Shown: positions 1 to 64,000 of the stretch, piece after piece
How the letters are laid out: each line of letters starts with the position of its first letter
How positions within the stretch are numbered: the stretch's first letter is position 1
Assembly (NCBI GenBank): GCA_022565695.1
Contig: JAIUME010000004.1
Location: 186,001 to 250,000 of the forward strand
DNA: 64,000 bases
DNA from: Alcanivorax sp.
GTDB lineage: Bacteria > Pseudomonadota > Gammaproteobacteria > Pseudomonadales > Alcanivoracaceae
Direction: 5' to 3'
Made by a program: the position numbers and the translations under genes
Notes under the pieces: model-generated
The model's database searches: none
What the model was told of the DNA's origin: nothing
Seen by the model: the letters and a program-made list of their open reading frames with translations, nothing else

Positions 1-1659
1 CAGTAGCGGCAGCAGCGCATCGAGCGCTTGCAGGGTGGTGACCTCGATGCCCCAGGCGCGCAGCATGTGATACAGCCCCAGCCGGGCGTGTTCGTTGGGT
101 TCGATCAATACCGCCGAGGTGCCCCGGAACGCCCGGAAGCTGTCCGTCACCGGCGAGTGTTCGTCGATCTCCACGCGCAGGGTGAACCAGAAAGTCGAGC
201 CGCGTCCCGGGGCACTTTCCACGCCGATCTCGCCGCCCATTTCCTCCACCAGCCGCTTCGAGATCGCCAGGCCAAGACCGGTTCCGCCCATACGCCGCAC
301 CGAGCTCTGATCGACTTGCGTAAAGGCGCTGAACAGCTCCTTCTGCATGTCATCGGTAATGCCGCTGCCGGTATCGGTGACCGCGACCTTGATGGTGGCC
401 ATATGGTCGCGTTCTTCTTCCAGCATGGCGCGCACGACCACCGAGCCACGCTCGGTGAACTTGATGGCGTTGTTGACCAGGTTGGTGAGCACCTGGCGGA
501 TACGCAGCGGGTCGCCGAGCAATTGCAGCGGCACATCCGAGTAGATGATGGCGGCCTGTTCCAGGCTTTTTTCCTGGGCCAGCGGCGCCAGCATGGTCTG
601 CACTTCCTCGATCAGGTCATGCAGGTTGAGCGGCACGCGATCCAGGCTCAGCTTGCCGGCCTCGATTTTCGAGAAATCGAGGATGTCGTTGATGATCGAC
701 AGCAGCGCCTCGGAAGATTTGCGAATGGTACTGAGGTAATCACGTTGGCGCGGGCTCAGATCGGAGCGCAGCAGCAAGCGGGTAAAGCCGATGATGCCGT
801 TGAGCGGCGTGCGGATTTCATGGCTCATGTTGGCCAGGAACTCGGATTTGATCTGGCTCGCCTTGAGGGCCTGTTTGCGCGCCATATCCAGCTCGATGTT
901 CTGGATTTCGATAGTCTCCAGCGTTTCACGCAGGTCTTCGGTGGCCTGGTCGACGTTCTGCTGCAGTTCGGCCTGGGCCTCATCCAGGGCGGCGGCCATG
1001 GCATTGATGGTGCGTTCAAGCTGGCCGAGCTCACCGCCAGCCCGGGTGTGCACGCGGCTGTGCAGCTTGCCCTCACGGATCTTCTGCAGCGTCTCGGTGA
1101 AGGCGGCCATCGGCGCAGTCATACGGCGACTGAAGCGCAGCGCCGGGATCAGTGCCAGCCCGATGATGGTCAGGGTGCTGAGCACCAGGGTGAGCAGTGT
1201 CTCCAGCATTTCGATGCGCTGGCGAGCGCCGGAGAATTCAATTTCCAGCACGCGTTCCGGCTGCGCCTGCAGCTGGCGGCGCCAGCGCCAGGTATCCCGG
1301 GCCGGCAGGATATGCGTGTCCGGCGCAAGGCTGCTGAAGGTCAGATCGCCACTGGCCAGGGGGCGCATGCGCGGGCCCGTGTGATAGGCGTGATCACCCT
1401 GACGCAGGGTGGCGGCGCGCACGTCCTGCTCCTCCAGAAGAGCCTGCATGACGCTGCGATGACCGTCCAGGTCGCTCTCTTCCAATGCCTGCAGGCGGGC
1501 GGCATAGCTGTCGAGAATCAGCCGATGCAGATTATGGGTATTGTCACGGATTTCGTTGAGGCGGCTGGCCAGCACGTAGCCACCCAGCGTCAGCGCAGCG
1601 ATGACCACCGGCACAGCAGTGAGCAGAAGGATACGGGTGCGCAGATTGATATCAGTCAT
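1..1659 (-). CDS. barA: BarA/GacS-type hybrid sensor histidine kinase (partial, runs off left edge)
   Basis: Reading the minus strand from ATG at 1659 gives an uninterrupted frame to base 1 (553 codons) that begins [20 protein letters not shown]. Visible in order are an N-terminal membrane segment (about residues 8-30), a sensor loop, a second membrane segment (about 155-172), a HAMP-like region, a coiled linker, and a HisKA H-box ([16 protein letters not shown]) with phospho-acceptor His280. An ATPase domain follows with DTGSGI and [13 protein letters not shown] receiver domain starts just before the edge ([16 protein letters not shown]), so the C-terminal receiver and HPt domains are missing only because of the window. 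BarA/GacS activates UvrY/GacA and the Csr/Rsm small RNAs. Its position divergent from cysM-rlmD-relA is the classical gammaproteobacterial order. No strong Shine-Dalgarno precedes the start. Confidence 0.93.
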
Positions 1660-1660
1660 T

Positions 1661-1692
1661 GTTATGCCGCGTCCAGGTTATGCCGCATCCAG
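1661..1692. repeat. 16-bp tandem direct repeat in the barA leader
   Basis: Two adjacent 16-bp copies, GTTATGCCGCGTCCAG (1661-1676) and GTTATGCCGCATCCAG (1677-1692), differ at one base. They lie directly upstream of the barA start on the barA side of the barA/cysM divergent intergenic region. Confidence 0.9.
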
Positions 1693-1713
1693 CGTGGTTC
1701 CGGTGCTGTCGTT

Positions 1714-1741
1714 TTGACATTCTCGTTTTCAGCATTATGCA
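1714..1741 (+). promoter_or_regulatory. Candidate sigma-70 promoter for cysM
   Basis: A perfect -35 TTGACA (1714-1719) is followed after 16 bp by a weak -10 TATGCA (1736-1741). It would give a leader of about 60 nt before the cysM ATG. The -35 is strong and the -10 poor, so this is a candidate only. Confidence 0.42.
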
Positions 1742-1807
1742 TGGCCACGCCTGAGGCTTCATCCCTTGTGCTGGCGGCGGCGGCTGCGTGTCCCTACAAT
1801 TGCGCTC

Positions 1808-2713
1808 ATGAGCTACCCAACCATCGAATCAACCGTCGGCAACACCCCCCTGGTGCGCCTGCAGCGCATGCCGGGCGAGACCAGCAATGTCGTGCTGGTG
1901 AAGCTGGAAGGCAACAACCCTGCCGGCTCCGTGAAAGACCGTCCGGCGCTGAACATGATCCGCAAGGCCGAAGAGCGCGGCGAGATCCGGCCCGGCGATA
2001 CGCTGATCGAGGCGACCAGCGGCAATACCGGCATTGCCCTGGCCATGGCTGCCGCCATGCGCGGTTACCCGATCAAGCTGATCATGCCCGCCAACCAGAG
2101 CCAGGAGCGCCGGGATGCCATGGCCGCCTATGGCGCCGAGCTGATTTCCGTGAGCAAGGAAGAGGGTATGGAAGGCGCCCGTGATCTGGCCCAGGCGATG
2201 CAGGCACGGGGCGAGGGCAGGGTGTTGGATCAGTTTGCCAACCCGGATAACCCGTTGGCGCATTACGAGACCACCGGGCCGGAGATATGGCGCGATACCG
2301 GCGGTCGTATCACCCATTTCATTGCGTCCATGGGGACTACCGGCACCATCATGGGGGTATCGAAGTACCTCAAGGAGCAGAGCCCGGACATCGAAATCAT
2401 CGGCCTGCAACCCACCGATGGTGCCCAGATTCCCGGTATCCGCCGTTGGCCGAAAGCGTATCTGCCCAGCATTTTCGACGCCCGCCGGGTCGATCGGGTG
2501 GTGGATATGAGCCAGCAGCTGGCGGAAGAGACCATGCGCCGTCTGGCGCGGGAGGAGGGGATCAGTTGCGGTGTGTCCTCCGGCGGGGCGGTGGCGGCGG
2601 CGCTGCAGCTCTCCCGAGAGGTCGAGAACGCCGTTATCGTGGCCATCATCTGTGACCGGGGGGACCGTTATCTCTCCACCGGCGTCTTCAACCGCGAGGC
2701 CACCACGCCCTGA
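1808..2713 (+). CDS. cysM: Cysteine synthase B
   Basis: This is a 301-aa PLP-dependent O-acetylserine (thiol)-lyase that makes cysteine, or S-sulfocysteine from thiosulfate. The PLP-lysine motif GSVKDRPALNMI sits near residue 40 with the phosphate-binding loop EATSGNTGIALA after it. The CysM-type region GLQPTDGAQIPGIRRWP is present, as is SCGVSSGGAV near the C-terminus. I chose the ATG at 1808 (MSYPTIESTVGNTPLVRLQ) because homologues begin there; an in-frame ATG at 1766 would add 14 unrelated residues. Length fits CysM (about 290-303 aa) better than CysK. It lies 92 bp upstream of rlmD and opens the cysM-rlmD-relA-mazG series, an arrangement I know from pseudomonads. Confidence 0.95.
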   Translation: MSYPTIESTVGNTPLVRLQRMPGETSNVVLVKLEGNNPAGSVKDRPALNMIRKAEERGEIRPGDTLIEATSGNTGIALAMAAAMRGYPIKLIMPANQSQERRDAMAAYGAELISVSKEEGMEGARDLAQAMQARGEGRVLDQFANPDNPLAHYETTGPEIWRDTGGRITHFIASMGTTGTIMGVSKYLKEQSPDIEIIGLQPTDGAQIPGIRRWPKAYLPSIFDARRVDRVVDMSQQLAEETMRRLAREEGISCGVSSGGAVAAALQLSREVENAVIVAIICDRGDRYLSTGVFNREATTP

Positions 2714-2727
2714 CGGGACGTGGCCTC
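2696..2727 (+). other. Hairpin overlapping the cysM stop codon
   Basis: GAGGCCAC (2696-2703) pairs perfectly with GTGGCCTC (2720-2727), and an inner CCC/GGG pair surrounds the TGA stop. No T-run follows, so it is not a convincing intrinsic terminator. It may protect the mRNA end or tune read-through into rlmD. Confidence 0.4.
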
Positions 2728-2805
2728 GTGCAGTAGCAGGATCAGTCTCATGCGTCAGCCTCCCCGTATTCTTCGTGCCGTCGTGTCCGCCGGGGCCCGT
2801 TCCTG

Positions 2806-4143
2806 ATGGGCCGCCGCAGAAGCCGCCGCAAGACACTGCCCGAGGGCAGCTTTCCCGCCACCATCGAGGCCCTGGGGCATGACGGACGGGGCATTGCCCG
2901 TATTGATGGCAAGACCACGTTTATTGCCAATGCCTTGCCCGGTGAAACAGTCCAGTTCCGCTACAGCTGGCAGCGGCGCCGCTTCGATGAGGGCTACGCC
3001 ACCGAGATCAGCAATCCCTCCCCTGATCGGGCCGAGCCGCCCTGCCAGCATGCCGACGTCTGTGGCGGTTGCAGCCTGCAACACATGTCGACGGAGGCGC
3101 AGTTGCGCATGAAGCAGCAGGTGCTGGCGGAGCAGCTACAGCACTTCGGCGGGCTGGTGCCGACGGAATGGCTGGCGCCGCTGACCGGACCGCTGACCGG
3201 ATACCGGGGCAAGGCCCGGCTCGGGTCCCGCTATGTGGATGCCCGGGAGACCGCGATGGTGGGGTTCCGGGAAAAACGCAGCAATTTCATTGCGGACATC
3301 ACGCGCTGCGAGGTGCTGGTGCCGGAGGTGGGCGGGGCGCTGATGGCCCTGCGTGCGCTGCTCAACGGGCTGGAGGCCCGCCGCGACATCCCGCAAATCG
3401 AAGTGGCCGCCGGGGATGATGCCGTGGCTCTGGTGTTTCGCCATATGCGGCCCCTGAGCGCCGCCGACCAGCAGCAACTGGTGGGCTTTTGCCGTGAGCG
3501 GGCCTGGCATTGCTATCTGCAACCGGGCAACGAGTCGACCGTGCACCGGGTCTGGCCGGAGGAGGGGGTCTCACGGCTGCATTTCAGCCACCCGTCCTCG
3601 GACATGACGCTGGCGTTCCACCCCAATGATTTCACGCAGGTGAACCGCGAGATCAATCAGCGTATGGTGCCTCTGGCACTGGACTTGCTTGATGTGGGCG
3701 CACAACACCGGGTGCTGGATCTGTTCTGCGGCCTGGGCAACTTCACGCTGCCGCTGGCGCGCCGGGCCGGGCGGGTCGTGGGTGTGGAACTGAGCGAGAC
3801 GATGGTGGAGCGCGGCTACGAGAATGCCCGCCTCAATGGTGTCGAGAATATCGAGTTTCATGCCTGGGACCTGAGCCAGGATATCAGTGGCCAGCACTGG
3901 GCCACGGAGAAGTTTGACCGGGTGCTGATCGACCCGCCCCGCAGCGGCGCCCTTGAAATGGTCCGCCTGATGCCCCAGTTCGGGGCGCAGAAACTGGTTT
4001 ATGTCTCCTGCAACCCGGCCACGCTGGCCCGGGATGCCGGCGAACTGAAAGCGCTGGGCTATCAGCTCACCCGCGCCGGTGTGATGGACATGTTCCCGCA
4101 CACCACCCACGTGGAGTCTGTGGCGCTCTTCGAGCGGCGCTAA
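2806..4143 (+). CDS. rlmD: 23S rRNA (uracil-1939-C5)-methyltransferase RlmD
   Basis: This 445-aa SAM-dependent RNA m5U methyltransferase (formerly RumA) has an N-terminal basic stretch and TRAM domain (about 10-70). [4Fe-4S] ligands are visible as C80, C86, C89 (CQHADVCGGCSLQHM) and C168 (ITRCEV). The Rossmann SAM loop is VLDLFCGLGNFTL, and the catalytic nucleophile is C402 in VSCNPATLARD. All four cluster cysteines and the catalytic cysteine are intact. Start ATG 2806 gives MGRRRSRRK; other ATGs in the preceding 92 bp are in other frames. It sits 13 bp upstream of relA, as in Escherichia coli and Pseudomonas, and is probably co-transcribed. Confidence 0.96.
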   Translation: MGRRRSRRKTLPEGSFPATIEALGHDGRGIARIDGKTTFIANALPGETVQFRYSWQRRRFDEGYATEISNPSPDRAEPPCQHADVCGGCSLQHMSTEAQLRMKQQVLAEQLQHFGGLVPTEWLAPLTGPLTGYRGKARLGSRYVDARETAMVGFREKRSNFIADITRCEVLVPEVGGALMALRALLNGLEARRDIPQIEVAAGDDAVALVFRHMRPLSAADQQQLVGFCRERAWHCYLQPGNESTVHRVWPEEGVSRLHFSHPSSDMTLAFHPNDFTQVNREINQRMVPLALDLLDVGAQHRVLDLFCGLGNFTLPLARRAGRVVGVELSETMVERGYENARLNGVENIEFHAWDLSQDISGQHWATEKFDRVLIDPPRSGALEMVRLMPQFGAQKLVYVSCNPATLARDAGELKALGYQLTRAGVMDMFPHTTHVESVALFERR

Positions 4144-4156
4144 AGGGAGTACCGCC

Positions 4157-6409
4157 ATGGTTACCGTCCGCCGCCAGCCACCGCTGGCCGGAGAGTACAC
4201 CGATCTGCCGAGCTGGCTGGCCAGTGTCGCCGAGCGCTGCCATCTGCCCGACACAGACCTGTTGCAACAGGCCTGCGACCGCGCGCGCCAGTGCGAGCAG
4301 GCGGGCGACCAGGCTGGCCGCCGCTGGCCCTATGGTATTGGCTGTTACCGCATTGGCCTGGAGATGGCCGAGACCCTGGCCGATCTGCGTGCAGACGGCG
4401 AAATCCTCCCCGCCGCCGTGCTGTACCGCTCAGTCCGTGAGGGTCACCTCTCGCTGCTGGAAGTCGAGCGTGAGTTCGGTGACACCATCGCCCGGCTGGT
4501 GGAAGGCGTGCTGCGCATGGCGGCCATCAGTGCCGTGCTCAATCCGACCCGCAAGCCGGTGCTCGGGCAGCAGGAAGGCCAGCTGGACAACGTGCGCAAG
4601 ATGCTGGTGGCGATGGTCGACGACGTGCGCGTCGCCTTGCTCAAGCTGGCGGAACGAACGGTCATCATCCGTGCATTGAAAGATGCTGATGAGGAGCGTC
4701 GCCGCAAGGTCGCCCGGGAAATCTTCGACATCTACGCGCCCCTGGCACATCGCCTGGGGGTCGGCCAGCTCAAATGGGAGCTGGAAGACCTGTCGTTCCG
4801 CTATCTGCAACCCGGTGCCTACAAGAAGATTGCCCGCCTGCTGGATGAGAAACGCCTGGACCGTGAGGAATATATCGAGAACGTCATCGATGACCTCAAG
4901 GGACATCTGGAGCGCTACGGCATCCTGGGTGCGGAGGTGGATGGTCGGGCAAAACACATCTACAGCATCTGGCGGAAGATGCAGAAGAAGCATCTGGATT
5001 TCTACGAAGTCTACGATGTCCGTGCCGTGCGCATCCGGGTGCCGGAGGTGCGCGACTGCTATGCCGCGCTGGGCATCGTGCATTCCCTGTGGCAGCACGT
5101 GCCGAAAGAATTCGATGACTACATCGCCACCCCGAAAGAAAACGGCTACCAGAGCTTGCACACGGCAGTGGTCGGCCCGGAACGCAAGATGCTGGAAGTG
5201 CAGATCCGCACCTTCGACATGCACGAGGATGCCGAGCTGGGCGTCTGCGCCCACTGGCGTTACAAGGAAGGCGCCGCCCGACGCAAGGGCATCGAATACG
5301 AACACAAGATTGCCTGGCTGCGACAGGTGCTGGAATGGCACGACGAACTGGGCGAAGCCAGCCTGACCAATCTGGTGGAAGATTTCCGCGCCCAGGAGCG
5401 CGGCCAGCGGGTGTACGTCTTTACCCCTGACGGGCATGTGGTGGACATGGAAGCCGGCGCCACACCGGTGGATTTTGCTTACCAGATTCACACGGAAGTG
5501 GGACATCGCTGCCGGGGGGCCAAGGTCAACGGCCACATAGTGCCGCTGAACTACACCCTGAGTACCGGCGAGCAGGTGGAGATCCTGACCACCCGCGAAG
5601 GCGGCCCCAGCCGCGACTGGCTGACGGCTTCCCTGGGCTATGTGCATAGTTCTTCCACCCGCGCCCGCATCCAGCAGTGGTTCAAGCGCCAGGACCGTGG
5701 CACCCACATCAGTCAGGGGCGGGCGATCCTGGAGCGAGAGCTGTCCCGGCTGGCGCTGGGGCAACTGGACCTGGACGCCCTGGCGCCACAGTTCAATCTC
5801 AAGACAGGGGAAGATGTGCTCGCCGCGCTGGGGGCGGGCGATCTGCGCCCGGCCCATGTGGTCAATCACGTGCAGGGCCTGCTGGAAGCCGACGGTCCCC
5901 AGCATGAGCTGGAGTTCGTTCCGCGCAAGCCCGGCAAGGACCTGCGCAAGGACGGCGACAGCGACATCACCATCGAAGGGGTAGGCAACCTGCTGACCCA
6001 CATTGCCGCCTGCTGCCAGCCGATTCCCGGCGATCAGATCATGGGCTACATCACCCACGGGCGCGGTGTCACCGTACACCGGGCCGATTGCCCGAATCTG
6101 CTCGCCATGCAGGCGGACGATCCGGTACGGGTGATCGAGGTGAGCTGGGGCCATGCGGATCGCATCAGCTACCCGGTGGACATCTATGTGCGCGCCTGGG
6201 ACCGCCAGGGGCTGCTGCGGGACCTGCTATCGGTGCTGGCCAATGAGCGCGTCAACGTCACGGCCGTGCACACTGAATCCCATCTGGATGACAATACCGC
6301 CACCATGCTGATGACCATCGAGATCTCGACCCTGGGCAATCTGGGCAAGGTGCTGGCGCGCATGGATCAGTTGCCCGGCGTGCTTGAGGTGCGTCGCTAC
6401 AAGAAGTGA
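4157..6409 (+). CDS. relA: GTP pyrophosphokinase RelA ((p)ppGpp synthetase I)
   Basis: This 750-aa ribosome-associated stringent-response synthetase makes pppGpp from ATP and GTP when uncharged tRNA occupies the A site. The pseudo-hydrolase region (about 40-190) lacks the HD metal motif (AVLYRSV where an active enzyme has HD). The synthetase domain carries the RelA-type acidic EFDDYIATPKENGYQSLHT at about residue 318, rather than the RxKD form of SpoT/Rel. A TGS domain (VYVFTPDGHVVDMEAGATPV), the zinc-finger/CC motif (ACCQPIPGDQIMGYITHG) and a C-terminal ACT domain (about 670-750) follow. These features make it a dedicated synthetase. A good ribosome-binding site (aaagggag) precedes ATG 4157. 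mazG follows after 18 bp. Confidence 0.97.
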   Translation: MVTVRRQPPLAGEYTDLPSWLASVAERCHLPDTDLLQQACDRARQCEQAGDQAGRRWPYGIGCYRIGLEMAETLADLRADGEILPAAVLYRSVREGHLSLLEVEREFGDTIARLVEGVLRMAAISAVLNPTRKPVLGQQEGQLDNVRKMLVAMVDDVRVALLKLAERTVIIRALKDADEERRRKVAREIFDIYAPLAHRLGVGQLKWELEDLSFRYLQPGAYKKIARLLDEKRLDREEYIENVIDDLKGHLERYGILGAEVDGRAKHIYSIWRKMQKKHLDFYEVYDVRAVRIRVPEVRDCYAALGIVHSLWQHVPKEFDDYIATPKENGYQSLHTAVVGPERKMLEVQIRTFDMHEDAELGVCAHWRYKEGAARRKGIEYEHKIAWLRQVLEWHDELGEASLTNLVEDFRAQERGQRVYVFTPDGHVVDMEAGATPVDFAYQIHTEVGHRCRGAKVNGHIVPLNYTLSTGEQVEILTTREGGPSRDWLTASLGYVHSSSTRARIQQWFKRQDRGTHISQGRAILERELSRLALGQLDLDALAPQFNLKTGEDVLAALGAGDLRPAHVVNHVQGLLEADGPQHELEFVPRKPGKDLRKDGDSDITIEGVGNLLTHIAACCQPIPGDQIMGYITHGRGVTVHRADCPNLLAMQADDPVRVIEVSWGHADRISYPVDIYVRAWDRQGLLRDLLSVLANERVNVTAVHTESHLDDNTATMLMTIEISTLGNLGKVLARMDQLPGVLEVRRYKK

Positions 6410-6427
6410 CTTAATGCAGGAGCCGTT

Positions 6428-7216
6428 ATGTCCCGGGGCCACGTCATCGAAGAAATGCTCACCGTCATGGCGCGCCTGCGCGATCCCGAGCATGGCTGCC
6501 CCTGGGATCTGCAACAGACGTTTGCCAGTATCGCGCCCTACACCATCGAAGAAGCCTTTGAAGTCGCCGACGCCATTGCCGCCGGGGACTATGAGGGCCT
6601 GCGTGATGAGCTGGGTGATCTGCTGCTGCAGGTGATCTTCCACGCGCAGATGGCCAGCGAGCAGGGCCTGTTCGACTTTGATGCTGTCACCCGGGGCCTG
6701 ATCGACAAGATGGTGCGCCGCCACCCCCACGTCTTCGGCGACCGCCAGGGCGCGTCCATGGCCGAGATCAAGGACACCTGGGAAGCCACCAAAGCTGCCG
6801 AACACGCCGCCAGCGGCAGAGCCCGTGAGAGCCAGCTGGATGGCGTGCCCGCCGGCCTGCCGGCATTACAGCGCGCCGCCAAACTGCAGAAGAAGGCCTC
6901 CCGGGTTGGCTTCGACTGGGATCAGGCCGCGCCGGTGCTGGCCCAGGTGCGTGCCGAGCTGGACGAACTGGAAGCCGCCATGGCGGCCGCTGACCCGGAC
7001 GCCATCACCGATGAGCTGGGTGATGTGCTGTTCTCTGTGGTGAACCTGTCACGACACCTGCGGGCGGACGCCGAACAGGCCTTGCGCGGCGCCAGCCACA
7101 AGTTCGAACGGCGGTTCCGCCACATGGAGCAGATCGTTGCCGAGCAGGGGGCCTCCCTTGACGGCAAAGCCCCTGCGGAACTCGAGGCTCTGTGGCAGGA
7201 AGCGAAGCGGCGGTGA
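6428..7216 (+). CDS. mazG: Nucleoside triphosphate pyrophosphohydrolase MazG
   Basis: This 262-aa enzyme hydrolyses NTPs to NMP and PPi and is linked to (p)ppGpp control. Two tandem MazG folds are visible: one with EEAFEVADAI and DELGDLLLQVIFHA (about 35-75), the second with RAELDELEAAM and DELGDVLFSVVNL (about 175-215). Both hold the EExxE/ExxD metal-binding pattern. The entry motif DPEHGCPWDLQQT is typical. It lies directly after relA with no toxin-antitoxin mazEF pair between them, unlike E. coli. No obvious terminator follows before the porin gene. Confidence 0.96.
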   Translation: MSRGHVIEEMLTVMARLRDPEHGCPWDLQQTFASIAPYTIEEAFEVADAIAAGDYEGLRDELGDLLLQVIFHAQMASEQGLFDFDAVTRGLIDKMVRRHPHVFGDRQGASMAEIKDTWEATKAAEHAASGRARESQLDGVPAGLPALQRAAKLQKKASRVGFDWDQAAPVLAQVRAELDELEAAMAAADPDAITDELGDVLFSVVNLSRHLRADAEQALRGASHKFERRFRHMEQIVAEQGASLDGKAPAELEALWQEAKRR

Positions 7217-7345
7217 GTTCCCGATTCACAAAAACTTCATATAACGGCAACCTGAAAGTCATGCCTGATTTCCATACTTCACGCCAGTCGCAGCATGTTG
7301 TTGCGCCATAAATGATTGCAGAAGCCTGATTGAGGGAGACTCTGA

Positions 7346-8383
7346 ATGAACAAGAAGCTGCTTGCCATTGCTGTGGGGGCCGCGGTAGCAATGCCGATGG
7401 CTGCGATTGCCGACGTCAGCATCTACGGCCGCGCGCACGTATCCGTGGATTACCTGGATGACGGTGACGACTACGGCGAAATGAACGTGTCCAGCAACTC
7501 CTCCCGTCTGGGCTTTAAGGGCGAGAAGGACTTTGGCGGTATTTCCGGTATTTTCCAGGTTGAAGGTGAGATTACCTTTAACCAGGGCGACAGCAGCCTG
7601 TCCAGCCGCGACACCTTCGTGGGTGTGAAGGGCGACTTCGGTATGTTCCGTGTCGGCCAGTTCGACTCTCCCTTCAAGCGTGCCCGTGGCCCGGCCAACC
7701 TGTTTGGTGACCAGGTGGGTGACATGCGTAACCTGACGCGTGTCGGTGATGCACGTTTCGATGAGCGCCTGCCGAACACCCTGCATTACCAGACCCCGAG
7801 CTTTGACGGTCTGCAGGTCAACATCGCCTATTCCGTCCATGAATCGACGTTTAACCGCGACGGCCTTGATCCCGACGGCAACGACCGGACCAAGGATGAT
7901 GCCATCTCTGCATCTGTGACCTATAAAGCCGGCGCGCTGGACGCTGCCCTGGCGTATGAGGTGTATGGTGAGAATGTAACGCGCGGTGAGCGTAACGCTA
8001 TCCGTCTTGCTCTGGCCTACCAGGTCACCGATCCCCTGAAGCTGGTTGCCTTTTACCAGACCGTCGATCATGACACCAATGACAACCTGGACGCGGACGT
8101 ATATGGCCTGGGCGCTGAGTTCAAAGTGTCTCCGAAGAACTATGTGCGCGGCATGTGGCTGACTCGCGATGCTGACAACGATGACCTGAGCACTGATCTG
8201 GTGGCTCTGGGCTTCGAGCACCGCATTGATCGTGCACTGCGCGTGTATGCCAACTATGCCGTAGCAATGAACGACGACGCTATTGCCCTGACCCCGTGGC
8301 AGCAAGGCCGCAGCACCAACGCTCCTGGTGCGAACGGCGAAGACGCCAGCGGCCTGTCCCTGGGCCTGCGTTACGACTTCTGA
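7346..8383 (+). CDS. Outer-membrane general porin (Gram-negative porin family)
   Basis: This is a 345-aa secreted beta-barrel. A signal peptide (MNKKLLAIAVGAAVAMPMAA, cut near ADVS at about 22) leads into YGRAHVSVDYLDDGDD. Tyr- and Gly-rich alternating strands follow, with RLGFKGEKDFGGISGIFQVEGE and the loop motif RVGQFDSPFKRARGPANLFGDQVGD characteristic of trimeric 16-strand porins (Porin_4/OmpC-like). The chain ends in Phe (RYDF), the BAM recognition signal. A ribosome-binding site (gaggga) lies upstream and an intrinsic terminator at 8444. Solute specificity cannot be read from sequence. Confidence 0.9.
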   Translation: MNKKLLAIAVGAAVAMPMAAIADVSIYGRAHVSVDYLDDGDDYGEMNVSSNSSRLGFKGEKDFGGISGIFQVEGEITFNQGDSSLSSRDTFVGVKGDFGMFRVGQFDSPFKRARGPANLFGDQVGDMRNLTRVGDARFDERLPNTLHYQTPSFDGLQVNIAYSVHESTFNRDGLDPDGNDRTKDDAISASVTYKAGALDAALAYEVYGENVTRGERNAIRLALAYQVTDPLKLVAFYQTVDHDTNDNLDADVYGLGAEFKVSPKNYVRGMWLTRDADNDDLSTDLVALGFEHRIDRALRVYANYAVAMNDDAIALTPWQQGRSTNAPGANGEDASGLSLGLRYDF

Positions 8384-8443
8384 GGTCGGTACCAGCCATC
8401 ATATGATGCGCTGAATACATTGTTAGTATTTGCTCACACTGAA

Positions 8444-8468
8444 AGCCCGGCATTGCCGGGCTTTTTTT
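8444..8468 (+). terminator. Rho-independent terminator of the first porin gene
   Basis: AGCCCGGC (8444-8451), loop ATT, GCCGGGCT (8455-8462), followed by a T-run to 8468. It is 60 bp after the porin stop. Confidence 0.92.
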
Positions 8469-8553
8469 GTGCTCCTGTCTGGTGGAGTGGGGAAGTGTGA
8501 TCGATTATGGGGCGGCGGGTGACCGGCTGGGCCTCAGTGCACCATATGAGGGC

Positions 8554-8582
8554 TTCACATCTCTGTCACATACCAATATATT
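8554..8582 (+). promoter_or_regulatory. Sigma-70 promoter of the 8653 outer-membrane gene
   Basis: TTCACA (8554-8559), 17-bp spacer, TATATT (8577-8582): five of six matches in each element. It predicts transcription from about 8589 and a leader of about 64 nt containing a ribosome-binding site (aaagga). Confidence 0.62.
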
Positions 8583-8652
8583 CGTAGCACCACTGCTATC
8601 TTCAGGCAGTCGGGACCGGACCTGATACTGACTTAATTAAAGGACTAACAGA

Positions 8653-9399
8653 ATGAAAAAAACCTACCTTGCCCTGGCGGTTGCCGCCGCCCTTTCTGCC
8701 ACCCACGGTGTGGCGCAGGCGCAGGATTACAATGTGGAATTCGGGGTTTTCTACATTGATGTAGATGTCGAGGGGGGGCTGGATGACAGCGCACTCGGGC
8801 TTGACGCTACCTTCCACTTCGATACGGTGAATACTGCAGGCCGCCCTCTCGCAGAAGCTGCTTTTCTGGGGCGCAACAATAATGTATTCGTATCGTACCT
8901 GACTTACGATGACGAGGATCTTGATGTATTCGCCTTTGGCGGTGAATTCTGGCTGGGGGATATTTATCTGGCTGCGGCTTATGAAAGCGAGAGTAGTGAT
9001 ACTTTCATCACCGAGGACAGCTACGCAGTAAGTCTGGGTTACATGCTTGGCGATGGCCTTCTGGTGGGTGTCGGTTATGAAGACGGCGATGAACGGGAGC
9101 ATGAAACAGTCAGCGTGGGCGCCAAGTATGTCGGGCAGGTTGGCGAGAATTTCATCAATTTGGAAGGTGACCTTGCTTTCACGGATGGGGATGCCGTACT
9201 TTCGCTGGATGCGGATTACTTCTTTACGCATGAGTTTGGCGCTGGTCTGCGGGTTATCGAATCTGATGAGAGCGGCGTGAAGACGGCCTATGGTGTAGGT
9301 GCGCGTTATTTCTTTACACCCACTATCAGTGCAGAAGCCGAGTATCTGACGCAGGATGATGACAAGATCTTTGGCTTTCGAGTTGCCGGACGATTCTGA
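8653..9399 (+). CDS. Putative outer-membrane beta-barrel/porin-like protein
   Basis: The 248-aa product has a signal peptide (MKKTYLALAVAAALSATHG, cut near AQAQ at about 23) followed by alternating aromatic/hydrophobic strands rich in Asp and Glu. The chain ends with Phe (FRVAGRF). Length and acidic strand pattern (DYNVEFGVFYIDVDVEGGL) suggest a smaller barrel than the neighbouring general porins, of the putative-porin type. I do not recognise a specific substrate. It has its own promoter and terminator and so is monocistronic. Base composition is somewhat more AT-rich than its neighbours. Confidence 0.78.
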   Translation: MKKTYLALAVAAALSATHGVAQAQDYNVEFGVFYIDVDVEGGLDDSALGLDATFHFDTVNTAGRPLAEAAFLGRNNNVFVSYLTYDDEDLDVFAFGGEFWLGDIYLAAAYESESSDTFITEDSYAVSLGYMLGDGLLVGVGYEDGDEREHETVSVGAKYVGQVGENFINLEGDLAFTDGDAVLSLDADYFFTHEFGAGLRVIESDESGVKTAYGVGARYFFTPTISAEAEYLTQDDDKIFGFRVAGRF

Positions 9400-9429
9400 T
9401 CTGCGCACAATGATTTAGGTGAATGCAAA

Positions 9430-9460
9430 TGCCCGATGGGAAACCTTCGGGCAATTTTTT
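9430..9460 (+). terminator. Rho-independent terminator after the 8653 gene
   Basis: TGCCCGA (9430-9436) pairs with TCGGGCA (9447-9453), followed by AAT6. It is 31 bp after the stop codon. Confidence 0.85.
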
Positions 9461-9640
9461 ATTGCAATGCCCATTGCGAAGCCCGGGTTTGTAAAATTTG
9501 ATTGATTCCCTGTTTTGCATTTTCTTCATCCGTTACCTCACAATCTGCTTTATACGCTTGTCTTTGGTTGTCAGGGCATTCGCGTAAGCGTGAAGCGCGT
9601 AACAAAAAAACCACACGAAAGCCTTTTGTTACAAATCATT

Positions 9641-9669
9641 TTGTCATACATTCGACATATCGGTATGCA
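9641..9669 (+). promoter_or_regulatory. Candidate promoter of the second porin gene
   Basis: TTGTCA (9641-9646), 17-bp spacer, TATGCA (9664-9669). The -35 is good and the -10 poor. The -10 lies inside a perfect inverted repeat, which would suit a repressor operator. Confidence 0.38.
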
Positions 9670-9690
9670 GGTACCGATATCAATATTGAT
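9657..9690. promoter_or_regulatory. Two abutting dyads upstream of the second porin (operator candidate)
   Basis: A perfect 9-bp inverted repeat, ATATCGGTA (9657-9665), 6-bp gap, TACCGATAT (9672-9680), abuts the 12-bp palindrome ATCAATATTGAT (9679-9690). Both lie 35-68 bp before the porin ATG in an AT-rich leader. They could be transcription-factor sites or leader RNA structure. Confidence 0.5.
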
Positions 9691-9724
9691 GAGGACCACC
9701 AGAAATATCAGGGAGATCTCAAAA

Positions 9725-10750
9725 ATGAAAAGAAAGCTGCTTGCACTTGCCGTGGGCGTTGCAATTGCTGCCCCGGTGTCGGCATTGGCCAACGCTGAGC
9801 TGTACGGACGTGTCAATGTTTCAATAGACCATTTCGACGGTGCAGAGGGTATCGGCGATAACGGTATTTACGAACTCAACTCCAACAAGACATTCTTCGG
9901 TGTGCGTGGTGGCGCCGACCTTACGGGTGGCGTGCGAGGCATCTACCAGCTTGAGTTTGGTGTTGATGCCGCCAGCGCAATGACCGACGATATATTTTTC
10001 AACCGTAATACATTTGTCGGGCTCGAAAGTGGTTTGGGTACTGTGAAGGCTGGTCGTTTCGATACGCCATTGCGTGCCATGGCTTTTCAGGTAGATCAGT
10101 TCCATGATCAAATATATGGCGATCTTGGCAACCTGATGTCCGGGGAATGGCGTGCTGACAGAATCGTCCAGTACAGCACTCCCCAGATTGCCGACATGAT
10201 CACTGTCAATCTGGCTACCGTTATGCCGGAAGGTGATGAAATCAATGGCCCCGGCACGGAAAAAACCAAGGCATTCGATGTGTTTTCGGCATCCGTAATG
10301 TTCGAGTTCGGTGATGTCTATGCCGGTGTTGGCTATGACAAGAACAACTATGGTTCTTCTCTGGACAATGGTCTTTATCTGAGTCGCGACGGCGTAATTG
10401 ATACGGCTATCGGCGCAAACGATATTGTCCGCGTTGTTGGTGGCATTGATCTCGATGCCCTGGAACTGGGTGTTCTGCTTCAGGAAGCCAGAAACGTCGA
10501 TGATTCTGATCTGAAGGATCGTAGCTGGCTGCTCAGCGCGGCATTCAACCTTGATGACGCAATCAAGCTGAAAGCCCAGTATGGTGAAACGGATGGTCGG
10601 GACAGCGACATCAAGTCTCGCCAGTACACACTGGGTGCGGATTACAGCCTTGGCCAGCAGACCCGTACCTATGTATACGGGACCCGCATGGATATCGATG
10701 GCGACCGTAACTTCGCCGTAGTGGGTATCGGTGCAGAACACCGTTTCTAA
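9725..10750 (+). CDS. Outer-membrane general porin (second copy)
   Basis: This 341-aa porin resembles the 7346 gene in plan: signal peptide MKRKLLALAVGVAIAAPVSA (cut near ANAELYG), YGRVNVSIDHF, FFGVRGGADLTGGVRGIYQLE, and the constriction-loop-like AGRFDTPLRAMAFQVDQFHDQ. The C-terminal Phe is in GAEHRF. The frame stays open upstream to 9515, but ATG 9725 is preceded by gggagat and starts a clean signal peptide. It is a paralogue, not a duplicate, since strand and loop sequences differ. Its leader carries two dyads, and a bidirectional terminator separates it from convergent fabB. Confidence 0.89.
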   Translation: MKRKLLALAVGVAIAAPVSALANAELYGRVNVSIDHFDGAEGIGDNGIYELNSNKTFFGVRGGADLTGGVRGIYQLEFGVDAASAMTDDIFFNRNTFVGLESGLGTVKAGRFDTPLRAMAFQVDQFHDQIYGDLGNLMSGEWRADRIVQYSTPQIADMITVNLATVMPEGDEINGPGTEKTKAFDVFSASVMFEFGDVYAGVGYDKNNYGSSLDNGLYLSRDGVIDTAIGANDIVRVVGGIDLDALELGVLLQEARNVDDSDLKDRSWLLSAAFNLDDAIKLKAQYGETDGRDSDIKSRQYTLGADYSLGQQTRTYVYGTRMDIDGDRNFAVVGIGAEHRF

Positions 10751-10764
10751 AAAGGTGTGAGAAC

Positions 10765-10796
10765 AAAAAAGGGGCCGGAAGGCCCCTTTTTTTATG
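10765..10796. terminator. Bidirectional intrinsic terminator between porin and fabB
   Basis: An A-run, GGGGCC (10771-10776), loop GGAA, GGCCCC (10781-10786) and T7 form a stem usable on both strands. It sits 15 bp after the porin stop and just below the fabB stop. Confidence 0.92.
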
Positions 10797-10808
10797 CTGT
10801 GACAGGTC

Positions 10809-12023
10809 TCAGCCTTCGAACCGCCGGAACACCAGCGATGCGTTGGTGCCCCCGAAACCAAAGCTGTTGGAGAGCACCTGGTTCAGGGTGCAGTCGCTGC
10901 TTTGCTTCTGAATCGGCATGCCATCGGCGGCGTCATCCAGCTGGTCGATATTGGCGGAGCCGGCAATAAAGCCGTCCTGCATCATCAGCAGACAATAGAT
11001 GGCTTCCTGCACACCCGCTGCACCAAGAGAGTGCCCTGACAGGCTTTTGGTGGAGCTGATGGGCGGCATATCGTCGCCGAAGACGTTGCGAATCGCCTTC
11101 AGTTCGGCCAGATCACCCACCGGCGTGCTGGTGCCGTGGGCATTGATGTAGTCGATCGGGCCCTGCAGGCCGGCGATGGCCTGCTGCATACAGCGCGTGG
11201 CGCCTTCGCCGCTGGGTGCGACCATGTCGAGGCCATCGGAGGTGGCGCCGTAGCCCACCAGCTCGGCATAGATCTTCGCGCCACGGGCTTTGGCGTGTTC
11301 GAGCTCTTCCACCACCAGCATGCCGCCGCCGCCGGCGATCACGAACCCGTCCCGGGCCGCGTCGTAGGCACGGGAGGCCTTGTCCGGCGTGTCGTTGTAC
11401 TTGGTGGAGAGCGCGCCCATGGCGTCGAACAGCACGCTCATGGTCCAGTGCTCTTCTTCACCGCCGCCAGCAAAGACCACGTCCTGCTTGCCCAGCTGTA
11501 TCTGCTCCATGGCGCTGCCGATGCAATGGGCGCTGGTGGCACAGGCCGAGGCGATGGAGTAGTTGACGCCCTTGATGTGAAACGGTGTGGCCAGGCAGGC
11601 CGACACGGTGCTGGCCATGGTGCGGGTGACCATATAGGGGCCGACGCGCTTGACGCCGCGCTCCCGGGCGGTATCGGCAGCTTCTACCTGATTGGCGGCA
11701 GAGGCGCCCCCGGAACCGGCGATCAGCCCGGTGCGGACGTTGGAGACCTGCTCTTCGGTCAGGCCGGCGTCGGCGATGGCATTCTGCATGGCGACGTAGG
11801 CGTAGGCTGCGGCGTCGCCCATGAAGCGGCGCGCCTTGCGGTCGATCAGTGCATCCAGATCAATGTCCGGGTAGCCGGCGACGTGGCTGCGCAGGCCTTG
11901 CTCACGGTATTCCTCTTTCAGACGAATGCCGGAGCGGCCTGCTCGCAGGGCCGCTGTGACGGCGGCAGGATCATTGCCGAGGCAGGAGACGATGCCCATG
12001 CCGGTGATTACGACTCTTTTCAT
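10809..12023 (-). CDS. fabB: 3-oxoacyl-[ACP] synthase I
   Basis: This 404-aa condensing enzyme elongates acyl-ACP with malonyl-ACP and is required for unsaturated fatty acid elongation. The thiolase fold runs from [18 protein letters not shown]. The active-site triad is the nucleophile C161 in [12 protein letters not shown], His in [11 protein letters not shown] and His in [14 protein letters not shown]. The C-terminal [16 protein letters not shown] is diagnostic. FabB rather than FabF is supported by immediate linkage to fabA, 11 bp upstream in the same direction. It ends at a shared bidirectional terminator. Confidence 0.97.
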
Positions 12024-12034
12024 TGCCAGTGTCC

Positions 12035-12553
12035 TCAGAACCCTTCTGTAGAAGTGAACAGACCAACGCGCAGATCCTTGGCGGCATAGATTTCACGCCC
12101 GTCTACACTCACCGTGCCGTCTGCCATGCCCAGAATCAACTTGCGGGCGATGATGCGCTTGATGTTGAGCTGGTAGGTCACTTTCTTTGCGGTGGGCAGT
12201 ATCTGTCCGGAGAATTTCACTTCGCCAACGCCCAGTGCCCGGCCGCGTCCCGGATGGCCCAGCCATCCCAGGTGAAAGCCGACCAGTTGCCACAGGGCGT
12301 CAAGGCCGAGGCAGCCCGGCATGACCGGATCGCTCTCGAAATGGCACTTGAAGAACCACATGTCCGGATCGATATCCAGTTCGGCGCGAATTTCGCCTTT
12401 GTTGTACTGGCCGCCGGTCTCGCTGATGTGTGCGATACGGTCGATCATCAGCATGTTGGGCAGGGGCAGGCGGGCGTTGCCCGGGCCAAACAGTTCGCCA
12501 TGCGCGCAGGCGAGCAGGCCGTCCCGGTCGTAGCTGTTTTGTCGTTGTGTCAT
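12035..12553 (-). CDS. fabA: 3-hydroxydecanoyl-[ACP] dehydratase/isomerase
   Basis: The 172-aa hotdog-fold enzyme dehydrates 3-hydroxydecanoyl-ACP and isomerises trans-2- to cis-3-decenoyl-ACP, the branch point to unsaturated fatty acids. Catalytic His71 lies in [15 protein letters not shown] and Asp85 in [24 protein letters not shown] is also typical. ATG 12553 follows a ribosome-binding site (aaggaga on the minus strand). It is first in the fabA-fabB operon. An extended -10 element and a long inverted repeat lie upstream. Confidence 0.97.
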
Positions 12554-12606
12554 CGGGCTGTGTATCTCCTTACCAGGGGCTGCCTGTGATGCTGACGTGG
12601 GGCACG

Positions 12607-12649
12607 TGACATGTGTGCGACCATGAGTATGCGATCATGCGACATGTCA
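12607..12649. promoter_or_regulatory. Long-spaced inverted repeat in the fabA leader
   Basis: TGACATGT (12607-12614) and ACATGTCA (12642-12649) form a perfect 8-bp inverted repeat with a 27-bp spacer. It lies between the predicted fabA start point and the coding sequence. It may be a paired operator or an mRNA stem. It does not match the FabR or FadR consensus as I remember them. Confidence 0.4.
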
Positions 12650-12677
12650 GTGACGCGTCATTGATCAAGGCGCGGCT

Positions 12678-12686
12678 ATCATAGCA
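12678..12686 (-). promoter_or_regulatory. Extended -10 promoter element for fabA-fabB
   Basis: On the minus strand the sequence reads TGC-TATGAT, an extended -10 with no recognisable -35. It would place the start near 12671 and give a 5' leader of about 118 nt. Confidence 0.45.
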
Positions 12687-12926
12687 AACCGGTTATGACA
12701 GGGGTTGCTTCTCGGGTTGTTGAATTATGTCAGGGTGTTTCGGCTTTGACCCGTCACAACAAAAGCCCTGTCGATGCTGCGGCAAAATGACGCAGATCAG
12801 CCTTTTAAGCACGCAAGGGATTGAAAAAGCATGGGTTTTACACCAAGCTAGGCGGCCCCTGGCAGGGCCTCGGCAGCACACCGGGCTGAACACTTCACCG
12901 GGCTGAAAGGCCCCCAAGGAGCATGC

Positions 12927-14906
12927 GTGACAGCGGAACTGGGACATTTTGCAGTCTGGATGGCGCTGGCATTGGCCGTGTTGCAGGCAACATTGCCGCT
13001 GCTGGGTGCATGGCGCGGCAATACAGCGTTGATCGCTACCGCGCGCCCCCTGGCATTAATGCAGTTCATACTGCTCTCCGGTGCCCTGTTCGCGTTGGGC
13101 TACGCCTTCTATTTCAATGATTTCACGCTGACCTATGTGGCCGGGCACTCCAATTCCCAGATGCCATGGGGTTATCGCCTGTCCGCGATCTGGGGTGGCC
13201 ACGAGGGGTCGTTGCTGCTGTGGGTCTGGATGCTGGCGGGATGGGGCGCTGCGGTGTCCTGGTTCAGCCGGTCCGTGCCCAGTGACATGGTGGTGCGTGT
13301 GCTGGCGGTGATGGGCATGATCAGCATCGGCTTCCTGGCCTTCATGCTGTTTACCTCGAACCCGTTTGACCGCACCTTGCCCTGGTTCCCCATTGACGGC
13401 GCTGATCTGAACCCGCTGTTGCAGGACCCGGGATTGATCGTGCATCCGCCAATGCTCTATATGGGGTATGTCGGGTTTTCGGTTGCCTTCTCATTTGCCG
13501 TGGCGGGCCTGCTGGCCGGGCGGCTTGATCCGGCCTGGGCGCGCTGGGCGCGCCCCTGGACCACCGTGGCCTGGGCGTTTCTGACCATCGGCATCGCGCT
13601 GGGCTCCTGGTGGGCCTATTACGAGCTTGGCTGGGGCGGCTGGTGGTTCTGGGACCCGGTGGAAAACGCCTCACTGATGCCCTGGCTGTCCGGTACGGCG
13701 CTGATCCATTCCCTGGCCGTGGCGGAAAAACGCAACATGTTCCGTGCCTGGACGGTGTTGCTGGCGATCATGACGTTTTCCCTGAGCCTGCTGGGCACCT
13801 TCCTGGTGCGTTCCGGCATCCTGACCTCGGTGCATGCGTTCGCCAATGATCCGGAGCGGGGTCGCTTTATCCTGATTTTCCTGGCGCTGGTGGCGGGTGG
13901 TTCGCTGGCGCTGTTTGCGCTGCGGGCGCCGTCCCTGCGCAGCACCTCCGGCTTCAAGATGCTGTCACGGGAGTCGTTCCTGCTTGGCAATAACCTGTTG
14001 CTGCTGACGGCCACGGTGGTGGTGCTGCTGGGCACCCTGTTCCCGCTGGTCGGGGACGCCATGAATGTCAGGATTTCCATTAGCGGGCCCTATTTCAATG
14101 CGTTCTTCGTGCCGCTGACACTGATCCTGATGGCGATACTGGTCCCCGGGATGCTGAGCAGCTGGAAATCCCAGCGTGCGGATGCATTGCTGAAGCGGCT
14201 TTATGTGCTGGTGCCCGCCGCCATTGTCGGTGGTCTGATCGCCGGCTGGTTGCCGGGCGGCACGGCCTGGCTCGGTACCCTGGGCTTCATCGCGGTGGCC
14301 TACGTGGTGTTTGCCCATATTGATGATGTGGTGCGCAAGGCGCTCGCGTTCCGTGCGGGGTTCCTGACCGGGCTGCGGCGCCTGTCGCTGGGCTATAAAG
14401 GTATGGTGCTGGCCCATTGCGGCCTGGCGCTGCTGGTGGCGGGTGTGATCATGGTCACCCACCACGAGATCGAGCGCGACATTCGTATGGTGCCCGGCGA
14501 TACCGTCAATGTGGGCGGGTACGATTTCCATTTTGCGGATATCGGTAATCGCGAAGGGCCGAATTTTGATGCGATTCGCGGTGTTTTCGAGGTCACCCGC
14601 AACGGTCGTGCCGTGACCACCATGTACCCGGAAAAACGCACCTATCGTGTGGGCGGGCAGGTGATGACTCAGGTCGCACTGCGGCCCGGCGTTCTCCAGG
14701 ATCTGTATGTGGCATTGGGTGAACCGCTGGATGCGCCGGGCGCCTGGGCGGTGCGGGTCTACTTCAAGCCGGGTGTACGCTGGATATGGGGCGGCGCGCT
14801 GCTGATGGGGCTTGGCGGCATGCTGGCCGTCGCGGACAAACGCTATCGCAAGGCGGCGCCCGTCACCGGAGGTCCAGGGAAAGGGTCGCAGGAGGAAGCC
14901 GCATGA
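12927..14906 (+). CDS. ccmF: Cytochrome c haem lyase subunit CcmF
   Basis: This 659-aa polytopic inner-membrane protein is the core of the haem-apocytochrome c ligation complex CcmFH. It shows many membrane segments and the tryptophan-rich WWD haem-handling signature (WGGWWFWDPVENASLMPWLS, about 232-251). Conserved periplasmic histidines are visible, e.g. HSNSQMPWGYRLSAIWGGHEGS near the N-terminus. The start is GTG 12927 (VTAELGHFAVWM) with aagga upstream; ATG at 12923 is out of frame. It opens a tightly overlapping ccmF-G-H-I operon (ATGA overlap with ccmG). The usual ccmABCDE genes are not upstream; fabA is. Confidence 0.96.
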   Translation: MTAELGHFAVWMALALAVLQATLPLLGAWRGNTALIATARPLALMQFILLSGALFALGYAFYFNDFTLTYVAGHSNSQMPWGYRLSAIWGGHEGSLLLWVWMLAGWGAAVSWFSRSVPSDMVVRVLAVMGMISIGFLAFMLFTSNPFDRTLPWFPIDGADLNPLLQDPGLIVHPPMLYMGYVGFSVAFSFAVAGLLAGRLDPAWARWARPWTTVAWAFLTIGIALGSWWAYYELGWGGWWFWDPVENASLMPWLSGTALIHSLAVAEKRNMFRAWTVLLAIMTFSLSLLGTFLVRSGILTSVHAFANDPERGRFILIFLALVAGGSLALFALRAPSLRSTSGFKMLSRESFLLGNNLLLLTATVVVLLGTLFPLVGDAMNVRISISGPYFNAFFVPLTLILMAILVPGMLSSWKSQRADALLKRLYVLVPAAIVGGLIAGWLPGGTAWLGTLGFIAVAYVVFAHIDDVVRKALAFRAGFLTGLRRLSLGYKGMVLAHCGLALLVAGVIMVTHHEIERDIRMVPGDTVNVGGYDFHFADIGNREGPNFDAIRGVFEVTRNGRAVTTMYPEKRTYRVGGQVMTQVALRPGVLQDLYVALGEPLDAPGAWAVRVYFKPGVRWIWGGALLMGLGGMLAVADKRYRKAAPVTGGPGKGSQEEAA

Positions 14907-15463
14907 GCCGCTATCTCTGGGGCCTGATACCGCTGTTCATTTTTGCCGCTCTGGCACTGCTGCTCAACGACGGGCTGGGGCGAGATACTGAAACCTTGCC
15001 ATCGGCGCTGGTCGGCCGCCCGGTGCCGGAGTTCGAGTTGCCCGCCATGGCCTCGGCACAGGACAGCTACGATCAGTCCATATTCACCGGTCGCTGGTCC
15101 CTGCTGAATATCTGGGCCACCTGGTGTCCCACCTGTTATGTGGAGCACCCCTATTTCATCGAGCTGGCACGCTCCGGCGTGGCGATCGTTGGCCTGAACT
15201 ACAAGGACAACGACGACAAGGCACGCAATTACCTGGCCGAACTGGGTAACCCCTACACGGAAGTGCTGGTGGATAAACGCGGTACGCTGGCGCTGGATCT
15301 TGGTGTGTACGGTGCCCCGGAGACCTTCCTGATCAACCCGGAGGGCAAGATACTGCTGCGCCATGCGGGTGAAGTGAATGCCCGGGTCTGGGAAGAGAAA
15401 TTCGTTCCTCTTATGGCAGACGGGATGGCAGATTACCGGGCGCAGCAGGGGGGCCCACAATGA
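14903..15463 (+). CDS. ccmG: Thiol:disulfide interchange protein CcmG/DsbE
   Basis: This 186-aa membrane-anchored periplasmic thioredoxin keeps apocytochrome c CXXCH cysteines reduced for haem attachment. An N-terminal anchor (about 4-21) precedes a thioredoxin fold with active site WATWCPTC (C75 and C78). The cis-Pro region YGAPETFLINPEG and the CcmG-type VGRPVPEFELP are visible. ATG 14903 overlaps the ccmF stop (ATGA), so I chose it over the upstream in-frame ATG 14786 inside ccmF. It overlaps ccmH by 4 nt. Confidence 0.95.
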   Translation: MSRYLWGLIPLFIFAALALLLNDGLGRDTETLPSALVGRPVPEFELPAMASAQDSYDQSIFTGRWSLLNIWATWCPTCYVEHPYFIELARSGVAIVGLNYKDNDDKARNYLAELGNPYTEVLVDKRGTLALDLGVYGAPETFLINPEGKILLRHAGEVNARVWEEKFVPLMADGMADYRAQQGGPQ

Positions 15464-15918
15464 TGACAGGAATGATGCCAGGTACAAAAATACTGCGCCG
15501 CTGGCTGATACTGCTGATCAGTGTGCCAGTGCTGGCCTTCGCAGCCATCGACGTCTACGAATTCGATACACCCGAGCAGGAAGCGCGCTTCCGCAGCCTG
15601 ACCCAGGAACTGCGTTGCCCCAAATGTCAGAACCAGAGCATTGCGGATTCTGATGCGGATATCTCCGGGGATATGCGTATGCGCACGGCCGAGATGATCC
15701 GTGAGGGGCACACAGACCGCGAGGTTGTGGACTTTTTCCGTGAGCGCTACGGCGATTTCGTCAGCTATCGGCCGCCCTTTGATGCCACCACCCTGTTGTT
15801 GTGGCTGGGCCCGGGCATTGTGTTGCTGGCAGGCGGTATTCTGATCGTACGTCTGTTACGTCGCGCCAATGCCGCGGCAGACGCTGAAGCAGACAATGAA
15901 GAGGACGAGGATCTATGA
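15460..15918 (+). CDS. ccmH: Cytochrome c-type biogenesis protein CcmH (N-terminal domain type)
   Basis: This 152-aa protein has a signal/anchor (about 10-28) and the redox motif LRCPKCQNQSIADSDADI (C53 and C56), which takes disulfides from apocytochrome c. A helical domain (MRMRTAEMIREGHTDREVVDFF), a C-terminal membrane anchor (about 113-132) and an acidic tail follow. It is the short CcmH; the TPR part is the separate next gene, as in pseudomonads. Start codons ATG ATG at 15460 and 15463 overlap the ccmG stop. Either could be used. Confidence 0.95.
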   Translation: MMTGMMPGTKILRRWLILLISVPVLAFAAIDVYEFDTPEQEARFRSLTQELRCPKCQNQSIADSDADISGDMRMRTAEMIREGHTDREVVDFFRERYGDFVSYRPPFDATTLLLWLGPGIVLLAGGILIVRLLRRANAAADAEADNEEDEDL

Positions 15919-16946
15919 AGCTGCTTCTCCTGTGCGCCGGCCTTGTCGTACTGACATTGCTGTGGCTGCTGTGGCTCTGGGCCCGCGAGGCGCGCCGTGA
16001 GGGGCAGTCGCTGCCGCTGCCGATTCTCCTGGCAGGTATTCTGGCGCCCGCGCTGGGCGTGGTTGTTTACGTCGGGTTCGGGTATCAGCAGGACACCGCC
16101 GATTGGCTGGGCGATTACGAGGCCCTGCACCCGGTGGCGTCACAGCTGATTGCCGGGCAGCCGCCGGCGGCATTGCCGCAGGATATTCCACCTGCCGCGC
16201 TGGTGCGTGTACTGCAACGGCAACTGGTGATCACGCCCTCCGTTGAGGGTTGGTATGCCCTGGGGCTCCTGTATGGTCAGCTGGGTGCGCCGAATATGGC
16301 GGTCGAGGCGGGTCGTCGGGCTGTGTCGGCGCAGCCCGGTAGCGTGTCCGCCCGTATGCTGGTCGCCCAGAATCTGATTGATGAACGGGAAGGGCGCATG
16401 AGCGATGAAGCCCAGGCGTTATTGCGTGGGGTGATCGCGGATCAGCCGGAGCATGACGGCGCCTGGATGCTGTTGGGCATGGGCGCGAGCCGAAATCGGG
16501 ACTTCCCCTTGGCGGAAGAGGCGTGGACGCAGTTGTTGCAGCGGCACGGTCAGGGTGAGGCAGCGTCCGTGCTGGAGCGTAGCCTGGCCTTTGCCCGCGA
16601 TCAGCAGGTCAACGCCGAGCGCTTTGCCGATGTGAGCATCCGGGTGACAACAGACGGTGAGGTGCCATCAGGCGGTTCGCTGTTCGTGTTCCTGCGTGAC
16701 CCGGCCCAGCCCGGCCAACCCCTGGCGGCGCGCCGTGTGCTGGCGGAGCGCTTCCCGGTGCGGGTGACGTTGCGTGCGCAGGACTGGTTGCAAGCTTACC
16801 CGGATACGGGCCTGGACGTGGTGGCCGGTGCTCGTTACAGCCCTGGCCCGGCCGCGGGTGTCGACGAGGCCGCCTTTGATGCCGAACTTGTTGGCTTCTC
16901 CGGCGGCGAGACGGAAGTCAGCCTGCGCCGTCGCGACCCGCCCTGA
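15915..16946 (+). CDS. ccmI: Cytochrome c biogenesis TPR protein CcmI (CycH)
   Basis: This 343-aa apocytochrome c chaperone has two N-terminal membrane helices (about 2-20 and 32-52). A periplasmic TPR region (VEGWYALGLLYGQLGAPNMAVEAGRRA and a further repeat around 150-200) comes next, and then a C-terminal beta domain. The start overlaps the ccmH stop by ATGA. It is the last gene of the ccm operon, with 121 bp to adk. Assignment rests on position and architecture, since CcmI sequences are divergent. Confidence 0.9.
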   Translation: MKLLLLCAGLVVLTLLWLLWLWAREARREGQSLPLPILLAGILAPALGVVVYVGFGYQQDTADWLGDYEALHPVASQLIAGQPPAALPQDIPPAALVRVLQRQLVITPSVEGWYALGLLYGQLGAPNMAVEAGRRAVSAQPGSVSARMLVAQNLIDEREGRMSDEAQALLRGVIADQPEHDGAWMLLGMGASRNRDFPLAEEAWTQLLQRHGQGEAASVLERSLAFARDQQVNAERFADVSIRVTTDGEVPSGGSLFVFLRDPAQPGQPLAARRVLAERFPVRVTLRAQDWLQAYPDTGLDVVAGARYSPGPAAGVDEAAFDAELVGFSGGETEVSLRRRDPP

Positions 16947-16983
16947 AGCCTGCGCCACCGGGGCATCTTAGACCATGTAATGA

Positions 16984-17730
<747 letters not shown>

Positions 17731-17759
17731 GCTGCAGTGAATTGAGCCACGTGTCGATC

Positions 17760-17783
17760 AAAGGCCCTTCGGGGCCTTTTTTT
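17760..17783 (+). terminator. Rho-independent terminator of adk
   Basis: GGCCC (17763-17767), loop TTCG, GGGCC (17772-17776), flanked by an A-run and T7. Confidence 0.92.
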
Positions 17784-17970
17784 GGTGCAGGTTTTTTACA
17801 TTTCCGCCTTGCCTGACAGTTTTCCGGTTATCATCAGCAGCTTACTCTTTCGTTATTGCCAAAAATTTCCCGCACGACCCGGTCTGATCCCGTTTCCTGC
17901 TTTTCCCCCGGGAACCTTTGGTCTAGGCTTGCGTTCCATCCGTTATACCAACCCCCAACGCAGGTCAGGC

Positions 17971-18705
17971 ATGACAGCTGTTGTCGAAGAAAATACCGTT
18001 CTCGAATTCAAGGGCCGCATGTTGATGATGACGGTCCTCCATCTGAAAACCCTGGATGCCGACGTGCTGCGTGAGCAGCTTGATCGTAGCCTGGCGCAAT
18101 CGCCGGACTGGCTGCGTGAGGTGCCTATCGTGCTCGACCTGCCAGGCGACGACGTGTCGGTGGTGGAGCTGGCCCTGATTCTGGAGATGTTGCGCGACCG
18201 CGACATGAACCTGGTGGCGGTGGCCGCGTCTGCGGCGGTGGCCGAACCGGAAATCCGGGCGCTTGGTCTCGGTGTAGTGACACTGGCCAGTGCCCGACCG
18301 GTGCGCACCGAGGCGGCCCCGGCCAGCCGCGAGGCCCCGGCGGAGAAAGAGGCCCGGGCGAAAGAGGCTCGGGCAGAGACACTGGTGGTGGATCAGCCGG
18401 TACGGTCAGGCCAGCAGTTGTACAGCCGTGGCGACATGATCGTGCTGGCGCCGGTGGGCACCGGCGCAGAGTTGCTGGCCGAGGGGCATATCCATGTCTA
18501 TGGCAATCTGCGTGGCCGGGCCATTGCCGGTGTGCGGGGGGATACGAGCGCGCGGGTATTCTGCCAGCAGCTCAATGCCGAGCTGATTTCCATCGCCGGG
18601 CATTATCAGGTGGCTGAAGATCTGCCCGAGGAGTTCCGTGGGCAGGCGGTACAGATAGGGCTTGATGGCGAAGTGATGCAGTTCTCATCGCTGCGCCGTA
18701 ATTAA
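17971..18705 (+). CDS. minC: Septum site-determining protein MinC
   Basis: This 244-aa FtsZ-polymerisation inhibitor is recruited by MinD to prevent polar septa. The N-terminal domain (VLEFKGRMLMMTVLHLKTLD onward) is joined by an Ala/Glu-rich linker of about 30 residues (REAPAEKEARAKEARAE) to the C-terminal beta-helix (SGQQLYSRGDMIVLAPVGTG, GNLRGRAIAGV). ATG 17971 was chosen over the upstream in-frame ATG 17782, whose extra sequence is unrelated. The 187-bp gap from the adk terminator should hold the min promoter, but I see no convincing consensus. Confidence 0.95.
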   Translation: MTAVVEENTVLEFKGRMLMMTVLHLKTLDADVLREQLDRSLAQSPDWLREVPIVLDLPGDDVSVVELALILEMLRDRDMNLVAVAASAAVAEPEIRALGLGVVTLASARPVRTEAAPASREAPAEKEARAKEARAETLVVDQPVRSGQQLYSRGDMIVLAPVGTGAELLAEGHIHVYGNLRGRAIAGVRGDTSARVFCQQLNAELISIAGHYQVAEDLPEEFRGQAVQIGLDGEVMQFSSLRRN

Positions 18706-18720
18706 GCGTCAGTTCATCAG

Positions 18721-18741
18721 GGCCGGCACCCGATGCCGGCC
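18721..18741 (+). other. Strong hairpin in the minC-minD gap
   Basis: GGCCGGCA (18721-18728), loop CCCGA, TGCCGGCC (18734-18741): a perfect 8-bp GC-rich stem beginning 16 bp after the minC stop. Only scattered Ts follow, so it may act as a partial attenuator or RNA-stability element. Confidence 0.6.
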
Positions 18742-18765
18742 GGTTGTTTACCAAGGAGAGAGTGT

Positions 18766-19584
18766 GTGACGAGAATCGTGGTTGTGACATCCGGTAAAGG
18801 TGGTGTCGGTAAAACCACCACCAGTGCGGCGCTGGCCACCGGGCTCGCGCTGAGGGGTTTCCGCACGGCTGTGATTGATTTCGATGTGGGTCTGCGCAAT
18901 CTGGATCTGATCATGGGGTGCGAGCGCCGCGTGGTCTACGATCTGGTCAACGTCATCAACGGTGACGCCAATATCCGCCAGGCGCTGATCAAGGACAAAC
19001 GGGTGGATAACCTGTTCATCCTGCCGGCGTCACAGACGCGGGACAAGGATGCACTGACCCAGGAAGGGGTCGAGAAGGTGCTCAATGCCCTGCGCGATGA
19101 CATGGCCATGGACTTCATTATCTGCGACAGCCCTGCCGGTATCGAGAAAGGCGCCCTGATGGCGGCTTACTTTGCGGATGAGGCGGTTGTGGTGACCAAC
19201 CCGGAAGTCTCCAGTGTCCGCGATTCTGATCGTATGCTGGGTATTCTGGCCAGCAAGACACGTATCGCGGAGCAGGGTGGCGGGGATATCCCGGCGCGCC
19301 TGTTGTTGACCCGCTACTCCCCGGAACGGGTGATGCGCGGTGAGATGCTGTCGGTGGAAGATGTCCAGGACATTCTGGCCGTGGAGCTGCTGGGTGTGAT
19401 CCCGGAATCCCAGGCGGTGCTGAGTGCCAGTAATGCCGGTAGCCCGGTCATTCTGGACACGGACTCTGACGCAGGTCAGGCCTATCTGGATGCCGTTGCC
19501 CGGTTCCTGGGCGAGGATCTGCCGCACCGCTTCCTGACCACCGGCAAGAAAGGCTTGCTGGGTCGCCTGTTCGGAGGGCAGTGA
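18766..19584 (+). CDS. minD: Septum site-determining ATPase MinD
   Basis: The 272-aa membrane-binding ParA-family ATPase recruits MinC and oscillates with MinE. The deviant Walker A is TSGKGGVGKTTTSAALATGL (about 8-27); FIICDSPAGIEKGALMA provides the Walker B region. The C-terminal amphipathic membrane helix is KKGLLGRLFG. I place the start at GTG 18766 (VTRIVVVTSGKGG) because aaggagag lies 7-14 bp upstream and homologues start there; ATG 18733 would add 11 residues inside the hairpin. It overlaps minE. Confidence 0.96.
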   Translation: MTRIVVVTSGKGGVGKTTTSAALATGLALRGFRTAVIDFDVGLRNLDLIMGCERRVVYDLVNVINGDANIRQALIKDKRVDNLFILPASQTRDKDALTQEGVEKVLNALRDDMAMDFIICDSPAGIEKGALMAAYFADEAVVVTNPEVSSVRDSDRMLGILASKTRIAEQGGGDIPARLLLTRYSPERVMRGEMLSVEDVQDILAVELLGVIPESQAVLSASNAGSPVILDTDSDAGQAYLDAVARFLGEDLPHRFLTTGKKGLLGRLFGGQ

Positions 19585-19844
19585 TGAGCATCTTCAGTTA
19601 TCTGCTGCCGAAAAAGCAGCGTACAGCATCGGTTGCCAAGGAGCGGTTGCAGATCATTGTGGCCCGTGAGCGCAGCATGCGCGGTGGGCCAGATTATCTG
19701 CCACAGCTGCAGGAAGAACTGCTGGCGGTCGTGCGGAAGTATGTCCCGGTGTCACCGGAATCGGTGAATGTCCAGGTCGACAGGGACTCCGGGTGCGAAA
19801 TCCTGGAGCTCAATATCACCCTGCAGGACCATCAGGATGCCTGA
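19584..19844 (+). CDS. minE: Cell division topological specificity factor MinE
   Basis: This 86-aa protein displaces MinC and stimulates MinD ATPase. The N-terminal membrane-targeting segment MSIFSYLLPKKQRTASVAKE, the anti-MinCD helix RLQIIVARER and the dimerisation domain (LLAVVRKYVPVSPESVNVQ) are clear. The start is ATG 19584, sharing its A with the minD TGA; GTG at 19581 is an equally placed alternative. An intrinsic terminator follows. Confidence 0.96.
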   Translation: MSIFSYLLPKKQRTASVAKERLQIIVARERSMRGGPDYLPQLQEELLAVVRKYVPVSPESVNVQVDRDSGCEILELNITLQDHQDA

Positions 19845-20241
19845 CGCTGGCAAATAACCGGTGCCGGTCATGCCCGAAGGCGGTACAGCGCAAGCTGTGC
19901 CGCCTTTTTAATGCTGTGACCGGCCAGATGTTTTCCATAATGTATTGCCGGGTAAGGGTGACGAATATTGTCACTAATGGGCGATTAAATAAGCCGGATA
20001 TCGCCGAATGCTTTTAAGTAAAAAACGGTATTGCGGGGAAACGGGTCGGGGTGTCGGGACTGCCCCGTTTTAATGCCGGAGATCATTTTTCGGGGTTCAT
20101 TGAGGCGTTGAACAGGTCGAAAGCGGATATTTTTTCCATTTCATATAAATGTTGGCTAATTTATATACCAACTGATTTTTTTTTATGCTACTTTCCAACC
20201 GTTGCAGTACCAAAACAATGCAATAGCTTAGGAGATCGATC
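19845..20241. other. Intergenic region between minE and the H1-like gene (397 bp)
   Basis: No gene is visible. It contains the min operon terminator and then AT-rich sequence (from about 19940) with a possible second stem (CGGGG/CCCCG ending near 20068, followed by TTTTAA). A poly-T/poly-A-rich stretch sits just before the H1-like gene. No confident promoter can be named, although several TATA-like hexamers occur at 20140-20190. Confidence 0.6.
19877..19910 (+). terminator. Rho-independent terminator of the min operon
   Basis: AAGGCGGTACAGC (19877-19889), loop GCAA, GCTGTGCCGCCTT (19894-19906) with one G-U pair, then T5. It is a 13-bp stem 32 bp after the minE stop. Confidence 0.93.
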
Positions 20242-21078
20242 ATGGCTCGTGTGGCTAAGAAAACCGCGACCCGCAAAAAGACAACTGCTCGCAAGGCAAC
20301 TGCTCGCAAGACAGTAGCCGTCAAGAAGCCCGCAGTACCCAAGTCCATAACCAATGCCGAAGCAAAGGTGAAGATGCAGCAGAAAGTGCTGGATCAAGCC
20401 GAAAAGAAAGTTTCCGGCGCTACCACCAAACTCGCTACCCAGCGCAAGAAGGTCGATGCAGAGAACGCCAAACTGGCGAAACTCCGTGCTGATCTGAAGG
20501 CCAAGCGTGAGAAAGCCCGTAAAAACGGCACTCAGGCCGCCAAGCGTGCGGTAGAGGCTGCTCGCGCCAAAGTCGGCGCGGCATCTCTGAAGTCCAAGGA
20601 ACTGCGCGATCAGATGAAACTGGTCCGTGGTGAGCAGTCGGCTGCCAAGAAGCTGGTGGCCCGTGAGCGCAAGAAACTGCGCACTGCTGAGCGCAATTAC
20701 GCCACCAAGGTGCGTGCTCAGGCTGCCAAGGACGCCAAGAAAGAGAAGGCTGCTCAGAAGAAAGCTGCCGCCAAAGCCAAAGTGGCTGCCCGCAAGGCAG
20801 CTGCCAAGGTAAAGGCTGCTGAGCGTAAAGCGGCTGCCAAGGCCAAGAAAGTTGCGGCCAAGGCGAAGAAAGCTGCTCGCAAAGTGAAGGCTAAAGCCAA
20901 GAAAGCGGCAACCCCGCGTAAAGCCAAGGCGGCAGCGCCGCGCAAGAAGGCTGCACGCAAGGGTCCGGCTCGCAAGAAGAAAGCCGCCGCCACCAAGGCC
21001 CCTCGCAAGACCCCGGCCCGGAAGAAAACCGCGCGTCGCGGTCGTCCGCCGAAGGCCAAGGCCGCTTCAGCCAGCTGA
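20242..21078 (+). CDS. Histone H1-like/AlgP-type lysine- and alanine-rich DNA-binding protein
   Basis: The product is a very basic 278-aa protein. Residues 1-35 are a Lys/Arg/Thr-rich arm, residues about 38-165 form a heptad-like charged coiled-coil region (NAEAKVKMQQKVLDQAEKKV and similar), and residues about 165-278 are a low-complexity Lys/Ala tail of repeated KAAAK/RKAAAK units. It ends in an AT-hook-like RRGRPPKAKA. This composition matches eukaryotic H1-like nucleoid proteins and the AlgP (AlgR3) class. Binding to AT-rich DNA or general compaction is inference. A ribosome-binding site (aggag) lies upstream and a strong terminator follows. The repetitive tail is prone to length change. 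Confidence 0.82.
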   Translation: MARVAKKTATRKKTTARKATARKTVAVKKPAVPKSITNAEAKVKMQQKVLDQAEKKVSGATTKLATQRKKVDAENAKLAKLRADLKAKREKARKNGTQAAKRAVEAARAKVGAASLKSKELRDQMKLVRGEQSAAKKLVARERKKLRTAERNYATKVRAQAAKDAKKEKAAQKKAAAKAKVAARKAAAKVKAAERKAAAKAKKVAAKAKKAARKVKAKAKKAATPRKAKAAAPRKKAARKGPARKKKAAATKAPRKTPARKKTARRGRPPKAKAASAS

Positions 21079-21105
21079 TAGCTGACTTGTAGCCTGCAAC
21101 ATCAG

Positions 21106-21131
21106 AAAACCCCGCTTCGGCGGGGTTTTTT
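21106..21131 (+). terminator. Rho-independent terminator of the H1-like gene
   Basis: ACCCCGC (21109-21115), loop TTCG, GCGGGGT (21120-21126), then T6. Confidence 0.94.
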
Positions 21132-21157
21132 GTTTTAGCGCGGCGTTTTAGCGCGGC
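21132..21157. repeat. Perfect 13-bp tandem duplication after the H1-like terminator
   Basis: GTTTTAGCGCGGC occurs at 21132-21144 and again at 21145-21157 without mismatch. Confidence 0.93.
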
Positions 21158-21230
21158 AGGGCTCGGGAGGTTTGTGGCGTCGCTCAGCAGACTGGTTGTG
21201 TAATTTGGTAACATCCTGGCCCACGCGCAA

Positions 21231-21809
21231 TCAGTTCGGCCATTCCTCCGGTGTATTGAGATTGCGAAAGGCATCGGCCGGGGCATTCAGGACAACTTTT
21301 CTCAGTGGTTTGTCTGCCAGCCAGCCATGCACGCTGCGTTGTCCGCTGTGCAGGTACGCAGACAGGTCGTCCCGCCAGATATCCCTGTCCAGATACATAC
21401 ACAGGGGCTGCAACCGCTCCCCGTCGTGGAGGATGGCAATCTCCGCGTCAGTGTGTCGCGCCTGCGCCAGTACCGACGGCAGATTTTCCGGCAGCCATGG
21501 CATATCGCAAGGCACGATCAGACATTGGCGGTGCCGGGCATGGGGCAGACAGGCGTCCACTCCGGCCAGTGGTCCCTGGAAGCCATTGTGGCGATCTGCG
21601 CAGACGCGGGCCCCCAGTTGGCGATAGGCCACGTCATTGCGGTTGGCGCTGATCAGCGCATCACCCTGTCCGCCAAAGCGTGACAGCAGGTGAGCAACCA
21701 GCGGGCGGCCGTCCAGCGGTAACAGGCCCTTGTCGGCGCCCTGCATGCGATTGCCGGCGCCACCGGCCAGGATGATCAATGAGTAATGCGTGTTGTGGCG
21801 GTCTGTCAT
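21231..21809 (-). CDS. mobA: Molybdenum cofactor guanylyltransferase
   Basis: The 192-aa nucleotidyltransferase transfers GMP from GTP to molybdopterin to form MGD. The N-terminal signature LAGGAGNRMQGADKGLLPLDG is the GTP-binding loop. NRNDVAYRQLG, FQGPLAGVDACL and the metal-binding PCDMPWLPENL follow. Length is typical for MobA. It stands alone between the H1-like gene and the helicase, with no moa, moe or mobB genes nearby in the window. It is divergent from the helicase by 128 bp. Confidence 0.92.
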   Translation of the reverse strand: MTDRHNTHYSLIILAGGAGNRMQGADKGLLPLDGRPLVAHLLSRFGGQGDALISANRNDVAYRQLGARVCADRHNGFQGPLAGVDACLPHARHRQCLIVPCDMPWLPENLPSVLAQARHTDAEIAILHDGERLQPLCMYLDRDIWRDDLSAYLHSGQRSVHGWLADKPLRKVVLNAPADAFRNLNTPEEWPN

Positions 21810-21864
21810 GGGGTTTCAGTGTCTCATGATGCGCTACTTGCGCCGTCTGTGGCCGGGTGCGTGC

Positions 21865-21893
21865 TTGGGTCGGCCACCGGCATCCGTTATGCT
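21865..21893 (+). promoter_or_regulatory. Candidate promoter for the helicase-tsaB-thioesterase-uppP-rsmJ run
   Basis: TTGGGT (21865-21870), 17-bp spacer, TATGCT (21888-21893). Predicted start is near 21900, 38 bp before the GTG start of the helicase gene. Confidence 0.48.
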
Positions 21894-21937
21894 CTCGCAA
21901 TTCAGATCGAGAGCGCCATCATGACAGGAGCAAGTGA

Positions 21938-23917
21938 GTGAGTCAGGTCAGGGACGTGCTCCGCGACGGTGAACGCTTTGCGGCGGCGATTCCGGGCTTC
22001 AGCGCCCGGGCGCCGCAGCTGGATATGGCGGCAGCGGTGGAAGAGGCGCTTGCTGCCCTCTCAACACTGGTAGTGGAGGCGGAAACCGGCACCGGCAAGA
22101 CACTGGCCTATCTGGTGCCGGCCCTGCTGGCGAATGGCCCGACCATTGTCTCCACGGGTACCAAGAGCCTGCAGGACCAGCTGTTCTTCAAGGATCTGCC
22201 GGTGGTCATCAAGGCGCTCGGGGTGCGTCGTCAGGTGGCGCTCTTGAAAGGGCGGGCAAATTACCTGTGCCCCTATCGCCTTGCATTGCATCGTGAGGAA
22301 GCGCGGTTCCTGACCCGGGAAACGGCCGAGCAATTGCAGGTCGTCAATCACTGGGCCCAGCGCACCCGCACCGGTGACCTCGCGGAGCTGCAGGAATTGC
22401 CGGAAGATGCGCCAGTGTGGCCCTGGGTCACCAGCACGACGGATAACTGCCTGGGCCAGGATTGCCCCAGTTACAGCGAATGTCCCCTGATGAAAGCACG
22501 CCAGACTGCCCAGGAGGCAGATCTGGTGGTGGTCAACCATCATCTGTTCTTTGCCGACGCCGCTCTAAAGGGAGAGGGGGTGTCGGACCTGCTGCCCAGC
22601 GCCAATGCGGTGATCTTCGATGAGGCCCATCAGCTGCCGGATGTGGCGGCGAGCTTCTTCGGGGAATCTGTCAGCGCGCGACAGATTACCGAACTGACCC
22701 GGGATCTGCTCAGTGAGGCCAGCCATACTGCCGCAGACCTGCAGGCGCTCAACGCCCTGTGTGCCGCCACAGACCGCTGCGTGGCCGATCTGCGTCTGGC
22801 CATGGGCGATGAAGGGCGGCGTGCCCCCTGGAACGAGATAGCGACGCTGCCGGCGGTCAATGAGGCGGTCAATGCGCTGTTGTCGCAGCTGGATGAGCTG
22901 GACCGGGCTCTGGAGCCCCTGCACAAGACCACCCGTGGTATGGACAGTTGCTGCCGCCGTGCGCGGGAGCTGCAAACCAGCTTGCGGCGACTGGTGGCGG
23001 CGGCTGATCCCCAGCAGGTGTACTGGTTCGAGAATTTCCGCCGGGCCTTCATGTTGCATGCCACACCGCTGACGGTGGCTGATGCGTTTGATGCGCATCG
23101 CGCCCGACATCGCTGTGCCTGGATATTTACCTCGGCGACCTTGTCGGTGGCCGGGAATTTTCAGCATTTTACCGAGCGTCTCGGGCTCGGCGAGGCGACC
23201 ACGCTGCGGCTGGAAAGCCCGTTCGATTTCCGGCGCCAGGCGGTGCTGTATGTGCCTGAGAGCCTGCCGATGCCGGATTCGCCGGATTACACCCGCGCCG
23301 TGGTGGATGCCATGCTGCCGGTAATCCGTGCGGCAGGCGGGCGAACCTTCTTTCTGTTCACCAGTCACAGAGCGTTGCGGGAGGCTGCTCAGTTACTGCG
23401 GTCGCGGCTGGATTTTCCGTTGCTGGTGCAGGGTGAAGCGGGCCGTCGGCAGTTGCTGGAACAGTTTCGCAACCTGGGCAACGCAGTGTTGCTCGGAGCA
23501 GCCAGTTTCTGGGAAGGTATCGACGTGCGCGGTGATACGCTCAGTTGCGTCATCATCGACAAGCTGCCGTTCGGGTCTCCCGGTGACCCGGTAGCGGCTG
23601 CGCGGATCGACAGCATCCGCCAGCGCGGCGGCCAGCCGTTCCGCGATTTCCAGTTGCCGCAGGCGGTACTGACCCTGCGTCAGGGTGCCGGGCGGCTGAT
23701 TCGTGATCCCTCGGACCGGGGTCTTTTGGTGGTGGCAGACCCGCGCATCGTCAGCCGCGGTTACGGGCGTCTTTTTCTCGACAGTCTGCCGGGTATGACG
23801 CGTACCCGTAAGCTGGATGTCGTGGAACGCTTTTTTCGTATGCTGCGGGCAGAGGATGCCCAGCGGATGCAGGACCTGAAGGATGAAAAGGTAGCAGATG
23901 AAAATATTGGCAATTGA
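21938..23917 (+). CDS. yoaA: YoaA/DinG-family ATP-dependent DNA helicase
   Basis: This 659-aa XPD-like superfamily 2 helicase has Walker A VEAETGTGKTLAYLVPALLA (about residue 48). Iron-sulfur cysteines lie in ANYLCPYR and NCLGQDCPSYSECPL (four Cys), with the DEAH box VIFDEAHQLPDV. C-terminal motifs FTSHRALREAA, GAASFWEGIDVRGD and QGAGRLIRDPSDRGLLVV (motif VI) are present. Such enzymes unwind 5'-3' and act in replication-fork repair. The start is GTG 21938 with gaca-ggag upstream. The size and the tsaB neighbour favour YoaA over the longer DinG. The 3' end overlaps tsaB by 20 nt. Confidence 0.88.
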   Translation: MSQVRDVLRDGERFAAAIPGFSARAPQLDMAAAVEEALAALSTLVVEAETGTGKTLAYLVPALLANGPTIVSTGTKSLQDQLFFKDLPVVIKALGVRRQVALLKGRANYLCPYRLALHREEARFLTRETAEQLQVVNHWAQRTRTGDLAELQELPEDAPVWPWVTSTTDNCLGQDCPSYSECPLMKARQTAQEADLVVVNHHLFFADAALKGEGVSDLLPSANAVIFDEAHQLPDVAASFFGESVSARQITELTRDLLSEASHTAADLQALNALCAATDRCVADLRLAMGDEGRRAPWNEIATLPAVNEAVNALLSQLDELDRALEPLHKTTRGMDSCCRRARELQTSLRRLVAAADPQQVYWFENFRRAFMLHATPLTVADAFDAHRARHRCAWIFTSATLSVAGNFQHFTERLGLGEATTLRLESPFDFRRQAVLYVPESLPMPDSPDYTRAVVDAMLPVIRAAGGRTFFLFTSHRALREAAQLLRSRLDFPLLVQGEAGRRQLLEQFRNLGNAVLLGAASFWEGIDVRGDTLSCVIIDKLPFGSPGDPVAAARIDSIRQRGGQPFRDFQLPQAVLTLRQGAGRLIRDPSDRGLLVVADPRIVSRGYGRLFLDSLPGMTRTRKLDVVERFFRMLRAEDAQRMQDLKDEKVADENIGN

Positions 23918-24587
23918 AACCGCGACAGAGACCTGTTCTGTTGCGCTGCTGGATAACGGCAAGGTGCTGGAGCATTTCGAGCTTGCGGCGCGTCGGCAGA
24001 CAGACAGGGTGTTGCCCATGGTGGCTGCGTTGCTGGCCGAGGCCGGCGTGAGTCGGGGGCAGCTTGACGGTATTGCCTTCGGCCAGGGGCCGGGTGCCTT
24101 CACTGGCGTACGTATCGCAGTGGCCGTGACCCAGGGACTGGCCTATGCGCTGGATCGTCCGGTGCTGGGTGTGTCGACGCTGGCCTCGGCCGCGCTGGCG
24201 GGTTTTGATCGCGGCCTGCCCGGGCCGGCGCTGATCGCCTTTGATGCGCGTATGGGTGAGCTGTATCTGGGAGCATACGAGCGGGCCGGTGAGCACAGCC
24301 TGAAGACGCTGCTGGCGGATTGTCTGGCGCACCCGACGGCGCTGCCCGTATTACCGCCGAACCTGCGCAGCGGCGCGGGGTCCGGCGTTGTGCATAAAGC
24401 CGCGTTACAGGCAGCGGTGCCAGCACTTGCCGAGTGGGATGAGACGGTCTGCCCGCGGGCAGCCACCGTGGCACGACTGGCGTGGGCACGACTGGCAGCT
24501 GGCGAAGGGGTGCCTGCCCAGAATGCCCTGCCTGTCTATCTCCGCGACCGGGTCGTTCATGTCTCCCAGGGAATAAAAAAGAAGTGA
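23898..24587 (+). CDS. tsaB: tRNA threonylcarbamoyladenosine biosynthesis protein TsaB
   Basis: This 229-aa ASKHA-fold partner of TsaD and TsaE is needed for t6A37 formation on ANN-decoding tRNAs. The N-terminal ILAIETATETCSVALLD, RQTDRVLPMVAALLAEAG and the signature GIAFGQGPGAFTGVRIAV are clear. The start overlaps the helicase reading frame by 20 nt, so the two are probably translationally linked; the same order occurs in E. coli (yoaA-tsaB). Confidence 0.94.
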   Translation: MKILAIETATETCSVALLDNGKVLEHFELAARRQTDRVLPMVAALLAEAGVSRGQLDGIAFGQGPGAFTGVRIAVAVTQGLAYALDRPVLGVSTLASAALAGFDRGLPGPALIAFDARMGELYLGAYERAGEHSLKTLLADCLAHPTALPVLPPNLRSGAGSGVVHKAALQAAVPALAEWDETVCPRAATVARLAWARLAAGEGVPAQNALPVYLRDRVVHVSQGIKKK

Positions 24588-24600
24588 CAGGAGCAAAGCA

Positions 24601-25065
24601 ATGACCGACTGGGACTATCCCGCCCCGCACATCGTGTCGCTGGTGGTGGGTGATGACGTCATTGATCGAATGGATCATGCCAACAACACGGCCTATGTGC
24701 AGTGGTTCGAACTGGCAGCCTGGAGTCATACCGAGGCCCTCGGGCTGGGCTGGGATGCCTATACTCGACTTAATCGTGGCTTTGTTGCCCGCCACACCGA
24801 GGTGGATTATCTGCTGCCCGCCTTGAAAGGCGACGCCCTGCAGATCGCGACCTGGGTGGTATTCAATGATCAGCGGCTGAGCATGGAGCGTCACTATCAG
24901 ATCGTGCGTGAGCAGATTGCAGGTGAGCGCGATGCCGCCACACTGGCGCGTGGCAGCACGCGCTGGGTCTGCGTGGCGCTGGACACCGGCAAGCCCCGGA
25001 GGATGCCGCAGGAATTCATCGATATCTATCCCAGCGATGATATCCGGCGGGAGCGTCGTACCTGA
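24601..25065 (+). CDS. 4HBT hotdog-fold acyl-CoA thioesterase
   Basis: This 154-aa protein has the hotdog helix and catalytic region VIDRMDHANNTAYVQWFELA, with the Asp/His-Asn cluster typical of 4-hydroxybenzoyl-CoA thioesterase-like enzymes. FVARHTEVDYLLPALKGDAL follows. It probably cleaves acyl-CoA; chain length is unknown. A ribosome-binding site (caggagc) lies upstream. The stop overlaps the uppP start (TGATG), indicating coupling. Confidence 0.85.
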   Translation: MTDWDYPAPHIVSLVVGDDVIDRMDHANNTAYVQWFELAAWSHTEALGLGWDAYTRLNRGFVARHTEVDYLLPALKGDALQIATWVVFNDQRLSMERHYQIVREQIAGERDAATLARGSTRWVCVALDTGKPRRMPQEFIDIYPSDDIRRERRT

Positions 25066-25862
25066 TGGATTGGTTGCAAACAATCGTCCTGGCGATCATC
25101 CAGGGGCTTACAGAGTTTCTTCCCGTATCCAGTTCGGCCCACCTGATTCTGCCGTCACAGCTGCTGGGCTGGGAAGATCAGGGGCTGGCATTTGACGTTG
25201 CCGTGCACATCGGCACGCTGGTGGCGGTGATCTGGTATTACCGCCGCAAGCTGGGGGATATGGCGCAAGGGGCGCTCAGCGGCGTGCGTACTCGCACCGT
25301 CAACCCGGATTTGCGGCTGGCGCTGCTGATCGCCTGGGCCACATTGCCAGCGGTGGTGGTCGGTTTTTTCGGCAAGGATCTTGTTGCAGAACATACCCGC
25401 TCCGTCGCCGTGATTGCCTCCAGTACCCTGGTGTTCGGTGTCCTGCTCTGGGTGTCGGATGTGATCGGCCGTCGCGAGATAACGTTGATGGGTGTCGGGT
25501 TGGGTGTGGTCACTCTGGTGGGGCTGGCTCAGGTGCTGGCGCTGATTCCGGGGACCTCGCGCAGTGGGGTCACGATCACGGCCGCCCTGTTACTGGGCTT
25601 GCGCCGGGATGATGCCGCCAATTTGTCGTTTCTGATGTCGATACCGCTGATTCTCGGAGCCATCGTGCTGATGAGCTTTGATCTGGTCAACGCCGAGCAG
25701 ATATTCAGTCTGGCGCAGTTGTTTGTGGCGAGCGTGATTGCTGCGGTAGTGGCCTATCTCACCATCGGTTTCTTCATCGCACTGGTGACACGGCTGGGCA
25801 TGCTGCCGTTCGTCATCTATCGCCTGTCACTGGGGCTGCTGTTGGTGATGTTCTTCTTATGA
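25065..25862 (+). CDS. uppP: Undecaprenyl-diphosphate phosphatase
   Basis: This 265-aa inner-membrane enzyme (BacA) recycles undecaprenyl pyrophosphate to the monophosphate carrier used for peptidoglycan and O-antigen. The catalytic QGLTEFLPVSSSAHLIL motif lies near residues 13-29 and PGTSRSGVTITAALLLGL near 164. About eight membrane segments are visible. It overlaps the preceding stop by one base and the rsmJ start by four. Confidence 0.96.
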   Translation: MDWLQTIVLAIIQGLTEFLPVSSSAHLILPSQLLGWEDQGLAFDVAVHIGTLVAVIWYYRRKLGDMAQGALSGVRTRTVNPDLRLALLIAWATLPAVVVGFFGKDLVAEHTRSVAVIASSTLVFGVLLWVSDVIGRREITLMGVGLGVVTLVGLAQVLALIPGTSRSGVTITAALLLGLRRDDAANLSFLMSIPLILGAIVLMSFDLVNAEQIFSLAQLFVASVIAAVVAYLTIGFFIALVTRLGMLPFVIYRLSLGLLLVMFFL

Positions 25863-26611
25863 CAGGCCCCGGGGAGGAGGCCATCGGGGTGGCACTGCTA
25901 CCCGATGCCCCCGCAGATTTGCCCGGCGAGCGCACGGTGAGCGAAGCCGCAGCGGCGGCGGCGGGGATTGCGCTGGTGATGGGCTATCGTGACGGCATGC
26001 TGAGCCTGTGGCGCCCTGAAGGGCGTGAGAAGCCGCTGGCGGTGGACTTCGGAGCAGGGCGCATGGGTTATCGTCTGGCGGCCGAACGGGCCCGCCACGA
26101 GCGGCTGGTGCGGGCTGTAGGCAAGCAGAAAGGCCTGCTGGTGGATGCCACCGCCGGATTAGGTCGTGATGCGGCGCTGTTGGCGCGCGCGGGTTGGCAG
26201 CTGATACTGCTGGAGAGACAACCGCTACTGCACGCCATGCTGGCAGATGCGTTGCGACGTGATGCGGAGATGGGCCAGCGCATGCAACCGCTGCGGGTCG
26301 ACAGCCTGACCTGGCTGCAACAGCGTTTGCACAGTGACTTGCCGCGTCCTGAGGTGATCTGTCTGGACCCGATGTTCCCGGAGCGGGACAAGTCCGCCGC
26401 GATCAAAAAGGATCTGGCCTGGTTGCAGCAGCTGTGTGGTGGCACGAGCGAGGGCGAAGAAATCGCCCTGTTAGCCGCGGCCCGGGCGCTGGCGGGCAAG
26501 CGTGTTGTCGTCAAGCGCCCTTTGCGAGCGCCACCGCTGGGTGGCGTCGCGCCCTCTCATGCCTTGCCGGGAAAAACTGTCCGTTTTGATGTCTACCTGA
26601 CGTCGTTCTGA
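25859..26611 (+). CDS. rsmJ: 16S rRNA (guanine-1516-N2)-methyltransferase RsmJ
   Basis: This 250-aa SAM methyltransferase has the RsmJ (YhiQ) pattern: VDFGAGRMGYRLAAERARHE, SAM loop LLVDATAGLGRDAALLARAG, and the catalytic LDPMFPERDKSAAIKKDLA. The C-terminal VVVKRPLRAPPL is also characteristic. It starts in an ATGA overlap with uppP. Its 3' end overlaps the convergent plsB 3' end by 19 nt, with no terminator between them. Confidence 0.93.
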   Translation: MTGPGEEAIGVALLPDAPADLPGERTVSEAAAAAAGIALVMGYRDGMLSLWRPEGREKPLAVDFGAGRMGYRLAAERARHERLVRAVGKQKGLLVDATAGLGRDAALLARAGWQLILLERQPLLHAMLADALRRDAEMGQRMQPLRVDSLTWLQQRLHSDLPRPEVICLDPMFPERDKSAAIKKDLAWLQQLCGGTSEGEEIALLAAARALAGKRVVVKRPLRAPPLGGVAPSHALPGKTVRFDVYLTSF

Positions 26612-29118
26612 TCCGGGGCTGGCGTTTTCGAAGCGCTGTTCGCCCCGCTTTGCTGTGCCTCGCACAGGCGCGTGAGCCGCACGATGCCCTGGCGCAGGTC
26701 CGGGCTGAGAATGCGCCGTGCTTCATCGTCCATGGCTTGCAGTCGCTCATCGAAGCGCAGTAGTTGATCGTCGCCAACCTGGACCAGCTCATACACCTGC
26801 AGCTGATGGATGAAGTTGCGCAGCACAGCGCGATCAAAGAATTCCGGTGAGTTGAATTCATACAGCAGGGACAGACGTTGCGCGGTCAGGTGAGCGAGCT
26901 CTTCGAGTGTCTCGGCAGTCAGTCTTCCCTCGCCATGTTGTACCAGAATCCGGATGGTCAGGTAGTAGCGCTCCAGTGCCTGGGCAACCGTTTGCCCGAG
27001 ATGGCTGAGCAGATCCGAGGCCATGGTATGCAACGCGGCGCCACACACGGTATCACCGTTGTCGTGCACGAGCTGCTGGCCGGCAAGTACCCGGAGAATA
27101 TCCTCGACAGCGGCATCGATCTCGGCGGTATCGTGCCAGTGCAGGAAATACTCGGAGCGGAAGAACGGATACAGCAGACGCACCAGACGCTTGAGATGCG
27201 CACGGGGAATGTCCCGGCCATCCACCAGCAACGAGCACACCAGCCCCGGCAGTACAAACAGGTGCAGGCTGTTGTTGCGGATATAGGCCATCTGTAATGC
27301 CGTCACCTGATCCGTGCTGATCAGATCGCCCATGGCATGCTCAATGCGATGAATGAACTGGTTATCGAGCCCGTAGGCAATGATGGATTCGGGGTCGGTA
27401 TCAGCGGTGGTGGTGGCATCACTGTAAGGCGCTTGCTGCAACAGGTGGATGTACAGCGCCAGCTGTTGCCGCAACTGCACTTCGTCCATCGTGTGCTTGG
27501 GTGTGGCCAGCAGTGCCAGGCTGAGCAGATTGACCGGGTTCGCCACGGCCGCTGCGTTGATGCGGGTCACGACCTCATTGCCCAACTTCTCGACCGCACC
27601 CTTGATGTCGGCGGGCAGGCTGCCCTGGGCGGGGGCGTCACGCCATGCCGGCGCCTGCTGGTCCAGGAAGTCTTTCAGTAGCAGCGGATCGCCGAAGTTC
27701 ACGTGTACCTGGCCGAAATGCTTGCGCAACACCGACAGCGACTTCATGAAGCCGAAGATGCTTTCTTTCTGTTTCTGCTGGCCGTGCATTTCGCCGATGT
27801 AAGTGCTGCCCTCAATCAGCTTTTCGTAACCGATATACACCGGAACCAGCGCAACCGGCTTGCTGTGGTCGCGGATGAAGCTCTGCACCGTCATGGCGAG
27901 CATGCCGGGGCGGGGCTGGAGCATGCGACCGCTGCGACTGCGCCCCCCTTCGACAAAGTATTCCACCGAATAGCCACGGGTCAGCATGGTATGCACGTAT
28001 TCGTTGAAGACGGTGGCGTAGAGCGGGTTGCCCTTGAAACTGCGGCGCATGAAGAAGGCGCCGCCCCGGCGCAGTATGGTGCCGACAACGGGCAGGTTCA
28101 GGTTGATGCCGGCGGCGATATGCGGGGGCACCAGACCATTCTTGTACACCAGGTAAGACAGCAGCAGATAGTCGGCGTGGCTGCGGTGGCAGGGCACATA
28201 GATCACTTCATGGTTGCTGGCAACGCTGTGCAGCTTGTCGATGTTGTAGGCGCGCAGGCCGCTGTACAGGCGATTCCAGACCCACTCCAGCACCACTTCC
28301 AGGAAACGGATAACGGTGTGTGAGTAGTCGGAGGCAATTTCCATAGCATAGCGCCGGGCTTTGGCCTCGTGCTTCTCATAGGCTTCGCCCGCTTCCGCTG
28401 CGCTGGCGGCAATGACCTCACGCACCGGCCCGCTCTCCACCAGTGACGTCACCAGGGTGCGACGGTGGGACAGGTCGGGCCCGATCATGGCTTCGCGCTG
28501 GCGGCGGAAGTGCACCCGCAGAATGCGCTGCGCCTTGCGCACGGTCAGTGCGGTGCTGTTGTGCTCATCGACCAGTTGGCGCAGGGACATGGGCTGGCTG
28601 AAATTCAGATACAGCTGCCGGCCCTGGGTCAGAATGATAAAGAACTTCTTGATGAAGCCGGGGGGCGACCAGTTGTCAGCGAAGATGATTTTCCAGAGCG
28701 AGTTTTCCTTCTCGGGACGCCGGCCCCAGAACAGGGTGACGGGAATCAGCTGCACGTCCTGATCCGGATGTTGCGCCAGATTATCGATCACCTGCACCAG
28801 GCGGCGGGGCGTGTCGCTGATGCGCTCCCTGCCCACCATGCGTTGGCGGCGGTAGAGCGGGTAATAGCGGCGGCGCAACGTCTTGCCTTCCAGCACCAGG
28901 GGGTCCAGGGGGCTGGGCAACCCCAGGCGACGAGCCTCGCGATCCAGCAGCAGCATATCCGCCAGCGAGGCGTCCCGCAGCACGTACATCACTGGCTGGG
29001 TGGCATCCAGCGCCAGTTCACCGATATCTCTGGGCAGACTGCTGGTCTGGGTGCACCAGGTCAGAAACAGGCGGGCGAGAAAAAAGAAGAGGCGGTCGAG
29101 CCCAAACCAGAATGTCAT
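26593..29118 (-). CDS. plsB: Glycerol-3-phosphate acyltransferase PlsB
   Basis: This 841-aa membrane-associated enzyme acylates sn-glycerol-3-phosphate at position 1, the first step of phospholipid synthesis. Acyltransferase blocks are visible: I HRSHADYLLLSYLVY, II GAFFMRRSFKGN, III FVEGGRSRSGRM and IV VPVYIGYEKLIEG. The chosen start is ATG 29118 (MTFWFGLDRLFFFL). The frame is open to a TTG at 29187, but that would add 23 residues with no homology. The product is somewhat longer than E. coli PlsB. It is monocistronic and divergent from the MDR gene. Confidence 0.95.
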   Translation of the reverse strand: MTFWFGLDRLFFFLARLFLTWCTQTSSLPRDIGELALDATQPVMYVLRDASLADMLLLDREARRLGLPSPLDPLVLEGKTLRRRYYPLYRRQRMVGRERISDTPRRLVQVIDNLAQHPDQDVQLIPVTLFWGRRPEKENSLWKIIFADNWSPPGFIKKFFIILTQGRQLYLNFSQPMSLRQLVDEHNSTALTVRKAQRILRVHFRRQREAMIGPDLSHRRTLVTSLVESGPVREVIAASAAEAGEAYEKHEAKARRYAMEIASDYSHTVIRFLEVVLEWVWNRLYSGLRAYNIDKLHSVASNHEVIYVPCHRSHADYLLLSYLVYKNGLVPPHIAAGINLNLPVVGTILRRGGAFFMRRSFKGNPLYATVFNEYVHTMLTRGYSVEYFVEGGRSRSGRMLQPRPGMLAMTVQSFIRDHSKPVALVPVYIGYEKLIEGSTYIGEMHGQQKQKESIFGFMKSLSVLRKHFGQVHVNFGDPLLLKDFLDQQAPAWRDAPAQGSLPADIKGAVEKLGNEVVTRINAAAVANPVNLLSLALLATPKHTMDEVQLRQQLALYIHLLQQAPYSDATTTADTDPESIIAYGLDNQFIHRIEHAMGDLISTDQVTALQMAYIRNNSLHLFVLPGLVCSLLVDGRDIPRAHLKRLVRLLYPFFRSEYFLHWHDTAEIDAAVEDILRVLAGQQLVHDNGDTVCGAALHTMASDLLSHLGQTVAQALERYYLTIRILVQHGEGRLTAETLEELAHLTAQRLSLLYEFNSPEFFDRAVLRNFIHQLQVYELVQVGDDQLLRFDERLQAMDDEARRILSPDLRQGIVRLTRLCEAQQSGANSASKTPAPDQNDVR

Positions 29119-29212
29119 AGTATTTGTCGAGAAATGGCCTGAAAAGGTGACGAAAGTGTAAACAAACGGAAGCTTCCGGGATAGCAACGGGTTATTTCAG
29201 GGTGTAACGCGG

Positions 29213-29232
29213 TGTGATGTGATGTGATGTGA
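29213..29232. repeat. (TGTGA)4 pentanucleotide tandem repeat
   Basis: Four perfect TGTGA units at 29213-29232 lie in the plsB/MDR divergent intergenic region. TGTGA is also the CRP half-site sequence, but no properly spaced TCACA partner is present. Confidence 0.95.
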
Positions 29233-29240
29233 AGCGCCTT

Positions 29241-29279
29241 GAGCGGTCTATTTCTGTGACCGCTCGGTCATGTAACATG
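29241..29279. promoter_or_regulatory. Nested dyads upstream of the MDR oxidoreductase (operator candidate)
   Basis: GAGCGGTC (29241-29248) pairs with GACCGCTC (29258-29265). The overlapping palindrome TGACCGCTCGGTCA (29257-29270) and then CATGT-A-ACATG (29269-29279) follow. The 14-bp palindrome with 6-bp arms looks like a TetR-family operator. No tetR gene is adjacent. Confidence 0.5.
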
Positions 29280-29307
29280 CCGGCAGACGGACAAAACGGA
29301 GAACCTG

Positions 29308-30327
29308 ATGAGAGCTGTGTTGCTGGAACGATTTGGTCTGGATGGGCTGCGTGAGACCCGGGATGCGCCCGCTGCGCGGGAGCCCGCCACGGGCGAGGTG
29401 CGTGTGCGTATGACCGCAGCCTCCCTGAACTACCATGATCTGGCGACGGTGCTGGGTATGGCAAACCCGAAAATGCCGCTGCCCCAGGTGCCGTTGTCCG
29501 ACGGTGCGGGGGTCGTGGAGGCTGTGGGGGAGGGCGTCACGTCTCTGCGTCCGGGGCAGCGGGTCACCACCAGCTTCTTTCCGGCCTGGCAGGCAGGGGC
29601 CCCGGGGCTGGCAAAGCTGCGTCAGGTCACCGGTGAAACCGTGCCCGGCGCCATGCAGGCGCAGCTGGTGGCGCCGGCCTCTGCATTCGTTCCGGCACCG
29701 GAGCACCTGAGCGATATCGAGGCGGCGACCCTGCCGTGCGCCGCGCTGACAGCGTGGCGTGCCGTGGTTGATGAAGGTCAGGTGCGAGCAGGGAGCCGCG
29801 TGCTGATTCAGGGCACCGGGGGCGTCAGCCTGTTTGCGCTGCAATTTGCCCACATGCTCGGCGCCGAAACGGTAGTGATTTCCTCGTCGGATGAAAAACT
29901 GGCGCTGGCCGAGTCGCTGGGGGCCAGTCATCTCATCAACTACAAGGCCCAGCCGCGCTGGGGGCGTGCCGTACGCGAGGCCTGCGGCGGTGAAGGTGTG
30001 GATATGGTGGTGGAGGTTGGCGGTGCCGGCACCTTGCCGGAATCGCTCAATGCGGTGGCCATCGGTGCGCATATCTCGATGATCGGTGTGCTCACGGGCG
30101 TTGCCAGCATGGTGCCGACGGCGAAGATCATGGCCATGAACGTGACGGTACGGGGCATCACTGTGGGTCATCGCGAGCAGTTCGAGGCCATGAATCGGGC
30201 CATCGCACTGCAGGGGTTGCGACCGGTGATTGGTGAGGTATTCGGCTTTGCCGAGCTTGGCAAGGCATTGACGACGATGCAGGCGGCGACGCATACCGGC
30301 AAGTTGTGCATCGATTTCGACCGTTGA
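29308..30327 (+). CDS. Zinc-independent medium-chain dehydrogenase/quinone oxidoreductase-like enzyme
   Basis: This 339-aa MDR-family NAD(P)H oxidoreductase has a GroES-like N-terminal domain (ASLNYHDLATVLGM, PLSDGAGVVEAVGEGV) without the structural zinc cysteine cluster. The Rossmann domain has VLIQGTGGVSLFALQFAHMLGA and TVVISSSDEKLALAESLGA. Substrate is unknown; alcohols, quinones or enones are typical for the family. The gene stands alone, with dyad symmetry just upstream that suggests inducible repressor control. The next gene starts 91 bp later. Confidence 0.82.
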   Translation: MRAVLLERFGLDGLRETRDAPAAREPATGEVRVRMTAASLNYHDLATVLGMANPKMPLPQVPLSDGAGVVEAVGEGVTSLRPGQRVTTSFFPAWQAGAPGLAKLRQVTGETVPGAMQAQLVAPASAFVPAPEHLSDIEAATLPCAALTAWRAVVDEGQVRAGSRVLIQGTGGVSLFALQFAHMLGAETVVISSSDEKLALAESLGASHLINYKAQPRWGRAVREACGGEGVDMVVEVGGAGTLPESLNAVAIGAHISMIGVLTGVASMVPTAKIMAMNVTVRGITVGHREQFEAMNRAIALQGLRPVIGEVFGFAELGKALTTMQAATHTGKLCIDFDR

Positions 30328-30418
30328 GCCTGTCGCACCATGCGCGGATTTGGCCCCGCAGGCCTGCGGATGCGATACTGCTGCTACGGAGATACCCACA
30401 ACAAGGCGAGGACACCGC

Positions 30419-31162
30419 ATGATTCGCAAGACGCTTATGGCCGCTGGCCTGATTGCCCTGGCACCTGCCGCGCAAAGTGCCCCTCTGATTGACGTGTATG
30501 CAGGTGCCTACACCTGGAACGCGAGTTTGTCCGGGAACATTGCCTCCGGGAACGACAATATCGACATGAAGGACGACCTGGGCTTCGGGCGCGAACGGCA
30601 GAACGTGCTGTATTTCGGTCTCGAGCATTTCGTGCCGCTGGTGCCGAATGTCCGGCTCAAGCATATGGTGATGTCTGATTCTTCACGCAATACCATCGAG
30701 CGGAATTTCGAGTTTGGTGGCGGCAATTTCACCGCCGGGCAAAATGTCGAATCAGATTTCGATCTGGATATGACCGATCTCACGCTCTATTACACGCCGT
30801 TGAACAACGTCGTGAAGCTGGATGCGGGTCTGAACATACGTCGTGTTGACGCTGATTTCCGTCTGCGTAATGGTGGACCGGAAGGCCGTGAGGCAGCGAA
30901 AGAAACCTTCCCGATGCTGCACCTGGCGGCACGTGCCAACCTGCCCTTCAGCGGTCTTTACGCCGGCGCCGAGATCAATACCATCCGCTATGACGGCAGC
31001 CGTATTCAGGACTACACCGTCAAGGCGGGCTGGGTGTCGGATTTCCTGCTGGGGGTCGAGCTGGGCTATAGCCAGTACGACATCAAGCTGGATGATGTCA
31101 GTGGTCTGGATACGGATCTGGAGTTCGGCGGGCCCTATCTGGCGCTCTCACTGACGTTCTGA
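30419..31162 (+). CDS. Outer-membrane protein, small barrel (TIGR04219-like)
   Basis: The 247-aa product has a signal peptide (MIRKTLMAAGLIALAPAAQS, cut near APLIDVY). Features resembling the TIGR04219 outer-membrane family are VYAGAYTWNASLSGNIASGN, LYFGLEHFVPLVPNVRL and a C-terminal strand ending GPYLALSLTF with terminal Phe. ATG 30419 follows ggcgaggac; the in-frame ATG 30350 is not a signal-peptide start. Function is unknown. It converges with the parA-like gene 18 bp away, with no clear terminator between. Confidence 0.75.
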   Translation: MIRKTLMAAGLIALAPAAQSAPLIDVYAGAYTWNASLSGNIASGNDNIDMKDDLGFGRERQNVLYFGLEHFVPLVPNVRLKHMVMSDSSRNTIERNFEFGGGNFTAGQNVESDFDLDMTDLTLYYTPLNNVVKLDAGLNIRRVDADFRLRNGGPEGREAAKETFPMLHLAARANLPFSGLYAGAEINTIRYDGSRIQDYTVKAGWVSDFLLGVELGYSQYDIKLDDVSGLDTDLEFGGPYLALSLTF

Positions 31163-31180
31163 TCCGGGCGGTAATGGCCC

Positions 31181-31927
31181 TCAGAGCTTCAGCTTTTCTG
31201 CCAGCTCGAACCACAATCCCCGGTACGCCCGCGCGGCGGGCGTATGGGGCGCAAACTCCCCCACAGGCGCTGCGTGCTCGCCCATCTGCTCGACATGGGT
31301 GGAGTAGGGTATCCAGGTTTTCAGCCGCTGGCGCATCAGCGCTGGCGGCTTGACCAGCATTTCCACATGCAGCAACCGCCGCCGGTCCACCATATTGAAG
31401 AACGGCAGCACCGTCAGGTGTTTGAAGGCCTTCTGATCCAGCCATTGCATGACTTGCTCGAAAGCACGCAGTGACAGATGTGTGGGGATGACCGGCACCA
31501 CCAGATAATCTGCTGCGGCAAAGATGCTCTCTGCCACCGGGCTCAGGGTGGGCGGGCAGTCCAGCAGGGTCAGGCTGGTGTTCTCGCTCAGGGGCTCGAT
31601 CAGGCGCTTCAGGCTGCCACGACCGGCGCCGGGCTCGGCGAGCTTGAGATCCATATTGCGCAGGCTGATGTCCGAGGGGATGACTTCCAGGCCCGGCCAG
31701 CGGGTTTCCACGCGCAGATTGCCGATCTGCTGCTTGCCCTTGATCAGGCTGCCGGTCTTGTAAGTGCGGCTGCCGTCCACGCCCAGATAGAAACTGGCGG
31801 CGCCCTGGGGATCCAGATCCCAGAGCAGCGTGCGGTGTTTCCAGCGCGCGGCGTGCCAGGCGATGTTGACGGCGGTGGTGGTTTTTCCGACACCGCCCTT
31901 GAGGTTGTAGAAGGCAATCGTCTGCAC
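31181..31927 (-). CDS. Orphan ParA-family ATPase
   Basis: This 248-aa protein has the deviant Walker A FYNLKGGVGKTTTAVNIAWH at the N-terminus, LLWDLDPQGAASFYLG, and Walker B-like SLTLLDCPPTLSPVAES. There is no parB, parS cluster or plasmid function nearby. It is therefore probably a cargo-positioning or regulatory ParA relative rather than a partition protein; this is inference. I start it at GTG 31927 because a ggagag ribosome-binding site precedes it; GTG 31945 would add six residues. It is divergent from the DUF4062 gene. Confidence 0.82.
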   Translation of the reverse strand: MQTIAFYNLKGGVGKTTTAVNIAWHAARWKHRTLLWDLDPQGAASFYLGVDGSRTYKTGSLIKGKQQIGNLRVETRWPGLEVIPSDISLRNMDLKLAEPGAGRGSLKRLIEPLSENTSLTLLDCPPTLSPVAESIFAAADYLVVPVIPTHLSLRAFEQVMQWLDQKAFKHLTVLPFFNMVDRRRLLHVEMLVKPPALMRQRLKTWIPYSTHVEQMGEHAAPVGEFAPHTPAARAYRGLWFELAEKLKL

Positions 31928-32159
31928 TGTAAGCTCTCCCGGCACCCTGTATCAGCGTTTACTGTACCCCAAGCCGGTGATCATCGACCATACGGAAACC
32001 CGCCCGGGCCAATCAGGGCGGCGCTGACAGGCGCGCGGCGACCGGTGTGCTGACTTGTGACCGGCGGGTAAAGTGGCTTTAATACGTTGCTTCAGAGCAT
32101 GTGACGGCTTGCCGTATGTGCCTGCGTCACGCATTATCCGGCGTCGTCGTCGGTGTTAT

Positions 32160-32187
32160 CAGGCCCGCCAGACCAGGCCCGCCAGAC
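32160..32187. repeat. Perfect 14-bp tandem duplication upstream of the DUF4062 gene
   Basis: CAGGCCCGCCAGAC occurs at 32160-32173 and 32174-32187. The second copy runs into a 12-bp palindrome CCAGACGTCTGG (32182-32193). Confidence 0.95.
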
Positions 32188-32195
32188 GTCTGGTG

Positions 32196-32221
32196 ACAGG
32201 AGCCCGCTACAGGAGCCCGCT
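32196..32221. repeat. Perfect 13-bp tandem duplication containing the DUF4062 ribosome-binding site
   Basis: ACAGGAGCCCGCT occurs at 32196-32208 and 32209-32221. The second copy supplies the AGGAG ribosome-binding site and the first base of the TTG start codon; the first copy supplies a decoy AGGAG 13 nt upstream. Confidence 0.95.
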
Positions 32222-33243
32222 TGAGTATCGAGCGCAAATATCAGGTTTTCGTCAGTTCCACCTACACAGATCTGCCCGAAGCGCGGCAGGAGCTGATGCT
32301 GGGTCTGCTGTCCATGGGCATGATCCCCACGGGTATGGAACTGTCGCCGAGTGAATCCAATAATCACTGGACGATGATCCAGAAGCTCATCAATGAGTGT
32401 GATTACTATCTGGTGTTGGTGGGCGGGCGTTACGGCACGCTGTCACCGATCGGTCTTTCCTATACCCATCGTGAATACGTCTACGCGGCGACCAAGGGCA
32501 AGCCGGTGCTGGCGCTGCTGCATGATGCCCCGGATTTCCTGCCGCCGGAGCGGCGGGAAACCTCCCGTGAGGGCGATGTGCGCTTCAATGATTTCCGCCA
32601 GCTGCTGCAGCAGAAATGTCTGGTGCGTTACTGGAATGCGCCCCGGGATCTGACCACAGTAGTGCAGAAGGGGCTGCCCGCGCTGATCGAGAAATTCCCC
32701 GGTTCGGGCTGGGTCAGGGCCACAGACTCCAGTGCCACGTCGGAGCTGGAGGTGTGCATGCTCAAGCAGCGTATTGAGGCGCTGGAGAGTGAGAATGAAG
32801 CGCTGACGCAAAGCATGCGACCGCCGCTGGAGCAGCTGGCCCGTGGCACGGATCAGGTGCTGCTGAGCTACAGCTGCAACGTGTTCGTCAAAGGTGATTG
32901 CAAGGTGACCAGCGCCCGCACCAGCATCAGCTGGGACCAGGTGATCGCCAGTGTGGCACCGCAGATGCTCGATGAAGTATCAGAGATGGTGATGCGTCAG
33001 GCGCTGGAGGAGCACATTGCACCGCGCGCGCTGGATGATGTGCAGGCGCAGTGGCCGAAAGCCCATGCGGTGCGCAATGTAGTGCTGGACACAGACAGCT
33101 TCAACCAGGTCAAGATTCACCTGCGCGCACTGGGTATGATCCGCAAATGCCCGCCGCGCCCGGGGCGTTCACAGGTGACTTGGCAACTGACCCCACTGGG
33201 TGATCAGGCCATGACCCAGATACTGGCCCGCAAGCGCAGATAA
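32221..33243 (+). CDS. DUF4062 (TIR-like) protein with coiled coil and winged-helix-like C-terminus
   Basis: The 340-aa protein starts at TTG 32221 (AGGAG 5-9 bp upstream). Residues about 7-95 form a DUF4062 domain: YQVFVSSTYTDLPEARQEL, IPTGMELSPSESNNHW, CDYYLVLVGGRYGTLSPIGL and SYTHREYVYAATKGKPVLAL. DUF4062 is a TIR-like fold found at the N-terminus of many bacterial and eukaryotic STAND/NLR proteins and some defence proteins. A short coiled coil (about 172-200, LKQRIEALESENEALTQS) follows, then a C-terminal domain ending in a winged-helix-like FNQVKIHLRALGMIRK and SQVTWQLTPLGDQAM. No NTPase domain is fused. Its role is unknown: defence, nucleotide sensing and regulation are all possible. 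Confidence 0.78.
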   Translation: MSIERKYQVFVSSTYTDLPEARQELMLGLLSMGMIPTGMELSPSESNNHWTMIQKLINECDYYLVLVGGRYGTLSPIGLSYTHREYVYAATKGKPVLALLHDAPDFLPPERRETSREGDVRFNDFRQLLQQKCLVRYWNAPRDLTTVVQKGLPALIEKFPGSGWVRATDSSATSELEVCMLKQRIEALESENEALTQSMRPPLEQLARGTDQVLLSYSCNVFVKGDCKVTSARTSISWDQVIASVAPQMLDEVSEMVMRQALEEHIAPRALDDVQAQWPKAHAVRNVVLDTDSFNQVKIHLRALGMIRKCPPRPGRSQVTWQLTPLGDQAMTQILARKRR

Positions 33244-33269
33244 CCTGCGGCGGGCCGGTTTGTGTGCGC

Positions 33270-35003
33270 TCAGCTTTTGATTCTGCGTTCCAGGAAATCC
33301 AGCACCTCATCCACGGACAGCATGGTGTTGTCGTCATCGCGCCGGGCGCGGTATTCCAGCTGGCCTTCATCCAAGTGTTGCTCGGAGACGACGATGCGGT
33401 GGGGGATGCCGATTAACTCTGCATCCGCCAGCTTCACGCCCAAGCGCTCTTTCTCGCGGTCGTCATACAGCACTTCATAGCCCGCAGAGGTCAGATCGGC
33501 ATAGAGCTGTTCGCAGACCTCTTTTTCGCGCACGCTTTTCTTCAGGTTGATCGGGACCAGGATAATCTGGAACGGGGCAATGGCCTCGGGCCAGGTGATG
33601 CCGCGGTCGTCGTGATTCTGTTCAATGGCGGCGGCGACAACGCGAGTCACGCCGATACCGTAGCAGCCCATGGGCATGACCACTTTCTTGCCTCTTTCGT
33701 CCAGCACGGTGGCTTTCAGTGCTTCGGAGTACTTGGTGCCGAGCTGGAAAATATGCCCCACCTCGATACCGCGCTTGATGGTCAGTGTGCCCTGGCCGTC
33801 GGGGCTGGCGTCGCCCTCCACGACATTGCGCAGATCGGCGATCTCGGGGAGTGGCAGGTCGCGCTCCCAATTTATGCCGAAGTAATGTTTGCCGTCCTGA
33901 TTGGCGCCAGCGGCGAAATCGCTCATCAGCGCCACGCTGCGGTCGATCACGCAGGGAATGGACAGCTGCACGGGGCCGAGGCTGCCGGGCCCGGCACCAA
34001 TAGCGGCGCGTATTTCCTCGTCATCGGCGAAGCGCAAGGGGCTGGCGACCTGCGGCAGCTTTTCTGCCTTGATGTCATTGAGTTCGTGGTCGCCACGCAC
34101 CAGCAATGCAACAAGCCCGCCGCCGGTCTCTTGATCCGCCGAGACGTGATCTGCCGCGACGATCAGGGTTTTCACGGTCTTTTCCACCGGCAGCTTGAAC
34201 TGCGCTACCAGCTCGGCAATGGTGCGTGCGTCGGGCGTATCAACCAGCGTCATGGTCTCGCCAGGCGCAGCGCGCTCGCCGGGAGCGATGGCTTCAGCCA
34301 GCTCGACGTTGGCGGCATAGTCCGAGCTGTCGGAAAACGCGATGGCATCTTCGCCGGAGGAGGCGAGCACGTGGAACTCATGGGACGCGGAGCCGCCGAT
34401 GGCACCGGTGTCTGCGGCCACTGGACGGTAGTCGAGCCCGAGCCGGTCGAAGATGCGGCAGTAGGTGTCGTACATCACCGCATAGGTGGCCGCCAGTGAT
34501 GCCTGATCTGCATGGAAAGAATAGGCATCTTTCATGATGAATTCCCGTGAACGCATGATGCCGAAACGTGGCCGGATTTCATCGCGGAACTTGGTCTGTA
34601 TCTGGTAGAAATTCATCGGCAGCTGCCTGTAGCTGTGCAGCTCGTTGCGCACCAGATCGGTGATCACCTCTTCATGGGTGGGGCCCAGGCAGAAAGCATT
34701 GCCGTGGCGGTCGGTAATGCGCAACAGCTCGGGACCATAGGCGGGTGCGCGACCCGACTCTTCCCACAGCTCCATGGGCTGGACCACCGGCATCAGCACT
34801 TCCTGCGCGCCAGCGCGATCCATTTCTTCCCGGATTATCTGTTCCACCTTGCGTAACACCCGCAAGCCCAGCGGCAACCAGTTGTACAGGCCGGAGGACA
34901 GTTTGCGGACCATGCCGGCGCGCAGCATCAGCTGGTGGCTGATGACGACAGCATCGGAGGGGGTTTGCTTGACGGTGGCCAGCAGGTAACGGGAGGTGCG
35001 CAT
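33270..35003 (-). CDS. proS: Prolyl-tRNA synthetase (bacterial type)
   Basis: This 577-aa class II synthetase has motif 1 [20 protein letters not shown], motif 2 [20 protein letters not shown] and motif 3 [20 protein letters not shown]. An editing (INS/YbaK-like) insertion lies between motifs 2 and 3 (about 225-390). A C-terminal anticodon-binding domain follows. I place the start at ATG 35003 ([18 protein letters not shown]); the frame runs upstream to 35171 but that region belongs to the divergent promoter. Divergent from the PaaI-type thioesterase by 166 bp. Confidence 0.97.
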
Positions 35004-35090
35004 TGCCAAATCCTGATTGTCCGGTGAAAGAGGGCCATTGTATGGGAACCCGGGCGTAAGTCCATCGCAGGAGCGCTGGTCCGGGCGCTG

Positions 35091-35118
35091 TTGCGGGTGC
35101 GGGGCGGGGGGGTATGAT
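35091..35118 (+). promoter_or_regulatory. Candidate promoter for the PaaI-type thioesterase
   Basis: TTGCGG (35091-35096), 16-bp spacer, TATGAT (35113-35118). A start near 35125 would place the 12-bp repeat of the leader in the mRNA. Confidence 0.47.
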
Positions 35119-35132
35119 GAGCGCCTTGTTAT

Positions 35133-35156
35133 CGAGACCGAAAGCGAGACCGAAAC
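35133..35156. repeat. 12-bp tandem repeat in the thioesterase leader
   Basis: CGAGACCGAAAG (35133-35144) followed by CGAGACCGAAAC (35145-35156), one mismatch at the last base. Confidence 0.92.
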
Positions 35157-35169
35157 CGGGAGAGAAGGC

Positions 35170-35574
35170 ATGCTCAGCGCCGAGGAAGTCGAGCAGATTA
35201 TCTACAGCGGCTTGCCGGCAGTGGCGGGCCTGGGGCTGAAAGTCGAGCAGGCCGGCGAGCGTCGCTCACGGCTGCGCCAGCCCTTCAACGAAAACATGAT
35301 TAGGCCTGGCGGCACCTTGTCCGGCCCCACGATGATGGGGCTGGCGGATGCCGCGATGTATGCCGCGATTCTGGGTGCACTGGGCCGTCTGGAAATGGCG
35401 GTGACACAGAATCTGAACATCAACTTTCTGCGCCGGCCGGCGCAGCGGGATTTGCTGGCCGAGTGCAGGATCATCCGTCTGGGGCGTCGCTCGGTGGTGC
35501 TGGAAGTGACGCTGTTCAGTGACGGAGACGAAGAGCCCGTCGCCCATGTTACCGGTATCTATGCATTGCCATGA
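35170..35574 (+). CDS. PaaI-family hotdog thioesterase
   Basis: This 134-aa hotdog protein shows the PaaI-type pattern. [20 protein letters not shown] contains the conserved Asn and Gly-rich turn, [13 protein letters not shown] is the hotdog helix, and [20 protein letters not shown] follows. It is probably an acyl-CoA thioesterase; substrate unknown. ATG 35170 follows gagagaagg. The frame is open upstream to 35017, inside the proS control region, which I reject. It faces tamB. Confidence 0.83.
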
Positions 35575-35588
35575 GGGCATTGCCATGA
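35563..35588. repeat. 12-bp direct repeat spanning the thioesterase stop codon
   Basis: GCATTGCCATGA occurs at 35563-35574 (ending in the TGA stop) and again at 35577-35588, separated by GG. Confidence 0.9.
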
Positions 35589-35633
35589 TCGGCTGATGGG
35601 CCCGCTGGGGAGTGCGGGCTCAACGGTGCCGGG

Positions 35634-38600
35634 TCATCGCTCGGTGCGGAAGATCAGGTCGATGGCATTCTCGCGGGTGTTGGAGCGCGTCTCCAGGCTC
35701 AGGCTGCGGCTCAGGGTATAGCGCAGCATGACGGTGTTGAGCGCTTCGAAGAGACCGATGCTGTAACGCAGATAAAGCCGCGATGACAGTTGCTTGCCGA
35801 GCATCAGCGCGGCTTCGTCGGCCTCCCCTTCGTTGTCCAGGCCCACTTCCACCCCCAACTCCTGACCCAGCCGGTTGGTGATGAAATCGCCGCGTTCGAT
35901 GCCGTAGAGAATGATCGCCTGCATGATCATTGCCGCATCGGCATCGGAGCCACTGTCCAGGGGGCGGCCCGTGAGCAGATAGGACATGGCCTCGGTCTCT
36001 TCCATGGAGGGTTCGGAGAAGATGCGCGAGCGGGGGTCCTGCAACGTGCCGCCAATGGCCAGCCCGGCACGGACGTTATACGCGGTGACGTATCGTACAG
36101 CCACAATGTCCAGCCCCGGGTTGTCCGGTGGCCCCTGGAAGATCAGCGTGCCCCGTTCTACATGCAGATTCTGGCCGTAGGCCCGGTAGCGGCCGTCCTC
36201 GATGCGGATCTCGCCGATCAACCGCGGGGTGCGCCCCGGCTTGTCCTCAATGCGTACGCCACCGGCGAAGCGTGCTTCCAGGCCAAACCCCGAGATGCTG
36301 ACGCGATCACCCAGGTTCACGGTGATGTCGGTATCGATATTCCACCGGGAGGTCTCTTCTTCGTCATCCTGAAGAACAACCTCATCCCGGGATACGGAGA
36401 TGGCTTGCTGGGGGAGCTCCTGCGGCGTGAACTGGGCCCGGGGTACGGTGATGTCGCCGCGTATGGTGACCAGATTGCGGGCCACGCTGATGTTCAGGTC
36501 CGGATTGATCAGTACACGAGCATCGGGCCGCTGGGCGGCGAGGAAATTCTCCCCCTGTACCTGCAGCCTCAGCGGCCAGGGCAGGGGTTCGCGGGTATCC
36601 AGGTCGCCGGTCAAGGTGATTTCGCCGTCGCCGGAGCGCACTCGGCCGCTCAGCTCCAGCTCGCCGGACCGGCGCGCGTTGGCCATCAGGCTGATGTCCT
36701 GGAGAGACAAGCCGATTTCCGGTATATCGGCTGCGGCCTCATCCAGCACCAGTTGACCGCCGAAACGGGGCTCGCTCACGGTGCCCGCCAGGGTCAGATC
36801 ACCACGTATGCGACCGTGGATATTGCGCAACTGAGGGGCCAGTGCTTCCACCCAGCCGAGATCATCGAGGTGGGTGTGGAGGTTGCCCTCCAGGCGCGTA
36901 TTGGCGCCGTCCAGTTCGGCACGGAGGTTGGCGCGGGTGCCGCTGGTGTCGTCCACATCGAAGACGAGACTGGCATCCAGTTGCGTATCCTGCAGATTGA
37001 CGTGGGCGGATAGCCCCCGCCAGACCAGCTCATACGGCTCGTCCCGGCCGCTGGATAGCGACAGCCGGCCGCCGCTGACCTGCAGATTCGCTTCACCGGT
37101 GTTGCGGCCGTTGCGCTGATTGAAGCTGGCGCTGAGGTTGATGTGGCCCTCCAGCTCTGCGGCACCCTCCGGCAGTTCGCGGGCCAGATAAGCCAGCGAC
37201 AGATTGCTCAGGTCCAGGCGGGCGTCAATGGGGCCGCCTGCGCGCCAGTTGCCATCCAGACAGAGGCTGCTGTCCTCGGCCACCAGGCAGGCCGGGGCGA
37301 TATGCGCGGCCTCTGCGGAGAAACCCATGGCTGCTGGTCGATCCAGTTGCCACAGGCCCGAGATCGGGCTGTTTACGTCCAGCGCCTGCAGCATGCCTTG
37401 CCAGTCGCGCAGTTCGGTGAGCATCCCGGCGACCGCGCCCCGGGTGCTGCCCTGCGGGGCAGTGATGTCCCAGTTGATACGATGGTCGCTGGCGCTGCCG
37501 TCACCTTGTGCGGCGATCCGCTCCAGCAGTGGTTCGCCGTCGCGTGTCAGGGCGCCGGTGGACAGATTCAGGCTCATGACGGGCTCTTCGCCGCCGTTTC
37601 GCGCATCCACAGCCAGTAACAGGTCTTCGATACGCCACCCTTCGAACCCTGCCGAGGCGGTACTGGCACGGGCCTCCAGCATCGGGCTGTTGCGCGTGCC
37701 GCGCACCCGGGCATCCAGCTGCAGCGTGCCATGCAGACCAGGCCACAGCGCTGCCAGATCGTCGCCCACCAGCGCCAGCGTCAGATCCAGCCGCCGATCT
37801 GCCGTGCCGCGCAGACTGATGCGGTTGGTGCCGGCGGCCAGACGCAGATCGCTGGTGATGCGGCTGTCGGTCAGCGCGTCGTCGGCATGACGCGTCAGTT
37901 GCAGGCTGCCGCCGCCGCTGACCCGTTGTTGCCTGAGCGTGCCGCTGAATTCGTTCAGAACCAGGCCCAGCGTCAGTTGCTGGTCTTCCAGGCTGCCGTT
38001 GATACGGGTATTGATCTGCAGTTGTCCGGGCAGTTCGCTGATGAACAGACCTGGATCGAAATCGGCGATGGCCAGGTTCAGATCCCAGCGCAGTGCGGGG
38101 GCCCAGGCCAGATCGCCGGAGACAAGCACATGGCTTTCGGCGATGTCTATTCTGGCGGTGTCGATGGCCAGGGACTGGCTGTCACCCTCTGCCAGCAGGC
38201 TCAGGGTGATGGCTGGCAGATCCGGCAGGCTGGTGCCGCTGTCGAGCTGCAGACGATAGGCATCCGGTGTGCCGCTGATGGCCAGCGTGCCGTCTGCGAG
38301 GGCGAGGGGCTGGTTGTCGGCGCTGTAGAGCGTCATGGCCTGCCAGCTGTTTTCCAGATCAAAGGCCAGTGGCTGGTCAAAGGGCCGCAGCATGCCCTGG
38401 CTGCGCAGGGCGATGGGCGCATGCAGGCGATGTTCTATCAGGAGTTCTGACAGGGTGCCGCGCACCCGCGCATCTGCTGTCGCCAGCAAGGGGCTGGCCT
38501 GCTCTGTGTCGGTGGGTGCTTCCGGGCCTTCCAGTGTCTGGCGCAGCGCATCGGGCACGGGCGCCTGCCAGTCTGCCCAGGTATCCAGCTGGAAAGGCTG

Positions 38601-39233
38601 GTGCAGCCCCAGGGTGCCGCCGAGACTGATGTGATAATCCGCCTGGCTGACAAACAGCTGTTGCAGGTGCAGCTGGTCACCATCTGTGCTGCCGGCCAGC
38701 AATATGCTGTCGAGGACGATATCCGTGCCGTTGGCCAGTGTCAGTGTGAAATCACTGACACTGGCGCCATGAATGGCGATGGCCAGTGGCAGGCGGATGT
38801 CATCGAGTTGGTCGATATGAAACGGTACGGCATCGGCATCGGCATCGGCATCGGGTTCGGTGACGTCGTCTTCGCTGGCGTGCAGGGTGACGTGCAGTCG
38901 CTCGGCGCGCAGCGTATTCACGGCCAGGCGCCGCTGCAGCAGGGCGGGCATTACTACGGCCAGGCTGAAGCGGTCGCTTTCCAGGGTAAATGCCGGGTGG
39001 GCGTAATGCACATCATCCAGCGTGATGCCTCGCAGCAAGGTACCGTCTATGTGTCCCACGCTGACAGTGCCGGGGGCGTAGCTGAGCCCCCGCTCGAGGA
39101 GCCAGCGGCTGCCGCTCTCTGTCGCCATGGCGCCCAACAGGATCAGAGGGCTCAGAAGTGCCAGCAGCAGCACGACCAGCAGACCGCGCAGCAGCCAGCG
39201 TGTCAGCGCCCTCATGACGACTGCGGCCCTCAC
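35634..39233 (-). CDS. tamB: Translocation and assembly module inner-membrane protein TamB
   Basis: This 1199-aa AsmA-like bridge protein works with TamA in outer-membrane protein assembly and phospholipid traffic. It has an N-terminal membrane anchor (ALTRWLLRGLLVVLLLALL, about 9-27) and a very long beta-rich repetitive periplasmic part. The C-terminal DUF490/TamB domain (about 850-1199) includes LDIVAVRYVTAYNVRAGLAI, EAMSYLLTGRPLDSGS and LYLRYSIGLFEALNTVMLRY. GTG 39233 overlaps the tamA stop by four bases (GTGA); ATG 39215 is the alternative and starts the conserved anchor. An in-frame (GGCATC)4 run encodes Asp-Ala repeats near residue 130. Confidence 0.94.
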   Translation of the reverse strand: MRAAVVMRALTRWLLRGLLVVLLLALLSPLILLGAMATESGSRWLLERGLSYAPGTVSVGHIDGTLLRGITLDDVHYAHPAFTLESDRFSLAVVMPALLQRRLAVNTLRAERLHVTLHASEDDVTEPDADADADAVPFHIDQLDDIRLPLAIAIHGASVSDFTLTLANGTDIVLDSILLAGSTDGDQLHLQQLFVSQADYHISLGGTLGLHQPFQLDTWADWQAPVPDALRQTLEGPEAPTDTEQASPLLATADARVRGTLSELLIEHRLHAPIALRSQGMLRPFDQPLAFDLENSWQAMTLYSADNQPLALADGTLAISGTPDAYRLQLDSGTSLPDLPAITLSLLAEGDSQSLAIDTARIDIAESHVLVSGDLAWAPALRWDLNLAIADFDPGLFISELPGQLQINTRINGSLEDQQLTLGLVLNEFSGTLRQQRVSGGGSLQLTRHADDALTDSRITSDLRLAAGTNRISLRGTADRRLDLTLALVGDDLAALWPGLHGTLQLDARVRGTRNSPMLEARASTASAGFEGWRIEDLLLAVDARNGGEEPVMSLNLSTGALTRDGEPLLERIAAQGDGSASDHRINWDITAPQGSTRGAVAGMLTELRDWQGMLQALDVNSPISGLWQLDRPAAMGFSAEAAHIAPACLVAEDSSLCLDGNWRAGGPIDARLDLSNLSLAYLARELPEGAAELEGHINLSASFNQRNGRNTGEANLQVSGGRLSLSSGRDEPYELVWRGLSAHVNLQDTQLDASLVFDVDDTSGTRANLRAELDGANTRLEGNLHTHLDDLGWVEALAPQLRNIHGRIRGDLTLAGTVSEPRFGGQLVLDEAAADIPEIGLSLQDISLMANARRSGELELSGRVRSGDGEITLTGDLDTREPLPWPLRLQVQGENFLAAQRPDARVLINPDLNISVARNLVTIRGDITVPRAQFTPQELPQQAISVSRDEVVLQDDEEETSRWNIDTDITVNLGDRVSISGFGLEARFAGGVRIEDKPGRTPRLIGEIRIEDGRYRAYGQNLHVERGTLIFQGPPDNPGLDIVAVRYVTAYNVRAGLAIGGTLQDPRSRIFSEPSMEETEAMSYLLTGRPLDSGSDADAAMIMQAIILYGIERGDFITNRLGQELGVEVGLDNEGEADEAALMLGKQLSSRLYLRYSIGLFEALNTVMLRYTLSRSLSLETRSNTRENAIDLIFRTER
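38829..38852. repeat. (GGCATC)4 hexanucleotide repeat inside tamB
   Basis: Four perfect GGCATC units on the plus strand encode DADADADA on the minus strand. The period is a multiple of three, so copy-number change would keep the frame. Confidence 0.95.
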
Positions 39234-41053
39234 AGGTCCGGCCCCATGCTGACATGCAGGCGGAAGGCGTCACGGCCATCAGAGGGACGCGCCACATCAA
39301 TACGGATCGGGCCGATCGGCGAGCGCCAGCGCACACCGATCCCGTAGCCATACAGCGCTTCGAAGTCGTTGAGTGTGTCGTAGGCGTTGCCCGCGTCGAC
39401 AAAGACGGCGACGGCCCAACTGGGCAAAAACAGATAGTCGTATTCGACGCTGCCTGCGAGCAGGTGGCGACCACCGATGACATCGCCGTCGTTGTTACGT
39501 GGCCCGAGGCGTTGATAGCCATAGCCGCGCACACTGTTATCGCCACCGGCAAAGAAACGCACCGACGTCGGTAGCTCAACCACGTCATCTGCTTCGGTGG
39601 CGCCCCCTTCGATACGGGTCAGGACGCGCCCCCCGAGCAAGGGCATCACGGCTTTGGCGCGCCCGCGCACCTGCACGAACGTGACAGAGGATATGACGCT
39701 GTCTTCGGCGCCGCGAATCTTGCCACTGACAGTCCAGCCTCGGGTGGGATAGATAGGATGATTGCTGCGGGTCCGGGAGAGTTCGAAGCCGGGCATCAGC
39801 AGGTCGGTGCGGTCTCTGTCCCCGGAGATGGTGAAGAATTCCCGTTCGAACTCCAGAGACGTGGTGGCAATCCAGCCGGTACTCAGCTCGCGCAAATGTG
39901 CTGCACCGACACGGTAACGCTCGCTGAGGCTGGTGCTGGTGTCTTCCCGTTGATAGCTGGATGACAGATTGATGCGCTCCCGATTGGGATCATCCAGGGG
40001 GATTTCATAATTGATACCCGCACCGGAACGCACCGGTGATGCTTCGATTTCAGTGTTGTAGCGATGGCCACGATCATTGACGCGACGGTTTTCGTAGCCG
40101 AGGCGGATACGTGGACCTATGTCGGTGGAAAAACCGATACCAGCCAGGTAACCGTGGCGAGGCCGCGGTGTGGCCGTGACCTCTACGGGGATGCGCAATG
40201 TGTCATGGTCCGGTTCGGTGTCGATGCGGACTGAGCCGTAGTAGCCGCTGCCACTGAGGGATTGCTGTAACCCGATCAGTTGACGGCTTTCGAAATAGTC
40301 GCCTTCGTTGAACGGGATGAAGCGCACGGCCAGGTCTTCGACCAGAACGCTCTGATCCAGTGTGACCGCGCCAAAGCGGTAGCGTGGTCCGCTTTCGAGG
40401 GCCAGCCGCACGTGGGCTTTACCGGCATCAAGATCGATCTCAAGGCGGCTTTCGGTCAATTCGCTCTGCAAATAGCCGCGGTCCGCCGCCAGCCTGACCA
40501 ACGCAGTCTTCATTGCTTCATAGTCGGAATGTCGCAGGGGTTCATCTTCCCGGATGCGCGGGTCGCGCAGTAGCTGGCGGAAAGCCACGTCATCTTCAGC
40601 CTCGCCGGTAATGCGAATATCCACCTCGCCCACCGTGATGCGCTGACCCGGGGTGACGGTCATCAGCAGGCGCCAGCAACTGTTGCTGCGGTCCAGTTCG
40701 GTGGTGATTTCAGTACGATAATAGCCCAGTGCGCGCATCGCATTATCGGCGCGTTCTCGTGCAGTGCGCAGCAACGCGCGTTCGCGCCAGCTGGGCAGTT
40801 CGCACGGCTCACTGGCAATGTTCACGTGGGCGCGAATATTCTCCTGCGCTTCAGGGCTGCCACCGCTGATCTGCATCACCGGCTCGGCCTGTGCCATCGC
40901 CGCAGCTGTCCACAGCGCCAGCCCCCCCACAAGGCGCCCCAGGCAACGCACCACGAACCGCGCACTACGCTGGCGGTTCGGGGCTCGATGCCAGGCTTGG
41001 CGCCGGGTAAGAGAGGTGGGGGCGCGTGAACTGCCCGTGAACAATAACTGCAT
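39230..41053 (-). CDS. tamA: Translocation and assembly module outer-membrane protein TamA
   Basis: This 607-aa Omp85-family barrel partners TamB. After a leader come POTRA domains (about 58-260: RTARERADNAMRALGYYRTE, VTPGQRITVGEVDIRITGEA, SGPRYRFGAVTLD). A 16-strand barrel follows with the Omp85 loop signature FFAGGDNSVRGYGYQRLGP and a C-terminal strand (GIGVRWRSPIGPIRIDVARP). ATG 41053 gives an unusually long, Arg-rich pre-signal of about 40 residues before the hydrophobic core LGRLVGGLALWTAAAMAQAE. A GTG at FVVRCLGRL may be the true start. Overlaps tamB by 4 nt. Confidence 0.94.
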   Translation of the reverse strand: MQLLFTGSSRAPTSLTRRQAWHRAPNRQRSARFVVRCLGRLVGGLALWTAAAMAQAEPVMQISGGSPEAQENIRAHVNIASEPCELPSWRERALLRTARERADNAMRALGYYRTEITTELDRSNSCWRLLMTVTPGQRITVGEVDIRITGEAEDDVAFRQLLRDPRIREDEPLRHSDYEAMKTALVRLAADRGYLQSELTESRLEIDLDAGKAHVRLALESGPRYRFGAVTLDQSVLVEDLAVRFIPFNEGDYFESRQLIGLQQSLSGSGYYGSVRIDTEPDHDTLRIPVEVTATPRPRHGYLAGIGFSTDIGPRIRLGYENRRVNDRGHRYNTEIEASPVRSGAGINYEIPLDDPNRERINLSSSYQREDTSTSLSERYRVGAAHLRELSTGWIATTSLEFEREFFTISGDRDRTDLLMPGFELSRTRSNHPIYPTRGWTVSGKIRGAEDSVISSVTFVQVRGRAKAVMPLLGGRVLTRIEGGATEADDVVELPTSVRFFAGGDNSVRGYGYQRLGPRNNDGDVIGGRHLLAGSVEYDYLFLPSWAVAVFVDAGNAYDTLNDFEALYGYGIGVRWRSPIGPIRIDVARPSDGRDAFRLHVSMGPDL

Positions 41054-41214
41054 CAGATGCCTGTGCGTGAGTGAAGGCGAACCGGGGTTCGCATGCCGCC
41101 GGTTGGACGCTCTGCCAAGCGCGACAAGTTAGCAGATACTGCCAACAGTTTGCAGTTCTGGTGATCAGTAGAGAAGGCCAAACAATGAAAAAAGCGAGGA
41201 AACGCGTGTCGTGT

Positions 41215-41261
41215 CAGTAGTCGCGATCAGTAGTCGCGATCATAGTCACGATCATAGTCAT
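41215..41261. repeat. 12/13-bp tandem repeat at the 3' end of regA
   Basis: On the plus strand CAGTAGTCGCGAT occurs at 41215-41227 and 41228-41240, then CATAGTCACGAT (41241-41252) and CATAGTCAT (41253-41261). The 12-bp copies encode the DYDR repeats of RegA; the 13-bp copies carry one extra base that creates the TGA stop. Confidence 0.92.
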
Positions 41262-41793
41262 TGGCGCTGGGACGTTTCTTCAGTCGCCGCTGCAATGTTC
41301 GCCGATGAATGCCCAGTGTCCGGGCGGCGGCAGATATGTTGCCGTCATGCTCTTCCAGAACACGCTGTATATGCTCCCATTCCAGCCGCTCGAGTGAGGG
41401 GGGCGCGCTGGGCAAGGGAGGCGTTTCCGTCCCCGGGTTGGCGGACAGTGCACCCAGTATGTCGTCCAGGCTGGCGGGTTTGGTGAGGTAGTTATGTGCC
41501 CCGCGACGGGTCGCCGCCACCGCCGTGGGAATGCTGCCATAGCCGGTCAGCATGAGGATCCGGCAGTCCGGTGAATGCGCCAGCACAGGTTCGATCAGGT
41601 CCAGGCCATTATCCTCGCCCAGGTTGAGATCCAGGATCGCGGCATCCAGTGGCACCGGGCGTTCAGCCAGCAACGCCAGACAGCTCTCGGCACTGGCGGC
41701 GGTGACCACATCGTGGCTGCGGCGGGTGAGCACGCGTTGCAGCTGGGTGCGCAGCGCGACGTCGTCTTCAACCACCAGAATCTGTTGCGTCAT
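41227..41793 (-). CDS. regA: RegA/PrrA/ActR-type response regulator
   Basis: This 188-aa two-component regulator has an N-terminal receiver ([18 protein letters not shown], acidic pocket E9-D10-D11, phosphorylation site D55 in [11 protein letters not shown], Thr in LMLTGYGSI, Lys in HNYLTKPAS). A Pro-rich linker joins it to a Fis-type helix-turn-helix ([24 protein letters not shown]). RegA proteins globally control photosynthesis, respiration and redox genes. The start overlaps the regB stop (ATGA). The last 11 residues are a repeat-derived [11 protein letters not shown] tail not expected in the family. Confidence 0.92.
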
Positions 41794-43070
41794 GCCTGGT
41801 CTCCGTCGGTGGGGGATGGCCGACTGCGCGCCGTGGCGGCGTGTTGCACCGGAGTGGTCAGGATAATACGGGCCTGGGTCCAGCGACGATCAAAGTTCAG
41901 ATCCAGTTCGGCGCCGAGCGCTGCCAGGCTGGTTTCCACCAGCGCCAGGCCAATGCCCATGCCGTTGCTCTCGCCGGGCTTGCCCTGCGGTGCCTGTTGC
42001 CGGGGCCCGTCATCACTGACCTGGATGATGGTGCTGCCCGCGCTGGTTTCACAGGCAATCAGCAATTTGCTGGCCCCGGCATCACACGCGTTGTAGCCGA
42101 GGTTGGCCAGCACCCGTTGCCAGGTGGCGGCGTTGGTGAGCAGCGGATCAAACGGGCCTTCCCAGGTCACCGTCAATGATGGCGCGAGATGTTTCAGCGT
42201 CGCTGCGAGATCCTGGCACAGGGCTGAAAGGGGCTGGGGGGCATCCACGGGTGTGTTGTCCCCGCCGGGCGGACGCAGCAGGGCAGCAATGCGGCGACTC
42301 AGCACGCTGATCTGGGTCAGGTCCTCGCGGCAGTCAGCGGGCAGCTCCTCACGGCTGGCCAGGTCCTCACTCAGCAATAGCAGTGTCGACAGTGGCGTAT
42401 TCAGCTCATGGGCGCGGTCAGCGAGCGTGGCGCCGATCTGGTACATGCGCTCGCGCTGCAAGGCCAGCGTCAGCGCGGTACTGTGGCTACGCCGGGTCTG
42501 TTGTTGTGCCTGGCGCAACAGCTGGCCAAGCAGGGTCAGCAGCAGCGCCACCAGTGTGAAAGCCAGCCACATACCCAGGCCGTGATCCGGGTGCATGTCG
42601 TGGGTCAGGGCATGCAGATGGGTGTCATGTTTTGGCACCAGATGCCAGTGCAGGGTCAGCCCGTAGCCGGCAATGGCGACCAGCGTTTGCGCCATGCTGG
42701 CCATCAGCGGCAAAGACATGGCTGCGATCAGCACGGGCAGCAGAAGGTAGAAGGCCAGCGGATTGGAGGAACCGCCGAGTTGGTGCAGCAGTGCCATGAA
42801 CAGCAGTTGATCGAGCAGGACCTCTATCCACAACAGCAGCCACTGGACGCGACCGGGCCGGTTGCGGGTCGCCAGAAACAGCAACGAGGGCAGCCACAGC
42901 AGCGCCAGCCAGAACAGGGCCAGCACCGTGGGAATCGGTGATGCGGCCTGCAGGTCAGCGACCAGATAAAGCAGGCCCAGTGCCGTGACCAGGCCACCGC
43001 GAAGAAACAGCAGGCGTCGGCGCCAGGCGCGGGGATCGTTCCAGCTGGTCTGCATGGGGCTCCGGGTCAT
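41790..43070 (-). CDS. regB: RegB/PrrB/ActS-type sensor histidine kinase
   Basis: This 426-aa membrane kinase has about six N-terminal membrane helices. The loop [19 protein letters not shown] resembles the RegB ubiquinone-binding GGxxNPF motif, with Leu for Phe. The H-box [16 protein letters not shown] carries His221, and a C-terminal ATPase domain includes [16 protein letters not shown] and [13 protein letters not shown]. It is coupled to regA by ATGA. ATG 43055 (MQTSWNDP), preceded by a better ribosome-binding site (cggagc), may be the real start. The residue at the spacing of the RegB redox cysteine is Ile, not Cys (see findings). Confidence 0.88.
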
Positions 43071-43149
43071 AGTGTGAACAGGCCACTATTGTACCCGGGT
43101 ACTCAGGGCTGGGGGTGCGGCAATTTGTCGTGGTGCGGTGCGCGGTCTT

Positions 43150-43770
43150 TCAGCGAGCGAGTGTGGCAACGCCTTGCAACAGTTCACCGGCGAAGCCGGG
43201 CAGTTTGGGGTGGCGACGGCGTTTGAGACCACTGACGTCAAAGCCATATCGCTGCAACAGCGAGCCGGTATCACGGGTCAGCTGGCAACCGCAGGCCAGA
43301 TGACGCCACATCGGATTGAGGCTGTGCTGGATCAGGCGGGTACCGGTGCGTTCGCTTTCCACATGCTCCAGCACCAGCAGTTGGCCATCGGGCTTCAGCA
43401 CGCGGGCGATTTCCCGAGCAGCCGCGTCCCGGTCGGGGATGGTGCAGAACACCAGGCAGGCCACCACGGTATCGAAGCGTTGATCCGCATAGGGCAAGGC
43501 TTCTGCACCGGCTTCAGTCAGCTGGAAACGGGCCGGATGGGGGAGGGTGTCAGCGTGGGCCTGCGCCCGTGCCAACATGGCTGCGCCGGGCTCAATGCCG
43601 TGGATCTCACGGGCATTTTCACCGTAGCGGCCAAAGTTGGCGCCGGTGCCGACACCCAGCTCCAGAACGATGCCCTGCGCCCCGGCGAGCAGCGCATCCC
43701 GGTCCCGCTCGAGCGGGCGCGTGGCCCAGTCGAGCAGGGGCGGGAACAGGGTGTCAGCGTACCAGCCCAT
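43150..43770 (-). CDS. Class I SAM-dependent methyltransferase (Methyltransf_11 type)
   Basis: This 206-aa protein has motif I IVLELGVGTGANFGRYGENA (about 34-53), motif II/post-I EIHGIEPGAAMLARA and motif IV RFDTVVACLVFCTIPD. The Cys/His-containing C-terminal region (SLNPMWRHLACGCQLTRDTG) is shared with METTL7-like/phospholipid N-methyltransferase-like proteins. Substrate is unknown. It lies 7 bp downstream of the secreted repeat protein on the same strand and may be co-transcribed with it. Confidence 0.8.
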   Translation of the reverse strand: MGWYADTLFPPLLDWATRPLERDRDALLAGAQGIVLELGVGTGANFGRYGENAREIHGIEPGAAMLARAQAHADTLPHPARFQLTEAGAEALPYADQRFDTVVACLVFCTIPDRDAAAREIARVLKPDGQLLVLEHVESERTGTRLIQHSLNPMWRHLACGCQLTRDTGSLLQRYGFDVSGLKRRRHPKLPGFAGELLQGVATLAR

Positions 43771-43777
43771 GGCGTGG

Positions 43778-44998
43778 CTACTTGACCTCTGGCAAGGCGT
43801 AGTTCTGCGGGTGTTCCATCATGTCCCGGTTCAGTGGCGGGCTCAGCACATTGGTCAGGTTATGGTCCGTTACGCGACTGAACCGCCGACGGTGGCGCTC
43901 GAACGCGCGGAAGCTGCGGTAATGCTGGTCATACAGATGCGCTTCCTGGAGCCGCTTGAAGGCGTACATGGTATCGAGCGCATCCATGGACCAGGTGGGT
44001 GTGTAGCGGGTTGCCCGGGTCAGGTAATCGATGGCCTGATTCAGATCGCGCTTGCGGCTCATATACATGATCGCATTGGCATATTCGTAGTTGAGGATGG
44101 GAATGTCCGGCGCCATTTCGAATGCCTTGGCGAAGGACTCATCCACGACCACGCTGCGTGCGCCGTAGGTCATGCGGCCAGTTGCGCGGCCAACGCGGCG
44201 CATGATGTTCGCATCGACGGCGGCGCGGAATGCATGGCCGAGCGGATGATCCGGCTCCAGCTCGATGATTTCCTCCGCGTTATCCTTGATCAGGCCGATA
44301 TAGCCGCGAACGACGATGATGGGCACCGGTGACTCTTCGGCGATACGCGCGATGGCGTAGGCATGCCCGAGTTTGGTGAACGCCACCAGCTCCGAGGCAA
44401 TAGGGTCATCCTCCAGACGGTCAATGAGATAGATATGTTCGCGGATGCGGTTGGCGGCATCCTGCAGCATCATGTACTTCTCGGTCTGGCGGTCAGCCAG
44501 ATAGATGGCGTAGGTGATTTGCGAGAACATTGCGGGGTACAGACCCATGATGCCCAGCTTCAAACCATCTTCCCGAGCCTGCTGGAAGTCACCACGCAGA
44601 AACAGGCGCCATACATGAACCAGGCGGCGGCTGAGGTCGTCGTAGCCGCGAAAGTTTTCGACATTCTCGAGGATTTCCGGGTGGTTGGAGCCCATGTACT
44701 CGAGGTAGCCGGGGGACGGAAAGGGCGCACGAACACCCACCATGAACTCGTCCCAGCGTGCTTCAATTTCTGCGGGCGAGTAGTCGAAGAAACGCTTGTT
44801 GTACGGCACCTCGTTCCAGCGCACCTTGAAAATGCGCTCATCGACGGGAATATCGATGTAGGACAATTCTTCCGGCGTGACCTCATCCATTTCGTCATCG
44901 GGGCCATCGTCGGTCAGAGCATGTGCTTTCAGGGAGAGACTGGTCGCAAGCAACAGTACAAGCCAGAACATGCTGGCAGCAGCAGGTTTTGTTTTCAT
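43778..44998 (-). CDS. Secreted helical-repeat (TPR-like) protein of unknown function
   Basis: I do not recognise this 406-aa protein. It has a signal peptide (MKTKPAAASMFWLVLLLATSLSLKAHA) and an acidic start (DDGPDDEMDEVTPEELSYID). Helical repeats follow, e.g. RRLVHVWRLFLRGDFQQARE, MFSQITYAIYLADRQTEKYM, SFAKAFEMAPDIPILNYEYA and NQAIDYLTRATRYTPTWS, which look like TPR/Sel1-type helices. No catalytic motif or C-terminal anchor is seen, so a soluble periplasmic location is likely. It precedes the methyltransferase by 7 bp. Confidence 0.7.
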   Translation of the reverse strand: MKTKPAAASMFWLVLLLATSLSLKAHALTDDGPDDEMDEVTPEELSYIDIPVDERIFKVRWNEVPYNKRFFDYSPAEIEARWDEFMVGVRAPFPSPGYLEYMGSNHPEILENVENFRGYDDLSRRLVHVWRLFLRGDFQQAREDGLKLGIMGLYPAMFSQITYAIYLADRQTEKYMMLQDAANRIREHIYLIDRLEDDPIASELVAFTKLGHAYAIARIAEESPVPIIVVRGYIGLIKDNAEEIIELEPDHPLGHAFRAAVDANIMRRVGRATGRMTYGARSVVVDESFAKAFEMAPDIPILNYEYANAIMYMSRKRDLNQAIDYLTRATRYTPTWSMDALDTMYAFKRLQEAHLYDQHYRSFRAFERHRRRFSRVTDHNLTNVLSPPLNRDMMEHPQNYALPEVK

Positions 44999-45038
44999 GT
45001 CGGGGGCTCTTTTTATGTCTTATTAGGTCTTCATATCA

Positions 45039-45077
45039 CCGGGCGCCATGCCCGTGGCCCGGTGGGCCTTTTTATTG
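45039..45077 (+). terminator. Terminator-like hairpin, plus orientation
   Basis: CACCGGG pairs with CCCGGTG with an inner CCA/TGG, followed by GGCC and T5. It lies just upstream of the minus-strand 44998 start, where no plus gene is known. Confidence 0.45.
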
Positions 45078-45282
45078 TGATGTCATGCTTCTTTTTAGTG
45101 CCTGAGCCAGACATTGCCACAATCCCGGCCTGTTTGAACAGACCGTCCAGCGACCCACACGAAGCAATGGCAGGGCAAAACGGCCGGAAAAGGTGGATCA
45201 CGAGGAGATCGGTCCGGGTGAGGAGAGGCTTTCCCTAAAAATATCAGGGAGTTGCTGAAAGAAGACGGTCGGTGTTGGGTTG

Positions 45283-45313
45283 CCTGCCTTGCTCCGGAAG
45301 CAAGGCAGGTTTT
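45283..45313 (+). terminator. Terminator-like hairpin, plus orientation, after a gene-free stretch
   Basis: CCTGCCTTGCT (45283-45293), loop CCGGA, AGCAAGGCAGG (45299-45309), then T4. It is a perfect 11-bp stem. On the minus strand it follows the PA4642-type stop but has no T-run there. Confidence 0.55.
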
Positions 45314-45320
45314 CGTCATA

Positions 45321-45614
45321 TTATTGTAAACGGCGCTGCAGAATGGCCAGGTAACCCGCTGACTGGGTGTGATTGGCAATGATGTCTGCCAGGGTGCGCC
45401 CGGCGGGGTCGGTGGCGCCGACATTGCCGCCTGTCTCGGCGAAGACGTCCAGGAAGCGGTCAAAATCTTCCTCGCGCAGGCTGCGATAGGCGCGTTGCAG
45501 AAGATGGAAATCGGCACTGAGCCCGCTTTCGGGTTGGCCGCCGAGAAAGGCTCTGATCTGTTCGTCGGTCATCGGCTCTCCGATCACCTTCTTCTTGTCT
45601 TTCCGCTCGCTCAT
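45321..45614 (-). CDS. PA4642-family small conserved protein
   Basis: This 97-aa cytosolic protein begins MSERKDKKKVIGEPMTDEQI and continues with AFLGGQPESGLSADFHLLQR, AYRSLREEDFDRFLDVFAET and a closing GRTLADIIANHTQSAGYLAI. This matches my recollection of the PA4642 family, which has no known function. The last part resembles an ankyrin-like helix pair. ATG 45614 has a strong aggag upstream; the in-frame extension to 45686 overlaps the ABC1 gene end and is rejected. It follows the ABC1-type gene by 50 bp. Confidence 0.8.
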   Translation of the reverse strand: MSERKDKKKVIGEPMTDEQIRAFLGGQPESGLSADFHLLQRAYRSLREEDFDRFLDVFAETGGNVGATDPAGRTLADIIANHTQSAGYLAILQRRLQ

Positions 45615-45664
45615 GGGGAGGTCTCCTGCTGGGAGCGGCATTATCCGGGGGTTGTCCCGGGGAT

Positions 45665-46939
45665 TCAACCGCTGAGCGCTGGCCACCGGAACGGGATGCT
45701 GTATCGGGTCATCAGACCACCGACGGTGATCAGTACACGCACCATGGCGACGAAGGGGTCCGGGATGCGCAGATGCAGGCGGCGGAATTCATCCATCAGC
45801 GCGTGCAGGTTACTGGCGAGCGTGGCATCGCGCGTGCGCGCGGCGATCAATGCTTCCGACAGCAACGTCAGGCGGGCCTCGTCGACGCCGCCAAAACCGG
45901 CCGCTTCGAACAGGGGAAGCAACGGCGTGCTGCTCTCCCCGAGCAGCGCCATCAGCAGCAGTGTATAGCGCTGCCGATCCTCCTGGCTCAGGTGCTCCAC
46001 TGCCCCGAGGTCGAGGACTGCCAGGGTCTTGTCGTCCATGGCAATAAAGTTGCCGGGATGCGGGTCGGCATGGAACAGGCCGAACTCCAGAACCTGCTGC
46101 AGGGTGCTGTCCAGCAGGGTTTCCAGTAGTGGCCGTATCCGGGCGTCATCGCCTGCCTCCAGTATCTGCGACAGGCTGGGGCCTTCCATCCACTCCGTCA
46201 CCAGCAGGCGCTCGCTGCACAATGCCGGGAACACCCGTGGCACGCGAATATTCGGACCGTGGGGCAGGGCGGCAAACTCTTCCAGATGGCGGGCTTCCTG
46301 ATTGAAATCCAGCTCCCGCTCGGTGGTCGTGATCAGTTGATTGACCACCTGACGCAGATCGACTTCCCGCAGCAGGGGCGCCAGCACGCGAGCGAGTGCG
46401 CGCAGGGCAGCGGCATCTTCATGAAACTCCTGGCGTACTTTGGGCAGCTGCAGCTTCACGGCCACATCGGTGCCGTCGGCCAGCTTCGCCCGGTGCACCT
46501 GGGCGATGGATGCCGAGGCAACGGGAATGATGTTGAAGGCACTGAACGTCCTCGCCCAGTCCTTGCCCAGCAGTTCCTCCAGCCAGGGCTGCACATCGTC
46601 AAAATGGGCACTGGGCGCATCTTCACGCAGGGCGGTAAAGGCATCGATATAAGGCGGGGGGAGCAGATCTGGCCGGCAACTCAGGAACTGGGCGAACTTG
46701 ATCCAGGCGCCGCCATTGCGGCGGCAGAGCTCGGCCACCGCCGCCGCCACATCTTCATGCAGCGGCATGCGTGCGTCTTCATCCTTGCTGCGCAGCAGAT
46801 CCCTGTGCAGCCACAGGGCCTGCTGCAACTGGCGGATGGTGCCCAGAACGCGAATATAGCGGCCACGCCCGTGCCAGATAAGGCGCGGGGCGCTGATCCT
46901 GGCGCGAGCGGGCGATGCGGGCCCTGATGATGCTGACAT
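45665..46939 (-). CDS. ABC1/ADCK (UbiB-like) atypical kinase-family protein
   Basis: This 424-aa protein shows the ABC1 order of motifs: GGAWIKFAQFLSCRPDLLP (position of the KxGQ motif), PVASASIAQVHRAKL (Ala-rich loop), DVAVKLQLPKV (nucleotide Lys), ELDFNQEARHLEEF, FGLFHADPHPGNF (catalytic loop) and LDLGAVEHLS (metal Asp). UbiB proteins act as ATPases in ubiquinone synthesis. This one lacks the C-terminal membrane helices and has KFAQ in place of KxGQ. It is better called an ABC1-family protein than UbiB. A ggggag ribosome-binding site precedes ATG 46939. Confidence 0.85.
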   Translation of the reverse strand: MSASSGPASPARARISAPRLIWHGRGRYIRVLGTIRQLQQALWLHRDLLRSKDEDARMPLHEDVAAAVAELCRRNGGAWIKFAQFLSCRPDLLPPPYIDAFTALREDAPSAHFDDVQPWLEELLGKDWARTFSAFNIIPVASASIAQVHRAKLADGTDVAVKLQLPKVRQEFHEDAAALRALARVLAPLLREVDLRQVVNQLITTTERELDFNQEARHLEEFAALPHGPNIRVPRVFPALCSERLLVTEWMEGPSLSQILEAGDDARIRPLLETLLDSTLQQVLEFGLFHADPHPGNFIAMDDKTLAVLDLGAVEHLSQEDRQRYTLLLMALLGESSTPLLPLFEAAGFGGVDEARLTLLSEALIAARTRDATLASNLHALMDEFRRLHLRIPDPFVAMVRVLITVGGLMTRYSIPFRWPALSG

Positions 46940-47015
46940 ACTGACTCCCCGGTAGTGTCTCTTTATGACATAAATGCCGGGAGTGTGTCCAAAGCCTCAG
47001 CTCTGGGCGGGCGGG

Positions 47016-48224
47016 TCAGAGACCGAGCACCATCTTGGCAATGATATTGCGCTGGATTTCGTTGGAACCGCCGTAGATCGTTGTCGCACGGGTGTTGAGG
47101 TAGGTCGAGAGAACGGGCACACCGCCTGCGGGGCCCACCGGCGTGACATCCCCGGCCTGTTTCGGGTCCAGCGCGGCGGGCTGCCAGACCTGGTTGTAGG
47201 GGCCGAGGGCTTCGACGGCCAGTTCGGTAATATGCTGGGCCGCTTCCGAGCCGATGATTTTCAGCATTGAGGAGATGGCGCCGGGGTTCTGGCCGCCTTC
47301 CAGTGCGGACATGACTTTCAGCTCTGCGGCCTCCACAGCGCGCAAATTGACTTCCGCCCGGGCCAGCTTGAGACGGAACTGCTCGTCGTCCATGGGCCGC
47401 TCACCCGGATAACCCTGGCTGGCCAGATGACGGACCTTCTGCAGCGAAACGTGCAGGCGCGGGCTGTAGGCCTGGCCACCGCGTTCGAACTCCAGCAGGT
47501 ATTTGGCCACACTCCAGCCATCATTTTCCTGGCCGACCACATTGCATACGGGCACTCGCACATCTTCGAAGAACACCTGGTTCTGCTCGTGCTCGCCACT
47601 GATGCTGATGATCGGATCAATGGTCAGCCCCGGGGTCTTCATGTCCAGCAGCAGGAAGGTGATGCCCTGCTGTGGCTTGCCGTCGGAGTGGGTGCGCACC
47701 AGCAGAAACATATGGCTGGCGTGGTGGGCATAGGTCGTCCAGATCTTGGAGCCGTTCAGCACATAGTGATCACCGTCGCGCTCGGCGCGCAGCTTCAGCG
47801 ACGCCAGATCGGAGCCCGACTGTGGCTCGGAATAGCCCTGACACCAGAAATGGTCGCCGCTGAGCATCGGTGGCAGATAGGTATTCTGCTGTGCTGTGGA
47901 GCCCTTGCCGATCAGACACGGGCCGCACATGTCCAGGCCCATGGGGAGCAGACGCGGGGCATCGGCGGCAGCGGTTTCCACCGCATAGAGATAATGCCGT
48001 GTGATGCTCCAGCCGGTACCGCCAAAGGCTTCCGGCCAGGACGGCGCCGCCCAGCCTTTCTTCTCGTGCAGAATGCGCTGCCATGCCATGGCGGCATCAA
48101 AATCCGCAAACACGCTGGTCATCAGGGCGCCTGCCCGGCGCAGTTCCGGCGTGAGGTTGTCGTTGAGAAAATCCCGGACTTCTTCCTGGAACTGGCGGTC
48201 TTCGGCAGATAGCGTGAGCTTCAT
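47016..48224 (-). CDS. Acyl-CoA dehydrogenase
   Basis: This 402-aa FAD-dependent acyl-CoA dehydrogenase-family enzyme has an N-terminal helical domain from MKLTLSAEDRQFQEEVRDFL, a middle domain with CQGYSEPQSGSDLASLKLRA and LNGSKIWTTYAHHASHMFLL, and a C-terminal ending TTIYGGSNEIQRNIIAKMVL. The start is ATG 48224, since the 18 upstream residues are non-homologous. Substrate is probably an acyl-CoA of fatty-acid, branched or steroid type; it cannot be resolved here. It lies 76 bp upstream of the ABC1-type gene. Confidence 0.9.
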   Translation of the reverse strand: MKLTLSAEDRQFQEEVRDFLNDNLTPELRRAGALMTSVFADFDAAMAWQRILHEKKGWAAPSWPEAFGGTGWSITRHYLYAVETAAADAPRLLPMGLDMCGPCLIGKGSTAQQNTYLPPMLSGDHFWCQGYSEPQSGSDLASLKLRAERDGDHYVLNGSKIWTTYAHHASHMFLLVRTHSDGKPQQGITFLLLDMKTPGLTIDPIISISGEHEQNQVFFEDVRVPVCNVVGQENDGWSVAKYLLEFERGGQAYSPRLHVSLQKVRHLASQGYPGERPMDDEQFRLKLARAEVNLRAVEAAELKVMSALEGGQNPGAISSMLKIIGSEAAQHITELAVEALGPYNQVWQPAALDPKQAGDVTPVGPAGGVPVLSTYLNTRATTIYGGSNEIQRNIIAKMVLGL

Positions 48225-48369
48225 GATCTGGTGATCCCCGTGCATGGGCGGCTGGCAGATGAGCGCATAAGGTACCAATGACGGCTGAGTATGACCACTG
48301 GGTCATACTCGCCGGGGAGACATTTTCGCCCAGCTTTTTGATGGCCCTTGTCAGGCTGGGGCCTGCGCG

Positions 48370-48846
48370 TCAGCGCGATACTGCCAGGCTACGACCCAGG
48401 GTGCGGATCAGCATGATGCGGTCTTCCCGGTTCAGCATCTCGCCGATGGTCCAGTCCGTGGCATGTCGCCGCAGCGCCAGGCTGGGCAGGTAGAAATCGT
48501 TTTCCGGGATATGGCTGTGCAAATGGAGGCCGTAGCGCTCCAGCGTGATGGTCTCCACCGGATGGCGGCGGCCCCGGGCAATACTCACCTGGTGCGGTGC
48601 CAGGGTGATCACTTCCTGCCAGCAAGTGCGACTGTTGCCGTACCACAGCGCCCAGCACAGCAGCGCGGCCCCCAGGCCACAGAAAGGCACCACCAGCCAG
48701 GCACCCCTGAGGATAAACAGGGTAGCGATGAGCAGCGCAGCGGCGATGACAACCAGAATCATCCGCCGGGTCTGGCCCCAGCTGGCTGAGCGGTTCGGCA
48801 GCAGTATGAAACGTTCGAGATCAGCTTCCCTGTGATGAATGACCAT
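48370..48846 (-). CDS. DUF2244 family membrane protein
   Basis: The 158-aa protein starts MVIHHREADLERFILLPNRS and continues ASWGQTRRMILVVIAAALLI, with two membrane helices (about 28-70). A cytosolic part (WYGNSRTCWQEVITLAPHQV, LPSLALRRHATDWTIGEMLN) follows. The pattern FxLxPNRSxSW is typical of DUF2244, often linked to respiratory-chain genes. Function is unknown. ATG 48846 is preferred to 48882, which adds 12 residues without homology. Confidence 0.8.
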   Translation of the reverse strand: MVIHHREADLERFILLPNRSASWGQTRRMILVVIAAALLIATLFILRGAWLVVPFCGLGAALLCWALWYGNSRTCWQEVITLAPHQVSIARGRRHPVETITLERYGLHLHSHIPENDFYLPSLALRRHATDWTIGEMLNREDRIMLIRTLGRSLAVSR

Positions 48847-48943
48847 GACCAGGCACCACGCGAACCGGAGGGTTGCACACATAACAGCACATTGGTGAAT
48901 GTCAGGACAAGCAGGGGAGAGGGATTGCAGGAGGGAACAACAA

Positions 48944-48974
48944 CTGGCTCGTGCCGCAAGGCGGCACGAGCCAG
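48944..48974 (-). terminator. Terminator-type hairpin after the HU gene
   Basis: CTGGCTCGTGCCGC (48944-48957), loop AAG, GCGGCACGAGCCAG (48961-48974): a perfect 14-bp stem just after the HU stop on the minus strand. The T-run is weak (TTGTTGTT). Confidence 0.7.
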
Positions 48975-48987
48975 CTGCGGGGCGCTC

Positions 48988-49395
48988 TTAGCTGACCGCC
49001 ATGTCTTTCAGTTTTTTCAGCGGACGGATCTTGACCGCTGTGCTGGCCGGCTTGGCCTTGAACACGGTCTCTTCACCGGTGAACGGGTTGATGCCCTTGC
49101 GCGCCTTGGTGGCCGGCTTTTTCACGGTGGTGATTTTCATCAGGCCTGGCAGTGTGAACTGGCCAGCCCCACGCTTCTTGACGTGCCCTTCGATGATGCT
49201 GGTCAGCTCTTCCATTACCGCAGTGACCTGTTTCTTGGTCAGACCGGTGGACTCCGCGATGCTGGCGGTGACCTGCGTCTTGCTCATGGGTTCGGTGATT
49301 GCCTTGACCTTGCGAGCGGCGACCGGAGCGGCAGCCTTGGCAGCGGGTTTTTTGGCGACGGTTTTCTTGGCGGCAGCTTTCTTTTTAACGGCCAT
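48988..49395 (-). CDS. HU-family DNA-binding protein with lysine/alanine-rich N-terminal tail
   Basis: This 135-aa nucleoid protein has residues 1-40 as a basic low-complexity arm (MAVKKKAAAKKTVAKKPAAK). An HU/IHF fold follows: MSKTQVTASIAESTGLTKKQ, ELTSIIEGHVKKRGAGQFTL, GLMKITTVKKPATKARKGIN and PFTGEETVFKAKPASTAVKI. The DNA-binding arm reads KGINPFTGEE, variant from canonical GRNPxTGE. The N-terminal tail resembles those added to HU in actinobacteria, but on the opposite end. ATG 49395 has a clear promoter upstream. Divergent from aspS. Confidence 0.88.
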   Translation of the reverse strand: MAVKKKAAAKKTVAKKPAAKAAAPVAARKVKAITEPMSKTQVTASIAESTGLTKKQVTAVMEELTSIIEGHVKKRGAGQFTLPGLMKITTVKKPATKARKGINPFTGEETVFKAKPASTAVKIRPLKKLKDMAVS

Positions 49396-49446
49396 GGATT
49401 TGCGTACCCCTGTCTGAGTTGCTGTTTTACGGTGTGTTCCGCGCCT

Positions 49447-49475
49447 GTTATATGCGATGAAGCGGGTGTCAGCAA
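49447..49475 (-). promoter_or_regulatory. Sigma-70 promoter of the HU-like gene
   Basis: Minus-strand TTGCTG (plus 49470-49475), 17-bp spacer, TATAAC (plus 49447-49452). Predicted leader about 45 nt. Confidence 0.6.
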
Positions 49476-49515
49476 GCATTTGAGCCCTGTTTTTCAGGGT
49501 TTTTTTGCAATTCAG

Positions 49516-49561
49516 GGTGTATGGAGGGGTGTATGAAGAGGGTATGGAGGGGGTATAGAGG
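49516..49561. repeat. Four degenerate 11-12-bp tandem units between HU and aspS
   Basis: GGTGTATGGAGG, GGTGTATGAAGA, GGGTATGGAGG and GGGTATAGAGG run head to tail. They lie between the HU promoter and the aspS promoter. Confidence 0.8.
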
Positions 49562-49590
49562 CTGAGTGACTGCCATATGGCGTACCGGCA

Positions 49591-49619
49591 TGGCTGCCTG
49601 ACGGGCGAGCCGCTATACT
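49591..49619 (+). promoter_or_regulatory. Candidate promoter for aspS
   Basis: A weak -35 TGGCTG (49591-49596) is followed after 17 bp by TATACT (49614-49619), a good -10. Predicted leader about 50 nt. Confidence 0.42.
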
Positions 49620-49674
49620 ATGCCGCCTTTCGCGGCCTGATGCCGCGCCGTCTGATCCAGCGGAACGAGATGTT

Positions 49675-51441
49675 ATGCGAAGCCATTATTGCGGTGATTT
49701 GAGAGCCTCCCACGACGGGGAGCAGGTGACCTTGTGCGGTTGGGTACATCGCCGCCGGGACCATGGCGGGGTAATCTTCCTCGACCTGCGTGACCGGGCC
49801 GGCCTGGTGCAGGTGGTCTTCGATCCCGATACGGTAGAGGCGTTTGCCCTGGCCGACAGGATGCGCAGCGAATATGTGGTGCAGGTGCAGGGCCGGGTAC
49901 GTCTGCGCGATGACGCCGTGCGCAACAGCCGTATGAGCACCGGCGACATCGAGGTGCTGGGCACCGGGCTGACCCTGCTCAATACCTCCGAGACACCGCC
50001 CTTCGAGCTGGACGAGCACAGCCAGGCGGGCGAGGAAGTGCGCCTGAAGTACCGCTACCTGGATCTGCGTCGCCCGGAAGTGCTGGCCAGTTTCCGGTTC
50101 CGCTCGAAACTGACTGCTGCGGTGCGCAGCGCCCTGGAAGAGCAGGGGTTCATGGACGTGGAAACGCCCATCCTGACCAAGGCAACCCCGGAAGGTGCGC
50201 GGGACTATCTCGTCCCCAGCCGCACCCATCCGGGCAGTTTCTTTGCGCTGCCGCAGTCGCCGCAGCTGTTCAAGCAGTTGCTGATGGTGGCCGGTTTCGA
50301 TCGCTACTATCAGATTGCCAAGTGTTTTCGCGATGAAGATCTGCGTGCAGATCGCCAGCCTGAATTTACCCAGATCGACCTTGAAGCCTCTTTCGTGACC
50401 GAGAACGACATCATCTCGATCACCGAGGCCATGGTGCGCAAGGTGTTTGCGCAGCTGCTGGATGTGACGCTGCCGGAATTCCCGCGCATGCCGTTCGCTG
50501 AGGCCATGCGCCGCTTCGGCTCCGACAAGCCGGATCTGCGTATCCCGCTGGAGCTGGTGGATATCGCTGATCTGCTGGCGGGTGTGGAATTCAAGGTCTT
50601 CGCCGGCCCGGCCAACGACCCGAAAGGGCGCGTTGCTGCGTTGCGGGTACCGGGTGGCTGCGAGATGAGCCGCAAGGAGATTGACGAGTACACGAAGTTT
50701 GTCGGCATCTACGGCGCGCGCGGGCTGGCCTACATCAAGGTCAATGATCTGGCTGCGGGCAACGAAGGGCTGCAATCGCCGATTCTGAAGTTCCTGACGG
50801 ACGATGCCATCGCCGGCATTCTGTCGCGCACCGGCGCGCAGACCGGCGACCTGATCTTCTTCGGCGCGGACAAGGCCAAGGTGGTCAACGAAGCGCTGGG
50901 CGCGCTGCGTGTGCGTGTCGGCCACGACCGTGGTCTGGTCGAGGGAGACTGGGCGCCGTTGTGGGTGGTCGACTTCCCCATGTTTGAAGAGGATGACGAG
51001 GGCCATTGGGCTGCCCTGCATCACCCCTTCACCATGCCGTCCTGTTCTGCGGAGGAGTTGGCTGCCAACCCCGGCGCCGCCTTGTCCAAAGCCTATGACA
51101 TGGTACTCAACGGTACGGAACTGGGTGGCGGCTCCATCCGTATCCACGAGCCAGCCATGCAGCGGGCGGTCTTCAAGGCACTGGGTATCAGCGATGAGGA
51201 AGCAGAAGAGAAATTCGGCTTCCTGCTGGATGCGCTCAAGTTCGGCGCGCCGCCCCATGGCGGTCTGGCCTTTGGTCTGGACCGCATGGTGATGCTGATG
51301 ACGGGTGTGGATTCCATCCGTGATGTGATTGCGTTTCCGAAGACCCAGACGGCGGCTTGCCCCCTGACACATGCCCCGGCTGAGGTCGCCACGCGTCAAT
51401 TGCGTGAGCTGGGTATCCAACTACGCAAAACGGATGCCTGA
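49675..51441 (+). CDS. aspS: Aspartyl-tRNA synthetase
   Basis: This 588-aa class IIb synthetase has an OB-fold anticodon domain ([20 protein letters not shown]), motif 2 [20 protein letters not shown] followed by TQIDLEAS, the bacterial GAD insertion (about 290-410) and motif 3 [15 protein letters not shown]. Full bacterial length. ATG 49675 begins [20 protein letters not shown]. It is followed 43 bp later by yebC, an order common in gammaproteobacteria (aspS-yebC-ruvC). Confidence 0.97.
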
Positions 51442-51484
51442 TACATATATATAGCTGATGCACAGATAAAAGAACGAGGTTGCC

Positions 51485-52225
51485 ATGGCCGGCCACAGTA
51501 AATGGGCAAACATCAAGCACCGCAAGGCGGCCCAGGACGCCAGGCGGGGCAAGGTCTTTACCAAGCTGATTCGTGAAATCACTGTGGCGGCCCGCCTCGG
51601 CGGCCCGGAGCCCAACGACAATCCGCGCTTGCGGGCGGTGGTGGACAAGGCGCTGACCGCCAACATGACCCGGGACACCATCGACCGGGCCATCAAGCGC
51701 GGCGTCGGCGCGGATGATGGCGCCGACATGTCCGAGATCACCTATGAGGGCTATGGGCCCAGCGGGGTAGCGGTGCTGGTGGAAACCATGACCGACAACG
51801 TCAACCGCACGGTGTCGGATGTGCGCCACGGCTTCACCAAACACGGCGGTAATCTGGGCACCAGTGGGTCTGTGGCGTATCTGTTCGCCAAGCGCGGCGA
51901 GATCATTCTGGAGCCGGGCCCCGAGGAAGATACCCTGCTGGAGTTGGCCCTGGAGGCCGGGGCAGAAGATGTGCAGGCCCACGAGGACGGTTCCTTTACC
52001 GTGATTACCGCGGCCGACCGCAGTTTCGGCGAGGTGGTGGATGCGCTCAAGGCGGCGGGCATCGAGCCGGCCAACGCCGAGGTGACCATGCACCCGAGCA
52101 CGGAAGCCGAAGTGGATGGTGATACCGCCGCCACTGTGATGAAAATGATCGATCACCTGGAAGACCTGGACGATGTGCAGAATGTGTACACCAATGTCCG
52201 TTTGCCGGATGACTTCGAGCTCTGA
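51485..52225 (+). CDS. yebC: YebC/PmpR-family protein
   Basis: This 246-aa YebC-family protein is known both as a transcriptional regulator (PmpR) and, in more recent work, as a translation factor relieving stalling at proline tracts. The N-terminal signature is [20 protein letters not shown], with [19 protein letters not shown] and [18 protein letters not shown] in the middle. It sits between aspS and ruvC as is usual. Confidence 0.95.
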
Positions 52226-52294
52226 ATCCGAGCATGGCGTGCAGCGCTGCAAACGGGCCTTGCATACTGTCCATAAGTTGAGTATCAATGCCGC

Positions 52295-52813
52295 ATGACA
52301 CGCATACTCGGCATTGACCCTGGTTCCCGGTTCACCGGTTACGGCCTGATTGATCAGGTCGGCCAGACTTCTCGAATGGTTGCCTGTGGCACCATTGCTA
52401 CCAGCGGTGATGATATCGCGCCCCGGCTGGGCCAGATCTTTCGGGAGCTGGCCCAGGTGGTGGATCTCCATAGCCCGGTAGAAGTGGGCATCGAAAAAGT
52501 CTTCATGGCACGGAACGCCGATTCGGCCCTTAAACTGGGTCAGGCCCGCGGGGCTGCGATTGCTGCGGTGGTACAGCGTGATCTGCCGGTGTTCGAATAC
52601 TCCGCGCGGCAGGTCAAGCAGGCCCTGGTAGGACGCGGCGGTGCGGAAAAACAACAAGTGGCGCAGATGGTCTGTTACCTGCTGGGTCTTGAAAAGACGC
52701 CTCAGGCAGATGCTGCTGATGCCCTGGCCATCGCCATCTGTCACGCCCATATGCGGGTGACGCTGGCGCGCATGGCTGGCGCGACCGCCATACGACGAGG
52801 GCGCATCCGATGA
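52295..52813 (+). CDS. ruvC: Holliday junction endodeoxyribonuclease RuvC
   Basis: The 172-aa RNase H-fold resolvase has the first catalytic Asp in [14 protein letters not shown] (D8). [20 protein letters not shown] carries the catalytic Glu, and the C-terminal acidic pair is in [14 protein letters not shown]. It cuts Holliday junctions moved by RuvAB. The 3' end overlaps ruvA by ATGA. Confidence 0.97.
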
Positions 52814-53424
52814 TAGGACGTCTGCGCGGCATTCTGATCGAAGCCCGCCCGCCGCAATTGCTGGTGGAGGTGGGTGGCGTCGGCTACGAAGTCGAAGCAC
52901 CGATGACAGCGTTCTACCAACAGACCCCGCCCGGCCAGGAAATCCTGCTGCACACGCATCTTGTGGTGCGCGAAGACGCGCAGCTGCTGTACGGGTTTAT
53001 CGAGCGCTTCGAGCGTGAGCTGTTCCGGGCGCTGATCAAGGTCAATGGTGTTGGTCCGAAAATGGCACTGGGCATTCTTTCCGGCATCGAAGCGGCGCGC
53101 CTGGTGCGCTGTATCGAAGAGCAGGATACGACCTCACTGGTGCGCGTGCCCGGCATTGGCAAGAAAACCGCCGAGCGCCTGGTCATCGAGATGCGCGACC
53201 GTATCGGGCGCCTTGAAGGCGCAGTGTCGATCACCGGGACATCCGGCGCGTCGTTGCCGGCGGGCAGCGCACGGCACGATGCGGTGGCAGCGCTGGAAGC
53301 ACTGGGCTATCGCCCCAAAGACGCCGAGCAGGCGCTGGCGAAGGTGCTGGATGCCGGTACCGGGAATGACAGCCTCGATAGTGCCGAACTGATTCGTCTG
53401 GCGCTGAAGAATCTTGCGCGATGA
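52810..53424 (+). CDS. ruvA: Holliday junction DNA helicase subunit RuvA
   Basis: This 204-aa tetrameric junction-binding protein has domain [21 protein letters not shown], helix-hairpin-helix motifs ([17 protein letters not shown] and [19 protein letters not shown]), and domain III ([20 protein letters not shown]) which contacts RuvB. It overlaps ruvC by 4 nt. Confidence 0.97.
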
Positions 53425-53456
53425 TGCTTTTATGCCGTTCATGAACAGGAGTGATC

Positions 53457-54530
53457 ATGGATACTGAACGGATTATTTCTGCGGAGACCAGTCCGGGGGA
53501 CGAGCAACTTGAGCGGGTGATTCGCCCGGCGAGTCTGGCGGACTACCGTGGCCAGCCGAAAGTCACCCAGCGCATGGAAATCTTTATTGATGCCGCCAGG
53601 ATGCGCAAGGAAGCGCTGGATCACACCCTGTTGTTCGGTCCGCCGGGCCTCGGCAAGACCACGCTCGCCAACATCATTGCCCGGGAGATGGGGGCAGACC
53701 TGAAAAGCACCTCGGGGCCGGTACTGGAAAAAGCCGGCGATCTGGCTGCCCTGTTGACCAATCTCGAACCCGGTGACGTCCTGTTCGTGGACGAAATTCA
53801 CCGTCTCTCGCCCGTGGTGGAGGAGATCCTCTATCCCGCCATGGAAGACTATCAGCTGGATATCATGATCGGCGAAGGGCCGGCAGCGCGCTCCATCAAG
53901 ATCGAGTTGCCGCCGTTTACACTCGTGGGCGCGACCACCCGTGCCGGGCTGCTGACAGCACCGCTGCGTGATCGCTTCGGCATCGTTCAGCGACTTGAAT
54001 TTTACTCGGTTGAGGATCTGACCGGCATCGTCACACGCTCCTGCGATATTTTCGGCCTGAGCGCCGACGCCGATGGTGCCAGTGAAATTGCCCGCCGCGC
54101 CCGGGGCACACCACGTATTGCCAACCGTTTGCTGCGCCGCGTGAGGGACTATGCCGAAGTGCGTGGCGACGGGCGTATCACCGGCGACATCGCCCGCGCT
54201 GCCCTGGATATGCTGGAAGTGGATGCCTGTGGCCTGGACGGCACCGACCGTCGCCTGCTGCTCACCATGATGGAGAAATTCGACGGGGGCCCCGTGGGGT
54301 TGGAAAGCCTGGCTGCCGCACTCAACGAGGATACCGGCACCCTGGAGGAGGTCGTCGAACCCTACCTGATTCAGCAGGGCTTTATCCATCGCACGCCCCG
54401 GGGGCGCCAGGTGACCAACCATGCCTGGCGGCATTTCGGCCTGCGGGCGCCGAAGCGCGACAATGTGGGTGGCAGCGTGGGTGGCAGCAATGTTGGCGGA
54501 AATAGTGCCGGTGACCTGTTCGATGGCTGA
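53457..54530 (+). CDS. ruvB: Holliday junction branch migration ATPase RuvB
   Basis: This 357-aa AAA+ motor has Walker [21 protein letters not shown], Walker [14 protein letters not shown], sensor 1 [20 protein letters not shown] and the C-terminal winged helix ([19 protein letters not shown]). ATG 53457 follows aggag; GTG 53451 in frame is possible but less likely. It has an extra Gly/Ser/Asn-rich tail ([16 protein letters not shown]) produced partly by a 12-bp duplication. Confidence 0.97.
54465..54488. repeat. Perfect 12-bp in-frame tandem duplication in the ruvB 3' end
   Basis: GTGGGTGGCAGC occurs at 54465-54476 and 54477-54488, encoding VGGS twice. Confidence 0.95.
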
Positions 54531-54575
54531 ATATTTGCGGCGGTTTAACACTTTTTTCGACAAACGGCAGGTCTC

Positions 54576-54986
54576 ATGACCGGAAATCAGGAATTTACGC
54601 TCCCGTTGCGCGTCTATATCGAAGACACTGACGCCGGTGGGATCGTCTATTACGTGAATTACCTCAAGTTCATGGAACGCGCCAGGACAGAATTCCTCCG
54701 CACACTGGGGTATCAGCACTATGGCCTGGCGGAAGAGGACTTCCAGTTTGTGGTGCATTCCTGCGCGGTGCGTTACCTGAAGCCTGCACGTATCGATGAT
54801 GCATTGCGCGTCACGGCCCGTCTGGACAAGGTCGGCCGTGTGGCGCTGGATTTTGTCCAGCAGGTGTGGCGCAACGAGGAGCTGTTATGCGAAGCGCAGG
54901 TCAAGGTGGCCTGTGTACGGGCCAGCGACCTGCGGCCCAGGGGCTTGCCGGCGGCTCTCCAGGCTGAGATGCAGGCCGCGATGTAG
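54576..54986 (+). CDS. ybgC: Tol-Pal system-associated acyl-CoA thioesterase YbgC
   Basis: This 136-aa hotdog thioesterase has YIEDTDAGGIVYYVNYLKFM, with the catalytic Asp and YVNY helix, and ARTEFLRTLGY. It is first in the ybgC-tolQRAB-pal-cpoB cluster, its usual place. Acts on short-chain acyl-CoA or acyl-ACP and interacts with lipid enzymes in E. coli. A 111-bp gap precedes tolQ. Confidence 0.95.
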   Translation: MTGNQEFTLPLRVYIEDTDAGGIVYYVNYLKFMERARTEFLRTLGYQHYGLAEEDFQFVVHSCAVRYLKPARIDDALRVTARLDKVGRVALDFVQQVWRNEELLCEAQVKVACVRASDLRPRGLPAALQAEMQAAM

Positions 54987-55097
54987 AATCAGGCAGCAGC
55001 GCGAGCTCCATGAATTGATTAACGAGAAGCAACGCTTCGTCATGTTCTGGTCATTGCCAGGTATGACGCTTTGAAACAGCAACGGGAGACGGGGTAG

Positions 55098-55787
55098 ATG
55101 TCAGAAACAGATAGCATGTCGATGTGGTATCTGATCGCAACAGCGGATCTGCTGGTGCAGATGGTGATGCTGCTGCTGGTGGTACTGTCCGTGGCGTCCT
55201 GGGCAATGATCTATACACGCTACCGCATTATCGGCCGTGCCCGGCGTGCTGGCGCTGCCTTCGAGGAACGTTTCTGGTCCGGTGAGGACCTGTCCACCCT
55301 GTACCAGAAGGTCAAGAAAGAGCCGGACCCGGACAGCGGGCAGGAGGCCATTTTCCGCGCCGGGTTTCAGGAATTCGTACGCCTGTCGAAGAACTCCCGG
55401 GATGCCGAAGCAGTCATGGTGGGCGCCCAGCGTGCCATGCGCGTGACATTGCAACGGGAACAGGCGCGTCTGACAACGTCACTGCCGTTTCTGGCTACCG
55501 TAGGGTCCACCAGCCCTTATATCGGCCTGTTCGGCACCGTCTGGGGCATCATGAACTCGTTCCGCGCACTGGCAAATGTCAGCCAGGCCACCCTGACGGT
55601 GGTCGCACCCGGTATCGCCGAGGCGTTGATCGCCACGGCTATGGGTCTGTTTGCGGCCATTCCGGCGGTTGTCGCCTATAACCGCTATGCCTCTGCAACA
55701 GACAGCCTGATCGGCGACAGCGAAATGTTCGCGGAGGAGTTTTCCTCCATTCTGCATCGACAGGCCCACGGCCGGGGAGAAGCCTGA
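55098..55787 (+). CDS. tolQ: Tol-Pal system proton channel subunit TolQ
   Basis: This 229-aa MotA/ExbB-family inner-membrane protein forms the proton-driven motor with TolR. Helix 1 is about 12-38; helices 2 and 3 include LPFLATVGSTSPYIGLFGTV, WGIMNSFRAL and GIAEALIATAMGLFAAIPAV. Start ATG 55098 after gggagac. The stop overlaps tolR by TGATG. Confidence 0.97.
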   Translation: MSETDSMSMWYLIATADLLVQMVMLLLVVLSVASWAMIYTRYRIIGRARRAGAAFEERFWSGEDLSTLYQKVKKEPDPDSGQEAIFRAGFQEFVRLSKNSRDAEAVMVGAQRAMRVTLQREQARLTTSLPFLATVGSTSPYIGLFGTVWGIMNSFRALANVSQATLTVVAPGIAEALIATAMGLFAAIPAVVAYNRYASATDSLIGDSEMFAEEFSSILHRQAHGRGEA

Positions 55788-56215
55788 TGGTCAAGGTCCG
55801 TCCTCCGCGCAAGCTGGTGGCCGAGATCAACGTCGTGCCGTATATCGACGTCATGCTGGTGTTGTTGATCGTGTTCATGATCACGGCGCCCATGCTGACC
55901 CAGGGGATTCAGGTCGATTTGCCGAGAAGCAGCAGTGAACCCCTGGCCACCGATAATGAGCCAGTCATCATCAGCGTGCAGCGCGATGGCAGCTATTTCA
56001 TCAATGTCGGCGAAGATCAGCAGAGCACCGCGACACTGGATACGGTGCGCGGCCACGCCTTGCGCATCCAGCGCAATGCGCCGCAGACCCTGTTCCTGGT
56101 TGAAGGGGACACGGATGTGGCGTACGGCAAGGTGATCCAGTTGATGTCTGCCCTCCAGGGCGCCGGTATCGAACGCCTGGGGCTGGTGACGGAACCGCCG
56201 GACACGAGCAACTGA
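55787..56215 (+). CDS. tolR: Tol-Pal system protein TolR
   Basis: This 142-aa ExbD/TolR-family protein has a single N-terminal membrane helix with the proton-carrying Asp in NVVPYIDVMLVLLIVFMITA. The periplasmic domain includes VDLPRSSSEPL and LVEGDTDVAYGKVIQLMSAL. It overlaps tolQ and tolA by one base each. Confidence 0.97.
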   Translation: MVKVRPPRKLVAEINVVPYIDVMLVLLIVFMITAPMLTQGIQVDLPRSSSEPLATDNEPVIISVQRDGSYFINVGEDQQSTATLDTVRGHALRIQRNAPQTLFLVEGDTDVAYGKVIQLMSALQGAGIERLGLVTEPPDTSN

Positions 56216-56994
56216 TGAACTGGCGTGATGGTGCTCCGGCAATCGCGGTTTCCCTGACACTGCATCTGGCGGTGGTGGGTGTGCTGGGCTTGAACTGGGC
56301 CACGTCGCCGAAGGTGGATATCAAGCCGCGCAGCGTGCCCCACGTGCAGGCCGTGGTCGTGGAGCGGCCCGCGCCGCAGCCTGCTGCTCGTCCTCAGCCT
56401 CAGCCCCGACCGCAGCCCCGACCGCAACCAGCGCCCCGTCCGGAACCGAAACCCGAGCCGCCGAAGCCGGAAGTGCAGCGGCCAGAACCGAAACCTGAGC
56501 CGAAACCTGAGCCAGCACCGCAGCCGAGGCCCGAGCCAAAGCCTGAACCAAAGCCCGAGCCACAGCCTGAACCCAGGCCGGAATTCAGCCAGCCAGACCT
56601 GTCTGAATTGCTGGCGGAGGAAGAAATGGCCATGGCACAACAGGCGCAACGTGATGCCAGTGCGGAGACGATAGTCAGCACAGATGGTAGCTCCATGGGT
56701 GATGATTCTGAAATGGCGGGTTACCAGCAGGCGATTCAGGCGGCTGTCAGCAGGCGCTGGAGCCGGCCACCCAGTGCGCGAAACGATATGCAGCTGGTGC
56801 TGCGGGTTCGCCTGGCGCCTGGTGGCGATGTCGTCAGTGTGACGGTCAGAACACCCAGTGGTGATCATGCGCTGGATCGTTCTGCGATGGCTGCGGTCAG
56901 AAATGCGAGCCCGTTACCAGTGCCGAGCGGGCGCGATTTTGAAAATTTTCGTGAATTTGATTTCCTGTTCCGGCCGGAGGATATGCGGTTGTGA
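56215..56994 (+). CDS. tolA: Tol-Pal system protein TolA with Pro-rich linker
   Basis: The 259-aa protein links the TolQR motor to TolB/Pal. An N-terminal membrane helix ([20 protein letters not shown]) is followed by a linker (about 45-130) of PxP/PEPKPEP repeats. An acidic/helical segment ([18 protein letters not shown]) and a C-terminal TonB/TolA-like domain ([40 protein letters not shown]) follow. The linker is Pro-Glu-Lys rich like TonB, not the long Ala/Lys/Glu helix of E. coli TolA. Position between tolR and tolB fixes the identity. Confidence 0.93.
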
Positions 56995-58283
56995 GAAAGT
57001 TTATGAAGCGTTTAGTGATGATGTGCCTGATCCTCGGGTGCACAAGTGTGGTGCACGCCAATCTGGTGATCGAGATCACCCAGGGGCGTGATGATGCATT
57101 GCCGATTGCGATAGTGCCCTTCGCCAGCTCCGGAGGGCAGCCGGAAGCGGATATCGCCGCCATCATTGCAGCGAATCTGCACCGCAGCGGCCAGTTTCGC
57201 CCGCTGCCTGCTGAGGACATGCTGAGCCGCCCCAGCCGGGGCGCTGACATCATCTGGCGTGATTTTCGCGTCATGCAGTCGGAATATGTCGTGGTCGGGC
57301 GCATTAACCGGCAAGAAGATGGTCGCTACCGTGTGGAGTATGAGCTCCACGATGTAGCACGCGGCGCACAGATGGTCGCAGCCAGTTACACGGGGGACGC
57401 CAGCCAGCTTCGGGATATGGCGCACTCTATTTCAGACAAGGTGTTCGAGCAACTGACCGGTATTCCGGGGGTGTTCGGCACCAAGATTCTGTACGTGACC
57501 ATGAACGAGGGTCGTGATCACCCGTTCGAGTTGCAGTATGCGGATGCCGACGGACACAGGGCGCAGACCATTCTGCGCAGTCGCCAGCCGATCATGAGCC
57601 CGTCCTGGTCGCCGGATGGCAGCCAGGTGGCGTATGTATCATTTGAAGGTGACGGGCTGCCGAAAATTTATGTACACCACCTGGCCACCTCTGAGCGGCG
57701 GGTGGTGGCACGGGAACAGGGCATTAACGGGGCGCCCTCATGGTCGCCAGACGGTACGCGTCTTGCATTGACTCTGTCGCGGGATGGCGCCCCGGAGATT
57801 TACACGCTGGATCTGGAGACCCGTCGTCTGGTGCGCAGGACCAACAGTCGCGCCATCGACACAGAGCCGCGTTGGCTGCCGGACGGCGAATCGCTGGTGT
57901 TTACCTCCAGTCGGGGCGGTGGTCCACAGATCTACCGGATGGACCTGCGCGACAATTCGGTGCGGCGCCTGACCTTCGAGGGGACGTACAACGCCCGCCC
58001 GGATGTCACACCCGACGGACGGTACCTGGTTTTCGTGCATCGTCGTGACGGGCGCTTCCAGATTGGTGTGCAGGATATGCAGCGCGGTACCTTCAATGTA
58101 CTGACTGCATCAAATATGGATGAGTCCCCCAGTGTTGCGCCTAATGGAACTATGATAATTTATGGCACTCAGGAGGGGGGAGCAGGTGTTCTCGAGGCCG
58201 TATCCATCGATGGACGGGTGAGAGTCGCACTACCTTCCAAGGAAGGTGAGGTCAGGGAGCCGGCGTGGTCGCCGTTCCTGTGA
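56991..58283 (+). CDS. tolB: Tol-Pal system translocation protein TolB
   Basis: This 430-aa periplasmic beta-propeller binds Pal and TolA. A signal peptide ([19 protein letters not shown]) precedes [20 protein letters not shown]. The N-terminal domain leads to WD-like repeats such as [60 protein letters not shown] and [23 protein letters not shown] 56991 overlaps the tolA stop and has GGAGG upstream; ATG 57003 is the alternative. Confidence 0.96.
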
Positions 58284-58358
58284 TCCGGGTTTTGCACAAA
58301 CAGGGTTCAAACAAAGGTTTTTTCAGACCTACCAATGGTAATAACAGGAGTTCTATCA

Positions 58359-58934
58359 ATGCGCGCTTCCACGTACAACCGTCTTTTCATCGCTGTGATC
58401 GGGTCCGCCATGCTGGCCGCTTGCTCCAGCACCCCGACCGAGGATGACACCTCTGCCACTGATCAGCAGCAGGTCGAACGTGAGGCTGATACCCGTCCAG
58501 TGACACCGGCTCAGCCGACCCGTCCGGACTACAGCCACATTCCCCTGACCGCTGAGGGCTACCACAACCATCCGTCTCACTACGATGGGACCACTGACAG
58601 CCGCATCGTGTACTTCGCATTCGATCGCTCTGAAGTGCCTGCCGCTGCATTCGATACACTGCGTGCTCACGCCAATCACCTGAAAGGCAACAGCAACGCC
58701 CGTGTTCGTCTGGAAGGCCATACCGATGAGCGTGGTACCCGCGAGTACAACGTAGCGCTGGCTGAGCGTCGTTCCAAGGCAGTTGAGCAGTTCCTGCGTG
58801 TTCAGGGTGTTTCCGCTTCACAGATCACCACTGTCAGCTACGGCGAAGAAAAGCCGAAGGCACGGGGTTCTGACGAAATGGCCTACGCCCAGAACCGTCG
58901 CGTTGAGCTGAACTACACTGCAGGTCGTCCGTAA
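58359..58934 (+). CDS. pal: Peptidoglycan-associated lipoprotein Pal
   Basis: This 191-aa outer-membrane lipoprotein has lipobox GSAMLAAC (lipidated C22), a flexible Thr/Pro-rich linker and an OmpA-like peptidoglycan-binding domain ([70 protein letters not shown]). ATG 58359 follows caggag. Length is slightly above E. coli Pal because of the linker. Confidence 0.97.
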
Positions 58935-58939
58935 CATAC

Positions 58940-58961
58940 GATCGGCATCAGATCGGCATCA
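58940..58961. repeat. Perfect 11-bp tandem duplication in the cpoB leader
   Basis: GATCGGCATCA occurs at 58940-58950 and 58951-58961; the second copy abuts the AGGAG ribosome-binding site of cpoB. Confidence 0.95.
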
Positions 58962-58972
58962 GGAGTACCGAT

Positions 58973-59782
58973 ATGAAGCGCCTGCTTACAGGCATTCTGA
59001 TCGGCGGCCTGGCGGGGGGTGCGTTCGCGCAGCCCTCGACCGGGCCTTTGTCGGTTGAGGATCGCGTTTACCCGCGTCCCCAGACATCGACGCCGAGCCA
59101 GTCCCCGAATCAGCCATCCAGCGCTCCGGCTTCACAGCGAGGCAGCGGCGAGAGCCTGCCCGAAGGTGGGGTCATGATGCTGATGCAACAGATCAATGCG
59201 TTTGAAGGCGAAATCCAGCGCCTGGAAGGTATGATCGAGCAACTCCGGCACGAGCTGGACACCGCCCGAAGCGGTGAGCGCGAGCGATACCTCGACCTGG
59301 ACACACGAATCAATGCCCTGGCGGAAGCCTCCATCGAGCAATCGGAACAGCAAAGTGCTGGTTCGACGGCGACGGATGGTGCCGGCGGGGATGCGGCAAG
59401 TGATCGAGCCGCCTATGGCGCAGCACGCGAAAAGTTGCTGGGCCGCCAGTTCCCGGAGGCGGGAAAGGCATTTGAGTCCTACCTGAAAGACTATCCCCGT
59501 GGGCAGTTCCGACCGTTTGCCCACTTCTGGCTGGGCGAGATCTATCGCAGCCAGAGTACGCCGGATCGGGACAAGGCCATGGCCCAGTTCCGCAAGGTTG
59601 TGGATGACTTTCCCGACCATAGCCAGGTGCCGGCAGCGCTCTACAAGCTGGCCACACTGGAAGCCGAGAGCGGCGATATCAATCGGGCCAAAGTGACGCT
59701 GAATCGCATCATTCGCCAGTTTGATGGCTCATCGGAAGCACGTCTTGCCCGTGGCATGCTGGAGCAGCTCGAGGGCGCCTGA
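58973..59782 (+). CDS. cpoB: Cell division coordinator CpoB (YbgF)
   Basis: This 269-aa periplasmic protein has signal peptide MKRLLTGILIGGLAGGAFA, a Ser/Pro-rich linker, an N-terminal trimerising coiled coil (about 60-110, MLMQQINAFEGEIQRLEGMI) and a C-terminal TPR domain (YGAAREKLLGRQFPEAGKAF, HFWLGEIYRSQSTPDRDKAM, QVPAALYKLATLEAESG). It couples peptidoglycan synthesis to Tol-driven outer-membrane constriction. Conserved last gene of the tol-pal cluster. Confidence 0.95.
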   Translation: MKRLLTGILIGGLAGGAFAQPSTGPLSVEDRVYPRPQTSTPSQSPNQPSSAPASQRGSGESLPEGGVMMLMQQINAFEGEIQRLEGMIEQLRHELDTARSGERERYLDLDTRINALAEASIEQSEQQSAGSTATDGAGGDAASDRAAYGAAREKLLGRQFPEAGKAFESYLKDYPRGQFRPFAHFWLGEIYRSQSTPDRDKAMAQFRKVVDDFPDHSQVPAALYKLATLEAESGDINRAKVTLNRIIRQFDGSSEARLARGMLEQLEGA

Positions 59783-59832
59783 TCGTCGGGTGCGCCTCGG
59801 GCAGCGCCGTTGCTGAGGCGGCGCCCACCCTG

Positions 59833-59841
59833 TGCTAGAAT
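59833..59841 (+). promoter_or_regulatory. Extended -10 promoter element before queE
   Basis: TGC-TAGAAT at 59833-59841 resembles an extended -10. A -35-like TTGCTG (59810-59815) is 20 bp away, so spacing is poor. Predicted leader about 25 nt. Confidence 0.42.
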
Positions 59842-59871
59842 CCGCCACCCCTGAGCATGCGGGCCTGACCT

Positions 59872-60513
59872 GTGGATCTGCGCATCACCGAAATCTTTCA
59901 TTCTCTGCAAGGCGAAGCCCGTACAGTGGGCCGCCCGACGGTGTTCGTGCGCCTGACGGGCTGCCCGCAGCGCTGTGTCTGGTGTGACACGGAATACGCG
60001 TTTCAGGGCGGTGAGCGGTGGTCCCTGGACGCGGTGCTGGCCGATGTGGCCGGCCGGGGTGCGCGCTACGTCACCGTGACCGGCGGCGAGCCCCTGGCCC
60101 AACCCAACTGCCTGCCCCTGCTCAGCGCGCTGTGTGACGCCGGCTACGAGGTCAGCCTGGAGACCGGCGGCGCCATGGATATCAGCGGCGTCGATCCCCG
60201 TGTGGTGGTGGTGATGGACATCAAGGCGCCAGCCTCCGGCGAGCGACACAACAACCGGCTGGAGAACATCCCCCTGCTGAAACCGGCAGACCAGGTCAAG
60301 TTCGTGCTCGCTAACCGTGGCGATTATGACTGGGCGCGCATGCAGGTGGATCAGTATCGCCTGGCTGAACGTGTCGGTGATGTGCTGTTCTCACCGGTAT
60401 GGGGACAATTGCCTCCGGCGGATCTCGCCGCCTGGATACTTGAAGACCGTTTGCCGGTGCGCTTCCAGATGCAGCTGCACAAGCTGCTCTGGGACGATGC
60501 CCGCGGACGTTGA
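59872..60513 (+). CDS. queE: 7-carboxy-7-deazaguanine synthase QueE
   Basis: This 213-aa radical SAM enzyme converts 6-carboxy-tetrahydropterin to CDG in queuosine/preQ0 synthesis. The cluster motif CX3CX2C is seen as C31, C35, C38 in [16 protein letters not shown]. The substrate-binding [20 protein letters not shown] and SAM motif [14 protein letters not shown] are intact. It starts at GTG 59872. queC follows after 28 bp. Confidence 0.96.
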
Positions 60514-60541
60514 GCGCGTGGACGTTATCGGGAGAGTGCTG

Positions 60542-61213
60542 ATGAAAAAAGCCGTGGTGCTGCTGTCCGGCGGCCTGGATTCCGCCACCTGCCTGGCCCT
60601 GGCGCTGAAGGCCGGCTATCAGGTGCATACCCTGGCCTTCGACTACGGCCAGCGTCACCGGGCGGAGCTGCTGGCTGCCGAACGCGTGGGCCAGGCGCAG
60701 GGTGTGGCCAGCCATCGTGTCATTCGTCTGGATCTGGGCGCTATCGGTGGCTCAGCGCTGACCGATGCCTCACTGGCAGTGCCGGAAGAGGAGGGCGAGG
60801 GTATCCCGATCACCTATGTACCGGCCCGCAATACGGTCTTCCTGTCACTGGCCCTGGGACTCGCCGAGGTGCTGGACGCGGCGGCCATCTATATCGGCGT
60901 CAATGCGGTGGACTACTCAGGCTACCCGGATTGCCGCCCCGCCTTCATTGATGCCTTCCGCGAACTGGCCGCCCTGGCCACCCGAGCCGGTGTGGAAGGC
61001 CATGGTCCGCTCATCGAAACGCCATTGCTGACCCTGAGCAAGGCAGACATCATTACCACGGGCACCGGGCTGGGGGTGGACTACAGCCTGACAGTGTCCT
61101 GCTATCAGGCAGACAACGAGGGACGCGCCTGCGGCCGTTGTGACAGCTGTCGCCTGCGCCGCGCCGGTTTCGTGGATGCGGGGCTTGCTGATCCGACCCG
61201 TTATGTCCCCTGA
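60542..61213 (+). CDS. queC: 7-cyano-7-deazaguanine synthase QueC
   Basis: The 223-aa enzyme makes preQ0 from CDG, ammonia and ATP. The PP-loop [18 protein letters not shown] is at the N-terminus, and a zinc-binding Cys4 cluster ([18 protein letters not shown]-x8-C-x2-C-x2-C) is near the C-terminus. ATG 60542 ([11 protein letters not shown]) is preferred to the in-frame ATG 60317 lying inside queE. Paired with queE; no queD or queF in the window. Confidence 0.97.
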
Positions 61214-61235
61214 ACAACAAAATCCACATTTCCCC

Positions 61236-61263
61236 TTGTAACGCGGCAAAATATTAGTATCAT
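61236..61263 (+). promoter_or_regulatory. tRNA-Lys promoter
   Basis: TTGTAA (61236-61241), 16-bp spacer, TATCAT (61258-61263), then a discriminator TTGCGCC. Start near 61270, nine bases before the mature tRNA. The GC-rich discriminator is the type linked to negative (p)ppGpp control of stable RNA. Confidence 0.65.
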
Positions 61264-61278
61264 TTGCGCCTCTTCGAA

Positions 61279-61353
61279 GGGCCGTTAGCTCAGCGGTAGA
61301 GCAGTTGGCTTTTAACCAATTGGTCGATGGTTCGAATCCATCACGGCCCACCA
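61279..61353 (+). tRNA. tRNA-Lys (anticodon TTT)
   Basis: The 75-nt gene includes an encoded CCA. The acceptor stem GGGCCGT/ACGGCCC is perfect. The D-arm is GCTC-AGCGGTA-GAGC, the anticodon stem GTTGG/CCAAT with loop CTTTTAA (anticodon TTT), variable loop TGGTC, and T-arm GATGG-TTCGAAT-CCATC. It is transcribed singly, with its own promoter and terminator. No integrase or attachment-site duplication is seen at its 3' end. Confidence 0.97.
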
Positions 61354-61359
61354 AATCAG

Positions 61360-61390
61360 AACGCCTCGGCAACCATGCCGGGGCGTTTTT
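61360..61390 (+). terminator. Rho-independent terminator of tRNA-Lys
   Basis: ACGCC-T-CGGCA, loop ACCA, TGCCG-G-GGCGT (61361-61386) with one T-G pair, then T5. Confidence 0.92.
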
Positions 61391-61446
61391 GTTTGCCTCC
61401 CTTCTTGCTTGCTGCCTCCCTTGCCCTTCACAACCTGATCACACCC

Positions 61447-61470
61447 TGTACAAGTAATATTGGCTGTACA
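61447..61470 (+). promoter_or_regulatory. TGTACA-N12-TGTACA operator candidate upstream of the light/photorepair operon
   Basis: TGTACA (61447-61452) and TGTACA (61465-61470) are separated by exactly 12 bp. The spacer contains a -10-like TAATAT (61455-61460). From memory, a T(G/A)TACA-N12-TGTA(C/T)A motif is described for class II LitR (PplR) targets in Pseudomonas putida. The MerR gene two positions downstream would be the cognate regulator. The ribosome-binding site ggaagg and GTG 61502 follow. Confidence 0.65.
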
Positions 61471-61501
61471 GCTTTTGTGAAGATCAAATGGAAGGTGGTG
61501 T

Positions 61502-62548
61502 GTGGCCAGATCCCGCAGGACAGACAGCGACGTATCTCAGGCGGGGCAGGCCCCGGCGCGGATACCCGTGGGCATCAGCGCCTGTCTGACCGGGCAGGCG
61601 GTGCGTCATGACGGCGGTCACAAGCACTCCCGATACTGCACCGAGGTGTTGTCGCGCTGGTTTGCCCTGCGCCCGCTGTGCCCCGAGGCAGGGGCGGGGC
61701 TTGGGACGCCGCGGGCGGCCATACGTCTGGAGCAATCCGGCGCAAGCCAGAGCGGTGGCAGCGCCGAAGCTCACCTGTCAGAGCCCGCACGGCTGCCCGT
61801 AAGACTGATAGCACCACGGGATCGCAGTGACCATACCAATGCGTTGCATCACTGGATTGACGGTCAGGACGACCTGCTGGCGGGCCTGCGCGGCTTCATT
61901 CTCACAGCCAAGTCTCCCAGTTGCGGTATGGCGCGCATTCGGGTGTACAACCCGGCGGGGCAGGTGTTGCGCCGCGACGCCAGTGGTCTGTTCGCCCATG
62001 CCCTGATGACCCGCTATCCGCTGATGCCAGTGGAAGAAGCGGCACGTCTCAACGACGCTGGCCTGCGGGAAAATTTCATCGAGCGGGTCTTTGTCTATGA
62101 CGACTGGTGCCAGCTGTCCGCCCGGGGGATCAGTCGCGCCGGTTTGCTGGCGTTCCACACCCGGCACAAGTTACAGCTCCTGGCGCACTGCCAGCAGGGT
62201 TACCGCGAGCTGGGGCGTCTGTTGTCGGATCTGCGCGTTGAAGACATCCACGTCCTGGCAGCCGAGTACATCGCCCGTGTCATGCACGTCATGGCACAGC
62301 CCGCGTCTCGGGGCGCCCATGTCAACGTCATGCAACATATGCTCGGGTACTTCCGTGGCCGTCTTGATGCGGGGCTGCGCGAGGAAGTGCAGGCGCAGAT
62401 CCAGGCGTATCAACGGGAAGAAGTGCCTCTTGTGGTGCCGCTGACATTGCTGCGCCTGATGCAGCGCAGGGCGCCGGATGCCTGGCTTGCAGGCCAGCAT
62501 TACCTGGCGCCGTATCCCGATGCCCTGGGCCTGAGGAATCAGCTGTGA
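61502..62548 (+). CDS. rudS: TudS (DUF523)-DUF1722 fusion, RudS-type tRNA 4-thiouridine desulfidase
   Basis: The 348-aa fusion has an N-terminal DUF523/TudS domain (about 20-165). Its three likely [4Fe-4S] cysteines are C28 (GISACLTGQAVRHDGG), C60 (RPLCPEAGAGLGTPR) and C141 (AKSPSCGMARIRVY). The C-terminal DUF1722/YbgA domain (about 190-335) has LLAFHTRHKLQLLAHCQQGY and RGAHVNVMQHMLGYFRGRLD. TudS desulfurates thiouracil, and the DUF1722 fusion (RudS) has been reported to remove sulfur from s4U in tRNA. An Ala/Ser/Gly-rich insert lies at about 76-95. GTG 61502 is the start. Its stop overlaps the merR start (GTGA). Confidence 0.88.
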   Translation: MARSRRTDSDVSQAGQAPARIPVGISACLTGQAVRHDGGHKHSRYCTEVLSRWFALRPLCPEAGAGLGTPRAAIRLEQSGASQSGGSAEAHLSEPARLPVRLIAPRDRSDHTNALHHWIDGQDDLLAGLRGFILTAKSPSCGMARIRVYNPAGQVLRRDASGLFAHALMTRYPLMPVEEAARLNDAGLRENFIERVFVYDDWCQLSARGISRAGLLAFHTRHKLQLLAHCQQGYRELGRLLSDLRVEDIHVLAAEYIARVMHVMAQPASRGAHVNVMQHMLGYFRGRLDAGLREEVQAQIQAYQREEVPLVVPLTLLRLMQRRAPDAWLAGQHYLAPYPDALGLRNQL

Positions 62549-63519
62549 CCCCCGCCACAGACGAGTTGCTGCCAATCAGTGTGGTGGGCGCGCTGACCGG
62601 CGTGAACCCGGTGACGTTGCGCGCCTGGGAGCGTCGTTATGGTCTGCTGCTGCCGCACCGGACTGCCAAAGGCTACCGCCTCTATAGTGGTACGGATGTG
62701 GCCAGGGTGCGGGAGATCGTCAGCTGGCTGGAAAAGGGCGTGGCCATCAGTCGGGTCCGCCTGTTGCTGGACAGCGCGGCTGCGGAGGCAGGGCAGGTTG
62801 CCGGCCACGTGGCCCAGGACTGGCAGGCGGCGCTGGATGCCGGCATGGAGGCGGCGCTGGCGCTGGATGTGCGTCGCCTTGAGCAGCAATTCAATCAGCT
62901 GGCCGGTGACTATCCGCTGTCCCAGCTGCTGGCGTGCTGGGTGGATCCCCTGAGCGCACGGCTGCCGGGCGCCAGTGCCTCGGACAGTGCCCGGCCGTTG
63001 CCGGGCGCGGTGACTGCCAGGGTGGTGTTTGAAGGCTTTCTGCAGAACAAGCTTGCGGCGCGCCTGCTGGCCGCTGCCCGACGCCCCGGGCGGGAGCCCC
63101 GTTGGGCGGTGTTGCCTGCGGCAGACGGCGCCGAACGGGAAGCCTTGATGCTTGCCGTATTGTGCGCTGAGGCGGATCTGCCGGTGTTGTTGTTGCCGAC
63201 ACCGCTGCCCGCAGACGAACTGAGTCTGCTCGGCAGCCGCGCTGATGTCGCCGGAGTGTTGCTGGTGTTGCCGCCCGGGCTCTCCACCACCTTGCTTGAA
63301 CGGCGCCTGGGTGCGGCGCGCCGTCATCTGACGGACAGATTGTTTGCCTGCGGTGACGGGTTGCTCACCCTGTCGCGCATACCCTCTGGCGTCCTGCCGC
63401 TGACCGGCCCGCGGCAGCAGATCATCAATAGCCTCAGTGCCATGTCGACAAGTGCCAAGTCCACAAGTGCCATGGCCACCAAGGCAGCTAACCGACAAGA
63501 CAGCAAGGAGCAGGCATGA
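62545..63519 (+). CDS. MerR-family regulator, class II LitR/PplR-like
   Basis: This 324-aa protein has an N-terminal MerR winged helix (LLPISVVGALTGVNPVTLRA, WERRYGLLLPHRTAKGYRLY, SGTDVARVREIVSWLEKG). A helical middle region (about 85-150) and an alpha/beta C-terminal domain (about 160-300) similar in layout to cobalamin-binding CarH/LitR follow. I see neither the Wx9EH motif nor the cobalt-ligand His of true B12 photoreceptors. It overlaps rudS (GTGA) and phr (ATGA), so the three are coupled. It probably represses its own operon and is relieved by light, directly or via a LOV partner elsewhere. The tail carries three 15-bp repeats. Confidence 0.82.
   Translation: MTPATDELLPISVVGALTGVNPVTLRAWERRYGLLLPHRTAKGYRLYSGTDVARVREIVSWLEKGVAISRVRLLLDSAAAEAGQVAGHVAQDWQAALDAGMEAALALDVRRLEQQFNQLAGDYPLSQLLACWVDPLSARLPGASASDSARPLPGAVTARVVFEGFLQNKLAARLLAAARRPGREPRWAVLPAADGAEREALMLAVLCAEADLPVLLLPTPLPADELSLLGSRADVAGVLLVLPPGLSTTLLERRLGAARRHLTDRLFACGDGLLTLSRIPSGVLPLTGPRQQIINSLSAMSTSAKSTSAMATKAANRQDSKEQA
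63436..63480 (+). repeat. Three degenerate 15-bp in-frame repeats at the merR 3' end
   Basis: AGTGCCATGTCGACA (63436-63450), AGTGCCAAGTCCACA (63451-63465) and AGTGCCATGGCCACC (63466-63480) encode SAMST, SAKST, SAMAT. Confidence 0.88.
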
Positions 63520-64000
63520 CCGCCCTGGTGTGGTATCGCAACGACCTTCGCGCCCGCGACCATCAGGGCCTGAGCGCTGCCCTGGGCAGCGGGCAACCGG
63601 TGCGTGCCGTGTATCTGTTGAGCCCCGGCCAATGGGACCGGCATCAGGTTGCGCCGATACGGCGCTGGTATGTGCTGTCCTCCCTGCGCGAGCTTGGCGA
63701 GACCCTGGGCAAGCTGGGCATACCGCTGGATATTGTGCCCTGCGAGACGTTTGACGAGGCGCCTGAGGTGCTGGCGACCTATTGCCGCAGTCATCAGATC
63801 AAGGCGTTGTATTGCACCCGTGAATACCCGCTCAACGAGCTGCGCCGCGACCGCGCTGTGGCCGACGCTTTGCGCCCGCTGGGCGTCACGTTGCAGGGGT
63901 ATGACGACGCTGTGGTGGTGCCACCCCGGGCACTGAAAACAGGGCAGGGTACGCCCTATACCGTATTTACGCCGTATCGCCGCCGCTGGGATGCGTGCCT
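63516..64000 (+). CDS. phrB: Deoxyribodipyrimidine photolyase (partial, cut by right edge)
   Basis: The first 161 codons of a class I CPD photolyase are present: MTALVWYRNDLRARDHQGLS, LRELGETLGKLGIPLDIVPC, IKALYCTREYPLNELRRDRA and TPYTVFTPYRRRW. This is the N-terminal photolyase homology domain that holds the antenna chromophore; the FAD-binding half lies outside the window. ATG 63516 overlaps the merR stop by ATGA and follows aaggag. Photolyase repairs UV pyrimidine dimers with blue light. Confidence 0.93.
   Translation, partial: MTALVWYRNDLRARDHQGLSAALGSGQPVRAVYLLSPGQWDRHQVAPIRRWYVLSSLRELGETLGKLGIPLDIVPCETFDEAPEVLATYCRSHQIKALYCTREYPLNELRRDRAVADALRPLGVTLQGYDDAVVVPPRALKTGQGTPYTVFTPYRRRWDAC

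Follow-up and report, generated by a model that had tools for sequence, protein, structure and literature searches.

The end of the Alcanivorax DNA stretch analysed here (64,000 nucleotides in full, referred to as the window) carries what is probably an Alcanivorax-type class II LitR photoprotection operon of the Pseudomonas PplR1/PmlR1 type, whose RudS protein would erase 4-thiouridine (s4U) made by a substitute for ThiI. The RudS-LitR-photolyase arrangement, its blue-light induction in Pseudomonas and the proposal linking s4U to near-UV are already known (PMC9758184, PMC11417400). New are the failure to find a real ThiI in this genome and 45 relatives and a candidate substitute writer, the PP-loop-NFACT-R_2 protein, which tracks with DUF1722 (RudS).

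Gene arrangement, operator and recurrence among relatives

The following features were assigned at the end of the window:

61279..61353, plus strand: tRNA-Lys (anticodon TTT), adjoining gene upstream, outside the operon (ARAGORN)
61447..61470, no strand assigned: class II LitR operator TGTACA-N12-TGTACA (exact match to published sites)
61502..62548, plus strand: rudS, TudS-DUF1722 fusion, predicted tRNA 4-thiouridine desulfidase (Pfam PF04463 and PF08349; conserved active-site residues)
62545..63519, plus strand: LitR/CarH-type MerR regulator, class II-like, without cobalamin-ligand motif (MerR_1; predicted fold; PDB fold matches)
63516..64000, plus strand: phrB, DNA photolyase, N-terminal 161 codons in the window (Pfam DNA_photolyase)

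The ORF calls gave 348 aa for RudS and 324 aa for the MerR protein, while the phrB frame, starting at 63516, was open at the window end. The rudS and MerR frames overlap by GTGA at 62545-62548 and the MerR and phrB frames by ATGA at 63516-63519, as the original prediction had stated, and the domains named there (a TudS-DUF1722 fusion, a LitR-like MerR protein and PhrB) were borne out by Pfam, with matches to 2-thiour_desulf (5e-31) and DUF1722 (8.6e-35) in the rudS product, to MerR_1 (1.8e-14) in the regulator and to DNA_photolyase (8.8e-40) in the part of phrB inside the window. The full phrB gene extends past the window end (L002:4017-5489), encodes 490 aa and also matches FAD_binding_7 (1e-79). 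It is followed on the same strand by genes for an FAD oxidoreductase, a DUF1365 protein and a CMAS-type enzyme, the last ending at L002:8822 (position 68321 in window numbering), and the operon probably continues through these three genes. A terminator-like element follows the tRNA-Lys gene (L002:1881-1900, window 61380-61399). Both the exact operator and the three same-strand genes after phrB had been overlooked earlier.

The operator at 61447-61470 lies ahead of the first gene and corresponds exactly to the class II LitR operon consensus T(G/A)TACA-N12-TGTA(C/T)A; it is the single match in the window and the single perfect copy genome-wide. Its sequence is identical to the PmlR2 sites footprinted with DNase I and to the PplR1 consensus reported for Pseudomonas (PMC9758184). 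No sigma-70 consensus promoter was found over the operator, and promoter-like matches in the region numbered 2, compared with 1.9 by chance. Among 80 RudS loci from named records, the operator preceded RudS in 14/14 loci with LitR, starting 34-88 bases ahead of the RudS match, and in 0/66 loci without LitR. When the degenerate consensus was applied to 30 loci across the order, it was present in 11/11 with LitR and in 0/19 without. Pooling of these 110 related loci thus gave 25/25 with LitR beside RudS and 0/85 without (Fisher p = 3e-25, with loci treated as independent and relatedness uncorrected). In locus L020, phrB and the remaining genes were kept, and LitR and the operator were both absent. 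The half-sites were constant among related loci while the N12 spacers diverged. The three genes had been taken to form a single expression unit, and shared control is well supported by the overlaps together with an exact class II operator that tracks LitR.

A survey for co-occurrence, as suggested with the original prediction, gave a divided result. The order RudS-LitR-PhrB was found at 13 of the 80 related loci, and in a fourteenth (L031) the contig ended right after LitR, indicating that the arrangement is not a matter of chance. In 65 of the 80, mostly from Marinobacter, no other operon genes were detected in the flanks examined (for most loci 9 kb to either side, shorter at contig ends, and about 5 kb in total for L052 and L076); light control is therefore not a constant companion of RudS. 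These loci, and the 9/30 order-wide loci in which neither LitR nor PhrB lies beside RudS, would agree with the overlaps being ordinary operon packing and with tRNA desulfidation and photorepair being functionally uncoupled. Such an explanation appears improbable, however, given that the RudS-LitR-PhrB order was kept in 8/11 order-wide LitR loci at 29-43% identity and that PhrB adjoined RudS without LitR in 10/30 loci, spread over six families of the order. In the remaining LitR loci, PhrB was found ahead of RudS (L105) or was not found in a short flank (L104 and L108).

The regulator and its signal

Structure prediction of the regulator yielded an HTH domain, a four-helix bundle and a Rossmann domain (mean pLDDT 85.7), i.e. 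the same predicted fold as that of the class I CarH/LitR of Thermus thermophilus, and all 50 matches listed in a fold search against the PDB were CarH/LitR. The regulator is therefore predicted to take the CarH fold. Unlike in the T. thermophilus protein, the motif [DE]xHxxG, which we take to be the cobalamin-ligand motif of class I LitR/CarH (the AdoB12 photoreceptor), was absent from 14/14 regulator homologues, which places them outside class I. The motif was also missing from 11/11 operator-linked LitRs across the order, whose profile is matched by the regulator over 256 columns (E 9e-47). An HTH domain with a CarH-type C-terminus and no ligand motif is expected of class II, but the B12-binding_2 domain (PF02607), likewise expected of that class, was matched in 0/14 regulator homologues at E values up to 1, whereas it was present in 11/11 order-wide LitR homologues and occurs in the Pseudomonas PmlR proteins. 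As this domain was unmatched but the fold kept by prediction, the regulator is termed class II-like. The genome encodes one LitR-type protein; the sole candidate for a second, a short MerR protein (38% over 81 residues) flanked by frames that presumably resemble IhfA and PheT, was rejected.

By homology to the corresponding nine-gene operon of Pseudomonas, for which induction by blue light was reportedly measured (PMC9758184), the Alcanivorax operon is probably light-switched. A motif scan of the genome for LOV proteins, in which strongly divergent members could go unnoticed, gave no exact NCRFLQ coding match and 34 near-matches compared with 27 in a reversed control; the motif was likewise not found in the 206 loci scanned. 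One BLUF protein is encoded in the genome. It was rejected as the light partner, BLUF being present in 9/46 family genomes and an operator-consensus match in 41/46, some of these matches being TATACAT...ATGTATA palindromes (the only kind of match in G041).

The genome without a LOV motif, the regulator without a cobalamin-ligand motif and the failure of BLUF to track the operator in the family would also fit a signal other than light, e.g. photo-oxidative stress. The regulator would then sense a metabolite or the redox state in a degenerate cobalamin-type pocket, and phrB and RudS would belong to a general stress set. This reading is further favoured by the MerR-like regulator encoded with phr in Vibrio cholerae, which was placed downstream of ROS in the model given by the authors (PMC5241685). 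Nevertheless, a signal of this kind is considered unlikely: Pseudomonas regulators that were shown to respond to blue light via LOV proteins have exactly this operator (PMC9758184), and a divergent LOV protein may have been missed.

RudS and the probable source of 4-thiouridine

The TudS domain and DUF1722 are fused in one 348-aa frame, both PF04463 and PF08349 scoring above their cut-offs. Residues C28, R35, C60, E62, R71, S138 and C141 were invariant in 81/81 aligned sequences and S140 was found in 79/81. The three cluster cysteines (C28, C60 and C141), the catalytic Glu (E62), the two Ser (S138 and S140) and the Arg (R71) are thus all present, and their counterparts, assigned by motif and not by aligning RudS_KT, are Cys17, Cys49, Cys114, Glu51, Ser111, Ser113 and Arg60 of RudS_KT (PMC11417400), the TudS-DUF1722 fusion PP_0741 of P. 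putida KT2440. The first and second cysteines are 32 residues apart in both proteins, whereas the second and third are separated by 81 in the Alcanivorax protein and by 65 in RudS_KT; His36-Asp37, conserved as His-Asp in 81/81 relatives, replaces Tyr25-Asn26. RudS proteins are reported to act on tRNA s4U, and overexpression of RudS in E. coli to shorten the UVA growth delay (PMC11417400). A PDB sequence search with the Alcanivorax RudS showed a weak match to TudS 6z92.

The usual maker of s4U is ThiI. The genome differs from that of KT2440 in having no ThiI over the TIGR00342 cut-off (best E 5.3e-4), and no real ThiI was found in the 46 family genomes, i.e. this one and 45 relatives (best PF02568 score 35.9 bits). 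Away from the operon, the genome encodes a PP-loop-NFACT-R_2 protein (C1:684501-685634) beside TusA, for which a PDB sequence search gave matches to MnmA only. In tallies of 293 genomes of the order (167 with ThiI, 41 with NFACT-R_2 and 185 with DUF1722; relatedness handled by a per-genus count only), PP-loop-NFACT-R_2 never occurred together with ThiI. A TusA-like frame, chosen by motif and with Pfam applied to two, adjoined the NFACT-R_2 gene in 30/35 loci. DUF1722 was found in 153/167 genomes with ThiI, in 25/41 with NFACT-R_2 and in 7/85 with neither, G178 with a ThiI match below the cut-off (1.5e-24) being scored as ThiI-less; the candidate synthase was accompanied by no DUF1722 in 16/41. 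A DUF1722 match alone does not prove a RudS fusion, and the places listed, which are not all, are open frames of 228-420 aa. Removal of six matches weaker than 1e-20 (G061, G073, G106 and G120 with NFACT-R_2, G134 and G151 with neither) left 21/41 and 5/85, and in genomes at least 95% complete the proportions were 22/35 with NFACT-R_2 and 2/63 with neither. The NFACT-R_2 gene was present in 25/32 ThiI-less, DUF1722-bearing genomes of the sampled order.

On these counts, the s4U erased by RudS is probably the product of a stand-in for ThiI, namely a PP-loop-NFACT-R_2 sulfurase supplied by TusA; a pathway of this kind has reportedly been predicted earlier by others. Since no ThiI-family match exceeded 35.9 bits in the family, it might be argued that RudS finds no s4U at all and has a different thiolated base or nucleotide as its substrate, or that it has simply been carried along in an operon that was inherited. 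MnmA (s2U34) is present, and the 7/85 genomes with DUF1722 and neither synthase would be in agreement with this. The conserved active-site residues, the tracking of DUF1722 with NFACT-R_2 in ThiI-less genomes and the published activity of RudS proteins on tRNA s4U (PMC11417400) make it a rather remote alternative. A wider proposal, which builds on the ThiI-substitute reading and is offered tentatively as somewhat doubtful in its entirety, is that the writer of s4U8, the near-UV sensor nucleoside, is a THUMP-less, five-cysteine (probably Fe-S) PP-loop-NFACT-R_2 sulfurase fed by a neighbouring TusA and not ThiI, both in this family and in some members of ten or more further families of the order; that light-controlled RudS is the matching eraser (two writers, one eraser); and that the regulator responds to light with neither LOV nor cobalamin, via a novel sensor.

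Known operons, proposed mechanism and significance

With the PmlR1/PplR1 operon of Pseudomonas mendocina/P. putida, as described in PMC9758184, the Alcanivorax operon shares the regulator, phrB, the FAD oxidoreductase and a gene in the UfaM/CMAS position, as well as TGTACA-N12-TGTACA ahead of the first gene and frames that overlap or lie close together. It differs in having six genes instead of nine, with no short-chain dehydrogenase found among the six, one operator instead of two, and one LitR-type protein with no LOV motif in the genome scan. One class II LitR operon is stated in the RudS paper to encode PhrB, LitR and RudS (PMC11417400). The predicted operon VCA0056-VCA0058 of V. cholerae (MerR-like, phr and hypothetical) likewise combines a MerR-like gene with phr and is up under blue light; RudS is not mentioned in the part of that account drawn on here (PMC5241685).

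In the dark, a LitR-type repressor bound to the operator before rudS would hold the operon down, as the exact operator suggests. Light would lift the repression, and RudS, LitR, photolyase, the FAD oxidoreductase, the DUF1365 protein and the CMAS-type enzyme, UfaM-like by position, would be made together. The photolyase would repair pyrimidine dimers, and RudS would strip the sulfur from tRNA s4U8, so that near-UV would no longer crosslink tRNA and translation would not be stalled. The last three enzymes probably modify membrane lipids against photo-oxidation. The s4U itself would probably stem from the TusA-fed PP-loop-NFACT-R_2 sulfurase encoded elsewhere in the genome and not from ThiI. The operon may toggle the cell between arrested growth and DNA repair, as had been supposed; the coupling of s4U to near-UV was already proposed in the 2024 RudS paper (PMC11417400).

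The RudS-LitR-photolyase unit is found here outside Pseudomonas with its operator intact, and for marine bacteria of the Alcanivorax type the published near-UV hypothesis thereby becomes a straightforward prediction. Genomes with RudS yet without ThiI were a gap left by the RudS paper (PMC11417400). NFACT-R_2, which in the sampled order never occurred with ThiI and usually lies beside TusA, offers a concrete and inexpensive way to test for a further s4U synthase in bacteria.

Conservation of the operon and its operator

Reading-frame coordinates and Pfam domains placed rudS, the MerR-type gene and phrB where the original prediction had put them, and the claimed overlaps, GTGA and ATGA, were found at both junctions. 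The window belongs to contig C4; the genome is 3.5 Mb in size and 99.9% complete.

Features of the operon and its upstream region
61279-61353, tRNA-Lys(TTT) gene, upstream of the operon
61447, first base of the putative LitR operator, TGTACAAGTAATATTGGCTGTACA, and the start predicted for the unit
61502-62548, rudS, a single frame with 2-thiouracil desulfurase plus DUF1722 (Pfam)
62545-63519, MerR-family regulator gene, with MerR_1 (Pfam)
from 63516, phrB, 490 aa at full length and ending past the window, with DNA_photolyase (Pfam)

A terminator-like element lies 3′ of the tRNA gene. Past phrB, the same strand carries genes for an FAD/amine-oxidase-type oxidoreductase, for DUF1365 and for a cyclopropane synthase-like (CMAS) protein; nadA comes next. 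The nearest named RudS relative among the matches listed, from an Alcanivorax MAG, showed 69% identity, which suggests that the genome belongs to the Alcanivorax group.

The co-occurrence of RudS, LitR and phr was surveyed in the best 80 of 110 RudS loci found, from named records. LitR was encoded directly 3′ of RudS in 14 loci, 12 of which had the complete order RudS-LitR-PhrB-FAD oxidoreductase-DUF1365-CMAS; locus L030 had only the first three genes and L031 ended after LitR. The strict operator was present in 14/14 of these loci, starting 34-88 bases 5′ of the RudS match, versus 0/66 loci lacking LitR. In one natural variant (L020:1332-6944), RudS, PhrB, FAD oxidoreductase, DUF1365 and CMAS were retained, but both LitR and the operator were gone. 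In the remaining 65 loci, mostly from Marinobacter, the flanks examined contained no other gene of the operon. At a Marinobacter locus (L077:8992-11711) lacking LitR, PhrB and operator, RudS had DUF481 and UPF0176/rhodanese genes as neighbours; RudS is therefore not always part of a light operon.

A second survey took the 30 best-scoring order-wide DUF1722 matches as additional RudS loci, with flanks of about 1.5 kb. LitR was found in 11 loci, all with a degenerate-consensus operator (11/11); eight of them showed the order RudS-LitR-PhrB, PhrB preceded RudS in L105, and no PhrB was seen in the flanks of L104 and L108. The 19 loci without LitR had no operator (0/19), and PhrB stood beside RudS in ten and was absent beside it in nine. 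Pooled over the 110 loci of both surveys, the operator accompanied LitR in 25/25 cases, versus 0/85 without LitR (Fisher p 3e-25, ignoring relatedness). The half-sites were constant, while the N12 spacers varied from locus to locus. The RudS-LitR-phrB operon is real and conserved, and its genes are almost certainly co-regulated.

TGTACA-N12-TGTACA corresponds to the footprinted PmlR2 sites, and the PplR1 consensus is T(G/A)TACA-N12-TGTA(C/T)A (PMC9758184). TGTACAAGTAATATTGGCTGTACA was the sole perfect TGTACA-N12-TGTACA match in the genome, and the degenerate consensus matched the 64-kb window only at this site. Matches with up to two mismatches numbered 81 in the genome, versus 80 for the pattern read backwards as a control; therefore, only the perfect site is meaningful. 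TATACAT...ATGTATA palindromes, which fit the degenerate pattern, recur in family genomes (e.g. G001, G002, G003 and G041) and look like a different site.

The regulator and its probable light input

AlphaFold2 modelling on 14 aligned regulator homologues (mean pLDDT 85.7, pTM 0.74) predicted an HTH, a four-helix bundle (82-178) and a Rossmann-type domain, as read from the element list. In a fold search of the PDB, all 50 matches listed of 58 at E ≤0.001 were CarH or LitR. Against full-length CarH, E values reached 1.7e-11, although TM was low, at 0.44-0.49 by query length, and rmsd was large, as expected if the domains were turned differently; separate cobalamin-binding-domain entries gave a TM of 0.67-0.75 by target length. 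Neither [DE]xHxxG, which we take to be the cobalamin-ligand motif, nor B12-binding_2 (Pfam) was found in any of the 14 homologues; MlrA_helical (Pfam) was found in 12, the window protein not among them. The order's 11 operator-linked regulators likewise lacked the ligand motif and all had B12-binding_2 (11/11); the window regulator aligned with them over 256 profile columns (E 9e-47). Because of the predicted CarH-type fold, the absent motif and this match to operator-linked LitRs, we call it a class II-like LitR.

In Pseudomonas, blue light reaches class II LitRs via short LOV proteins (PMC9758184). One LitR-type protein was found in the genome studied here, and a motif scan revealed no exact LOV motif there; a LOV protein of divergent sequence may be present. 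A single BLUF protein is encoded on contig C18 (L097:1022-2031), its frame overlapping a DUF3429 frame. BLUF occurred in 9/46 family genomes versus 41/46 with an operator-consensus match, and was therefore rejected as a general light partner. The missing light sensor is among the parts worth following.

RudS and a possible source of 4-thiouridine

RudS residues C28, C60, C141, E62, R71 and S138 were identical in 81/81 aligned sequences, and S140 in 79/81 (Thr in two). Their counterparts in P. putida KT2440 RudS are Cys17, Cys49, Cys114, Glu51, Arg60, Ser111 and Ser113, although the second and third cysteines are 81 residues apart in the window protein and 65 in the latter (PMC11417400). That paper reports that RudS expression lowers tRNA 4-thiouridine (s4U) and shortens the UVA growth delay of E. 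coli from ~105 to ~60 minutes. It also proposes a light-induced s4U-erasing role and names a Pseudomonas operon of PhrB, LitR and RudS; the idea of the original prediction was therefore already in print. Coupling of RudS to photorepair under near-UV, proposed earlier by others, is plausible.

For genome groups with RudS and without E. coli-type ThiI, ThiI homologues of other architecture, or no s4U, have been suggested (PMC11417400). By gene content, the genome studied here falls into this category. It gave two weak PF02568 matches, MnmA and a 377-aa protein, and no match across 46 family genomes exceeded 35.9 bits. The 377-aa protein combines a PP-loop-type region with NFACT-R_2 (PF18297, 5e-31) and had no THUMP match (Pfam).

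Features of the candidate s4U synthase locus
C1:684501-685634 (= L015:1429-2562, L134:2185-3318), PP-loop-NFACT-R_2 gene, five invariant cysteines
L134:3365-3601, TusA-like gene, 47 bp downstream

In this genome without ThiI over the cut-off, the protein is a candidate alternative s4U synthase. One set of 293 genomes from the order underlies all these counts: ThiI (TIGR00342 cut-off) was found in 167 and NFACT-R_2 in 41, and the two were never found together (0/293 vs 23 expected, p 1e-17). DUF1722 was present in 153/167 ThiI genomes and in 25/41 NFACT-R_2 genomes, versus 7/85 with neither (p 6e-10 for the latter two); at completeness of at least 95% the latter counts were 22/35 versus 2/63, and by genus among ThiI-less genomes 14/22 versus 5/38 (p 1e-4). 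The five cysteines were invariant across the 35 of 41 NFACT-R_2 loci analysed. A TusA-like frame overlapped the gene or lay within 150 bp downstream in 30/35 loci; it was not close in L140, L142, L164 and L165, and was 2.5 kb away in L144. Both frames checked by Pfam were confirmed as TusA (2/2). In one genus of the order (L130, L132 and L133), thiI adjoins rudS, the s4U writer beside the s4U eraser.

Burroughs and Aravind (2014) reportedly predicted a pathway of 4-thiouridylation involving NFACT-R and TusA. In the literature collection searched, NFACT was not mentioned among the matches listed, and no paper joined two of 4-thiouridylation, NFACT and TusA. The pathway idea itself thus comes from others. 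Independent support for it is provided by the RudS co-distribution, the ThiI exclusion and the TusA count. The candidate ThiI substitute is among the parts worth following.
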